From Rostratula benghalensis (lineage: Eukaryota > Chordata > Aves > Charadriiformes > Rostratulidae), in contig VXAI01000165.1 of assembly GCA_013399305.1 (NCBI GenBank), positions 1,025,146 to 1,089,145 of the forward strand: 64,000 nt of DNA, given 5' to 3'. Positions 1-64,000 of this stretch are shown here, one piece after another. The position numbers and the translations under genes are program-made. The stretch's first letter is position 1. Each line of letters begins with the position of its first letter. A model generated the notes under the pieces. That model made no database searches and had not been told where the DNA came from. It saw nothing but the letters and a program-made list of their open reading frames with translations.

Positions 1-94
1 TCTGGGTGTTCCTGCTCTGGCAGGGGGATTGGACTGGATGAGCTTTCAAGGTCCCTTCCAATCCCTAATAGTCTGTGTGTGATTCTGTGTGATT
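1..94 (+). repeat. CR1 LINE 3' end
   Basis: This is the terminal part of a CR1 element that enters from upstream of the window. It shows the usual closing order: a GGGGGATTGGACTGGATGA-like stretch, AAGGTCCCTTCCAATCCC, and a tail of GTGATTCTGTGTGATT. It has no coding capacity left. Confidence 0.85.
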
Positions 95-155
95 GAGGGA
101 GTGAGGGAGCTGTGAAGGAAGTCGGGTGCTGAGAGGGGGGAGAAGGGCTGTGAGG
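95..155. repeat. G-rich degenerate repeat, left part
   Basis: The stretch is rich in GTGAGGG and GCTGTGAGG units. The same kind of sequence resumes at 769 on the far side of the CR1 copy at 156-768, so the CR1 may have landed inside one G-rich tract. Confidence 0.4.
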
Positions 156-768
156 ACAGGTTGACCACTAGGCAACAATGTGCCCTTGTGGCCAAGGAGG
201 CCAATGGTCTCCTGAAGCTCATTAAGAAGAATGTGACCAGGGGGTCGAGGGAAGTCATCTTCCTGCTCTACTCTGCCCTGGTGAGGCCACATCTGGAGCA
301 CTTGGTCGAGTTCTGGACCCCCGAGTTCCAGAAGGACACAGAACTACTGGAGAGAGTACAGCAGGGGACTGGTGCATCTGTCTGAGGAGGAAAAGCTGAG
401 ACATCCGAGGCTGTTTAGCCTGGAGAAGAGAAGGTGAAAGGAGATCTCATCAATGCTTAGAAATACCTAAAGGGCAGCTGGCAAGAGGATGGGGACAGTC
501 TCTTCTCAGTGGTGCCTGGTGGCAGGACATGGGGTAATGGGCAAAAGCTGGAATGCAGGAGATTCCATCCCAACATGAGGAAAAACTCATGTGGAAGTGC
601 CCCTAGAACAGGCTGCCCAGAGAGGGTGTAGAGTCTCCTCTGGAAATGTTCAGAGCCCTTTTGGATGCATTCCTGTGCAACATGCTCTGGATGACCCTGC
701 TTTGGCAGGGGGTTGGACTGGATGATCTCCAGAAGCTCTTTCCAACCTCAACTATACTGTGATTCTGA
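156..768 (+). repeat. CR1 LINE fragment, 5'-truncated
   Basis: The fragment carries the last part of the CR1 second reading frame. Residues resembling KEANGLLKLIKK, LVRPHLEH and [12 protein letters not shown] (163-370) mark the region after the reverse transcriptase core, followed by FSLEKRR-like and [12 protein letters not shown] remnants broken by stops and frameshifts. It ends in a GTGATTCTGA tail near 768. It is a dead copy. Confidence 0.9.
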
Positions 769-1010
769 GGGGAGTGGGACACTGATGGCATGAAGAGCTG
801 TGAGGGGAGTTGAGTGGCTGAAAGGATGCCTGGTTCTGGAAGGGAGTGAGGGTATGAGGAGCTGTCTGGCTGTGAGGGGTGTGGGAGGGGGTACCTGGAT
901 GTGAGGGGGTGCATGTCTGTTAGAGGATGTGGGGCAACAATGGGATGTCTGACTGTTAGAAGTGTGGGGCGGTTGGACAGGGGCAGGAGCAATGGGATGA
1001 GGAAAGGGAG
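769..1010. repeat. G-rich degenerate tandem-like repeat
   Basis: Repeated GTGAGGGG, GGAGTG and GAGCTGTGAGG units give a strong purine/G bias on the + strand. The antisense frame reads through without stops only because of this bias, so I do not call a gene. Unit boundaries are too diverged to give a firm period. Confidence 0.4.
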
Positions 1011-1667
1011 CCCCTGCAAAGACATCGTTGGTTCAGGTGATGGAATTTGGTCAGTCCTGTCCAGATTATAAGGTGTGCATGAGACAAATAGGATAGGGGT
1101 TTGACAAGCAACTGTCACTGGACTGCAAGGGTGATGGTTGGTAGCAAGGCATCATGAGCAACAGTAGAAGTGGTGGGATATTGAAATCATTCTCAATGGG
1201 TGAAAAGCAGGGCTGGTGCACTGGTAGAGCAAGAATTGTGTGTGAGAGGCCATGGGAAATAATGTATTTAAATGTAGAATCCCCCACACAGAAGCCCTTT
1301 GAATCTAGGTATAGCTCTTAAAGTTGTTTGACTTGCTAACTTGCTCCTCACAATTTTGGAAGGTGCATAGGTACTGGAGCAATACCAATTCTCTCTCCCA
1401 ACAGTGGCTGAAATTTTTGACTATTTGTAGATGATATTCGCTTGCTTCCTTCCTTGAAGCTGCTTTACCTGACTTTCAGAAGATTTCAAAACCCATTGGG
1501 ATTGTGGGTACAAAGTTGATTTCCCCCCCCCCCCCCCCCACCTAAGAAAANCCTAAGAAAACAGTTCTTTGTAAGTGATTTCAAAAGAAGATGCAAAAAA
1601 CTTGTATGGGTGGTAGCTGCTGCTTAAAGCTGTGGTTTTGGATATATTGTCAAGCTTTCCTGGGTCA
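1011..1667. other. Intergenic, no gene seen
   Basis: Mostly unique sequence with a poly-C run at 1523-1539 and one N at 1551. No splice-flanked coding segment or known repeat was recognised. Confidence 0.5.
1541..1561. other. Contig join: 10-bp duplication around a single N
   Basis: The ten bases CCTAAGAAAA occur at 1541-1550, then N at 1551, then the same ten bases at 1552-1561. This is what a scaffolder leaves when two overlapping contigs are placed end to end with a token N. The poly-C run just before it probably broke the assembly. Confidence 0.75.
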
Positions 1668-1840
1668 ATGCAGTGCCTGGGGAGGTGGTTGAGCCCCCTT
1701 CCTTGGAGATACTCAGGGTGAAGCTTGACGAGGCCCTGGGCAACCTGGTCTGGTTCGGGGTGTTCCTGCTGACGTGGGGAGGTCAGATTAGATGACCTTT
1801 ATAGGTCTCTTCCAGCCTGGACCATTCTGTGATTCTATGA
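1668..1840 (+). repeat. CR1 LINE 3' end
   Basis: Contains the GAGGTGGTTGAGCCCCCTTCC block, GGGCAACCTGGTCTGG, TTCCTGCTGAC, GGGAGGTCAGA, and ends CCATTCTGTGATTCTATGA. The GGTTGAGCCCCC signature matches the copies at 23900 and 26607, a different subtype from the copy at 156-768. Confidence 0.88.
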
Positions 1841-2056
1841 AAGCTGGGATAACCAGACCTCTTTCTAACGCTGATTACATTCCAGGTTTTGTAACACCAA
1901 TCCTTATCACCTACCTTTATGTATTTAATGGAAACTGAAATCCAAATAGTTGATTGCCTAACTCTTAAACTTTCATTTGTATGATTTGCTCCTAGCGTTG
2001 TCTCAAGTTATGCAAAACAGGTCAGTACCTGGCAGTTTATTGTATGAAGAAAATGC

Positions 2057-2131
2057 CCCCTTCAGCAGGGGTGCTGGAACTAGATGACCTTTAAGGTCTC
2101 TTCTGACTCCTAACCATTCAACGATTCTATG
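2057..2131 (+). repeat. CR1 LINE 3' tail, short
   Basis: Only the last 75 bases of a CR1 remain: CTGGAACTAGATGACCTTTA, AGGTCTCTTC, CCATTCAACGATTCTATGA. Confidence 0.8.
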
Positions 2132-2480
2132 AGTGATATCTAAGCAGTGGTGTATATTGCATTAAAATGGCTTTTAAGTTGTGAGTAATATTTTGCAGCT
2201 AGAGAGTTTGTGCAACAGTAGCTTGTGTTAGTTGAATGCTAAAAGCTGGAGAAATTTTTACACATAATTTTATTCTAAAATCTTTTTAATTGCTGCTTGG
2301 ATAACACCCTGGAGAGCTATGTTGGGTGATTTCAGAGGTCTGGCCTCCTCTTCCTCTTTCATTCCTTGGAGAGTGTTCCTTTTGGAGCCAAACTTGTAGC
2401 AGGACTCAGATGGAATTTCCATGTCTAGCCTTGTAACATTCTCCATGGTCCTCTAGTCCTGTAGCTACCTGAGAAAACAT

Positions 2481-2667
2481 AGAGTCATAGAATGGTTCGA
2501 TTTGGAAGGAACCTTAAAGATCATCTAGTTCCATGCCCCATGCCATGGCCAGGGCCACCTCCCAATAGACCAGGTTTCTCAAAGCCCTGAACAACCTGGT
2601 CTTGGACATTTCCAGGGATGGGGCATCCACAGCTCCTCTGAGCAACCTAGGCCAGTGCCTCACCACA
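2481..2667 (-). repeat. CR1 LINE 3' end
   Basis: Reads as a reverse-strand CR1: AGAGTCATAGAATGGTTCGA at the left (the element's tail), then AAGATCATCTAGTTCCA, ACCTCCCAATAGACCAGG, CTTGGACATTTCCAGGGATG and GAGCAACCTAGGCCAGTGCC. It has no usable frame. Confidence 0.88.
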
Positions 2668-3139
2668 TCAACCCTCCATCAGTGGAGGTGTCTAGAGCTC
2701 TGGTTTCCCCTCTGCTGCTCCTGATGGGGTGAGGAGCTCAGTGCCTGTGTCTGATCAGGACCCACAAACTAGGGCTATGCATGCCAAGGACTTCTTCTGG
2801 ACTGTGTGCTCAGTGTTTATGTCAGCACAAGAGGCAGCCATCACAGCCACCTTTTATGTAACTGTAGAAGTTGGGAAGGGAGAGGATTAAAATTGGTTAA
2901 TTTAATTCTTGTGAGACTCGCTTCCTGAGTATGTGCCCTCTGAAGAGCTCATGGTATCTTTTGCCATTGCTCAGTCTCATCTGGTCCCTAGATATTACTA
3001 GTATCTTCTTAACTTGTTCTCTGGTTGGCAGCAACACCGCAGGTGATGGGATTCAGGCTGATTTTTGTCTGTCCTTGACAAGTGTATGCCAGTTTGTCCC
3101 CGTGGGGTTGCCAGGAGGGGATTCAGAGGAGTTAGTGTC

Positions 3140-3320
3140 ATGGACACTGGAACTGGCTGCTCAGAGAGGTGGTGGAGTCTCATTCTCTGGGGACATTCAA
3201 AACCCATCTGGACACGTTCCTGTGTGACCTGATCTAGGTGTTCCTGCTCCAGCAGGGGGATTGGACTACATGATCTTTCAAGGTCCCTTCCAATCCCTGA
3301 TACTCTGTGACTCTGTGATG
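3140..3320 (+). repeat. CR1 LINE 3' end
   Basis: CAGAGAGGTGGTGGAGTCTC, GGACATTCAAAACCCATCTG, a TTCCTGCTCCAGCAGGGG block and a GTGACTCTGTGATG tail identify the 3' end of a CR1 of the same kind as 156-768. Confidence 0.88.
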
Positions 3321-3765
3321 TGTGGAGCTCTGACTTTGCTCTGTGACAGTTCTTCCTCAGCTTCCCTGAGCCACAGAGGCGAGGCAGGGAAGACCACTGA
3401 GGTCAGACTCTTGCTCTGGATGCTCCTCGGGACTGAAACCCTCCCCGCTGGTTACAGGGATGCTCATCAGCCTTTGTGACAGCCTGATGCCATCACCTTT
3501 AATGAGTTCTCTGGTAATCAGCACCCACTCAGAAACTATGGGAGCCAGATTCAATATAATCTGCATGCTGATGGTCTTCTCTATAAAAATAATGTGTTTA
3601 TACCCTATGATTAAACAAAAAATGCTCTCCTGGTCTATTGTTGGGGTGATTGTGGTGTCGAGGCAAGAGAGCAAGATCTGTGGTGCCAGAAGACTGACCA
3701 AGAAATGATTTTTTCTTATTATTTTAGCTCATTATTAAGGATACCATGTCTAGATCTACAAGAAG

Positions 3766-3805
3766 AATACTAGAAATGATTCATGTTTTATGGCACTTGC
3801 TGCCA
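3766..3805 (+). repeat. Left arm of a perfect 40-bp inverted repeat
   Basis: Positions 3766-3805 are the exact reverse complement of 4778-4817 (40 of 40 bases). The loop between them is 972 bases and contains unique sequence and a CR1 fragment. The arm itself is not simple sequence. It could be a transposon terminal repeat, an inverted duplication or an assembly error. Confidence 0.85.
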
Positions 3806-4152
3806 CTGTTATTTTGATATTTTGCATAAGTGAAAAATAAAGATAAATGGTTCAGCAAACAGAGATCAGAATCTAAGATTTCCCCCTTTCATCTTCACAG
3901 TTGCCCTTTATTGCACTCAGTTAATGTAGAGATGATGGTGAATCCACTCAGAGCTGTGGATTTCGTCATTCGGGCTGCCCACCAAAACATCTGGCAAGGC
4001 AGCCTTCATTCCTAAATTGTTAAATAATTGCTGTTTTCCTCCCTCCTTGCTCCTATGAGCAATAATTCCCTGTTTGCAGTCAAAAATAATAACAAAATTT
4101 ATTTCTTGTGACTTCTAGCTGTTTCTTGGGTTGGGACTTGGGTTTTTATAGT

Positions 4153-4522
4153 CTGCAGAAGAGAAGACTGATGGGCAAATCTGATCAACACTTATAAATA
4201 CTTCAAGGGGGGGTGTCAGGAAGATGGGGCCAGTCTTTTTTCAGTGGTGCCCACTGAGAGGACGAGAGGTAACAGGCACAAACTTGAACGTAAGAAGTTC
4301 CATCTGAACATGAGGAGGAACTTCTTTGCTTTGAGGGTGGCAGAGCCCTTGCAGAGGCTGCCCAGAGAGGTGGTGGAGTCTCCATCTCTGGAGATGTTCA
4401 AAACCCACCCAGACACCTTCCTATTCAACCTGCTCTAGGAGGACCAGCTTTGGTAGGTGGGTTGGACTAAATTATCTTGTGAGGTCCCTGTTAACCCCAA
4501 ATAACTCTGTGATTCTGTGACC
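4153..4522 (+). repeat. CR1 LINE fragment inside the inverted-repeat loop
   Basis: Starts at a GAAGAGAAGACTGATGGGC segment and runs through GAGGACGAGAGGTAACAGG, TTCCATCTGAACATGAGGAG, CAGAGAGGTGGTGGAGTCTC to an AACTCTGTGATTCTGTGA tail. It encodes broken pieces like [13 protein letters not shown] and [11 protein letters not shown]. Confidence 0.9.
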
Positions 4523-4726
4523 CATCTTCTTCTTAATTTAAGAATAAAAAAGTTTTAAAGCCTTTTGTTTTTAAGTGAACTGAGTAATTTTTTCATTGTC
4601 ATGAATTTCAGCAATGATTGGGTTATGGGGAGATCTCCCCTGCTTTTATCCTAGTAGACTCTTCATGTAGCTTCTCTTTGTAGCTTCTTGGAACTTTGTG
4701 GACATTGTCAACATGTACCAATTGGG

Positions 4727-4775
4727 AAAAAAAAAAACAAAAACAAAAAACAACTCAAACCAAACAACACAACAG
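4727..4775 (+). repeat. A-rich simple repeat
   Basis: An (A)11 run followed by AAAAAC and CAAAC units. It lies directly next to the right arm of the 40-bp inverted repeat. Confidence 0.8.
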
Positions 4776-4777
4776 TA

Positions 4778-4817
4778 TGGCAGCAAGTGCCATAAAACAT
4801 GAATCATTTCTAGTATT
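4778..4817 (-). repeat. Right arm of the perfect 40-bp inverted repeat
   Basis: Exact reverse complement of 3766-3805. Outside the arm a further short match (TTCTTGTAG at 4835-4843 against CTACAAGAA at 3756-3764) suggests the inverted homology once extended outward and is now interrupted by a local insertion on the right side. Confidence 0.85.
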
Positions 4818-6070
4818 GCTCTCGTAGAACAAGTTTCTTGTAGAGTAGAACAAGTCTCTGAGACTGTAGTGAAAGTTCTTTCTCCTTTTTTTTTTTTTTC
4901 TGTAGAATTATTCTGATGTTACTGTAATTCTTTTAATACAGTTGTCTCTGGCATACAGGAGCTTGTCTGGGGGAGGAGGAATGGGAGCTTGTGTAACCAC
5001 GCTGAAGTTAGAATATTGAGCAAATCTTCAGAGGTGTTCATGTGAAGGTTTTTAGTCACGCTGTTCTGTATTAGTGGCTCTGTGATGCCATGAGGTGTAA
5101 GCAAGTGCATTAAAGTAATGCTGCTTCAGAGGATTATTTTTGTAGGAAGAAAATGATGACTTTTTTTCATGAAACTTCTAAATAGAGATATCTATAGCTA
5201 CTTTTAATTTATATGATTTTTAAAATATTTTTATAATTCCTGCACAAATACAGTAGTAGATGAGTTTTACTGGAGTAGTCGGTCCATACCTGTTGCTGCT
5301 TAAAAATCTGTAACAAGAAGGTGGTTGCATAGACCCCACTGGGGGTTGACTAATGCATTTCCATCAGTGGTTGCAAATGTTTTACTCACCAGAGGAGACA
5401 GTATCCTAAAAGGAGCCCTATTAGGGGAAATGTTTCTTTAGCTTTCTGTTACATCTTGGAGAACTAACCCAAAGCAGAAGGTAAATGTTGTAAAAATAGG
5501 CATCTAACAGAACTGATTGCTTTTTTAGTTTTTATTATTTTCCTTTTCAAAAATCTCTGAACTCCCCAATGACCACAATAAAATATGAAAAATGCTGTGT
5601 TTAGAAGGGAGATGAAGACGACGACTCTTTTAATAACTGCCTTTAAAAACTTTTTATTACTTTAGTCCACAAGCCTATTGCTTTCTTTTTAACTTTTCTT
5701 TTTAAGAGTAAATTCGTAGGAGTTACATAGCCACGTTTCATGAGAAACTGCGCCACAATCTATTGTGTGTGTGAGACAAAAGGCAAGAATATATAAAGTG
5801 AGTGAAAAGATTCCTGAATTTTTTTTGGCGGTGTTAAGCAAGAATGTGTAAATTAAGGGAAAAGATCTGTGAATTTGCTGGGGTGATGCTAAGTGGTGAC
5901 CAAAACGAGAAAATGAAATTTTGAAAAAGATTTGATGGTAAGTTACCAGAGAAGGTGTTCAGAACTTCCCTTGGCTTTACATAAGGGGCAGGACTCGCCT
6001 CACTCCAGTTTGGGGTGTGGTTTGAAATTGTTTTCTCTTAGAACTAGCTAATTCTTGTGTTTAATTGCAG
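4818..6070. other. Non-coding, likely THAP12 intron 1
   Basis: Unique AT-rich sequence. I looked for the missing first exon of THAP12 (start codon and the first cysteine pair of the THAP finger) here and further left to position 1 and did not find it. By gene structure this stretch, and probably everything left of it, is intron 1. Confidence 0.45.
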
Positions 6071-6191
6071 GTGTCAAAGATGGGTAGAGAACTGTCGAAG
6101 GGCAGACCTAGAAGATAAAACTCCAGATCAACTCAACAAGCATTACAGACTGTGCGCCAAACATTTTGAGACTTCTATGATATGCAGAAGT
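6071..6191 (+). CDS. THAP12: THAP12 exon 2 (second half of the THAP zinc finger)
   Basis: The exon is flanked by TTAATTGCAG on the left and GTAAGC on the right. It begins with the last base of a codon and then encodes CQRWVENCRRADLE, DKTPDQLNKHYRL and CAKHFETSMICRS. The CxxH pair (Cys-Ala-Lys-His) is the third and fourth zinc ligand of a C2CH THAP finger, which binds DNA. The first two cysteines belong to exon 1, which is not in the window. The match to vertebrate THAP12 is recognised from knowledge of the family, not from a search. Confidence 0.93.
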
Positions 6192-7623
6192 GTAAGCAAA
6201 ACCAAGCATTTGTTTATTGTGTCTTGCAAAATGTGATTAACACTTTTTATCAGAATGCTGCTTTTTAATCTGTGATCCCTGGGGAAATTCAATCTCTTTG
6301 TTTTAATTGGGATCACTGTCATGGTCCAGGGCGCTGCACGGTCTCGCAGATGTTGGCACAAAGGTTCAGGTGGAAATGAGCAGCTGAGGAAGAGAAAAAG
6401 AGAACTGCTCCTGCTGGTTTAATGTGTTTGTGGAGCCCTCTTCACAGCAAAGCAATGCTCATTTTGTTTGTTGTCTGCCACTCTATATTACAGCATTATA
6501 TTAATTTATTTGGTGTATTTCAGTTTGCATACCTCTAACTGTTTAAAATCATTAATGTGCTGTTACTGAAATGTGCATGTGGTTAAATCAGTTAAATTTA
6601 AATCAGTTAAATTACATTGTTGTGGCCACAAGATTTAAATGTTCTTTACATCTGTAAAGCTTTGGTTCCTGTTATATTTTATCCAGCTAAAATCATGGCA
6701 CTGTCTCCTGTTAATGAAATAATAGCTTTCAGTTCTTCTTGTCGACACAATAATGCTGATTTTAACAGCTTATTTAACAGTAGGAAAAGGTGGATGTAGG
6801 GCTTTATATCAAGCTTTAATCTCCAGGATTAATTTTACTCTTAGAGATGGGCAAAATCAGTCCTTTAGTTGTGAAAAATAATGAAAATACACAGGTCAGA
6901 CTTTTGAGCTCCTGGTGTTATCACATGTGACAGGTTCTCTGATTAGCCAGCATCCCAGAATAAAAGGGATCTTGGAAGTAATTCTGAATCTGAAATGAAA
7001 CTTCATGAAACTCAGTTTGTTTAATGTATTTCAATCAATGATGGGTATGAGCATAATCAGTTAAAATTCTGAAGTAGTGTGGTTTAGTGATGGTTGGAAC
7101 TCGATGATCTTTAAGGTCACTTCCAACTCTAACCATTCTATAATTCTATTAAATTAGTTTAGATTATGTAAATTTAATACATCCAAATATCAAACTTCTG
7201 TGATTTCTGTGATTGTTTCTAGAACGGTGAAATTTGGGTGATAAAACCCAAAGCTCAGTAGTAACAAAAAGTTTCCTTTCTGATGCATAGGTGTCCAGAA
7301 GAAACAAAACCATTATAATATTATTGCATCTAGAGTTTTTGATGTGAAGATAGCAGGGAAGAGAAAGGGTTTGTGGTATGGGATTGGGTGGTGGAGTTAT
7401 TTTTAAACATTTCTCACTTTCATTGTTCTTTTGATATCCCAAAATGTGAATTGCGTGGTGTGGCTTTATTTTGAGACATCAGAAAGTGAAAATACTTTCC
7501 TAAAAAAAGAAAGGGAAGGGGAGAGGGGGAGGGGGACATGACATCTGAAATTCTGGGGGCTTTTTCTGCATACAAAGTGAGAACCTCCCGAAAATATCCC
7601 TAATCCAGATGTCTTTCTTACAG
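6192..7623 (+). other. THAP12 intron 2
   Basis: The intron starts GTAAGC and ends TTTCTTACAG. It contains one short CR1 tail at 7086-7150 and otherwise unique AT-rich sequence. Confidence 0.85.
7086..7150 (+). repeat. CR1 LINE 3' tail in THAP12 intron 2
   Basis: TGATGGTTGGAACTCGATGA, TCTTTAAGGTCACTTCCAAC and CCATTCTATAATTCTATTA are the last 65 bases of a CR1. Confidence 0.85.
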
Positions 7624-7731
7624 AGCCCTTACAGAACGGTTTTGCGGGATAATGCTGTGCCAACCATATTTGATCTTACAAGTCACCTGAACAATCCCCA
7701 CAGCAGACATAGGAAAAGGATAAAAGAGTTG
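7624..7731 (+). CDS. THAP12: THAP12 exon 3 (AVPTIF box and linker)
   Basis: The exon is exactly 36 codons between an ACAG acceptor and a GTAAGT donor, in phase with exon 2. It encodes SPYRTVLRDNAVPTIFDL and continues to a basic end, SRHRKRIKEL. AVPTIF is the motif that closes THAP domains. The basic run may serve nuclear entry (inference). Confidence 0.93.
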
Positions 7732-8702
7732 GTAAGTTTTTAATGTTTTTGTTTTGTTTTGTTTTTTAATAATAGATCAACAAAGGCAACTAAGTTTATG
7801 TGAAACTTCTATGTAAAAGTGTCAAATAATAATATTTAGCACTTGAGTGTTTGCATTTTCTGTGCTTCTTATTCTAGTATCCTTTTATTGATTACACGTT
7901 AAATGCCCCATTTTTATATTGATATAAATTTTGTCTACTAAGGAAAGTTTTATGAAATAATCTGGAAAATGGTATAGCCTTCCTGTGCCTGTTAATACAG
8001 CTTATGCAGAGTAGCCTGGAATTCTTCCTGCACAGTGACTATGATGTTGAGTTCACCTGTTTAATAAATTCTGAAGTCTGCACCAATTCGGACACTTCTT
8101 AGATTATTGTTCTAAAGAGATGATCCATGTATAAAACCAACATCAAATAGGGTTTGGGGTTTTTTGTGGAATTGTGTCTTGGCGATACCTCTCTTGTGTC
8201 ATTGCTAGAAAAAGAAAAATGTCTTCAGGTCTTTGTAGTTATTAAAGAGGAATGAGGCTCCTAAACTCTGCTTATATGTTAGAAAAATCACGACAATTTA
8301 TTAATATTTCTGCATGACTTTGTTTTAGTCTGTTTATTGATTGAAAATAGAGTTAAAGACAGTTCCATGATGGTGCATGTTCATATTGAAACAGAGTTCT
8401 TTAATGGAAAATATTTACTAATAATTATAAAATACATTACTAATATAAGCATGGGAACCTTAGCAGTAGCAATAAAGTATTCTCATCTAGTGAGTAGGTA
8501 TATGTGGTGATAGCAATAAGCCTGAAAAAAACTTCTCTTGGATATTCTAGTACGTTTTTTGTAAATACTAACACTCTTACAGTGGTCTCACCTACAGTAT
8601 TTGTGTCTGTTCTTGATGTGTTTTAATATTTTAAGGTCATTTGATAGACATTCTCATCAATGTAAGTTTTTTGGTTTGTTGTTTTTTTTTTTTTTTTTAA
8701 AG

Positions 8703-8739
8703 AGTGAAGATGAAATAAGAACACTGAAGCAACAAAAAA
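8703..8739 (+). CDS. THAP12: THAP12 exon 4 (37-base small exon)
   Basis: The acceptor is a long T run (8682-8698) followed by AAAG and the donor is GTAAGT at 8740. The 37 bases encode SEDEIRTLKQQK and leave one base that joins the first two of exon 5 to make Ile. The phase fits both neighbours. It is too short to be found as a reading frame on its own. Confidence 0.9.
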
Positions 8740-9013
8740 GTAAGTGGGCAAAATAATTGAGTTCATAAAAGCTTTATTAAGGCTGACGAGGTAGTGTAGG
8801 ACACGTAATTTTATATATATCAGGAGGACAGTTGAGTTTCTGCTTGATTTAAACAGCCATTCTAAACTCTTTCCTCAGTACTCATGCTTTTTTAAACTGG
8901 GAGCATAATTCTGTGGACTCCAGTAATTAAAGGTAATGGGGATAGTAAGGGAAAGCAAATGTTATGTTTTATTCTTTTTACCTTGACACTTAACAGTGTT
9001 TTATGTTTTGCAG

Positions 9014-10962
9014 TTGATGAAGCTTTTGAACGGGAACAGGCAACTCAAGAATTGAATGAAAGCAATGAACAAAATACTGTCCCGGAGGAAGGAGGGGAAG
9101 AACAAGAGGAAGAAGCTGTCCCCTTGACGCTGGAAGAAAGAGAAAACAAAGATTACCTTAAATCTTTGTTTGAAATTTTGATCCTAATGGGTAAACAAAA
9201 TATTCCTTTGGACGGACATAACACTGATGAGCTTCCAGAAGGGATTTTTGCTTCAGACAACTTTCAGGCTCTACTGGAATACAGAATAAATGCTGGAGAT
9301 GAAGTTTTGAGGAAGCGATTTGAGATGACTGCAGTCAATCTTGAGTATTGTTCAAAAACTCAGCAGAAACAAATGCTTGAGATCTGCGAAAGCTGTATCA
9401 GAGAAGAGACGCTGAGGGAAGTAAGAGACTCGCACTTCTTTTCTATTGTCACCGATGAAGTAGTAGACATAGCAGGAGAGGAACATTTGCCAGTGTTGGT
9501 GAGATTTGTTGATGATTCTCATAATCTAAGAGAAGAATTCATAGGGTTTTTACCATACGAGGCAGATCCTGAAATTTTAGCTGTTAAGTTCCACACGACC
9601 ATCACTGAAAAGTGGGGTCTAAACATGGAGTACTGTCGAGGTCAAGCCTACGTCGTCTCCAGTGGGTTTGCTTCTAAAATGAAAGTTGTGGCTACAAGAC
9701 TCTTGGAAAAGTATCCACAAGCTGTGTATACGCTGTGTTCCTCGTGTGCCTTAAACATTTGGCTGGCAAAATCCGTTCCTGTAGTTGGGGTTTCCATTGC
9801 CCTAGGAACCATCGAAGAAGTTTACTGCCTTTTTAGTCAGTCTCCACAGTTGCTGGTAGAACTGGACAACACAATTTCTGTTCTTTTTCAGAACAACGAG
9901 GAGAAAGGTAAGCAGCTGAAGGAGATCTGCCGTTCTCAGTGGACGGGCAGGCACGATGTTTTCGAGGTTTTGGTGGACCTCATGCAAGCCTTGGTGCTGT
10001 GCTTGGATGCGGTAGGCAACGACTCGTCCGTCAGGTGGAACAACCTCATTGCTGGTCGAGCATTTGTGCTTTCCAGTGCTTTAACAGATTTTGACTTCAT
10101 TGTCACCGTTGTCATTCTGAAAAACGTTCTGTCTTTCACAAGAGCGTTCGGAAAAAATCTCCAAGGACAAACCTCAGATGTCTTCTTTGCTGCTGGCAGC
10201 TTAACGGCAGTGTTACATTCTCTGAACGAAGTGATGGAGAATATTGAGGTTTACCATGAATTTTGGTTTGAGGAAGCAACAAATTTGGCTACGAAACTGG
10301 ATGTACAAATTAAACTGCCAGGAAAATTCCGCAGGTCACAACAGGGGAACTTAGACTCTGAGGTAACGTCAGAAAATTACTACAAAGAAGTCCTTAGCGT
10401 CCCCACATTGGAGCACATTATTCAAGAATTAAAGGATATATTCTCAGAACAACATTTAAAAGCTCTTAAGTGTTTATCATTGGTGCCCTCAGTCATGGGG
10501 CAGCTGAAATTCAATACATCTGAGGAGCATCACGCTGACATGTACAAAAATGACTTGCCTAATCCGGACACGCTTTCTGCTGAGCTTCACTGCTGGAGAA
10601 TCAAGTGGAAGCACAGGGGAAAGGACATTGAACTTCCAGCTACTATTTATGAAGCCCTTCACTTGCCTGACATTAAGTTTTTCCCGAATGTTTACGCCTT
10701 GCTTAAAGTCTTGTGCATACTTCCAGTGATGAAGGTAGAGAATGAAAAATATGAAATAGGACGAAAGCGCTTGAAGGCGTACCTGAAAAACACCTTGACG
10801 GAGCAAAGGTCGAGCAACCTGGCTTTGCTCAACATAAACCTTGATACAAAACATGACTTAGATTTAATGGTGGACACCTACATTAAGCTCTATCCAGGAA
10901 AAGTGGAATTTCAAGAAGACTTTATTCCCTCAAACAACTCTGAAGTGACTGGAGAGGCTTAA
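9014..10962 (+). CDS. THAP12: THAP12 exon 5: body of the protein, with stop codon
   Basis: THAP12 (also PRKRIR, p52rIPK, THAP0) is a nuclear THAP-finger protein. It is known in mammals to bind and counter the p58IPK chaperone, which relieves inhibition of the kinase PKR. This 1949-base exon follows a TTTTGCAG acceptor; the upstream in-frame ATG at 8959 is intronic. It encodes about 648 residues without a stop: an acidic stretch (EEGGEEQEEEAVPL), then a transposase-derived RNase H-like body, and near the end TEQRSSNLALLNINLD, the signature of the hAT-family dimerisation domain. Exons 2-5 give about 737 residues. With a first exon of about 30 codons this approaches the length of the roughly 760-residue human protein. 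No frame break or lost segment is seen. Stop codon TAA is at 10960-10962. Confidence 0.96.
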
Positions 10963-11396
10963 TTTTTTTTAAGCTATACCCAATCTGTTGAAACAGCTTT
11001 TTCTTAACTAAGTTTCAACACTGAGGGGGAAAAAAATGTGAAATCTTAAAAATCATGGCAATTCTATTTCCATTTTATGTCTTGGACTGAGGAAGCTGTG
11101 GTCAGCAACCCAAATTATGTTTTGTTAGTCTGAATTAAATGTGTTATGTGAACAAAGCTGGGCCTGAAAATAAGCCCATGCTCTTGGCAGAGGTGCTTTC
11201 TGCATCTTAATGATTAATTTAATTAGGTGCTCATTTATTGCATCTTGGAAAAAAGGACATTGTGATTGTAAATCTGATGGGGCTGTTACATATTTGCTCA
11301 TGAATTAGGATAAGGAAAAAAACCCCAACGTTAAAAAGAGGATAATCCATTTCTGTTCTGTTACTTAGGATTTTATTCTTTTTGAAATGTTGGGAA

Positions 11397-11402
11397 AATA
11401 AA
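11397..11402 (+). promoter_or_regulatory. Poly(A) signal AATAAA, proximal
   Basis: AATAAA about 435 bases after the THAP12 stop, followed by an A run and then a T- and G-rich stretch (GTCTTTGTATATTT) that could act as the downstream element. Confidence 0.5.
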
Positions 11403-11892
11403 AAAAAGTCTTTGTATATTTAATTGGAGTTTTGGAGAGGGGGCTCAGCTATTGCACAATCCTCGTGCTGTGGACTGTTCTGGGTGTAAAGTGATGTCAG
11501 AGGTAGGTTCAGGTTTGGTGGGAAGAATCAACCTCTTTAATCTCTCAATGACTGTTTACATTCCTTTGTGTGAGACAAACCTTGGTGGTTTGTTTGGTTG
11601 CTTGGTTTTTTGTTGGTTTTTTTTTTTCCTTTAGGCTATCAACAGGCATGGCAGGAGTATTGAAATTCCGAAAAGACACTAAAAGCTTAAAATTTATTCC
11701 ACATAGGTATAAATCTGTTTCTTCTATCCTGATTCTGATACAAAATTGTGCATCGTCTTGTCTGTTTCTTTGTAAAGTCACCCAGGAAAGATTAAAATAA
11801 GAGTTTGTTGTTTGTCTAGAAGTATGACTGAAAATATTGCTGTTATTTTTTGGCAAGAATAAGACATTTTTGTACAGTTTATTGCAATTTAA

Positions 11893-11898
11893 AATAAA
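11893..11898 (+). promoter_or_regulatory. Poly(A) signal AATAAA, distal
   Basis: AATAAA followed within 30 bases by TTGCTTTTTACATTGTATTG, a plausible U/GU-rich element. It would make a 3' UTR of roughly 0.95 kb. Confidence 0.5.
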
Positions 11899-12182
11899 AT
11901 GTGAATTGCTTTTTACATTGTATTGCATTTCTTGGTAAAGCTGTGCCTCTTGGAGAATGTGTATCCTTCTGTAAGGTACCTTTTAATTTTGGCAAATTTT
12001 TTTTCTCTGTTTTTTTGAGTGGCATTATCTTAAGATGCAGGAATGTTTGCGCAATAGCACCTCTGATCTGTATGTTCTGCTGAAGGCTTTTTTTAAAAAG
12101 TATTTTTAAGAAAGCACTAAATACAGTGCTCTTAATTGTTGATCTTTAACTGAAATGGGGGATATAGATTAAACTTGTGATG

Positions 12183-12664
12183 CTTGAAAAGAGAGATCTG
12201 GAGGTGCTGGAGCGAGCGCAGAGGAGGGCAACAAAGCTGTTGGGGGGCCTGGAGAATAAATCCTATGGAGAGCGATGGAAGGAGCTGGGACTGTTTAGTT
12301 TGAGGAAGAGGAGGCTGAGGGGAGACCTCATCGTTCTCTGCAACTCCTTGAAAAGGTGTTGTAGAGAGGTTGGTGCTGGTCTCTTCTCACAGGGAATTAG
12401 AACGAGAGGGAATGGCTTCAAGCTGCAACAGGGTAGGTTTAGGTTGAACATTAGGAAAGAATTTTTCCCAGAAAGAGTGGTCAGAGCCTGGAATGGGCTG
12501 CCCAGGGAGGTGGTGGAGTCCCCATTCCTGAATGTATTTCAGAGTCATTGAGATGTGGTGTTGGGGGATGTGGTGTAGGGGAGGAATTTGTAGAGTGGGG
12601 CTGATGGTTGGACTCGATGATCCCAAGGGTCTCTTCCAACCTGAATGATTCTATGATTCTATGA
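12183..12664 (+). repeat. CR1 LINE fragment
   Basis: It holds one frame of about 120 codons from the CR1 second reading frame end: [54 protein letters not shown]. It ends CTGAATGATTCTATGATTCT. It is among the better preserved copies here. Confidence 0.93.
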
Positions 12665-13262
12665 AAAGTGAAGTTTTGCAGCTATTCTGATGCATGCCAA
12701 TTTTATAGCTTTTTTTTTACACTTGTCCTTTTATGTACTTTCCAGTTGTGGTGGGAAAAGCCCCCCAGCAACAGAAAAATTGAATGATTGTACGGACCAT
12801 GACAAATGCAGTGCTTAATGTTTGATTGGGTTCAAGCAATAAGAAGAAATTTAATAACAACAAAAACCCAAACAAACCTCAAACCACTTCACAAAGTAAG
12901 CTCAGATACTAAACTGGCTATGCACATCCTAAGAAATGCCTTCAGGAGTTTTTATTCACACTGCAGTCGTAAAAATTACTCTTTAGAAGTACTATCTTTA
13001 AACTGCTGTTTATGTATGCTCTCTGGCAGGCTTTCATGTCAACGCAATTGGAGTCTCCATTAGAAAAATGTTTTACCTAAGAGCTTGCTCTGTTCTTCTG
13101 AATATCTGAAAATAGCCCAGATGTATGTTAATGCTATTTAGTAACAAAAAAAAAAAAAAAAGAAAAAAACTAAAAAAGCAAAGCATTTTAAAATTAGCAG
13201 TCATATGGATTATTTTTTTTTTTTTTTTTAAAGAAAATCTCAATTACAAATTTAATAGAATA
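12665..13262. other. Intergenic, simple A and T runs
   Basis: Unique AT-rich sequence with an A run at about 13146-13163 and a T run at about 13214-13231. No gene seen. Confidence 0.5.
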
Positions 13263-13831
13263 AATTCAGCAGGTCAAGGGTGAGGTCAGCCTGCCCCTCT
13301 GCTTTGCCCTGTGGAGGCCACGTCTGGAGCACTGTGTCCAGTTCTGGGCTCCCCAGCTCAAGAAGGGCAAGGAACTGCTGGAGAGGGTACAGCAGAAGAC
13401 CACAAAGATAATGAGGGGCCTGGAGCATCTCTCTGATGAGGAAAGGCTGAGGGAGTTGGGTTGTCTTGGTCTGGAGAAGAGAAGGCTGAGGGGAGATCTG
13501 ATCAACACCTAGAAATACTTAAAGGGTGGGTATCAAGAGCAAGGGGCCAGCCTTTTTCCAGTAATACCCAGTGAGAGGACAAGAGGAAATGGGCACAAAC
13601 TGGAACAAGGAAGTTCCATCTAAACATGAGGAGGAACTTCTTCCCTGTGAGGGTGGCAGAGCCCTTGCAGGGGCTACCCAGAGAGGTGGTGGAGTCTCCA
13701 TTGCTGGAGACATTCAAAACCTTGCCTGAATATGTTCCTGTGCAACCTGCTCTGGGTGGACCTGTTCTAGCAAGGGGACTTGGACTGGATGATCTCCAGA
13801 GGTTCAACCCCGTATCACTGTGGCTCTGTGA
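13263..13831 (+). repeat. CR1 LINE fragment
   Basis: Begins in the block GCCCCTCTGCTTTGCCCTGT (the ALVRPHLE region) and proceeds through AAGAAGGGCAAGGAACTGC, GGAGAAGAGAAGGCTGAGGG, AACATGAGGAGGAACTTCTT to a GTGGCTCTGTGAAATC tail. Stops and frameshifts throughout. Confidence 0.92.
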
Positions 13832-14267
13832 AATCAAAAGAGCTTTCCCCTCCTGGGAATGTCTGTGAGTAAGGCAGGGTGGTTGTGACTGCTGAGATTC
13901 AGAGCTCCATATCATCAGGTTGGATAAGCCTAGGGTTAAGATCATAGTCAGATAAGGAGAATCAATACCCAGTGCAGCATAACTGCCCGAAAGAGCTGCA
14001 GACCACTTTCTGACTGTGTAGATGAGATCTTTTTGACCGATGTACCAAGAGAAACCAGAGAAAGAAAATGTAAAATGCTCCATTAGCTGCTGAAGTGTCT
14101 TCTGGAGCTCAGCTGTGATGTACAATTGCGACTTGCATTGTTAATTAGCTGCCTCTGAAAGCCTTGATCACTTGGTGTGCTTAATTGTTGCAGTGCCTTT
14201 CATGGGAATGTTTAGATTCTCTGTAATCAATCAAAAGCTATTTATTAAGCTTTTATTAAATCACAAC
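13832..14267. other. Intergenic, nothing recognised
   Basis: Unique sequence. No repeat or exon recognised. Confidence 0.45.
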
Positions 14268-15014
14268 AACCCCATGCAGCGCTACAGGCGTAGGGAAGAG
14301 TGGCTGGAAAGCTGCCCAGCAGAAAAGGACATGGGGGNNNNNNNNNNNNNNNNNNNNNNNNNNNNNNNNNNNNNNNNNNNNNNNNNNNNNNNNNNNNNNN
14401 NNNNNNNNNNNNNNNNNNNNNNNNNNNNNNNNNNNNNNNNNNNNNNNNNNNNNNNNNNNNNNNNNNNNNNNNNNNNNNNNNNNNNNNNNNNNNNNNNNNN
14501 NNNNNNNNNNNNGCTACAAGAAGGACATTTTGGTGCTGGAGTGTGTCCAGAGGAGAGCCACCAAGCTGGTGAGGGGTCTAGAGAATAAGTCCTGTGAGGA
14601 GAGGCTGAGGGAGCTGGGCATGTTTAGTTTGGAGAAGAGGAAGCTTGAGGGTAGTCCTCCTTGCCCTCTACAACTGCCTGAGATTAGGTTGGAGAGAGGT
14701 GGGTGTTGACCTCTTCTCCCAAGGGAATAATGACAGGAGCAGAGGAAATGGTCTGAAGGTGCAGCAGGGGAGGTTCAGACTGGATATTAGGAAGAATAAC
14801 TTGACTGAGAGGGTGGTCAGGCACTGGAACAGCCTGCCCAGGGAGGCTGTGGAGTCACCATCCCTGGAGATATTTAAGAACCGTGTAGATGTGGCACTTC
14901 AGGTCATGCTCTAGTGGCCGAGGTCACAGCAGGTTTTATTTGTGTGTGTGTGTGTGTGGCTGGACTGGGTGATCTCAGAGGTCTTCCCCAGACATGAAGA
15001 TGCTGAGATTCTGT
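14268..15014 (+). repeat. CR1 LINE fragment containing an assembly gap
   Basis: Starts with the NPMQRYRR segment of the CR1 reverse transcriptase reading frame and [14 protein letters not shown], is cut by 175 N, and resumes with codons matching [20 protein letters not shown] in part. It continues to [20 protein letters not shown] and VDVALQVML. The 3' part includes a TG microsatellite (14940-14957). It is the same subtype as 22189-23423. Confidence 0.92.
14338..14512. other. Assembly gap, 175 N
   Basis: Run of N inside a CR1 copy. The reading frame content on both sides is consistent with one interrupted element. Confidence 0.99.
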
Positions 15015-16404
15015 AGCTCAGTTGTCGTGTTGGGACAGAGTGCCTCATTTTTAGGCCCCTTGGTGCAACCTGTCACAGGAGGTCCGAATAGCGATGGCGC
15101 TGTAGGGTGCAGAGGAGCAGGGGAGTAACAGCTTCCCTTTAACTGGAGAAATCTGTGTGGAGGAAAATCACGTATTGAAGCTGGTGGCTCCCATCTTATC
15201 CCCGGGGGTGTGGAGAAAAGATGCAACTGAAGGGGAACCCCTCAAATAATTGTAAAGAGAACGCTTTTGCTAGAGCAGGTCGAAGACTGACGGAGAAAGT
15301 GTTTGAAAATGGGGCAAATAATCACTAAAGATAAACTTTGATTCCATTTTTTGTTAATGGATTCTTCAGACAGAGGGGATTGTCATCTTAAATATCCTGC
15401 CAATTCGGAGCGGTGTGTATTTCCAAGGTGAATCCCAGGTATTTAACTTGCTTTAACCTGGCTTTTTGGCACATTCTGTGTAATGAGGCAATATGTATGA
15501 ATTATTTTAAGTATCACTGCTGAGAAATTAATGTACCCTTGGTAAAAGTGGATTTTCCCCAGCTGCTTGGCTGATTGTGTTTCGCACAAGCGACGCTTGT
15601 CTTGAGAATAAACAAACTCTTCTTTCCTGTTCCAGTTTTCCTGTTAAAAATCACCATTACATCTCCGAAAAGCAGCGTTCTGTCCCCCCTGGGGTTAATT
15701 TCTGTCCCTGGCTGCAGAAATCCTGGAGCTGTTGCTTTGGCAGTGGAGGTTCTGCTGTGAAGAAGCAGAGGAGCAGAAGCACTGAACGATTCTGCGGGGG
15801 CAGGTATCCTGTTCCCCCTAGTTTGGATGAAACCTAGTTTGGACCTCAAGAGTGGCCAGAAACTTCCCCATTGCTCCAAGAAGATGAAAATAAATATCTT
15901 TACTGGGTCCGTTTCAAGAAACAGTTGCTAACTTAAAATAACGATAGGTGTTATCCCAAAGCAGGCTTAATAGTCAGGAACTTCCAGACCTCTAATGGTC
16001 CCTTCTTTCCCTACAGAAAACAGGTTTTACAAAGAAGAGCAGCATCCCCAATGTTTGGGTAAGTAGCGATGCATCAGCGAAAAAAGGGCACTGGAGATTG
16101 CAGACAGATCTGTAGTAATTTCAACAGATGCGGTTGTTCGTTGTAAGGTCTTTTTTGTTTGTTGGTTTGTTTTTACTTTTGCAAAGTAACACTTTTAAAC
16201 AAAAAGAATTCAGTGTGTGTGTTCCATAATGTAGTGTTTGTTCCTTTTACAATTGCCATTGGTTGTCCAATGTGTCTATTAATTTATTTTCATGTAGCAA
16301 ACTTGTTTTTTGTTTTTTTTTTTTCTTAAAACCATGCCTCTGGGTCTTCTCTTTTAGCTGGCAATGGTTGTCCCTGGAAGACTCCTTGAACGCGAGAGAG
16401 ACCA
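15015..16404. other. Intergenic, with one possible micro-exon
   Basis: Unique sequence. A 42-base segment at 16017-16058 has an acceptor-like TTTCCCTACAG and a donor-like GTAAGT, but nothing links it to a gene. T run near 16312-16324. Confidence 0.4.
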
Positions 16405-17046
16405 GGGAGTCCCGGTGGACAAGAAGTTGCCTGTGAGCGAGCACTGTGCCCTTGTAGCCAAGGAGGCCAATGATCTCCTGGGGTGCATCAAGAGGAGCAT
16501 GGCCAGCAGGATGAGGGAGGTCATCCTGCCCCTCTGCTCTGCCTCGGTGAGGCCACATCTGGAGTACTGTGTCCAGTTTTGGGCTCCCCAGTTCAAGAAA
16601 GACAAGGAACTGCTGGAGGCTACAAAGATGATGAGGTACTGGAGCTTCTATCTGCTGAGGAAAGGCTGAGACACCTGGGGTTGTTTGGTCTGGAGGAGAC
16701 TGAGGGGGGATCTCATTGATGCTAAGCAATAGCTAAAGGGTGGGTGTCAGAAGGACAGGGCCTGATTCTTCTCAGTGGTGCTCGGTGACAGGACAAAGGG
16801 CAACAGGCAAAAACTGGAACACAGGAAGTTCCATCTAAACATGAGGAGGAGCTTCTTTGCCCTGAAGGTGGCAGAGTCCTGGAACAGGCTGCCCAGAGAG
16901 GTGATGGAATCTCCTCTGGGGGCATTCAACACCTGCCTGGATGCATTCCTGTGTAACCTGCTCTGGATGACCGACCATGCTTTGGCAGGGGTTTGGACTG
17001 GATGATCCCCAGAGGTCCCTTCCAACCCTGACTGTTGATTTTGTGA
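16405..17046 (+). repeat. CR1 LINE fragment
   Basis: Encodes [20 protein letters not shown], then [20 protein letters not shown], followed in other frames by [20 protein letters not shown] and LPREVMESP. Ends in a GGTCCCTTCCAACCCTGACT block with a worn tail. Frameshifted near 16610 and 16690. Confidence 0.92.
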
Positions 17047-18052
17047 AGGCAAGTCCGGTCCTTGTGAGGTTTGTTCAGTGTGACTGAAGAGAAGAGGTGC
17101 AGCAGTGGCAGAACAGGTACCCAAGTGTCCCAAAGTTAAATACTTCTTCGTTGTAGTCTGGGGGCCTCAGACTGAAGGATGGTTTTTAACCACCTGTGTT
17201 ACGTACAGATCTCCCACAAACCCTTACACATTCACGACCACATGCTCCACTAGCAGCAGCACCATAACAAAACTTTTGTGGGGACAATATAGGGTTCTTC
17301 TTGCTGAGAAGCCATACTGTGAGCCTGCAAGCATGACATATGGAGCCCAGACAGAGCATTAAAGCATTAATGCAGCCATTCAAGAAGGTCCTGTGACAGC
17401 TCTGCCTCTACTAAAACATAATGAACTGCAGTGATTTACCTTTAAAATTTGGAATCCCCATGAAAGCCAGGGATGGAGGCTGTTCAGCGCATCTGCCCAT
17501 AGTTTCATGTGTCTCATGGCATCTTGCTCTGATGTGACTGCTGAGTCTCTGATCATCTGTGACAGTCAACAGTTAGATCTGGGACTACACAAACAACTGG
17601 CAGAGCGTGAAAATTCAGCTTCTATCACCTCTTCAGCCAGCAAACATCTGAGGATCTGGTGAAATATCTGTTTCCTTACTCCTGGAAGAACGTCTGCTTG
17701 GCAAGACACTGCCTCTAGCATGGCCCACAAACCATTGTGGGATTTTCTAGCATGCAGACTCTATTAACCAAGAGATTTTCAGCATCTACCATCAACAGGG
17801 CATGGTGTTTGAGGGGGAGAACTTACCACCAGCCCTTTCTTTTTTCTTTTTTCTTTTTTTTTTTGTCCTGTGTTACTCCCATAGCAGAACTTTAAGCTTT
17901 GTGGCTGTTTCCCGAGTGAAGCAAGCAGCAGGACACTTGTGTACAGTTAGCACCCGCTAAGGAAGATTCCTTCCTTGGTGAAGGAACAATGTTTATGAGC
18001 TCTTGGGAAAGCAGGGTCATGGGTTTGGGTCATGAGGGAATCAGGAGAGGGT
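17047..18052. other. Intergenic, nothing recognised
   Basis: Unique sequence with a T-rich low-complexity patch at about 17838-17864. No exon with convincing splice sites seen. Confidence 0.45.
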
Positions 18053-18175
18053 AGAATCATAGAATGGTTAGATTTGGAAGGGACCTCAAAGATCATGTAG
18101 TTCCAACCACCCTGCCGTGGCCAGTGGCACCTTCCACTAGACCAGGTTGCTCAAAGACCCATCCAACCTGGGTAG
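18053..18175 (-). repeat. CR1 LINE 3' end
   Basis: AGAATCATAGAATGGTTAGA, AAGATCATGTAGTTCCAACC, CTAGACCAGGTTGCTCAAAG. Short reverse-strand copy. Confidence 0.9.
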
Positions 18176-19484
18176 GGAGATACATGAGAGAGCTGGTCAA
18201 GGGCACGGATTAGTCAGTTGCACGATGCTCCAAGCCAAAATGAGGTCCTGGTCTTGCCCTCCATCTCCACCTACCAGCCTGTAGTGGTGCCAGGCTGAGC
18301 AGACCCAGGCTGGAGGCCTTTGTGCTGCTCCAGAAGGTACCTCACGCAGAGCATGGAGGAAAGGCTGCTGCAAAGAGGCCAACTGTTCTGGGGAGTTTGG
18401 GCCTGCATCCATCCCTGTGGGTCCACCATCATGCAGACAGCCAGCTAAAGACATGCTTGACCTCCTTCCTAAGCTGGAGAACTTTAACAAGTCGAAGGTG
18501 AATCATCTGGTTTATTAAATGAGAGGCCAATTCAAGGACTGCAGCCCAATTCTGCCATGTGTTGTACGTATCCTGAAAAGAGCATTTGTGGAGAAATAGG
18601 ATCCATATGGGCAGATCTTTACTGGGGAGCACGTTCCTGCTGCAGAACAGCCTCGTGTATCTGCCTGCAGAGATCAGGCTTTGCAGGATCCAGGCCTTAC
18701 CTCTTAATTTATAGCGTTGAACAGCTCTCTAGAAGAGGGAGGGATGTGTAGGAGGTACAGGATAAAGTGGACAGGGCTGTGACATTTATTTTCCTCACCA
18801 ACGAGTCTTGCTGCCTTCGCCTTGGTGTGAGCCTCTGTGCTCCAGGAATGAGCAAGGATATCATGGTCTAAGCCCAAATGCCTCCCTGGAGGACAGAGAC
18901 AGATGATATCATTGTTGGAGTTGTTTGGAGATCATAAAGGTACTTACTGAAATGAGAAAAATATGGTTTTAATTCCTTTTTTAATAATAAAAAAAAAGTG
19001 ATGGAAAGCTGTGAGTGCCAGGAACCTCACTGAGAAAAGAGTCTTTGCACCCTGGAGAACTTCTCTTTGCCTAATGAATAAGTGCTTCTAAGTCACTCTT
19101 GGGTTTTGTTTTGGTTTTTTTTTTTTATTTCTTTGTTGCATGTCTATATATATAGTTATACGTGTACAGAAAATATGCAAAGCCAGATGAAGTTACTTGT
19201 TTGTCTTGCAGACAACAAGTCAACTTTGCCAAGTTTGATCTAAATCAAATGCTTTGATATAGAAGCAGCGTGCCCAGAGTGAAAGGCTTACTCCTGTGAG
19301 ATTTTGTCTGCACCATACACGGCTCCACTTGAACCCTCTGCCCTACGACCCAAGCACACAACTGCTAGGTGAAAAAAAATACATCACCCTAAAGACGTGC
19401 TAATTATCACATAGTTTCTCCTCAACTCTGAAAACGTTAAGTGGAAGTCTGCCACCGAGCATGGACTTTAACACTTCTCAACTT
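18176..19484. other. Intergenic, nothing recognised
   Basis: Unique sequence with T runs and a short TATATATATA patch near 19146. No gene seen. Confidence 0.45.
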
Positions 19485-19992
19485 CACAGAATCACAGAAT
19501 GATATGGGGTTGGAAGGGACCTCCAGAGATCATCCAGTCCAACCCCCTGCCATAGCAGGTCCTCCGAGAGCGGGCTGCACAGGAACTTGTCCAGGCAGGT
19601 TTTGAATGTTTCCAGAGAAGGAGACTCCACCACCTCTCTGGGCAGCCTCTGCCAGGGCTCTGACACCCTCGAAGGAGGGAAGTTCTTCCTCATGTTTAGA
19701 TGGAACTTCTTACATTCGCGTTTGTGCCCATTGCCTCTTGTCCTCTCCCTGGGCACCACTGAAAAAAGCCTGGCCCCATCCTCCTGACACCCACCCTTGA
19801 AGTATTTCTAGGTGTTGATCAGATCCCCTCTCAGCCTTCTCTTCTTCAGACTAAAAAGACCCAAGTCCCTCAGCCTTTCATCCTAAGAGAGATGCTCTGG
19901 CCCCTTATCATCTTTGTAGTCCTCTGCTGTGCCTTCTCCAGCAGTTCCTTGCCCTTCTTAAACTGGGGAGCCGAGAATGGGACACAGTACAA
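19485..19992 (-). repeat. CR1 LINE fragment
   Basis: Reverse-strand copy. The tail is CACAGAATCACAGAATGATA. The antisense frame encodes [20 protein letters not shown] and [19 protein letters not shown]. It extends upstream to the [14 protein letters not shown] segment before truncation. Confidence 0.93.
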
Positions 19993-22188
19993 AACTACGA
20001 CTTCCAAATCAATGTCATGCATGAGGTACCCTGTTCAGTGTCTGCAGAGACAGCAGAAAGCTTGAAGGAATTACTGCTTGGCAGGTGAGCAGAACTCTCC
20101 CCCTTTAGTAGTTCTTATAAACTTTAATCCCGTAAGTGTATCACCGTTGCAGAAGATGTGTTTATTGAGAAACCTGTGGGTTTTGGCATGTGTAAAGGCA
20201 CCCTTCTGCGTTATTACAAAAGCTGGATTTGGAAAATACTTGTAATACATACAGTTTGACATCAGGTATTGCTGTATTTTCCAGACTATTTCACATTCTT
20301 GCTCGAACAACGGGGATAATGGAACAGATTCGCTACTCTAATCCCAACTCTTCAGACCTTTCAGGCAGGACAATACAGTTGCAATTCCCCATCTGAGAGT
20401 GGACCATTGCTCCTGGGGAACTCTTCAAGGGGGGAAAAAATGGTGAAAATGCTGATGCAATAATTTTCTGCACTGATTGCTTCCCCGAGGTATGCATAAC
20501 CTACTGCACGTCTTGCTGCTACATGGTCCTTATGTGTAACAGAAGCTACTGCACACCTTGCTGCTAGGTGGTCCTTCAGGTCCTTCAGATTCATAAAATC
20601 TCTGGAATATAAGGCCCAGTTATCAGATTATGGCCTCCATCTGGTCACAGGAAAAGTTTGCAGTGAGTCAGGACACTTTATCAAGACCTCCCAAGGCCCT
20701 GCCTGGTGATATAGATATCTGTAGCCCAGGAGACTTACTAAAGCGATGTGATGAGAGACAAAGGGTGCTTGAAGAGAAGGAGTAGCAGGGGCACGTTAGT
20801 TGGGATAAATGAATGTACAGTCCATGGTATTCATAAAAGCTAAAGAGTGTTCCTAACATCAGTATCAATTTGGATTCATGCTTTGTTGGCAGTGGACAAA
20901 GAAGGATCACCATCAGAGGAAGAATCTCAAAGACTCATTCAATGTGGTTTTGGTTATTTGAGCATCCTTTTCCATAGCAGCAGCATCTTCTCTTGTGGCG
21001 ACAGCAGCTTTGACCCATTCCACTTCATGTGTCCCTCTTCTGGACAACACTTGTGCCCAGAGACTGAGCATCTACAGAAATGAAGGTGGGAACAGGTTGG
21101 AGACAGGAAGATGAGTGTAGGGAAGGAGCATAGGTGGGTAACATCCATTCAAAATTTTAAATATCCACAGCTGACTCAGAAACCTACTTCCGTGTTTATC
21201 TGATTACAAGAAATTAATATAGTAATTTTTTTCATTTCCAGCAAGTCAGTACTTCCTGAAGTATTGTGATACTTTCCCTGAGCTGAGCAGAGTTCCACTA
21301 GGGTTTTAATGAGCAGATGGTTTGGTAATATCTTATTACATGTAAGAGCTGTACCAGGTCAGATAAAAATGTGTCCTGCATTCCTTGCTTGTCCCAGGGC
21401 TGCTGCACAGTAGATGTTTCCATGTGCTAAAGGCATAAAGAGTTATGAGTATGCAGTTTTATAATTATTTTTTTAAGAAATATTTGAATATATCATAGCC
21501 TTTACAGAGTAACCGCTTCTCCTGGGCTGGGAAAGAATTTGGAAATAGAGCTATAAAATAATTGGAATTTCTGATTCAACAATAATCCAGAATAATAATT
21601 TTTAAAAAGGTAACTTTTAAGTAAACAGTCATAACCTGGTGTGAAATGTAATTTTATGAAGTTGTAATCCCCTCAAGACTAAAGACAAATTAGGACAAAC
21701 ATCTGCGGTTAGATATCATAAAGATAAAGTACTTAATCTTAAAAACGGAGTTTCATGTCAACTTGAATGAACCTTTCAGAAAAACAGAGCAATGCACAGG
21801 TCATTTTCCCGGTTTACAGAACGTTTCAGTTTAAAAACTGGGGTGAATACTATATAAAATTGTATGTCTCTACCACCACATTCCAACTCATTTTCATCAT
21901 AGAGAAAGGCAAATTAAATCTTTCTTTTGTTTTGTTTGGCTTTTCCACTTATTAGATTGCTCAGTTAATTAGAGTGAGTGCACAGGACAGCAGTAAGCAA
22001 ATCTTTTGCCTAGGGTTGGGGTTTTTTTGCTTACTTTTATAGACATAGTATATATGGTAACAAGTGTTACTGCAGCAGGGTGAGGGGAAGAACATCTTTG
22101 GTATTTGACCAACTTGGCAGTTTCTTTTCCACGTGGAATAAGAATATGTGTTGTATTATAGAACAGTCACCTTAGACGTTACATTCAC
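19993..22188. other. Intergenic, one short tandem duplication
   Basis: Mostly unique. The only structure noted is a two-copy 45-base-period duplication at 20501-20575. No gene seen. Confidence 0.45.
20501..20575. repeat. Two-copy tandem duplication, period 45
   Basis: Positions 20501-20530 and 20546-20575 agree at 26 of 30 bases (CTACTGCAC..CTTGCTGCTA..TGGTCCT). The period is a multiple of three, so one antisense frame shows KDHLAARCAVASVTH then KDHVAARRAVGYAYL, but no gene context supports coding. Confidence 0.6.
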
Positions 22189-23423
22189 AAAATCACAGAA
22201 TCTTCATGGTTGGAAAGGACTTCTGAGATCACCCAGTCCAGCCACACGCACACAAATAAAACCTCCTGCGACCTCGGACACTAGAGCATGCCCTGAAGTG
22301 CCACATCTACACGTTTCTTAAATACCTCCAGGGATGGTGACTCCACAGCCTCCCCACACAGGCCATTCCAGTGCCTGACCACTCTTTCAGTAAAGTTATT
22401 CTTCCCAATATCCAGTCTGAACCTCCCCTGCTGCAAATTCAGACCATTTCCTCTGGTCCTGTCATTATCCCCTCGGGAGAAGAGGCCAACACCCACCTCT
22501 CTCCAACCTCCTTTCAGGCAGTTGCAGAGGGCAAGGAGGTCTACCCTCAACCTGCTTCTCCAGATTAAACATGCTCAGCCTCTCCTCACAGGACTTGTTC
22601 TCCAGACCCCTCACCAGCTTGGTAGCTCTCCTCTGGACACAATCCAGCACTTCAATGTCCTTCTTGTAGTGAGGAGCCCAGAACTGAACACAGCACTGGA
22701 GGTGAGGCCTCACCAGTGCCCAGTACAGGGGCACCACCACTTCCTTACTCCTGCTGGCCACGCTATTCCTGATACAAGCCAGGATGGTGTTGGCCTTCTT
22801 GGCCACCTGGGCACACTGCTGGTTCATGTTAAGCCATCTGTCCACCAGCTCCCCCATGTCCTTTTCTGCTGGGCAGCTTTCCAGCCACTCTTCCCCAAGC
22901 TCATAGTGCTGCATGGGGTCGTTGTGACCAAAATGCAGGACCCGGCACTTGGCCTTATTGAATCTCACAAAACTGGTTTTGGCCCAATGATCCAACCTGT
23001 CCAGTTCCTGTAGAGCCTCCCTACCTTCCAGCATATCAACACTCCCCCCTAATTTGGTGTTATCTGCAAACTTTCTGAGGGTGCACTCAATCCCCTTATC
23101 CAGATCATCAAAAAAGATATTAAACAAGACTGGCCCTAAAACTAACCCTGAGGGACACTGCTGGTGACCAGCCACCAACAAGGTTTCACCCCGTCAATCA
23201 CAACTCTCTGGGCATGGCCATCCAGCCAGTTTTTCACCCAGTGGAGAGTACACTTGTCTATGCCATGATTCACCAGCTTTTTCAGGAGAATGCTGTGGGA
23301 GATGGTGTCAAAGGCCTTACCAAAGTCCAGGTAGACAACATCCACAGCCTTCCTCTGATCCAGCAGGCAGGTCACATGGTCATAGAAAGAGATCAGGTTG
23401 GTTAAGTGTTTCCTTCCTATATT
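22189..23423 (-). repeat. Longest CR1 LINE fragment, with part of the reverse transcriptase
   Basis: A reverse-strand CR1 of about 1.2 kb. From its own 5' side it encodes HVTCLLDQRKAVDVVYLDFG and KAFDTISHSILLKKL, then [70 protein letters not shown] and ends with VDVALQGML and a non-coding tail. These are the second half of the reverse transcriptase and thumb region. The catalytic FADD box reads FADN, so an active-site aspartate is lost, and a frameshift splits the frame near 23150. It cannot move by itself. Confidence 0.95.
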
Positions 23424-23899
23424 GAAAAAAAAAAGAAAAAAGCAAAGAACAAGATGCAAATCCATATGCTAGGAAAAAAGACTGCAGTAACACTTTCTCA
23501 CTAGGAACACAAAGTGTGAAAAATAAACTTTGTTTTCCACCCAGGTGAGATCTGAGGTAAATGGAAAAAGATTGTGTCTGTGCAAATTTTCTGGATTCCT
23601 TGAGGTCATTGTGTTTCAGAACAGACTTCCCAGCTGCTGCAGTTAAATCTTGAAAAGTTGTCCTGGAAAGTTATTCCACGTTTATGATTCAGTACAGGCT
23701 CAGCAGAACTAAGTGGGAAATTTTTCTGCACTCTCAGCACTTTGCTGTACTTGTGCAAAATAGATAAATATGATGTTCATATGTTCATTTTGTGACATTA
23801 TTTTGTTGCCAGTTCTTAATACGCGATTCAGCTTGAGCATTTTACTAACTGTTCTTGGGCTGGCAAACTCATGTTCCCATGTACCCCCCAAAATGATTG
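23424..23899. other. Intergenic, nothing recognised
   Basis: Unique sequence after a short A-rich patch at 23425-23440. Confidence 0.45.
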
Positions 23900-24320
23900 G
23901 AGCACCTTTGCTATGTGGATAGGATGAGGGAGCTGGGGTTGTTCAGCCTGGAGAAGAGGAGGCTCCAGAGAGACCTCATAGCAGCCTTCCAGTATCTGAA
24001 GGGGGCCTACAGGAAGGCTGGGGAGGGTCTGTTTACAAAGACCTGCAGTGATAGGACAAGGGGCAATGACTTCAAGCTGTAGAAGAGCAGATTTAAATTG
24101 GACATTAGGAATAAGTTTTTTACTCTGAGGGTGGTTGAACTCTGGAACAGCTTGCCCAGGAAGGTGGTTGAGGCCCCTTCCCTGGAGATATTCAAGATGA
24201 GGTTCAACGAGGTCCTGGGCAACCAGGTCTGGTTGGGGGTGTCCCTGCTGACTGTGGGGAGGTCGGACAAGATGACCCTAGAGGTCCCTTCTGGCTTGGA
24301 CCATTCTATAATTCTATGTA
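23900..24320 (+). repeat. CR1 LINE fragment, first of three in tandem
   Basis: Encodes MRELGLFSLEKRRLQRDLIA, AFQYLKGAYRKAGEGLFTK, then in a second frame MDIRNKFFTLRVVELWNSLP and RKVVEAPSLEIFKMRFNEVL. Tail CCATTCTATAATTCTATGTA. A second CR1 starts immediately after. Confidence 0.93.
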
Positions 24321-24677
24321 GAAGAGAAGGCTCCAAAGGTTCCAGGGAGACCTTATAGCAGCCTTTTAGTATCTGAAGGGAGCTACAGGAGAACTGAAGA
24401 GGGATACTTTGTCAGGGAGTGTAGCAACAGGACAAGGGATAATGGTTTCAAATTGAAAGAGGGGAGATTTAGATGAGATTTGAGGAAGAAATTCTTTCCT
24501 GTGAGGGTGGTGAGGCACCGGCCCAGGTTGCCCAGAAAAGCTGTGGATGCTGCCTCATCCCTGGAGGGGTTCAAGGCCAGGCTGGATGGAGATTAAGCAA
24601 CCTGGCATGGTGGAAAATGTCCCTGCCTAGATGGTTGTTAAGGTCCCTTCCAACTCAAACCATTCTATGATTCTAAT
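24321..24677 (+). repeat. CR1 LINE fragment, second in tandem
   Basis: Starts GAAGAGAAGGCTCCAAAGGT with no spacer after the previous tail, and ends AACCATTCTATGATTCTAAT. A different subtype: GCCCAGGTTGCCCAGAAAAG, GGAGGGGTTCAAGGCCAGGC. Confidence 0.92.
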
Positions 24678-24721
24678 TTAATCAACAGGTAATGACAGTG
24701 CCAACAACAGCCTGGTCAACC

Positions 24722-24840
24722 CAAGGGAGCCTACAGGAGAACTGGAAAGGGACTCTTTTTCAGGGAGTGCAGCCATGAAACCAGATGATCTTTAAGGTCC
24801 CTTTCAACACTGACCACCCTATGATTCTGTAATTCTATAT
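24722..24840 (+). repeat. CR1 LINE fragment, third in tandem, internally deleted
   Basis: The 5' part (GGGAGCCTACAGGAGAACTG, TTTTTCAGGGAGTGCAGCCA) joins directly to the 3' tail (ACCAGATGATCTTTAAGGTC, CCTATGATTCTGTAATTCTA). The roughly 250 bases present between these points in the copy at 24321-24677 are missing. Confidence 0.85.
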
Positions 24841-26606
24841 AGGGAATTTTATAATTAAACCCTTGCTGTCTAACAAAGGACACTTTAATGCTTAAGAACA
24901 GTTGTTCCTACAACTGTTTGAAAAGGACACCTATTTTGCAGCAACTTCTGAAGTACACCACTCATGGCACAACTGTCGTACTTGGAGGCCAAGGAGAGAA
25001 GTGCTGTGTTTCACAGCTGCAGCCCTTTATTGGCTTTATTATCTTTTACTTTTAGGAATAAACTGTGCTCATATCCCATTATGGATGAGAAATGACCAGT
25101 GATTCCCTTTGTTGTTTGCAGACTGTTGCTCTGTCACTGTCATCACACAGGATGGAGGTAGGAAATGGGAACAGAGATGGGTTCTGCTGATGTGCCCTTG
25201 ACTGCTTCTTAGAAAGCTTGCAGAGCTTGGCTCCCTCTCCCCATGCAAGCAGAGATCAGGCATGATCTACACATCCATCCCGACGTCCTCCACCCATGCA
25301 TGGTGCTGGTGAAGGAGGAGATGTTCACCAAGAGGGTACCAGCTCCCTTGCACTGCTGTGGAGACATCTCCCATCCTCCTTGACTCTTTGTCCCTAGTAG
25401 GAGGTCCTCCAGGTCTCAGACATGAGTTGAAAATCCTTTCTCCAGCTGCATATCCAACTGTCTCATGAACCTATGACATCATGTGATGTATATGGCAAAG
25501 ACTGGCACTGCCCTGTGCAAAGCATGAGTGACCACTGCTAGACTGCCAATGAAGGAAATGTCTTCTGGAAGTGGTTTCCTTCAGACAGGCAGGGTACTAT
25601 CACCTGCCTGCACCATCTCAGCATGGGAGACCAGACCCAGCACTGCCCCACTGTTGTAGGAGAGGAGACACCACAGCAGGAGGACATGAAAGGACCAAAA
25701 GAGTGAAAATCATATGTGGTTTGTACTGTTCCTTCTAGTTTTGTTTCCCTGTTGCCTTCTCAACCAGAGTTAGATGTTGAAGTGCAGGATTTTGCAGTAG
25801 GAATGGCAATGGGGAACTTCAGCAGAGCCCTCCCCTGGTTTCTTTTTATCTCTTAAACCACCAGGATGTCTTTTTTCCATAATGCACTCCATCAGAGTCA
25901 CTTTGATCCTGCCCAGTCCTCAAAACCTACTTGCTTAGTTGTGTATCGCTCTTTGTCTTTTTTTTTTTCCTTTTTTTTCTTTGTTTGCTTTGTACAACCC
26001 CCTTAATTTCCATTTATTTTTTTTTTAAGGAGAAAGATTACTGAATTTCCACAAGTTTTGATTTGGCTCCGACTTCGACTTTATTGTGGTGATGCTGCTC
26101 CTGCTCCTTTTATTTTCCTTCTACAGGGTGGTTGTGACAGGTCGAAGCACCTAATTTGTGCAAGCAGACAGCCCAGAAAATAAGGAAAATGCAGCAGCTG
26201 GAGAAACCCAGCTCCGAAGGCTGGGATTGTTTCCTTGTGCAGATTTCTCCAAATCACAGCTAAGAAGGGGCACGGCTCGCTGAGAAAAATGTGTGCCCTG
26301 TTAAATAAAAGGATTAGGAAACCTCTTTATAGCTTGTGAGATTTATGGTTTCAGAACAAATGGCTGTAGTTTCACTTGGCCTCCAGCTCTAAAGGAGGCC
26401 AAAACAAACTGCTTTAAAGCTTTGGTTCAAAAGGGAGGCTCAGATCCCCCTCCTTACACAGGTCTCTGTAAGTGATGGGAATATTGGAAAGAGTCCTGTG
26501 TGTCCGGCAGCACCACTTTAGGCTGCCTGAATGTGGTAACATTGAAAGGTAAATTTGTTCCAAATGTCCCAGCACGGTGGAAATGTCAGCCTGGAAACCT
26601 AGTGAT
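24841..26606. other. Intergenic, nothing recognised
   Basis: Unique sequence with T-rich runs near 25960-26030. No coding segment supported. Confidence 0.45.
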
Positions 26607-27146
26607 CACAGAATTGTAGAACAATAGAATGGTCCAGGGGACCTCTAGGGTCACCTGGTCCGACCTCCCCGCAGTCAGCAGGGACACCCCCAGCCAGAAC
26701 AGGTTGCCCAGGGCCTCATCAAGCATCACCTTGAATATCTCCAGGGAAGGGGCCTCAACCCAACCTGTTCCATGTCCAACCACCCTCGGAGTAAAGAACT
26801 TATTCCTAATGTCCAATCTAAATATGCTCTTCTGCAGCTTGAAGTCATTGCCCCTTGTCCTGTTACTGCAGGCCTTTGTAAACAGACCCTCCCCAGCCTT
26901 CCTGTAGGCCCTCTTCAGGTACTGGAAGGCTGCTCTTAGGTCTCCCTAGAGCCTCCTCTTCTCCAGGCTGAATAACGCCATCTCCCTCATCCTGTCCTCG
27001 TAGCAAAGGTCCTCCAAACCCCTGATCATTTTCATGGACCTCCTCTGGACCCGCTCTATCAGGTCCATGTCCTTCCTATATGGAGAGCTCCAAACCTGCA
27101 CACAGCACTCCAGGTGAGGTCTCACCAGATGGAGCAGTGATTTAAA
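26607..27146 (-). repeat. CR1 LINE fragment ending at an assembly gap
   Basis: Reverse-strand copy of the GGTTGAGGCCCC subtype. Antisense frames encode MDIRNKFFTPRVVGHGTG and VRPHLECCVQVWSSPYRKDM. Its 5' end is hidden by the N run at 27147. Confidence 0.92.
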
Positions 27147-27211
27147 NNNNNNNNNNNNNNNNNNNNNNNNNNNNNNNNNNNNNNNNNNNNNNNNNNNNNN
27201 NNNNNNNNNNN
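27147..27211. other. Assembly gap, 65 N
   Basis: Run of N that cuts the CR1 copy at 26607-27146. The right flank begins in an ATATATTTAAATATATA patch. Confidence 0.99.
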
Positions 27212-28744
27212 ATATATTTAAATATATAGTGCAAGCAACAAGGCATGGCATCGCCTTGCTTTGCTGAAGAGAACTAAAGTTTGTTTGGGATTAGCAGAGC
27301 CGAAGAAGCTTCAGAATTCTTCATGCTGTTGCTGTCTGGCAATTGAGTGTATTCCAGCAGACAGACAAGGTAATTAATTTACTCTTTTCTACTGAAAAGC
27401 CACGTATATTAGGATTCTTTTAGGTTTTGAATGTGATATATATAATGGGATTGGATAATTTAGTGAAGACTGGATTAGTAAACTTAATTATTCCCTATAA
27501 GTAGCTCAAATTGGATTTATTCTGGAGGATTCAGTCTTCTAGCCCAATTGCATAATGACTCACTCTAGCGTGACCAGAGCAATCCTGGCATAGGGGTGTT
27601 TGTTCCTTTCTGATCGCTTCGGATTCGTTCTTGACACTGGGGGCCCAAAAGGACTCCCAGGCTGCTGACAACATTTATCAAGCCCAGCTGTCGAGAAAGG
27701 ATGCTGACTGTAGGCAGCCCATAGTATGTCATGGAGAAAACATTTCCTTCTTCTGTGCTTTCCAAGTCGCCGAGGTCCTTCTGTGCAAACAGAGACAAGG
27801 CTAAATTCCTGCTTGGCAGACTCCAGCATGGCCCTATGGGGTTGTCTGCCTACCACAGGGAGCCACCTGCGTTTGAATATATTCACTTTCTTTGCATTAA
27901 TTTAAACGAGCTCGGGAGCAGTAGGAATGTGCAAGGCTAGCCAGAAAGGAGAGCATCTGTCACCAGCAAATGTGTCCAGATTTTCTAATGAGACTGATGA
28001 CCGTGAATGCCTCAGGTTAATTTGCAGCCCCTGCCCAAAAGGATTTCTGTCAGGATGTTCATAGCCAGTGCCTTTGAAATCGGGTGCCTTTCAAATGTTG
28101 TCTTTCATATTATTTCAGATTTCTCAGTCCTCCAGCCATTCTGAGAAGCTGTGGCACTGAGAGACCGTCAAAGGGGCTTAAAGATTGTAATAATTGGATT
28201 TACTAGATTAAAAATTCGAATAAAAATTGTGCTTGCTCACCTTTCAGTAAGTGATTGGATGCTTTGGTGCTCATATCTGAATATTTAGACAAATGACCTG
28301 ATTTTGAATGTTCAGAGATTGTCTTGAATCTCCCACGCAGATGGCCTGTCTCCTTGGACTGACTTTTTATATTGTTTAAACAGAGAAAATAAATTATTTG
28401 GGAGCTGGAATTGATGCCAAGGAGCCTTGTAAAACCTACGAGTCTCCCACTCCCTGGCCAAGTGTTTTCCTCCACCTTGTGGGCTGACACTGCATGAGTG
28501 AGTCCAATAATGATGAGAGAAGAGAAGTAGGATGTTTCTGGGAAGAGCAGCCAAGTCTGTCCTGAGGAAGTATTTAGGGCTTGGTCTGTTGTGGATTTGA
28601 GCTCTTCAGGCTTGGACTGAAATGAAGTATCAAGTGACAACAGTCACATTCACTGGTTCCTACATTACAGCGATGGTACAAAGAAGCTTCCCAGTTCTGC
28701 GAGCTAAGTAGTTAGTTTTAGTTTATCTTCCCCATTCCCCATAG
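27212..28744. other. Intergenic, nothing recognised
   Basis: Unique sequence. Reading frames present are short and lack splice or family support. Confidence 0.45.
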
Positions 28745-28985
28745 AGAATCACAGAATCACAGAATGTCAGGGATTGGAAGGGACCTTGAAAGATCATCCA
28801 GTCCAATCCCCCTGCCAGAGCAGGAACACCCAGATCAGGCCACACAGGAACACGTCCAGATGGGTCTTGAACGTCTCCAGAGAAGGAGACTCCACAACCT
28901 CTCTGGGCAGCCCGTTCCAGTGTTCCATCACCCTCACTGTGAAGAAGTTTTTCCTTATATTTAAGTGGATTCTCTTATGTTTCAG
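28745..28985 (-). repeat. CR1 LINE 3' end
   Basis: Tail AGAATCACAGAATCACAGAA, then TCCAGTCCAATCCCCCTGCC, GGAGACTCCACAACCTCTCT, GTGAAGAAGTTTTTCCTTAT. Reverse strand. Confidence 0.92.
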
Positions 28986-29725
28986 CTTGTAGAAGCTGTT
29001 CAGAAGAAACTGGACAACTCCTCCATTGTTTCTTCTTCTGGGGAATGATGGGTGTCCTTGGTTTGCAGCGGGAAACTGCAGCTCAGTATCTTGCTGCAGA
29101 TGCTGGCCAGACCCAACACCTCAGGAAAAACTGCACAAAATCTCTTTAGGATGTATTATGAGGTGAGATGCCTGAAGGAAAAGCTTTCTCCTGGCCCTTT
29201 CCTTCTCCCCAGTAGCTGAAGGTTCAGCCACACACTAAGCCATAGGCATTTGTAGCCTCCCTTAAGCTTAATATTACTGATTACAGCTGTGGATAGTGTT
29301 TTTATCCTTATATAGCTAATTTGTCCTTTGAAGAGTACTGGAACTAACCAGGACCAAGGCATGGACCCATCTACTGTCCTGACATAGTACAGATTATGTG
29401 ATTGTGCTTGTTTCCTGGCTTGGTTTTGGCCATGCTCTCCAACAGTTACTGGGGAAGCACAGACCTTGGGTCACTCTCAGTAGGTGACATGGTTGAGGCC
29501 ACTGTATTTTGGTGAGTGTTTGGAGGTGTGAATGTGGGTTCTGCCATACAAATGATCTTCCAGGTCAGAAAACAGTCCCTGAATCACCTTATTTACTAGA
29601 AGAGCTGCATGGGAGGTCAGGAGAGGGGGCAACAGCAACCCCTTCCAGAGGTGAACATTAGAATAAACCCTGCAGAGTCATAAAAGTAAAAAATTCCGCC
29701 TAGACTGGCAGTTCAGTGCGCACTC
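28986..29725. other. Intergenic, nothing recognised
   Basis: Unique sequence. No gene or repeat recognised. Confidence 0.45.
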
Positions 29726-29975
29726 AGGCTGGATGGGGCTTTGAGCATATATTAGGAAGAAATTATTTGCTGTGAGAGTGGTGAGAGCCAGGCCCAGGTT
29801 GCTCAGAGAAGCTGTGGCTGCCCCATCCCTGGAGGGGTTTAAGGCCAGGTTGGATGGGGCTTTGAGCAACCTGATCTGGTGGGAGGTGTCCCTGCCCATG
29901 GCAGGGGAGTTGGAACTGGATGATCTTTAAGGTCCTTTCCAACTCTAACCATTCTATGACTCTTTGATTCTGTGA
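29726..29975 (+). repeat. CR1 LINE 3' end with a rearranged 5' junction
   Basis: TTAGGAAGAAATTATTTGCT, GAGAGCCAGGCCCAGGTTGC, CTGGATGATCTTTAAGGTCC, tail CCATTCTATGACTCTTTGATTCTGTGA (in part). The first 22 bases (29726-29747) repeat a downstream piece of the same element (29847-29868) at 21 of 22 positions. Confidence 0.9.
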
Positions 29976-31267
29976 TCTTTCATCTTTCATTTGCAGTGTT
30001 ATGTTTTAATCCATTGTCTGTGACTGTAGAATAAATCCAGAGCAAGAACTACAGGCTTTGGTGAAGATAAACCCAGATTTTCACTGCAGGTAAATTGGCA
30101 GCATTACCTGCTCCACTAAGATATTGAATTTTGCCATTGCTTTGTCATATTCTTAAAGGTTGATTTTTTTTAAAAAGAAATTTTTAAACAGCTGCCAAAC
30201 CTGAATTATGGCTGGTTTGTGTCCAGTGAAGAATAGACTTGGACTAAATGGAACAGCTGCACAAAGATGTTCAACGTAATAGGTAATGCGAGTCTTTAAA
30301 CAAAACCCAGTGCCATCAAAGCCAAAATCCAAAAAGCTCTTAACAAAAACCATATTTCTAACGAACAGATGGAAAAAAATTTTCTTCTGAGCTGTATAAC
30401 AAGATCACATCAATCAGCCCAGCAGCAACGGCGTACAGAAACCTTCACACATGAGCAAAAAACCATAACCAGAACCAGACATGATACCAATATCTCCAGC
30501 CTCTCAAAAAGCCAGAGGGAGTCAGGGCAAGCAATGTCCTGGGAGGTCGAGGACAGGCAGGAAGCACAAGTGGTTACAGAGGTGTTTTATCTCTGTAAAG
30601 CTGCGGTTTAGGAGATTTAGGAAAGCATCATCGCAATATATTTTTCAACAGATCAGTTGAAAATACAGCCTCGAGCTCTCAAGCAGGCCTTTTTATGTGT
30701 ACCAGAAAGCCGGTGATAATCACGCCGTCTGTAAGATGCAACAAAACACTCCAGCGTAGTCCCCTGCGTATTTTTGTGTTATTTTTGCCACTAGATGTCT
30801 CTGCTGACTTCCCTGTGCGCTGGGTGAGCCCGTTTCCCTGGTGAACAGGAGAAACCAAGGTGGAAATCAAGCTGTGACAAAACCTGATTGTGACTTTAGT
30901 TCGTAGGGTTTTGTTTCGGATTAGTAATATCTTCTGTTTAACCGAAAGATAAAAGTCTGCGAGAGCTTTCTCAGACGTCTTCCCTTTTTTCAAGACACTT
31001 GCTGTCATCTGTCATTGCTCCTATTTCAGAGCACTTGTTGCCTATCCCGATATTTTAATTTTCATCCCCTTCCCATCTCCCTGAGGCTCTCATTGCTTGT
31101 TTCCAGGTTTTTTTTTTTCTCTTTGGATCCTATGAGTACCTATGAGTGCTGTGGCTGAAGAACAGTGATTCCTTGAAAGCACCCTGGGGCCAGCACAAAG
31201 GGCTGTGGGACGTTGTGTAGAGCTCAGGGTGTCTAAGCAAGGTGACATTTCAATAGGTGATAACCCT
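29976..31267. other. Intergenic, nothing recognised
   Basis: Unique sequence. No gene supported. Confidence 0.45.
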
Positions 31268-31890
31268 AGAATCATAGAATGGTTTGGGTTGGAAGGCACC
31301 TTAAAGATCAACGAGTTCCAACCTCACTGCCATAGGCAGGGACACCTCCCACCAGACCAGGTTGCTCAAAGCCCTGTCCAAACCTGGTCTTGAACCCCTC
31401 CAGGGATGGGGAAGCCACAGCTTCTCTGGGCAACCTGTTCCAGTGCCTCACCACCCACACAGGAAATAAATTCCTTCTCATATCTCATCTCAATCTCCCC
31501 TCTTTCAGTGTAAAACCATTTCTTCTCATCCTATTGCCATACTTCCTGATCAAAAGTCCCACCTCATGTCTCCTGTAGGGTCCCTTTAGAAACTGGAAGG
31601 CTCCCCGGAGCCTTTTCTTCTCCACGCTGAACCCCCACAACTCTCCCAGCCTGTCTTCACAGAGAGGTGCTCCAGCCCTTGGATCATCTTTGTCACTCTC
31701 CTCTGGACTTGCTCCAACAGGTCCACATCCTTCCTGTGCTGAAGACTCCAAAGATGGACAGAGTACTCCAGGTGGGGTCTGACCAGAGCGGAGCAGAATG
31801 GCAGAATCATCTCCCTCGCCCTGCTGGCTGCACTTCTTTTGATGCAGCCCAGGATGCAGTTGGCTTTCTGGGCTGCCAGCACACGTGAAA
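31268..31890 (-). repeat. CR1 LINE fragment
   Basis: Reverse-strand copy: tail AGAATCATAGAATGGTTTGG, ACCAGACCAGGTTGCTCAAA, CTTGAACCCCTCCAGGGATG. The antisense frame near its 5' end encodes QKANCILGCIKRSAASRARE and SALVRPHLEYSVHLWSLQHR. Confidence 0.94.
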
Positions 31891-32239
31891 GACATGAAGC
31901 TGATGGGAGGGAATGATCTGTATGATAAAGTGTGGATGTTGACTCCAAGCTCCTGTACTCCAAAATGTGAGGTGACTTGAGGTCGGAAACCAGGTCAGAT
32001 GGTGCCCAAACTGTGCAATCCAAGAGCCATGACTGGATAAAACGATGACAGCAGTGGCTGCATGTCCTGTGGAAGAGCGCTGGTTCTCTTCTGCTGGCTC
32101 ACAGCAAACTGGATGGGCTTAGTGCATCCTTTAGCCATGGCTGCAGGATTGCCCCCCGTGACTGGTGGCTCATACCGAGGGCTGGGGAGCAGTCATGAGA
32201 TGGAGGTGCTGGAGACTGTAATGACCTGTGGTCAGTAGG
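31891..32239. other. Intergenic, nothing recognised
   Basis: Unique sequence between two oppositely oriented CR1 copies. Confidence 0.45.
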
Positions 32240-32801
32240 TCCAGAGAGGTTCTCCTTCCCCTCTACTCTGCCCTGGTGAGACCCCATCTGGAATAGTGTG
32301 TCCAGTTCTGGGCCCCTCAGCTCCAGAGGGACAGGGAATTGCTTGAGAGACTCCAGGGCAGGGCCACAAAGATGATGAAGGGAGTGGAGCATCTCCCAGA
32401 AGAGGAAAGGCTGAGGGAGCTGGGTCTCTTGAGCTTGGAGGAGACTGAGGGGTGACCTCCTGAATGTTTCTAAATCTGGAAAGGGTGAGTGTCAGGAGGA
32501 TGGAGCCAGGCTCTTCTCAGTGACAGCCAATGATAGGACAAGGGGCAATGGGTATAAGTTGGAACAGAGGGGGTTCCACTTAAATACGAGGAAAAACTTC
32601 TTCACAGTGAGGGCGAGGGAACACTGGCAGGGGCTGCCCAGAGAGGTGGTGGAGTCTCCTTCTCTGGAGACATTCAAACCCCTCCTGGACACGTTCCTGT
32701 GTGACCTGCTCTGGGTGTTCCTGCTGTGGCAGGGGGATTGGACTAGGTGATCTTTCAAGGTCCCTTCCAATCCCTGATAGTCTGTGGTTCTGTGATTCTG
32801 A
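32240..32801 (+). repeat. CR1 LINE fragment
   Basis: CCCCTCTACTCTGCCCTGGT, CAGCTCCAGAGGGACAGGGA, GGCAATGGGTATAAGTTGGA, then frame [20 protein letters not shown] and [20 protein letters not shown]. Tail GTGGTTCTGTGATTCTGAT. Confidence 0.93.
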
Positions 32802-33795
32802 TACTATAGCTCTTAAGATATGAAGGATCTAAAGGGTACCCAGGTTAGAGGTTGAGGTAGACGTGATGGCCTCAGTGGGTTACTTGTATGGCCCTTCATG
32901 CTACAGTAATGCTGTGCCTGAGGTTTCTGACAGCCCAAGCAAGAGCAAGCCTGGCATTTAATGCTGATATTTTGCACTTGTGACTTTAGCATCATAGTGG
33001 GGGCCACTGCCATTTGCCTGAGATTTGAAACCTGGTCCAAAATATCTTTTTGCCATTGCTATCACTGCAGGGACTAGTCCCTGCCCTGAGAGACCTTCTT
33101 CCCTCTTGGACAGATGCAAGAGTGCCCTGGCTAGGCTTTGTGGGGGAACATTAAGTCTCAGGGTTATAATCTCTTCACCATTACAATGAAGAGATAAACT
33201 CAGCACGACTTCAAAAATATCTTCATCGCTTTTCCTTTTTGCAGCTCACCACTCCGTGTTTCCATTCACTCCTGACAAAACCGAGAAGCTTTCAACACCA
33301 AAGGACACCTTTCCAAATTCACTGTGTTCCCACGACAGCTCAGGCAGTGTCGGAGTGCAAGGAAATTCCAGGGATGCTCAGAGGCGTATCTCAGGGGAGG
33401 AGCTTGGAAGAAAATATCAGAGAGTTCATGTTTTAACAGGCTACCCTCAAGAGAGTGGTGAGAATTAGAGAGTTTTCTCCCCTTCCCATTATTTAGCTCT
33501 GTATCTCAGTAGCAATTATCAGAAAGGAAGTGCTGCACGGGATAGGTGGGGCTTTGACAAATAACTGTACGATATAAATGTTGGGACTGGCAAATGTTGT
33601 CAACCTATCTTCTGAACTCATATGACAGCACACTCAGCCTGAGTTTAAAACCAGTAACTGCAGGAAGAGAAGGTGGGATCTGGAGTGTGGGTTGGTCTCT
33701 GAGTTTGATACAGCATCTCCAAATAACAGGCCCGGGAATGGGAGGGTTTGTGAACTTCACCTGTTCCCTTTACCACTGAAAAAGCTGCTTATAGC
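32802..33795. other. Intergenic, with one exon-like segment
   Basis: Unique sequence. The segment 33245-33457 has splice-like borders and an open frame (see findings), but no gene is recognised. Confidence 0.4.
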
Positions 33796-33919
33796 ATCAT
33801 AGAATGATTAGAGTTGGATAGGTCCTAAAAGATCATTGAGTTCCAACCCCCCTGCCATGGGCAGGAACACCTCCCAGTAGATCAGGTTGCTCAAAGCCCC
33901 ATCTGGCCTGGTCTTGGCT
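33796..33919 (-). repeat. CR1 LINE 3' end
   Basis: ATCATAGAATGATTAGAGTT, AAAGATCATTGAGTTCCAAC, CAGTAGATCAGGTTGCTCAA. Reverse strand, truncated after about 120 bases. Confidence 0.9.
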
Positions 33920-36222
33920 TCTAAAACTGTTGTGTGTTTGAGTGCAAATCCTCTCCATTCTTCGTTTATTCTGTTTGCTTTCTCTGTTATGACTCAGGTC
34001 AGCAGTAAAACTTGGCATAGTACTGAGTGCTCTTCTGAATCACAGAAGGATGCTTTCCCACTCCAGGAGTAAGGTAACATACTCAACATCTCCTTTCCTC
34101 AGTTTGACCATCTTTAAGCACAGAATAGCAATATTGACCAAAAGACTTTGTGACATTTAAATGCCTGACAAGTCCTGGGGGACAGAGAAAGCACTGAACT
34201 GCGTGAGCTCCTGTGGCATGCTGAAGAAGAAAGCTGGTAAAATTATATTTGCAAGTCTTGCTCTGGTGTTTCCAGGATGGCTATTTCCAGGAATCAAATA
34301 GTCAAGTATCATACAAAACCCCCTGCCTTAAACTTGTGTTGCATCCACTGAAATTAATGGCATTATCTGTAACTTGTCATAGAGAACTGATAATGACCTT
34401 AGGACTCACAAGGAGTTACATGGGGACATTTTCCTCTATTTGAAGTCTGGATGAGTCTGGCTTAATTTTCCAGTTTGATCTAATTCATCACACAGCTCAT
34501 TGACTTTCATTCAGCGGTTCTTACGACATGCTCCAAAACCTGTGGTGCCTGGACTGCTTTGATCGCAGATGGAGACAGCATGTTACAGCTACAGGTACGA
34601 AGAAGCCAAATTGGCTCATTACTTCATTAAATTAGGGCAGAGAGAAGAGCTGGAACTCAAATGGGGATGTGACATTCTCTTTTTCTGGTGGCTGTCAGCT
34701 CATCCATCCGGGAGCTGCTGTCTCTCCCACCGATTCCAGGCAGATGTTGAACAGGCTTTGTGCAGGGTAGTTGAATGTCTGGCTGTTGCATTAAAGGGAA
34801 AAGGGATCTGACTCCACCCTGGAAGTTTTTTCAACACCACACCTTTTCTTAAAATGTGAATATAACTTCAGTTTCCAAGTCACCTCCAGCAATTATCCCA
34901 TGCTGGTTTACTGACAGTCCCAGTTGCACAGCAAAAGGCCATAGACACAGTGTAAAGGAAAAATGAGGTGGGACTGAGTGCTTTGTTTGTTTTTAACATA
35001 TTTCTTCTTCTTCTCACAAATAATATAGCTGATTAGGCTTTTGTTTTTGGTCTTTCTTTCCTTCCAGGCAACATCCAGAGATGTATCTGAACCCTTGATC
35101 CTCGCTCTTGGGGTAAAGTTGGCCAGTGCTCACTGAGGAGACTGTAACGACATTGCTCTTGTGGGCACATAAAACCCTCTGACTACATCCATACTAACAA
35201 CTGGCACAAGTCTTGGCTGATCATGCCCCTAAATTTTATACATAGTCCCAGGAACAGTTTTGGCCTTCCTGGTGATGAGGATGGATGTGACCAACCTGTT
35301 CTGGAAAGCAATGGAGATTAATGGCAAAGACACAGACCCTTCCATCTCATTGGGTCAGTGGGACAAGGAACAGATCTTGGCAATGATCATTTTACTGGTG
35401 TAAAGTCAACTGAGATACTTAAGTGCCTGTTCTAGAAGACTTTCCAGTAAGATGAGCTGCACAGGTCACAGCATCTCAGCTTTTTAGGGTTTGTTCAGTT
35501 CTGTCCCTTCCCACATATGAAATGTGTTTGGGAGCTCAGTCTGAAAGCTGGCAAGAGAAGAGATGGGGAGGGAGCAGCATGGGTTTTACTGGATCACTTT
35601 CACTTGGGTCTGATGTCTCCAGCTTTCCAGGGGCACCTTGCATCTCGCTGCTTTGCTTGATGCTTGAAGTCAAGGAGTTAGGCAGCTGTTGAGCAATCAG
35701 ACAATCCTCTCAGCTTTAGAACTTTCCCTAAGTCTTTGTTCTGGTGAGGACCACTGTATTCCAAGTGGGAGATCGTATCCAGGGTGGATGCTAAGGGCAA
35801 GGACACAGAAAGGATTTTGAGTGAAGTTTACAAGGAGCTTCTCAGATGGCTTGAAAAAAGTTCCCTTGACTGTATTTCAGCTGTTTCCCCAACTCATCCC
35901 TCCTTTGCCTTGTAAAATATTTATACAATGTGACAGATCATCTATACTTTGTAAGTATTTTGTTCAGTATCACATTTTGGGTCAAAACAGAGATAAGATT
36001 TCTGAATTGCCTGTAACCCACATATTTTAATAAATTGGCCTGCTATGATATGAAGAACTTCTTACCTGGTGATTCCTAGGACAGCTTTTCCAAACAAAGC
36101 AGGTAAAACCCCCTTTCCCTAAGCCAAATCTTCTTTCTCTAAGAGCATCCTTTTCCCCCTGGCAGCTGTAACACCCCATGAGAGCCCAGCATTCAGCTCC
36201 CACCGAACAAGAGGGTTAAAAA
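33920..36222. other. Intergenic, nothing recognised
   Basis: Unique sequence over 2.3 kb. No gene, repeat or conserved motif that I can name. Confidence 0.45.
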
Positions 36223-36738
36223 CAGCCACAGCTTCTCTGAGCAATCAGCACAGGATGGACATAGACCTGTTGGAGAGGGGCCAGAGGAGCCCATGGTGAT
36301 GCTGGGAGGGCTGGAGCCCCTCTGCTGTGAGGACAGGCTGAGAGAGCTGGGGGTGTTCAACCTGGAGAAGAGAAGGCTCCAGTGAGACCTTACAGCCCCT
36401 TCCAGTCCCTAAAGGGGCTCCAGAAAAGATGGGGAAGAACTCTGGATCAGGGAATGCAGCAATAGGATGAGGGGCAATGGTTTTAAACTGAATAATGGGA
36501 GATTTAGATAAGATGTGGGAAGAACTTCTTTGGTGTGAGGGTGGTGAGAGCCTGGCCCAGGTTGCCCAGAGAAGCTGTGGCTGCCCCATCCCTGGAGGGG
36601 TTCAAGGCCAGGCTGGATCGAGCTTTGAGCAACCTGGTCTGGTGGGAGGTGTCCCTGCCCATGGCAGGGGCGTTGGAATTTGATGAACTTTAAGTTCCCT
36701 TCCAGTTCTAACCAGGCTGTGTTTCTATGATTCTATGT
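36223..36738 (+). repeat. CR1 LINE fragment with an inverted 5' scrap
   Basis: The main body, from about 36245, runs through GAGCCCCTCTGCTGTGAGGA, GTGTTCAACCTGGAGAAGAG, TTGCCCAGAGAAGCTGTGGC to GTTTCTATGATTCTATG. The first 22 bases (36223-36244) are the reverse complement of its own interior near 36561-36582, with one mismatch. Confidence 0.92.
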
Positions 36739-37191
36739 GCTTTAAGAAGCAGTACCAGAGCAGACAGGGGCCATCTGTATCGAAAGAGACCCCTAGTTCT
36801 TATTTTGCAATTGTTTTAGAAGGAGGAGTAGGTCGTTTGGAGACTACTGGGACCATTGTCAAAGTAAGGCAGTAATCCATGGAGCAAACCCCCACCTGGC
36901 CTCACTGCAGTGGATAAAGCTGCCGCAGCTTTTCCCAGAGGAGTCTGAAGATGCTTTTCAGTGAAAGTGAATCACACCAGGCGTCCGACTCCCGTCTTCT
37001 CAGCTCCTTGGCTCTGGGGACCATGAGGTGGCGCAGTTACCCTGGGTATGTCAGTTCACAGCTGGCTGCACGCTGGCCAGGTATCTTCCCAAAAATACGT
37101 GTCTGCTCTCTCCAGCTGCATTAACTACAACCGTGTGTTAAAGAGCTGCTGCTTTCTAAGACTATATAGCCACATCACCTAACCCCCCCCC

Positions 37192-37194
<3 letters not shown>
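36739..37194. other. Intergenic, nothing recognised
   Basis: Unique sequence ending in a C run (37183-37191) just before a poly-T tract. Confidence 0.45.

Positions 37195-37223
<29 letters not shown>
37195..37223. repeat. Poly-T run of 29
   Basis: Pure T tract, preceded by poly-C. It is off the 56-base grid of the far right region (37195 is not congruent with 51985 modulo 56) and is taken as natural. On the reverse strand it would be a poly-A tail for sequence lying to its right. Confidence 0.9.
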
Positions 37224-38003
37224 GGCCTTTCCAGGGAGTCAATGAGTTTCTGCGGGACAAGAAAGTGCAATCAAGCGTTTTGGTGCTCCTCTGTTAGCAA
37301 GTGTGCCCCTTGCAGGGCTGCCCTTCCTCTCCTTTGCTTAAATAGGGCTTTACAAAAACAAACTAATGGCAAAGGCACTTCATGTTGTTCCCCTCTCCCC
37401 CCCCCAAAAGAAAGCACTACAACGACATTGTTTGTTTTATTATTGGGAGAGCGTGATGGGAAAGAACAGACACAGACCACATGGCAGAAGGTGCTGGTGG
37501 TGCCTATCCCTCCCTCTGCACGCCCCATTTCCAGGAGTGGGAAGAAAAGGTCCGGGAGCTGTGTCCTATTTGCAGGGAGTGTCTGGTGGTTTCTGTCATT
37601 GGGTCCTTTTTGGGCTCATGGAGGGGTGGAAGCTCCAGTGTCCTGGCTGGTTTCCATGGAAGGAGGCTGTGTTGAATCTCCCTCAGGTTCCTCATTGGAT
37701 TCAACTGGACGTGGATGTTTTTCCTGCTTCCCGTCCCCAATGGTGGGGTCATCTTGCTGTGTGCTCACAGATTGCCTCAGAGGTGGTGGGTTTCCATGGA
37801 AAATCTGCACCTGCTCACGAACTGGGACACTCAACCCCATACAGAGAAGACAACCCGAGTCCTGGGCTTCACACGAGCTCCATCCTGGGAATGAAAACAC
37901 TTTGGGATACAAAGAACATTTCTTCCCTGGGACGTTGTCTTTGCTGATGCAATGCAATGGCAGTTTTGCTCAACCTAGAGTTTGCCTTCAGAAGCTCTGG
38001 TGA
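37224..38003. other. Stop-poor region with overlapping frames, unrecognised
   Basis: The + strand has a 253-codon open frame (37242-38003). Other frames on both strands are open for 110-190 codons. None resembles a family I know. Composition is GC-richer than the neighbours, which alone favours open frames. With the adjacent poly-T it could be a reverse-strand retrocopy with an A tail. Function unknown. Confidence 0.25.
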
Positions 38004-38054
38004 AGCTGAGGAAAATAGATCTTTAATTCCCGGCAGTCAGCATGGCCATAACAG

Positions 38055-38541
38055 AGAACCACAGAATGATCTGGGCTTGGAAGGGACCTCTGGAGTTCAT
38101 CTACTTCAACCTTCTTCCAAAGCAGTTGTACCCAGAGCAGGATGCACAGGAATGTGTCCAGGTTGGGTTTGAATGTCTCCAGAGAAGGAGACTCCATCAC
38201 CTCTATGGGCAGCCTGTTCCAGGGCTCTGACACCCTCAAAGGAATAAAGTTCTTCATGTTTAGATGGAACTTCCTATGTTCATGTTTGTGCCCATTTTCT
38301 CTTGTCCTCTTACTGAGCACCACTGAAAAAAGATCAGCTCTATCCTCCTGACACCCACCCCTGAAGTATTTCTAGGTGTTGATGAGTTCCCCCTCAGCCT
38401 TCTCTTCTCCAGACTAAAAAGACCCAAGTCCCTCAGCCTTTCCTCATCACAGAGATGCTCCAGGCCCCTCATCATCTTTGTGGTCCTCTGCTGTACCCTC
38501 TCTAGCAGTTCCCTGTCCTTCTTGAACAGGGGAGCCCAACT
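38055..38541 (-). repeat. CR1 LINE fragment
   Basis: Reverse-strand copy. The antisense frame encodes [40 protein letters not shown] and [20 protein letters not shown]. Tail side GAGAACCACAGAATGATCTG. Confidence 0.93.
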
Positions 38542-41500
38542 GGGAAGTTTGAACTGGTGTTGCACGCATGGGTGCAGTATGGTGCTGGGCGAACACCCAT
38601 GTGGGAAAGACACCCTGTCAGGAGGTTTTGGTATTCGTTCCCAAGAGCGCCACTGATCCTGAGCATGAAACATTGTGAACTCACCCTCCTGCTCCACAGG
38701 AGCATTTTGCTATCTCTATAAATGCTCTCTCAGCACGTCAGGCCCTGATTCTTATCACCTGTACACTTGAGAGATCAAAACAGCCATAGAAATGCTTCTC
38801 CAGACTCTACTATGAGGGCCCCCACCACCTTCCTGTCCCCAGCTACATTCTAGTACAGGAGAAGAGCTCTATGCTCTCCTGTGTAACCACCACACTGGCA
38901 CCATCTCCTCCCTTGGCCAGAAGTGCAGATCTCTAGCATCCGAGGCACCCTACTGCTGGCCAGAAAGCCAAGTGGGTGTAGATGCTGCCTCCGGCTCCAA
39001 GGAGGGAGAGGACAAGTGGCCCACGTGGAGGAAGGAGCTGAGGGGCCACTTGTCTGGGCTTGCTCACCTCTTCTGAAATGCTTTTGCTGTTGCCTTCTAA
39101 ATTCAGTATGGTGTACACCATATCCCATCTCAAGCAGAATCACAGACAATCCCTTTCATGGCACGTCTTCACCCTACAGCCACTGCACTGACATGACCAA
39201 GTCATGAGTCTGACTTTCCTCTGGGCACATCAGAAGGCCAACTAAGCCCCCAGAAGATATGAATCTCCCTTCAGGAGTGTTCTCCTGCACCCGTTACATG
39301 TCCAGAGTTCCTGTATGAACACCCTTCAGGGGTGATTAATTATATTTAATGTTTTCTTTGCCTTCCAAAATTACCTTCCACTTTCCATCAGCAGTTCATG
39401 TGATGCTGGTTCCCGAACCAGCTGCCCAAAACCTGTCGGGTCTCCCACTTGGGTGGGCTGAGATGTGATGCCTCCAGTTCCCCATTTCATCTCTAGCCTT
39501 GTGGTAGGGTGGTTGGCATCGAGGATGGGGGCAACTGCTACAGCAGGGACCTGGTCACCCTTGACATCTCTGATTGGGTTGCACCTCAAGCTCCTCTGAT
39601 GCCCAACCTGGGCACCATGTCCGTGTTTGGTGTCGACTCCTGGTTGTGAGCTGAGCCCTGCAACCCTACGCATTCCTCCTTGCTTACACACCGCAAGCTT
39701 TATTTGTTTTAATCAAAGGGGCCTCTGATAATTATTAACATATTTAATTATTTTTACTCTGAGTCACTTGGCTCGGGCGTGGAGTGATCATAAGGATTGC
39801 TTTACTACAAAGACACAGCCCTGGGGCATTAGCACCATCAAGTAATCGCCCTTGGCAGATGGAGCTCCCATTGATGCCGGCCTTGCAGCCTGCCTTGCCT
39901 CCTGGTTTGAGCTGCTTCTTGATTTGCTGGGAAGTGTTGGCCTCAAAAAGAGCAAAACTGGGCACATTCAGACAATCTGCAGGGCTATGGCTTTGCACCC
40001 TGAGGTTGTGAACTCTGGGGCAGAGCTGACAGGGAATGATGTTCATCATGAGCTGTTCTCCAGCCCTGCAGCTCATGGTGGGTGTGTTAGTCTGTCTGTC
40101 CCCAAGAAAGAAAATTGCACCACCCCATGCAGCATCCCCCCCCTTCCCAGGCTCGCCAGCGAGTTACGTGGCCTCGCACCAGCAATCAGAGCACACTGCA
40201 ATTAGCTGTGTTTGTCTGAGGAAACTCATAACTCTGCACTTCCACATGATTTATGAGGTTCCCCAGCACGGGCTGGCCCATGAGCCATGATCATTCCCAG
40301 CCCTGGGGGTTCATGGCAAGGCTAGCCGGGGCGGTCTGGGTGTTTTTCCTCCTTTGGTGTCCGTCAGGGCTTCGCAGGGAAGCACTATCCTTAGCAAATA
40401 CGCCCCCCACTGTGATTCCCCAGGGTCTGTGGGCTTTGGTTGGGAGCCAGACCCCTACGTCTGGGCTGCCTTTGTGCTGGGATCTGTGCCATCTTGGGTG
40501 AGCTTTGGTCCTGCTCCCTCCTCTGTGCCCTGGGGCATTCTCCCCAAAATAAGTCAGGACTCTACTGTTGTGAATCCCACAGGATGGTCTTTTTCCTGAG
40601 CATCCAACATCCCTGAGAATCTACGTGGCTGGCGAGCAAGAATTACTTTAATTCTCCGTCCCCACAGTAATGTGGAATTGGCATTAGACTAATCTGTAGA
40701 TACAAGAAAACTGAGGCCTTGGTAGGGCCAGGAATTGAGCAAAAATCTTCAGACACCTAAAAGAAGGTGTTGGCCCTTGTTGAAATCCATAGTTAAGAAT
40801 AAGTTTTTTTGGTTAAATACCTCTATAAATATTTATACAGAGAGCAAGAGGAAGAGGTGGAAAGAAATAAGTTTCACAAACTGAAAACTGCACAATTTTA
40901 AACAAATCAAACCTTTTAATAAAAACCAGAACACTGATGCTACTTTAAAAGGACATAAGATAAGGGCCCGGTCTCTGCTTTCCCTGGAAGGAAAGGGTTG
41001 GAAAATAGTGATCAGGCTGTTCCTGCTAAGGTTGAGCTCTTGCTCAATAAGCCTTTTTTTTTTTTTTTTTTTTTTTACATCTGAAGCTTTTTATCAGCAT
41101 TTTCGTTAGCTCTAATAATAGCAGCATGTCTTTTGTCATGTCTCTTTTCACTGCAGACCCCAGGGAGCAGAGCTGGTGTCCTGGCACATAAAGGCTTGTC
41201 CTCACCAAAGCTCATTTCTAGGCTTGGTCAGGGCTTTGAATAGGCAGTGGTTGCCCCAAAGTCCTTGTGGTTTCGGTGTTGTCTTATCCCTCTAAAACTT
41301 TGGTGCATGTGTCCAAAAGCCAATTTGGGGCAAGCTGCCTGTGAGACCCCGTAGGCAGGAGGTGCATGGGGAGAGGTCAGAAGAAGGTGTGTTTGGAGCT
41401 GATTTTTTAGCTCCTGTGCCTTTAGCACAGCCTGGATCGTGTAGTGGCCATCCAGCACCTCTCACCAAGCACCATCCCAGCCTCACGTCTGCTTTCCTGG

Positions 41501-41554
41501 GAGTGCTTAGCAGCTACAGTCCTGCTTGCTTGGTGCACAACTGAGAAAAAAGCA
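38542..41554. other. Intergenic, nothing recognised
   Basis: Three kilobases of unique sequence with a natural 23-base T run at 41054-41076 (off the 56-base grid). No gene supported; reading frames are short and unspliced. Confidence 0.45.
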
Positions 41555-41702
41555 CCCATCCCTGATGGTATTTAAAAGACAGATAGACACAGTGCTTAGA
41601 GATATGGTTTAGTGATGGGTTTTGTTGTCAATGTTAGGTTGATAGCTGGACTAGATGATCTGAAAGGTCCCTTCCAACCTCAATAATTCTATGGTTCTAT
41701 GA
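41555..41702 (+). repeat. CR1 LINE 3' end (reference copy for the T-comb comparison)
   Basis: CCCTGATGGTATTTAAAAGA, GTTTAGTGATGGGTTTTGTT, AACCTCAATAATTCTATGGT. It is the same subtype as the copies at 59636 and 60013 inside the T comb, and its intact sequence shows what the T blocks replaced. Confidence 0.92.
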
Positions 41703-43245
41703 AATGTAGAAGTGTGGGGTGAATTCCTGAGCTTGGCTTAATCTTTACCCAGTGTAGGGAAGAGTGGGATTTGGGAACATAACTGCAAAACAAGAGGAAT
41801 TCCTCTTGTTTAGGGATGCTACAAGCTGTGGTGAGGGATAAAAGGGAGGGCAGTGCCCAGCTTCACTTGCAGGTGTTGCCATGGAGGAAGAGGAACTTCC
41901 CCAAAGTGGCAGATGACAGCTCTGGAAGGTGCCACAAGAGGCTTGGAGAGAAGACTGGGAAGAAGCACCCACCACAGCACGTGGGAAAAAGCATCAGGAA
42001 GAGCCATCTCTCCTGTTGGCTCCTGTTGCAGCAGCTGAGCATAACCTCAGGTCATGTCAGGATCTCAAAGTCTCTCCAGTTCTTGAGCCTGGGTTATTTT
42101 TGATCCAGATGTTTTTCCTGACCTAATTCCCAGCCTGCACTAGTGACTGTCCTGGCAAAGTGGGATGAAAGACCATGCATGAGTGGTGGCTCTCTCATTG
42201 CTGCCGCTGCAGAGAGCAGAGCTGTGCCATTGCAGCATCCTCCACTCTCCACTGCTCCCCATCCCCTCTGCAAACCAGCAGACAAAGCTCCCTTATTGCA
42301 AGGCCAGAGGAGGGACGGGGGAAAAACAGGCCCATTAAAGCCAAGATTATATTAAGCCACGGAAAACCACAAAAATAAGTGCCTGCAATCCCACCAGTGC
42401 TAAACCAGTCCCCTGACTTCTGCCTCCAAAACCAATCTCTCCCTGACCTTGGTGGGAAAATGCCTGTAGTCGTAACCACCCCCATCAGGAAAACACAAAA
42501 CGAGGCATTTATCTGAGCCTTTGATTGCACGGCTCAAGTGTGGTGATTTGCTCAGCTCCTCGGAATAACAAAGCCAAGACGCTGCAGGTAACAGTCAGGC
42601 CAAGAAGTCTGCGAGTCTCATTCCCTTGCAAGTGAGTTTTGGCACAGTAGCTGCTTCACACCCAATTAATTACTTCAGCACCAGATTATGCTTGCAGGCT
42701 CCAATAGAAGTGATAATAGGAACCAATTAAATTAATTTATATTTACTTTGTAAGCATATTTTCCTTTGGTAAATCTTTGCTTTAATTTGACAGATTGGAC
42801 TCCCGCATTTTGTTTTTGTTAAGAGATACGGTCCTAAATCCAGAGGAACAAATCCAAACCTGTAAAACCAAGTCCTTCCCTTTCAGGTTCAAAAACATGT
42901 AAGACATGATGTTAAAAAAAAAAAAAAAAGGAAAAAAAAAAAAAGAAGTATGTATGCACGTGCCCGGACTAATAAAAATATACCGTGAAATGTGTGGCGA
43001 GGTTCCAATGAGTCTTGCTGGAAGAACATGAACGTGAGCTGGGTTGGAGACAGTGGTTGGTGAGATGTCCATGCCAGAGCTCCAAATGGAGATAAGCTTT
43101 CATGTCGCAGTGGGCAGGATCACAGAACAGTGATCAGAACACAGAACATGAAAGAGCCACATTCTGCTGTCAGCTGCGGGCAGGGAACTGGATTGCTCAG
43201 TGTAACTGGTTAAAATGGGACGGTCCCAGTTTATGACATGATAAT
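41703..43245. other. Intergenic, nothing recognised
   Basis: Unique sequence. A-runs at 42914-42929 and 42932-42944. An AT-rich patch with several ATTAAT/TTAATTA motifs lies at about 42665-42760. Confidence 0.45.
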
Positions 43246-43872
43246 AGAATCACAGAATGGTTTGGGTTGGAGGAGATTTTAAAGATCACTGAGTTCCAAA
43301 CCCATGCCCTGGTCAAAGACACCTCTCACCATATCAGGTTGCTCAAAGCCCCATCCAGCCTGGCTTTGAACCCCTCCAGGGATGGGGCAGCCACAGCTTC
43401 TCTGGGCAACCTGGGCCAGGGTCTCAGTACCCTCACAGCAAAGAATTTCTTTCCAATATCTAATGGAAATCTCCCCTCTTCCAATTTAAAACTGTTACTC
43501 CTTGTCCTATGTCTCCACTCCCTGATCAAGAGTCCCTCCCCATCTTTCCTGGAGCCCCTTTATGGACTCAAAGTTCTCCCTGGAGCCTTCTCTTCTCCAG
43601 ACTGAACCTCCCCTCCCAACTCTTCCATCCTGTCCTCATGGCAGAAGGGCTGCAGCCCTTGCAGCATCTCCATGACCTCCTTGTCTTTCCATGTCCATGT
43701 CTTTCTTGTGCTGAGGACTCCAGAGCTGGAAGCAGCACTGGGGGGTGGAGTGGGGTGTGTGGTGTCTTCCAGAGCAGAGCAGAGGGGTAGAATCCCTGCC
43801 TTGTCCTGCTGGCCACGATGCTGGTGATACAGCCTAGGATGCAGGGAGCTTTCTGGGCTGCCAGTGCACAGA
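43246..43872 (-). repeat. CR1 LINE fragment
   Basis: Tail AATAGAATCACAGAATGGTT, then GTTGCTCAAAGCCCCATCCA, AACCCCTCCAGGGATGGGGC, and far from the tail GGAGCTTTCTGGGCTGCCAG. Reverse strand. The part near 43640-43780 carries small insertions and deletions. Confidence 0.93.
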
Positions 43873-44597
43873 GCTGGCATAAACCTTAAATGGTTAAAGA
43901 CTTTTGTGTTGCCATAGCAAATAAATGTCTGCTCCTTTTGCACCCAGTTTGGATGTCTCAACAGGACATTCCCGTAGGAATAGCTTACGCCTTTTGTGTC
44001 TTTTCCGAACTCCATATAGGATGACTCAGAAGTGAATGATTTATAAACCATTGCATTATCTCATCCACGTCTTGAGGAACAACCCTAATAAAGGATAGTA
44101 CCAATCATCTAAAGATCAGCCTGCCAGAGACAGAAAAAGCTACAAAACCAGACCTGTGCCCCAGTGTGTGATACTGTACATTTATTTCCCTATTAGCCTT
44201 CCCTATCCCTTCCTTCCTTTCCTTTCCTCCTCTGACACTGTCCCCACCAGCCTCCAAGGCTTTATGAGCTGAAAACCTTCTTGCCAGCCTGGTGAAATAT
44301 GCCTGAAATGTTTAAGGCACATTCTGTCTTTTCTTCTTCTCTCTTCTCTCTTGAATATCTGTCACAGGGAAGTGCAACTCTACCAAAACCATACTTGGAA
44401 TGACCTGGGGACCTACTTGATCCCTCTGCTGCTGCAGGACAGGCTTTGTCTGGTGTGTTCTCACAAGCTTCAAGCAACACACTAGGAATTGCAGTGTCAG
44501 CAACACTATTCCCTGTTAAAAACCTCCATCAAAGTTGGTAGTCTTTATGGTGGCTTCCACTGATGGCATCAAGTCACAGACCCCACTAAAGGCAGCA
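43873..44597. other. Intergenic, nothing recognised
   Basis: Unique sequence with a pyrimidine-rich patch near 44200-44350. Confidence 0.45.
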
Positions 44598-44803
44598 GAG
44601 CAGGGACTTCTTTACCTTGAGAGTGGCAGAACACTGGAAGAGGCTGCCCAGAGTGGACAGTGGAGTCTCCATTTCTGGAGACATTCAAAACCCACCTGGA
44701 CACTTTCCTGTGCAACCTGCTCTAGGAGGACCTGCTTTGGCAGGGGTGTTGGACTGGATGATCTCCAGAGGTCCCTTCCAACTCCATATCATTCTGTGAT
44801 TCA
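44598..44803 (+). repeat. CR1 LINE 3' end
   Basis: GGACTTCTTTACCTTGAGAG, GCAGAACACTGGAAGAGGCT, GGACTGGATGATCTCCAGAG, tail CATTCTGTGATTCA. Confidence 0.92.
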
Positions 44804-47800
44804 GAAGTGGGGACACATGAGATGACAGTGTTGCCCTGTGACTGAGAGATAGGGAAAAAAACTTCTTTGCACTGGTGATGGTGGGCTGCACGTGTGCAGG
44901 ATGGGAGCAAATGCAATCATTGTGGACCTTCACTTTATCTCCATGGAGAGGAGCTGGGCTGAAGCCTCTGTCTTCCTCTGAGCGGGCAGAACTGGGGATA
45001 CAATGAGGAAAACCTGCCCCTTTCTGAGTAGGATGAAAGTCATACGGCTCACCAAAGTTGCTAACGGGGCTTTGGGGACACTTTAATGTCTTCAGAAAGC
45101 CATTGAGCTCCTTTTGGGCTCTGGAAATTGGCTACTTTCAATGTTGCTGTTTTCTCAGCCTAGCATAGCGTGTGGATTTTACAGCCGTAGAGTCGCTATT
45201 CATTTTTCACCCTCTGGATGGTGATTTATGGCTTCTGGAACAAAGGTTAAACCCTCTTCCTCTCCTTGTTAGTGCTGTTTCACACGCTTCACACAGATCA
45301 GTGCTGTTGCGCTCAGAAGAGTTTGTTGGCCAAGGTCCCATGAAATCCAAGTTTTCTCTACAGTTTGGATCTCCCGTGCTTTAAGTCTGGAAGACGTGAG
45401 GGTATCTTATCTCAGCAGACCCGTGAACAAGAAGTCTCCAGCAAAGAAGCAGTGGAGAAGAACCCGAAAAAAGAAGCATCTGCAGAACAAAACAAATTCT
45501 CCCATCTCCTCTGGCATGTACTAGTGAGGCCATAACATCACGCTGCCACAAAGTGTGGGGTAGGTCCCTGTTTTCTTGGCACATGAGAAGGTATGTTGCC
45601 CACCCAACAGCTTGCTTGTGAAGATAGACATGCATTTGACAGGTCAGCAACCTTGTTTGCTCCCCTCCAACACTTGTGCAAAACAGTAAAAATAAAAATC
45701 AAGGAAATAAAAGCATTGTGTTAAGTGAAGGACATACTGCACCCTTGTTGTCTGGACTTCCCAAAACCTGTTTTAGCCAATTTCCCTTTTCTGACTCACT
45801 TCCCTCTTATGGCTGAGCTGGCTTTCTGCTGGTGACCACGATGGAAAAATACACGTGGATGGTCTCTGTGGCATTAGGTGCTTCATTCCCACAGAACTGG
45901 AGCGTAGATGGGTTCATCACTGAAAGCCTGTTGTTGGTCCTGAGCTGAAGGCACAGATACTGATTCATCCATCCCATAACCCATCTTCCAGTGACCTGTG
46001 ACTGATGAAGCTGCTGCGGGTGGTCAGCTTCTTGAAGCTGGAGGAAGGTTCCAACACGTGGTTCTTCGTCCGCTGAGAGACACTTAACTGCTTTAGCACC
46101 ACACCCCATGAGCCATTGTTATACTTGGCTTATTCTTCCACCAGATGCAGGATTTCTGTTTTAAAGGAGAACTTAAAAATGAAAACTATGCGAGGAGAGA
46201 TTTACGGGCTGTGTTACCACTGGGCCAGGCAGTGAGGGCCTTAAGAACTGAAGTCAGTCTGCACAAATATTCAAGTTCTGCTTTTCACCCTCCATGAACT
46301 CCATCAGATTGACTGAGAATAACCTCTGTGCTTTCCTGTCTACTGCAGTTAAATTTAGACATCCTTTAGAGTAAGAGGGCTGAGACCCAGCCAGGGTCTG
46401 CCAGAAGAACCCCAGAAGGGAAGCACTATGAGCCACCATTGCTGGGACATGCTCAACAAGCCATGAGGATATCATATTATCATTTCTGTGTCTTCTCCAG
46501 TCCTTCCCCATCCTTCGTGGAAGCCTCTTGTGAGCCCTGAATATGTCAAGCTAGTTTCTGCCTTAATAATGTTAAGAGAGGAGATGATATCAAACAACCT
46601 GAACAGTTCAGCACTGTCAAAGGCCCACACCAGACTAAGAAACAAGACTCCTGGGTTGTTTGAATTTTTGCCTCTTCACCCCTCACCCTTCTCTCTGCTT
46701 GGGTCCCTCATGTGCATTGACTGCATCAATAAAAATTTAGCTTGTAAGTTGTCCAAGATATTGCTATGTCAACCTATTTTGAATGCCCCCCCCAAAAAGT
46801 GAAAAGTTGGAAAAAGTTTGAAAAGCCTAGGAAAAACAAGTCTCATGCTAGACCTCCACCTGCTTCACTTACTGAGGGAAGGTCAAGAGGAGGCTCAAGA
46901 AGGGTAGAAGTTCCTTCTCAGGAGAAAACACCCAGAGGCAACAGAGCCTTGTAGTCTATCAAAGGTCTAAGGCCGGATCCTAAAAGCAGACATATTTCAT
47001 TTCAAAATGAGGCCCAGTGTTTTAACAGTGGGAATGATTAAGTGTTGAGACAAAATACCAATGAAAGTAGTAGATTCTTCCTCTTCAGATATTTTCAAAT
47101 TGTGAGCAGATGCCTGCTGGAACAGAGGTTTTAGCCAGGCACAAGTTATTGGGTTCCTTATTGGAGTATGCAATTTTATGGTCCATATTATATGGAGCTC
47201 AGAATAGATGATCTTATGGCCCACAGTGACTTTAAAATCGAAGAAACAGGTAGTTCTGGATTGAAAGGAGCCAGGTTTCCTCTGGATTTGTGTCTTGAGG
47301 CTGACTGACTCTGCTGCTGCCTAAGAAGACACAAAATCCGATTGAAGCTTTTCTCATTTAACAGCAGTGCTGTTAAAAACACAGACTCTATTTCCAAGCT
47401 GAATTTGTCTGGCTTCAGTGTGGTTATGTGTCTGCCTCTCTTTGCTCGACTGGCGAGAAGGCCTTGCTCTCTGGAGGATACCAAGCAAACTTCTTTGGCC
47501 TCTAATCTCCTTCAAGCGTGGGTGAACTTGGCCATGGAGTCAGATGCGGGAGCGGACAGACATGAGCACACACACTCTCACAGTCTGACAGAGAGAAGAT
47601 TGCAATGGCTTCACTTCTCTGGGCTAAAAATAGAGAAATATGAAGATTAACATTAAATTAAAGGAAAACTTATCTCTTCAGACAGAGGTTGATACCTTTG
47701 AGAACATCCCCAGTCAAAGCGGTTGCCTCTGGTCACAGGGGACTGAGTCAGATGACCCTGAAGATCTTGTCATGTCTTTTGGGATTATAGACTAAATATT

Positions 47801-50800
47801 CACATCAGCCTGACTTTATTTGTTCTTGGATTTTTAAAATGTGAGAGTCATTCAGCACAGAATTCTGGTCCCTACTCAGCTTTCATGAAAGGTTGGCAAC
47901 TCACCCTCTGAAAATAAAAGCTGAGGCGTTATTCACTGTCCACATCATCCGAGACAGTTAGGATTCAATTAAGAGCATTTCTGGGCTGTATTTTAGGAGT
48001 TAGTGTCTGTCAAGATTTTACCTTGGGGTTCTTGGGTTAAACCTTCCTGTCTCAGTGTCGTGCTGTGTGGAATGGCTTTGCTCTTTGAAGGAATCCATCT
48101 CCTTGTCTTCCCCCCTTCCCCGCCAACACCCTCCCACAGGCACAAGGGCGAGCTGATTTTTTGGTATGTAGTAATAACAATTTGTCAGGATGCCAAGTTC
48201 AAAGCCCCTAACCTACTGCCAATGCGAAGCCCAAGGAGTGAGGTCACGACTAATCTCAGGCTCCTGACCTCCCAGTCACATCCACCATTACTGGATCAGA
48301 GGAGAGACGCGGAAAGGCTTATTTTGAAAGGTTTTAGATTTCAGGTGAGGTCAACAAAAGATTTGCCCAGATGGAAGAAATCAAGAGGATAATATGGAGC
48401 ATATTAGGGAAGATGAAAGGCGTCGTGTAAAGCAATCTCCTCTTTAGCCTAGAAAGGAAGGTCTAACTACCAGGGTAACCTTCCAATAAAATGGCAACGA
48501 AGCCTGAACCATCAGAAAATTTAGCAGAAACCAGGCATTGCCCTGGAGAAAGCAAGGTTAGTGTAGAGATTCCGAGTGACGCTGCTGGGATTTTCAAAAG
48601 CTCCTACACAGAGTTGTCTCCGATCTCTTAAGCCAGAGGGATTGAGGTGCCCAGATACCTCCAAAAAGACCATGAGGCATCTTTATGCCTTCTGAGGACC
48701 ATTTACAGCTTGATAACCCCAGCCTGGGGGCTCATTTTGCTGCAACTCTCTATCCAAATTTTTTTAAAAATACGGGCCATGTGGAAATTATAACGATTTG
48801 GGGACTCTGCCTACAGGAACCGGAGCGTTTGTGCAATATCCAGCCCCATTTTATCCCATTAGCCACCTACAGTCCTGGTATCACCAGGTCAGTCTGCAGA
48901 GATGCGTTTCCAGCCACTCTGGGAGCCCATAACAGACTTGGGAAGAACAAACAGATTTTCCGGCTGGCAGCTTTGAGACATGGATAAAATGGAAATGGAC
49001 CAGCAAAACAGACTTTCATTTCTGGAACCACCTTTTAGACTCGTAACAAGATTTCTGGTGAACTGATTTTTCCTCTATCAAAAGGTAGGGAAACTCCATA
49101 GAGATCCTGGGCTGAGGTCCTGGGACGTGGGGAGAGTTCTCCCCTCTCCCAGATTTCTCTCTGCTGTGGTACTCTTTGCCTCCATATGCTTTCTTGCAGC
49201 TTCTCTTCCACCTGGATTTGCCCCAGTCCTGATGCCCTGGAGGAGTTGGAGCACTAGTGAGTCTGTTGTTGGGGATACACCGCTTGCCTGGAAGTGGGGT
49301 GTGTTGGCACTCAAGTCTGTATTTCATCTGCTAACAGGATTGCATCAACAGAAGACTATGTCTGGGGCTAAAAGAATAAATTCTATAGAAAAGAAGCCAA
49401 TCCTGCCATTATAAGAATAAGACAGAAGTTTTGTTAATCCAGGGTAACTGAGACATGGGCACTGGTGGACACACAGAATTTACGGCCGCTTGGAAGGAGA
49501 TCCCAGCCCTAAAGGTCATTTATCCAATGTGCTCTGAAAGAACTTGTATAAGAGAGCCCATTTTCCGTTCCCTGGACACTTTTGTTGGTGTTTTGATCAC
49601 AGAGAAGTAAGGAGAGATGATGCTGTCAGTCTCTATGCACATGGTCTTATCTGGGGTTAGCTGGGCCATTTTCAGCTCAGGGTAGATAACTGCGCTTTAT
49701 GGGATTGCAATATATGTGTTGCATTTATTAGTATAAACACAAATGTTGTTACAAGCATAAATCAAATTAAGGTTTAGACTTTTCCATGCAAGTTCAAATG
49801 TGTATCGTAGTTAACTCAGTGGATTCCTGGAGTTTTCGCAGGCCTGGGCTAGAAAATAAATCAAATTTTGTTACAGACAGAATGGGACACGCGAAGGCTG
49901 TGGACACCTCCCAACTCATCCCCGTGAAATCTGCTTTTAGCACCTCTTCCCTTGACTTCCTGTGGAGCTGCCCCCAGACAGGAGAAGGGTGTGATGCCTC
50001 CTGCATGAAAATAATCATCCATCAGCGAGGAGCGTGGCAGGTGGTTTGTGTACAACACCTACGCTGGCCAAGGCATTCTCCCGGATAGATGAACCCACCA
50101 CATCTCAGGCAGACGACCACTGGAGCTACACCAGCAAGATAAGTAACGTGTTTGCTATTGCAATCCAGAGAACCTTCAACCCATTGCAGAAATGGGTCTA
50201 TAAATTATAGTGGAAAGGAGTCTTAGCAGGAAATGGAGGCTGCTGTGTCTAAAAATAACAGCCATAGCACTGTGAAAACAGAGCAGTTGATAGGAGGGAA
50301 GTAGTATTTGAGATGTGGATTTTTGACTCCCGTTTTACTCATCTTATTGGAGTTCAGTTGGAATATCAGCAGGGTGAGGAATGGTTTGTTGTCAGGACCA
50401 GCCTGAAGTCTGAATGCACAGAGACTCATTTTCTGTAACTTGTTTTTCTTAGTTGTTGTCTCTAAGCTTTTCCCAATGGTGGCACATGGGTGCCTTTCTT
50501 ATAGATTATGAACAGTGAAAAGGGCACATATTTTTATATAGCGAAGCCCAAGTGCTTTATCTGAATATCTGATATATGTCTTAGGAAGAAATTACATCCT
50601 GCACTTAGGTGGAGTGCAGTGAAAGGACAGTCCCTTCCATCACTGACTCGGGGCATCCTCTTGCATTCAAATTTACATCACCATTAAATAACAGAAAATG
50701 GTCTTTCTCTTTGTTGCCAAGTTGTTGTTTGCCAAAATATTGCCTGCCTTTGAAAAGATAATCATAACATAATCATGAGAGAGACAGGGGAAAAGCCCAG

Positions 50801-51926
50801 TTACAGATAATTACTACAAGTACATATTCTAATAAATATCCTCACCCAGGGGAAAAGCAGTAGGAGATGTTCTCCCAAAGCGATGACCCAAAACTTCTGT
50901 CTTTGGTGTCTTTTCTCCTTTCTCACCTGCTTTGATTAGTGAAAAGATTTACAGGATTAATATTCCATTTATACTTTTCCTTTATATGTTCTCAGATGAA
51001 GAGGAAGGGGTACAAGTGCGATCTCCTCCGTTACAACTGTGTATTCCTGGTTTGATTTTGTTCAGGAAGTAATTTGAACTGTTTTTAGAAAGGTAAGCAG
51101 AGAGGGATTTAGGTTTTCCCATTAAGAAAAGAAATTTGAATTACTGAATAATTACCCTAATTTGATTTAAGCAGAACAGAGTGGAAATCAGGACCCGTCG
51201 ATTTTCTTCTTCCTCAGATGTAATGGAAGATGGAAATGATGAAATAAATATAAAAACGATCTGATCTGATATGATATGATACAACAGAGATGCTGACAGA
51301 ATTAATCCTCAGCCGTGCTGGTTATTATGCAAACAGCTTAAACACTATGAAAATAAATACTCCTACTTGTTCTACTAATTTTTGAAGTTCCAAAAATATT
51401 GAAGGAAAAAAGTGAACCATAACTACTGCTATCCAGCTGGTTTCTCTCCATGGAAAACCTTGAGCACTTCAACCAACTTCCTCTAGCACCAGATTCTGAA
51501 TCTGCAAAATCGTATTTCTCCTCCTCAGAGCAAAGAGCTGGGCGTTAGAAAGGCAACCTCCCCAAAAAGCTCAGTTTGGGGATAAATTTCCGGAATCCAG
51601 GTCGATGCTTAAAAATTAAAGTGCTCTGACTAATCAATATTACTAACCCCAGGTTGCTCCAGAGATATCAGAGTGGGAAGGACTGGGAGAAGTGGGGTTC
51701 ATTTTGTGTTACTGCCTGCATACCCCCTGTGACAGCTCAATTTATAAAGGCAAAATTACTCATCCCTCAGCAATATGTTTGGCACGGGCGAGAGGAACTC
51801 GCGCTTCTGTAACCAAATGCCCTGGCGAGCAAGCAGAGGCACTGGGGAGGCTCGGGTGAGTGATTTTTACTCGGCTTCACTTTGGCACCTATCTCTGGCT
51901 CCCACTGAGCCTGCAATAAATGGAGC
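44804..51926. other. Intergenic, 7 kb without recognised features
   Basis: Unique sequence of ordinary composition. CR1 copies, frequent to the left, are absent or too worn to see. No exon, RNA gene or repeat family recognised apart from a short GATCTGATCTGATATGATAT patch near 51259. Confidence 0.45.
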
Positions 51927-52011
51927 AAAAAAAAAAAAAAAAAAAAAATTTTAAAAAATCAAACTGTTTCNAAAAAAAAAAAAATTTTTTTTTTTTTTTT
52001 TTTTCTGTTTC
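51927..52011. other. Contig join at a single N, with duplicated overlap
   Basis: Left of N (51971): an A run (51927-51948), then TTTTAAAAAATCAAA and CTGTTTC. Right of N: an A run (51972-51984), a 20-T block (51985-52004), then CTGTTTC at 52005. If the T block stands for five A plus TTTTAAAAAATCAAA (20 bases), the right side repeats the left side. This suggests an unmerged overlap of two contigs whose second copy was overwritten by T. Confidence 0.7.
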
Positions 52012-52358
52012 ACGCTAGTTTCAAAGGAGGCGAGTTTTCATTTTTTTTTTTTTTTTTTTTACAATCTGGGTCTAAAGCTTGGTCCCTTCTGGTTCTTTTT
52101 TTTTTTTTTTTTTTTTCTTCTACCAAAAACCAGTAGCCCATGACTGACGGTGTTTTTTTTTTTTTTTTTTTTACTTTTTTTTTGGTTTTCCTTACTGAAT
52201 GCAAAGCTTTTTTTTTTTTTTTTTTTTTTTGGTGAGAATGGAGATTAATTGTTTTTAGAATGAATTTTTTTTTTTTTTTTTTTTCTCCATTTGATATGAG
52301 CTGAGGTGATTACAGAGTGGTTTTTTTTTTTTTTTTTTTTGTGGGCAAGCTGTCTTAC

Positions 52359-52404
<46 letters not shown>

Positions 52405-52900
52405 TATGAAGGAGACACTTGTGACTCTCCACTTTTTTTTTTTTTTTTTTTTGCCAATTAGGGTCAATCAGGTTCAACCAGGCTGAAATCAGTAGTTTCA
52501 CCAGCTGAATACCAAGTTGCGTCTGCTGAGGTTCAGTATTCAGCTTTTTTTTTTTTTTTTTTTTAGCACATTAATTAATCTGGAGAGATCCAATCAATGC
52601 TTTTTTTTTTTTTTTTTTTTCTGTGATACCTTTCTTTGGCCACCTGAACTCACCAGTTTTTTTTTTTTTTTTTTTTTAGCTCCTCCTGTCATTTCAGACT
52701 TTCCAGCAATTGTTTTTTTTTTTTTTTTTTTTCAGTCTGACACCTGAATCACATGCTACTCAAGTGACTTTTTTTTTTTTTTTTTTTTGGTCAAGTGAGG
52801 AGTGGTTTTAGGTGTAGATCAGCATTTTTTTTTTTTTTTTTTTTCACTGGCTTCCATCTGATGAACTGGTTCAATGCAGTTTTTTTTTTTTTTTTTTTTT

Positions 52901-52979
52901 GGCAGTGTTAGGTTAATGGTTGGACTCGAAGATCTTTTTTTTTTTTTTTTTTTTTTATAACTTTGTGATTCTATGATTT
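52901..52979 (+). repeat. CR1 LINE 3' tail overwritten by one T block
   Basis: GGCAGTGTTAGGTTAATGGT, TGGACTCGAAGATC, then T20 from 52937, then ATAACTTTGTGATTCTATGA. The missing middle corresponds to the usual AAGGTCTTTTCCAACC block. Confidence 0.85.
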
Positions 52980-53236
52980 CATGTTGATACACTTTTTTTT
53001 TTTTTTTTTTTTACCGCTGATGGTTCTGGAAATGTCATGTTGGTAATGTTTTTTTTTTTTTTTTTTTTCATGACTGACACACCTCCAGGGAACTGCAAAA
53101 GGTCTTTTTTTTTTTTTTTTTTTTTTGCTGTTGTCTGGTTGAGAACCCATGGGCAGAGCATTTTTTTTTTTTTTTTTTTTGAGTAGTTGAAGGCCCTTAC
53201 TGTGCACCTGAATTAATTTTTTTTTTTTTTTTTTTT

Positions 53237-53330
53237 CCCAACCATAGAATCATGGAATGGTTTGGATTGGAATTTTTTTTTTTTTTTTTTTTGTTCTACC
53301 ACCACCCCTGCACTGAGCAGGGACACCTTT
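53237..53330 (-). repeat. CR1 LINE 3' end overwritten by T blocks
   Basis: CATAGAATCATGGAATGGTT, TGGATTGGAA, T20 (53273), then CCCTGCACTGAGCAGGGACA. Reverse strand. Confidence 0.75.
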
Positions 53331-53348
53331 TTTTTTTTTTTTTTTTTT

Positions 53349-54952
53349 AGTCCTTTCTTTCTTTTTGCATGGTCCCTACAAGGCCTGGATAAACTGATGT
53401 AGATGACCCAATCAGTGATGATACCAATCACTGTCATTATTTCTTAGCCTGGAATTTGCAGAAGGAAAAAGCTGCAATGAAACCGCTTTGTTTCTCCTCC
53501 TGCTCATCTTTGGGATTTTTCATACAACATTGAGCCCTATCCCCCATTGGGATGAGACCAGTTCGTGGGAAGTTTTGGATTTCAACCCAAAGAGTGATTC
53601 AGCCTTTCCAGTCCCAGACCTAGCAGCTGCAGCCCTCCGTGCCAGCAGTGTTACCTCCCCAAAACCAACCTCCCTCCCCCAACAACCAGCAACACAAAGT
53701 AAAGAAAGTCCCTGATGAAAACCTAGTGTTAAAATAAAACCTTCTCAGAACTATAAAGCCCTGCATTATCATCCTTCAAAAACAAGGACAGGGGTTGCAA
53801 AATTTTCAAACGCTTTCCCACACACAGAGGTCAAAATCTTTTCCAGCCTACAGCTATTATGAAAGCCAAATATTGGGAAGCTAAACTGTACAAGTGGTGC
53901 CACTTAATCATAGTTTAAGATGTTGCAGCCCCTCTGTATTGTGGTGGTGATACCAAGATAGCCAGGTTGGCTGTGTGGCTTTGTTCTTGAGCTGTATTTG
54001 TCCCAAACACGGGTGTTATGGTCATGCAGAGAGTTCAGAGGTTAATGGCACAGATACAGGGCACAGGCTTACGTGGGAATGCAATGAAATCTGAAAACTA
54101 TTACACATATTTGGGCTCCACATCTTGCCCGGCCACACACAGGCCTATTTAATGCTTTCATGGACCCGGAGTCTGCTGTGAGACGACTGGCGTCACTCAA
54201 GGCTTGCAGTTGGGTAATCGAGATCTGAGCCTGGAGGCAGTGATCTAATCTTTCACATTTTGGGTGTCAATGACCTTGAGAAATGTGAGGTAACAGAGGA
54301 GAGCGGCCATTGGCGGGTTTTATGTTAACACACAGAAAATAAAAACGGTACCGGAGGAGCAAAGTTATTGCTCCAAAATGGACTACCTCCATTAAGGTGC
54401 TGGCTGATCACACACATCCATACCCTGCAGTGCCAGCTCCTTCCCTTCACGCAGTCGTATTTCCCTTTGGCTTTGTTCCCCAGTGTAAATCAGCCAGAAT
54501 CTGGCTCAGTGCTGGTCTCAGGTATCAGCCTGGTGCTTGGTTTCAGCCCAGCTCCTCAACGTTTACCATAAATAAAGGCAGGGTGGTGTGGGGAAGCAGC
54601 AGGTGGACGGTATTTCTTGCCCAGACCCTTGGCAGCTAACTGGGACTCTTGTGGTGGAGTCTTCAAATAGTGTTGAGGAAAAATCCCTTCTGTCTGCAAT
54701 AATTTAAATTAGCTAACTAGCTTGGAGACACAATTGAAATAGTGATGCTTAAAGGTAATTTAAGCCTTAATTAAAATGCATTAGAGTTTCTGTGTTTGGG
54801 CTGTTGATTTGTTCTGCACCAAACTGGGTGGGAGCCTTCTTGCACAGAGGAAAACCAGTGTATGACTCAGGTCTGGGAGGGCAGAAAGCAATTGATGAGC
54901 TTCTCTTTTCTTCTCTCTCTTCTTCACAATGTTTTTTTACACTAAGAAATAA
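53349..54952. other. Intergenic; 28 consecutive grid slots left untouched
   Basis: Ordinary unique sequence with no T blocks, inside the comb. No gene recognised. The grid resumes at 54953 in exact phase. Confidence 0.6.
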
Positions 54953-55101
54953 TTTTTTTTTTTTTTTTTTTTCTCTCTGGTTTCTCCATCAAATCATCAC
55001 AATCTCCGTTTTTTTTTTTTTTTTTTTTCCCTCTTTTTCCCATGGGAAATAACCAACCATCCTATTTTTTTTTTTTTTTTTTTTATGAAAAGCTTGAGTT
55101 T

Positions 55102-55140
<39 letters not shown>

Positions 55141-56652
55141 CACATCTAGCTCAATTCCAAGCACTTGATAGCAAAGTTTTTTTTTTTTTTTTTTTTGTTG
55201 CTACTATTTCAAACCTGCAGCAGACCTGGTGTTTTTTTTTTTTTTTTTTTTTATCGGTAGCAAAGTGGTGTAATAAGAAAAGTTGTCCCTACTGCAGACC
55301 TTGCCTATCAGGAGACATCCTTATGGCAGATCTTGTTTTGTTGTTTTTTTTTTTTTTTTTTTTTGTGCTTCAAAAGGGATAGCAGATCTAGAGAACATCT
55401 TTTTTTTTTTTTTTTTTTTTTGCCATCTGTGGCATTATCATGGTTGCCCACGTCTGTTTTTTTTTTTTTTTTTTTTTGCCTCATCACTCTGTCCATTCTG
55501 TTCCAGGGAAGTTTTTTTTTTTTTTTTTTTTTGCAGCTGCTATTCAGTAGCCCGTGAGCTATTGAAGGTTTTTTTTTTTTTTTTTTTTCAGATGGGGTCA
55601 GCCACAGGAAGGAAGGGAATTGAGTTTTTTTTTTTTTTTTTTTTAATTATCTTCAGTTGGCCTTTCTGGGACAGGAATCTTTTTTTTTTTTTTTTTTTTT
55701 AGGAAAATCTATAGCTTTGAGAGGTAAGAGTTTAGATTTTTTTTTTTTTTTTTTTTCAAAACATACTTAGGACCAGAGGAGTTGCTGTGCTATTTTTTTT
55801 TTTTTTTTTTTTTAACCTACCCCATAAAGACCCAGCAAGTCTTGCTCCTTTTTTTTTTTTTTTTTTTTTGTTTCAAAACGTTGAGGTTCTCTTTAAGGAG
55901 ACAATTTTTTTTTTTTTTTTTTTTCTGAGGTCTTGGAATTAGATGAGGCAGAATTAGAAGTTTTTTTTTTTTTTTTTTTTAAATGTCTGCAGCAAATTCC
56001 TGTCCCCAGGCTGGTGTTTTTTTTTTTTTTTTTTTTGCTATTTGTCAAGATTCTTACTTGAATTATTTAATGTATTGTTAGTGAGTCTAAGTTAATTTCC
56101 ACAGGTTAAATCCTCTAGAGGCCTTTAGTGATTAGAGGAAGAGGGTCCCACAGAAGTGACCTGCGCTGACAAAGAAGGGGATGAGCCAGCAGACCATTGA
56201 GAAAGGAGTGAGAAAAGCCGAGAAGAAGAGAGCAGGGAAGCAGGAGGAAGAGCTGGCCTGAGCAGGAATAGGTTGAGATGTCGGAGATTTCCTGAACAAC
56301 CCCTGTAGACTTGATTAAAGGCTCACAAGTCTTGACGTGAGGGCACCTGAGAAAGCCTGGGGCCACGTTAGCTGTGACCGGTGGACATTTCATAGGAGAA
56401 AGTGAACTCTGCACAAGCGAGGGTAAGGAGCTTCTTCCCCACAGGGACTATCTGGTATCAAAGCCTGTGCTGGTTGGTAAAAAATTGTGGGTGGATCCAA
56501 GCAACCATAGCAGCCATTCATTTTTTTTTTTTTTTTTTTTAGGCTGCTGTGAGGATAGCATGCACCACCACAACCATTGCAAACCATGCACACTTTATAA
56601 TGGTTTATAATTTTTTGCAATGGTTTATAATGTTTTTTTTTTTTTTTTTTTT

Positions 56653-56796
56653 GGATGCCCTGCCCCTGGAGGTGTTCCAGATGAGGTTTTTTTTTTTTTT
56701 TTTTTTTTTGGTCTAGTGGGACGTGTCCCTGCCCATGGCAGGGGGTTGGAACTGGATGATCCTTAAGGTCCTTTCCAACCCAAACCATTCTATGAT
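56653..56796 (+). repeat. CR1 LINE 3' end overwritten by one T block
   Basis: GGATGCCCTGCCCCTGGAGG, GTGTTCCAGATGAGG, T20 (56689-56708), GGTCTAGTGGGACGTGTCCC, CCATTCTATGAT. Against the intact copy at 36594-36720 the block replaces 36615-36634, exactly 20 bases. Confidence 0.92.
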
Positions 56797-58532
56797 AAGA
56801 CATGCAACTACTATTGTGTATTTAGCACTGGTGGCCCTGGAGCCATTCTCCATCCAGGACCAGCAGCACCCAGTAACCCAGTATCTTCATCTACCCAGTA
56901 GCCCACCAGGCACCCAGAGACCTCCCGCCTGCTGGAAATGGAGGGATGTGTTGCAGGGGAAGAGAGCAATGTTGCTGCTATCTTCTTGGGATCTCATTGT
57001 CTCTGCAAGGAACAATGGTAAGGGAAGGCTGGTGCTGGCAGTGGCTTTCTGACCCACCAGAAAGTGGGTTGGAGATGCATTTCCCAGCAAACACCACATT
57101 TTGGGTTCAGATGTGCAGGTCAATAGTCTTTAACTCGCCTGACACTCACATCAAAACATCCTGCAGAGGGAAATTTATTTAAAAGGGAAAAGAAGCGCAT
57201 TGTGGAGCAAGGGATGGAGAGAGAAGGAAGATGATGGACCTGCATGGCTTTTTTTTTTTTTTTTTTTTGCAGGGAAGTTAAAGAAAAGGTTAAGCTCATT
57301 CTCTAGCAGTAGCCCAGGGACAGGAGAACTGAATAGCCGTGAGATGATGGCTTTGCCAGCTTTTTTTTTTTTTTTTTTTTACTCTTCTGCAGTTGGACAT
57401 TCTGGTGTTACAGGTATTTTTTTTTTTTTTTTTTTTAGTTATTGGTTGAACCCCAGCTCCCCCAGTCCCCCTTTTTTTTTTTTTTTTTTTTTCCCCTCTC
57501 CATTTCAGCCTTTTTCTTCTTGCACTTTTTTTTTTTTTTTTTTTTTTTCTTGTTCTGTTTATTCAGCCAGCCTCAGTGTTCAATGTATGTGAGTTTTGTG
57601 CCACAAATACCTCCCTGTTTAAATGTCAAGACTGACTATTTTTTTTTTTTTTTTTTTTTTGAAGAAATTAAACATGAAGCAATAATGTGCCCTGATTTTT
57701 TTTTTTTTTTTTTTTTGTAGTGGATATTTACACAGATAACAAGAGAATCGGGTTTTTTTTTTTTTTTTTTTTATGTTAGAAAGAAAATAAGAGATTCTGA
57801 AGGGACATTTTTTTTTTTTTTTTTTTTTATATCTGATGTAAAGCTCCAATTGCCATTTTACAGATTTTTTTTTTTTTTTTTTTTTTTTTTGTTTTTTTTT
57901 CTTTTATTTATTTAATGTGTTTTTTTTTTTTTTTTTTTTTGTGATGGGAGGATGTCTGAACACAGAGACCAAAAATTTTTTTTTTTTTTTTTTTTTTAGA
58001 GAAGAAAAAAAAGCAGACCCTTTGAATAGAAACAAGCAAGAAAAGGGTAGATTTTCTTTTTCCATTGAGAAGACATTTTTAATCCCCCTTTTTTTTTTTT
58101 TTTTTTTTTATTTGTCCATGTCTGCTCTAGGGGTTTAAGTCAATTTTTTTTTTTTTTTTTTTTTAGATTCCGGCTATTGATCCATGTTTGCTTATTCTGG
58201 TTTTTTTTTTTTTTTTTTTTACACATTTGTTTCTTGCCAGAGTCTGAGACAGGACATTTTTTTTTTTTTTTTTTTTGTCCAAACTTGGCAGCTCCCCTCA
58301 CTTAAGCACACTTTTTTTTTTTTTTTTTTTTTGCCAAAACAGGGTCCTGCCAGGGTAATGTAGAATGATTTTTTTTTTTTTTTTTTTTATGTGCCCAGCT
58401 GAGAGCAGGGCTCAGTACACGCAGTTTTTTTTTTTTTTTTTTTTTTCTGTCCCCACTTGCTTTATGCCAGAGCACATTGGTTTTTTTTTTTTTTTTTTTT
58501 AATTGTCCCATCTGCAATGCTCCCAGTTCTAC

Positions 58533-58563
<31 letters not shown>

Positions 58564-59635
58564 TGCTTGTCAGGAAGGAGTTTGAGATTTCTTTTTTTTT
58601 TTTTTTTTTTTTATTTCTTTCAGCTGCCACATCTTTTGGCACCATCCTTTTTTTTTTTTTTTTTTTTTGGAGGCTCCAGAGCAGTGCAAACATGAGTGCA
58701 ATCACAAGAGTTGGAAAAGGAACAGCCTGAGCCCACATTGCTGAGCTTGAGACACCCACCTGGAAACTCTTGAGAAAAATATCCACTGCCTATGCTCCTT
58801 GCTTAATACTCTTCATTTTTTTTTTTTTTTTTTTTTCCCAGCCCACTCCCAACCAGAAGAATGTATTTAGCATTTTTTTTTTTTTTTTTTTTAATTCCTC
58901 TGTAAGGAAATAATGTGTCCCACACATAGCACCAATTTACTTCACATAATTTGTGTGCTAGTTGGACTGTGCTGAGCTGTGGGCTTTTTTTTTTTTTTTT
59001 TTTTGCACGTAGCAAATATGGACAGACCCACACTGAAACGTTTTTTTTTTTTTTTTTTTTTTCCTCTGACCAGACTCAAGAGAAAGACCCTGCTCCTTTT
59101 TTTTTTTTTTTTTTTTATTGATAAGAAGCAGCTGTGGGAGGTGGTGTCTGCCTTTTTTTTTTTTTTTTTTTTAGGACAAATTTTGAGCCCAAATACACAA
59201 GGGAACAATTTTTTTTTTTTTTTTTTTTCATAATTACTTGCGTCCTACTGTTGAATGCATCTAATTTTTTTTTTTTTTTTTTTTCATGGTAATGAAATAC
59301 ACAGTTTAGCCTGGTGGCCCTTTTTTTTTTTTTTTTTTTTGGACCTTGACATGAAAAGACTGCTCAATCTGTTACGTTTTTTTTTTTTTTTTTTTTCAGG
59401 GCTTCCTTAGGCTGTGGTCAAATAGAAGTGTGTTTTTTTTTTTTTTTTTTTTTCCCTCTTTGGCTGCATTTGGGTCAGCTTAGTGGTACCCAAATCAGAC
59501 CAAGTGCCCTCTTCAGTACAACTGCTGTAAATTTTTGATTGGTTTTTTTTTTTTTTTTTTTTTTTGTTTCAGAAGACCCAAGTAATGACCTTCATTTTGG
59601 TTTTTTTTTTTTTTTTTTTTGTAAAGCAAGACTTA

Positions 59636-59703
59636 GAATCATAGAATTGTCTAGATTTTTTTTTTTTTTTTTTTTTATTTAGTCCAACCATCAACCTAAT
59701 CCA
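59636..59703 (-). repeat. CR1 LINE 3' end overwritten by one T block
   Basis: AGAATCATAGAATTGTCTAG, T20 (59657-59676), then ATTTAGTCCAACCATCAACC. Against the reverse complement of the copy at 41555-41702 the block replaces 41657-41676, exactly 20 bases. Confidence 0.85.
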
Positions 59704-60012
59704 AATAAAAAATTTTTTTTTTTTTTTTTTTTAGGATCCACATCTGGAATTTGTCCAAGTTGGAAGGATTTTTTTTTTTTTTTTTTTTTGTTTCAAAGGG
59801 TGACTTGAATCTTGTTTCAATGATTGCTTTTGGGGATAACATTTAGGGCTTGCCCATGGAATGAATGACGTTGGGATGTGTTTTTTTTTTTTTTTTTTTT
59901 AGCCCACCTGGTCCTACAGCAGACTGAGTCACACTCTTTTTTTTTTTTTTTTTTTTAGGGAAACAATGCCTTGCTACTTGGGCCCCTTACCATTTTTTTT
60001 TTTTTTTTTTTT

Positions 60013-60465
60013 AATGGGTCCGGAGAAGGGCAATGGAGCTGGTGAGGGTTTTTTTTTTTTTTTTTTTTGAATTGCAGCTGAGGGAGCTGGGGTTGTTCAG
60101 CCTGTTTTTTTTTTTTTTTTTTTTAGACTTTGCTCTTTACAGCTCCCTGAATGGAGAGTGTTTTTTTTTTTTTTTTTTTTCTTCTCCCAAGTCACAGGTG
60201 ATGGGACAAGAGGAAATTTTTTTTTTTTTTTTTTTTGATAGTTTAGCACGGATATTGAGGAACACTTTTTACTTTTTTTTTTTTTTTTTTTTTTGGAATA
60301 GGCTGTCAAGGGAAGTGGTTGAGGCACCTTTTTTTTTTTTTTTTTTTTGATGGGTTGACATAGGGTTTAGTGATGGTTTTTGTCTTTTTTTTTTTTTTTT
60401 TTTTACTAGATGATCTTGAAGGTCCCTTCCAGCCTAGACAATTCTATGATTCTATGATTCTAAGA
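60013..60465 (+). repeat. CR1 LINE fragment overwritten by seven T blocks
   Basis: The 36-base pieces follow CR1 order: GAAGGGCAATGGAGCTGGTG, GCTGAGGGAGCTGGGGTTGT, TCTTTACAGCTCCCTGAATG, CTTCTCCCAAGTCACAGGTG, GGAAGTGGTTGAGGCACC, GGGTTTAGTGATGGTTTTTG, and the tail ATTCTATGATTCTATGATTC. Blocks start at 60049, 60105, 60161, 60217, 60273, 60329 and 60385. The element keeps its normal length, which shows that T replaced and did not add sequence. Confidence 0.95.
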
Positions 60466-62868
60466 GCAAAGACAGGATGAAGAAGAAGCACATGAATTTT
60501 TTTTTTTTTTTTTTTTGTTGGTGAGGATCTCAAAACCTCTGCTTTGCTCAATTTTTTTTTTTTTTTTTTTTTTTGCAGCACACATTTATGCAATACATTC
60601 TCACAGTTTTTTTTTTTTTTTTTTTTTTTGGTCAGATTGCCAAGATGGTCTCCCTACATGCTGTTTTTTTTTTTTTTTTTTTTTATCTCTTCAACTTTGG
60701 GGATAGCCAAGGAAATACCCTTTTTTTTTTTTTTTTTTTTGTGCAATACCTTTCTTGCTCCTTTGTGTTGAGCATCTTTTTTTTTTTTTTTTTTTTGGAA
60801 ACAAAATAAATCTCAAAAAGACTCAGAAAGGTTTTTTTTTTTTTTTTTTTTTAGGGGGAACCCACTAACCCAAAGGCAAGGGCTTCCTTGACCCTCTGTC
60901 TGTGTCCCACTCACTTGTGGTAACACCAAGTTGTGAGGCTCTTTTTTTTTTTTTTTTTTTTTTTAACCAACTCCAACATGAGGGCCAAATCTTCAGCCAG
61001 TTTTTTTTTTTTTTTTTTTTACATCGAGAGCTATAAAGCGTCTGGGGTCTAGGCTCTTTTTTTTTTTTTTTTTTTTCTGGAAAAGACCTAGGAGAATTTT
61101 GATCCATTTGTCTTTTTTTTTTTTTTTTTTTTCTCACAGTGACGTTCTCTTGGTCCTCCCTATCTTATTTTTTTTTTTTTTTTTTTTTCCCCAAGGTGCT
61201 TTTTGGGGGGATTCTTTTCAGCTATTTTTTTTTTTTTTTTTTTTACAGATGAACACAGCAGAGTCAGTAGCCGGGAAACAAATCAAGCTCCTTAGGTGTG
61301 GAAGCACAAGTTTGGACCCCCCGCACCCCATGAATGTTTTTTTTTTTTTTTTTTTTTTTTGCCCTAGAAGCAAATACCATTCCTTCCCCACATTTTTTTT
61401 TTTTTTTTTTTTAGTGATTTTCCTTAGATTTTTGAAAATGGTCCATCTTTTTTTTTTTTTTTTTTTTTTTTCCTCACGTTACGGCTTGGCATTGAGTGCT
61501 CCAGTTTTTTTTTTTTTTTTTTTTAGACAGCCTTTATTGTTTTTCAGCATTGTAAAGATATTTTTTTTTTTTTTTTTTTTTCCACCCACTGCTAACCTTT
61601 CTGAGGGCATGAAGTGTTTTTTTTTTTTTTTTTTTTCAGGCAATGGGGAAAGAAGCTGTCTTTTCTTCTCTGTTTTTTTTTTTTTTTTTTTTATCTATCT
61701 ATGGCATTCAGATGAAAACCTGTGCCAAGCTGTGTTGGCTTTGGGGCAATGGGGGCTTCAACATTCAGTCCTTGCTGCTTGTGTTTTTTTTTTTTTTTTT
61801 TTTTGGATCCAGCTCTTATTGGGGTGAAGGAGTGAGGACTTGTGGTGATTCACATGGACTGAAAGAGCGTTGGGCCAGAAGAGATATGGGAATGCTTTTT
61901 TTTTTTTTTTTTTTTTAAATTGCCTTAGGAAGTCTGCACATGAAAGTGTGATTTTTTTTTTTTTTTTTTTTTGTGGGTATGACAAGGAATGTAAGGGAAA
62001 ACCAGAGGTTTTTTTTTTTTTTTTTTTTTTGGGCTCCATATCTTAATCAATACTCAATTTTGGCTTTTTTTTTTTTTTTTTTTTCTGAAACAACCCAAAG
62101 TGTTTCATTCTCAGGCACAATTTTTTTTTTTTTTTTTTTTCAAGGGCAACTTTCTGGTGACCCCATTGTATGGAGCTTTTTTTTTTTTTTTTTTTTACTG
62201 AAATTCAAAACAAAGAAAACTTGACAGCAGGATTTTTTTTTTTTTTTTTTTTATCTCCCCCTGGAAATTGCCTGAAGGACAAACTGAGTTTTTTTTTTTT
62301 TTTTTTTTCCTGAGCTGACAGTCTGCATTGAGGCTGCTGCTTTTTTTTTTTTTTTTTTTTTTTTTTTGAAAACATCAGAAGCCAAGTCTTGAGTTTGTGC
62401 TTTTTTTTTTTTTTTTTTTTACTGTTGCTGAAGTACACTGATATTTTTTTTTTCCCTTTTTTTTTTTTTTTTTTTTCATTTGGAGAGGCAGACACAATTT
62501 TGGATACCTGTCTTTTTTTTTTTTTTTTTTTTCAGTTCTTTGCAGCCCAGTTTTCTTTTGTAGGTTTGTTTTTTTTTTTTTTTTTTTTAGGCATAATTTT
62601 AGATCAATGAATTTCTGCTGCTCATTTTTTTTTTTTTTTTTTTTTGTCCTCTACTCGTGTGGCTACATGACTGCTTCTTTTTTTTTTTTTTTTTTTTTTT
62701 TTCTGAACTGAAATTGTGTAACTGTGTCTGAAAAGATTTTTTTTTTTTTTTTTTTTTGGGGATAAAAGCTCTCACTGCAGGAACAGCAAGCCTTTTTTTT
62801 TTTTTTTTTTTTCATAGCAGCACATGGGCATGCTCATTTCTAGCCTGGTTTTTTTTTTTTTTTTTTTT

Positions 62869-63072
62869 AATACTGGCCTCTTGGTTTGATTTGGAGCTTG
62901 GCTGCTGCCAGGGACCACAGCAGGGTCCTGGTGAAATCCAAAACTGGGTAATGAGAATTTTGTGAGCCACAAAATATGGATGCTGCAGAGCCAGCTGAGC
63001 CTGGGCCCAAGCTGATGGAGGATGTACTGTGGCTGCAGCCCACTGGATCAGCTGTGGCTTTCTGAGCCCTGA
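62869..63072. other. Unaltered stretch with three empty grid slots
   Basis: Unique sequence (slots 62905, 62961 and 63017 empty). No gene recognised. Confidence 0.5.
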
Positions 63073-63708
63073 TTTTTTTTTTTTTTTTTTTTACAAAATG
63101 ATCCCCTGCACTGAGTAAGTGCCAGGCTTTTTTTTTTTTTTTTTTTTTCCCACCAGATGGGCAGAACTGCTGGTTGGGATGGCATTTTTTTTTTTTTTTT
63201 TTTTCCTGCCCTTTTACTGATTTAGTCAGAAATTTGGAATGGGGACCTATTCCACTCCCTTTCACAGTCTCAAGTCACCCAGCTCCTCTTTGCTATTTTT
63301 TTTTTTTTTTTTTTTTATCGCCTCTCCAGATCACTCGTTACCCACCTCTTTCTTTTTTTTTTTTTTTTTTTTAGCCTGGTGAGCCCACGATACATCCCCC
63401 TGGGCCTTTCCTGGCGCCTTCTGATGGCTAAAGGTTTTCCTCCATTCCCTTTGTTTCCACCTGATTTTTTTTTTTTTTTTTTTTACATGGTTTTAATGTG
63501 GTGCATGAAGTAGCCAGGGGTTTTTTTTTTTTTTTTTTTTTGTTTTAGCAATCACATTTGATGATCAAAGCACGAGTTTTTTTTTTTTTTTTTTTTCATA
63601 TAGAGGAGGTTCATTGCTGGCTTCTCCAAACTTTTTTTTTTTTTTTTTTTTTTGTTTTCCAGCTTCATTACACCTTTACTAACTTTGATTTTTTTTTTTT
63701 TTTTTTTT

Positions 63709-63968
63709 TGTCTCCCCTTCCCCTACCCGCCCCCCCCTTTTCCTTTTTTTTTTTTTTTTTTTTTTTTCCTTCTTCTCCTTTTCCCTTTCCCTTCTCCTTC
63801 TTTTTTTTTTTTTTTTTTTTCCTTCCCTTTTCTCCTTCCCTTTTCTTCTCCTTTCCTTTTTTTTTTTTTTTTTTTTTTCTCCTTCCCTTTTCCTCTTCCC
63901 CTTCCCTCTCCCTTTTTTTTTTTTTTTTTTTTCTTCTCCCCTCTCCCTTTCCCTCTTCTTCCCACTAG
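63709..63968 (+). repeat. Polypyrimidine (C/T) low-complexity tract
   Basis: The pieces between T blocks are almost purely C and T here (CCTTCCCTTTTCTCCTTCCC, CTCCCTTTCCCTCTTCTTCC). The underlying sequence is a natural pyrimidine tract of about 250 bases; its true content under the T blocks at 63745, 63801, 63857 and 63913 is unknown. Confidence 0.85.
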
Positions 63969-64000
63969 TTTTTTTTTTTTTTTTTTTTAAAGGGAGTCCT

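Follow-up and report, generated by a model that had tools for sequence, protein, structure and literature searches.

What could set blocks of exactly 20 thymines (T20) into a single register at one end of an avian sequence record, interspersed with sequence that looks ordinary? We examined this question in a 64,000-nucleotide stretch of the Rostratula benghalensis assembly GCA_013399305.1 (VXAI01000165.1, positions 1,025,146 to 1,089,145 of the forward strand), hereafter the window, from the first base of which all positions below are counted. The T20 grid is not a biological feature; it is an error or a mark in a data file, and very probably arose when software overwrote the letters of one assembly contig without changing its length. 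Four observations carry this reading: the register of the blocks is exact, no block is partial, the native sequence runs on across those blocks that could be tested with about 20 bases replaced, and the grid sets in at a single-N join. The first-pass annotation had likewise proposed a computational overwrite or a deliberate mark, a proposal that the replacement tests, the all-or-none blocks and the onset at a contig boundary now support.

Geometry of the T20 grid

All T20 starts between 51985 and 63988 obey 51985 + 56k, with none of the 149 blocks out of phase. A pure T20 fills ~69% of the grid slots, and the other 66 hold ordinary sequence. Period, start and occupancy are as the first-pass annotation had given them, and its observation that the phase is unbroken over empty stretches of 28, 8 and 9 slots holds also for the smaller gaps (a triplet, a pair and 16 isolated slots). 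The pattern T20-N36-T20 matches 143 times in the window, against a maximum of zero in 100 dinucleotide-preserving shuffles. The AT skew in the window falls as low as -0.56.

The blocks are all-or-none. Each of the 66 unfilled slots has at most 11 T among its 20 middle bases, and none of them contains a damaged, near- or partly restored block. From 51985 on, every T run longer than 10 includes a grid block, runs of 21 to 41 being blocks extended by T at their edges; the only block-free runs of at least 8, at 52175 (9), 57892 (9) and 62444 (10), all lie outside the block columns. T stands directly before 43 and directly after 34 of the 149 blocks, similar to the T share of the flanks (0.30). One run, a T36 at 55105-55140, occupies columns 1-36 of its slot, such that a native-looking T16 begins exactly at the slot boundary; this slot-aligned T16 ahead of the block may be coincidental or may itself have been overwritten.

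Table 1 Features of the T20 grid, the contig join and the interrupted repeats, in window coordinates
Feature	Position	Strand	Basis or remark
T20 grid, 56-base slots, block at slot positions 17-36	51985..63988	.	149 of 215 slots filled; shuffles
Longest native stretch in the grid	53349..54952	.	28 empty slots (53369-54936); phase identical afterwards
Single N, read as a contig join	51971	.	first slot with its block entirely downstream opens the grid
Left contig end, overlapping the right contig start	51931..51970	+	exact match with T20 as wildcard
Right contig start: A13, first T20, then 7 bases CTGTTTC, also the last 7 of the left contig	51972..52011	+	
CR1-like 3' end across one T20	56653..56795	+	intact copy 29816-29959 places exactly 20 bases against the block
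CR1-like 3' end, other orientation	53240..53349	+	intact copy 31262-31368 spans the block at 53273 with exactly 20 bases

The sequence between the blocks shows no kinship from one unit to the next. Among the 127 pieces of 36 bases that separate consecutive blocks, in-register identity averaged 0.253 over all pairs, with a maximum of 0.61; eleven twelve-mers are common to two pieces, of which nine are rich in T or pyrimidines and the remaining two come from one shared short word. The pieces are thus all different, as had been noted on first reading, and a tandem repeat, which calls for related units, was rejected.

The choice of slots is uneven. Empty slots are strongly clustered: shuffling gives 92 runs on average, the observed count is 43, and none of 5000 shuffles went so low. 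Filled slots number 0 of 28 in 53369-54936 and 4 of 23 in 56057-57344, versus 145 of 164 elsewhere in the grid. Local composition bears little relation to this choice: the T share of the flanks was 0.299 for filled and 0.263 for empty slots (p 0.04), and five other measures gave p values of 0.09 to 0.92, all unadjusted. The register is exact regardless of sequence content. A replacement driven by content was ruled out, flank composition being hardly different between filled and empty slots.

Upstream of the join there is no comparable order. A phase scan over periods of 30 to 119 covered the seven letter-and-contig sets that contain eight or more runs of length six or above, the first contig, of 1550 bases, being too poor in runs. 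No set had more than 4 runs in a common phase; the same scan downstream placed 106 of 154 T runs in phase at period 56. The natural T run at 37195 had been described as off-grid, which is true of its start, yet the T29 spans grid slot 37201-37220; by our arithmetic, a run of that length covers a grid slot by chance in ~18% of cases.

In its repeats the window resembles avian or near-avian DNA, with many copies of a CR1-type 3' end (next section), a hAT-derived frame and a reverse-transcriptase fragment. The frame at 8896-10962 (+) is open for 688 codons and scores 39.4 bits for DUF4371 and 28.2 bits for the hAT dimerisation domain, both above the Pfam cut-offs; it is predicted to encode a hAT transposase or a domesticated relative. 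The segment 22465-23193 (-) matches RVT_1 at 28.3 bits, slightly below the Pfam cut-off of 29.6, and is a reverse-transcriptase fragment, probably from a LINE. Three of the five frames searched against Pfam had no match, and the window contains no known RNA family at gathering scores.

Native bases replaced by the blocks

Many copies of LINE 3' ends with a ATTCTATGA tail, which we take to be of the CR1 type, are spread through the window, and some are interrupted by grid blocks. To weigh replacement against insertion, we varied the number of unknown bases, L, that each T20 represents between 0 and 40 and scored alignments of the damaged CR1s with ten upstream stretches of the window holding undamaged copies. 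For 56500-56800, the summed score is maximal at exactly L = 20 (1027, versus 931 at L = 0). Six copies score above 100 in this region; the best L is 20 for four of them, 21 for another and 10 for the sixth, which has equal scores at L of 0 and 20. For 53200-53420, the summed score is again maximal at exactly L = 20 (510, versus 394 at 0 and 486 at 11). Three copies exceed a score of 60 here; the best L is 20 for one and 11 for another, and in the remaining copy 11 and 20 are tied. The second block in the CR1-like end of this region, at 53329, is anchored by a single matching base. The third CR1 (60030-60480) is diverged and carries 7 blocks; its summed score peaks at 24 and its one copy above 100 peaks at 23, and we count it as uninformative on exact block length. 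Plain BLAST with the blocks masked or removed did not by itself tell replacement from insertion.

A second estimate of what the blocks replaced comes from the contig ends on either side of the single N that precedes the grid (Table 1). The left contig terminates in A22-TTTTAAAAAATCAAACTGTTTC, and the right one opens with A13, the first T20 and CTGTTTCACGC; with the first T20 as a 20-base wildcard, the two contig ends overlap exactly over 40 positions. Among block lengths of 0 to 40, only 15-24 allow the 7 bases beyond the first block to match. None of 20,000 random left ends taken from the window fitted at a block length of 20, a weak control given that runs of 13 A are rare. We read the first T20 as covering bases of the right contig that had duplicated the left contig's terminus. 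At 51915-51948, close to that terminus, an AATAAA is followed six bases on by the A22, an arrangement resembling the 3' end of a processed copy of a transcript.

The alignments indicate that the blocks take the place of about 20 native bases, and of exactly 20 in the best cases. Length is kept, as judged from the summed peak at 20 in two CR1s and at 24 in the third and from the 15-24 bases allowed by the contig overlap. Extra sequence between contiguous native flanks, the signature expected of an insertion, was favoured by neither of the two informative CR1s, both having lower summed scores at L = 0 than at 20, with one copy tied. T20 insertion, whether of poly-T elements or of retrotransposon poly-A tails, was ruled out by the summed CR1 scores together with the contig overlap.

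The same measurements bear on whether a genuine structure in the DNA, either a tandem array of a T20 unit with diverged 36-base spacers or a series of real insertions, might underlie the grid. The strict period of 56 would suit such an array; the 36-base pieces are unrelated, however, no block shows any substitution or change in length, and replacement of native bases, as opposed to insertion, is shown by the CR1 sums as well as by the overlap of the contig ends. To our knowledge, no process replaces 20 bases at fixed steps, and we regard a real array as so improbable that it can be neglected.

Onset of the grid at a contig join

The single N at 51971, which is missing from the first-pass annotation, is separated from the first block by 13 bases. 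There are 4 N tracts in the 64 kb, and by our arithmetic on these four, a grid onset within 14 bases of an N would arise by coincidence with a probability of ~0.1%. Single-N joins in short-read scaffolds are overlaps left unmerged by scaffolding or gap closing. The window offers a second example at 1551, where ten bases, CCTAAGAAAA, are repeated on either side of a single N with a C17 run nearby and no T grid; this join, too, resembles an unmerged contig overlap. The two joins are alike in this respect. Single-N joins alone make no T blocks, and at 51971 the join marks the start of the T grid.

Within the overwrite reading, we infer that, on balance, the contig beginning at 51972 was altered before or during its joining to the neighbouring contig. 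This staging is favoured because the earliest slot available in the contig is where the grid opens, and because the 40-base overlap, hidden by the first T20, stayed unmerged behind a single N. The unmerged overlap suggests that the overwrite was already present when the contigs were joined; dating by this means is weakened because the join at 1551 also stayed unmerged, over its 10 bases, in the absence of a T grid.

Could the blocks instead have been written at a later point, accidentally or on purpose (as a mark or a test item), into this window or a downstream copy of the file? In favour of this, the grid extends to the last slot of the window, and the stride, the offset (16) and the block length are all multiples of 4 when counted from the window start. 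That no comparable grid was encountered in the viral and prokaryote contig collections described below is also in keeping with a late origin. Under such an origin, however, the onset at the first slot past the single-N join would be mere coincidence in window coordinates, and the succession of filled and empty slots, read as 7 or 8 bits at any offset and in both polarities, gave no ASCII string that was more than 75% printable. We give a later overwrite appreciable weight, short of an even chance. The likelihoods expressed here for the rival accounts, for masking, for a mark and for the best explanation overlap, and they are not to be summed to unity.

Possible causes and consequences

In the overwrite that we favour, 20 native bases would have been turned to T every 56 bases, all-or-nothing, in ~69% of the slots; the 66 untouched slots and their clustering count against this account. 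The likely type of cause would be a fault in buffering or packing, or else a mask, laid at fixed stride, stripped of its meaning. The UCSC 2bit format encodes T as zero; it also writes N as T and keeps the positions of N blocks in a list apart. Were bytes zeroed or that list lost, T runs could therefore result, with length preserved in either case. A 56-base stride would correspond to 14 bytes in this packing, and 20 bases to 5 bytes. Plain packing from the contig start is disfavoured, since the first block begins 13 bases into its contig, which is no byte boundary at 4 bases per byte; counted from the window start, its offset is a multiple of four. We know of no described failure that replaces 5 bytes on a 14-byte stride.

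Masking at a fixed stride would be one specific route, in which 20-base stretches of N were laid down on a 56-base grid in an input sequence and later made T by software incapable of representing N. Blocks that are all-or-none with intact flanks resemble masking, 2bit does write N as T, and the preservation of N at the contig joins fits masking ahead of scaffolding. Against this route, we know of no reason to mask every 56 bases, and the blocks retain no direct trace of N; we consider it rather unlikely.

Turning from masking to intent, we lean towards a program fault over a deliberate mark, as favoured by the contig boundary and by the lack of readable ASCII. A deliberate watermark, in which filled and empty slots would act as symbols, is, in our estimate, highly improbable.

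We also searched for the same pattern in other sequences, using T20-N36-T20-N36-T20 as the query in collections of viral and prokaryote contigs, from which records near the window's own genome were possibly left out. Viral contigs returned no match. Prokaryote genome contigs returned 24 loci, all of them T-rich tracts whose two gaps, 72 letters in total, contain no more than 13 letters other than T. The T-homopolymer tracts of Flavobacterium paronense CECT 8460 (tig00021888) and Algibacter miyuki CECT 8300 (tig00000221_pilon) likewise consist of long T runs and match the pattern; they differ from the present grid in that their gaps are nearly all T, with at most 4 non-T of 72, and no ordinary sequence lies between. 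A second grid with ordinary sequence between its blocks was found in neither the viral nor the prokaryote contigs, and among the literature titles and abstract openings consulted, none describes such a pattern.

For users of this contig, the T20 grid is a data-quality problem: it introduces spurious homopolymers, disrupts the prediction of repeats and genes and makes the composition look falsely T-rich. If the deposited assembly carries the grid, other contigs may carry it too, and T20 starts taken modulo 56 would reveal them.
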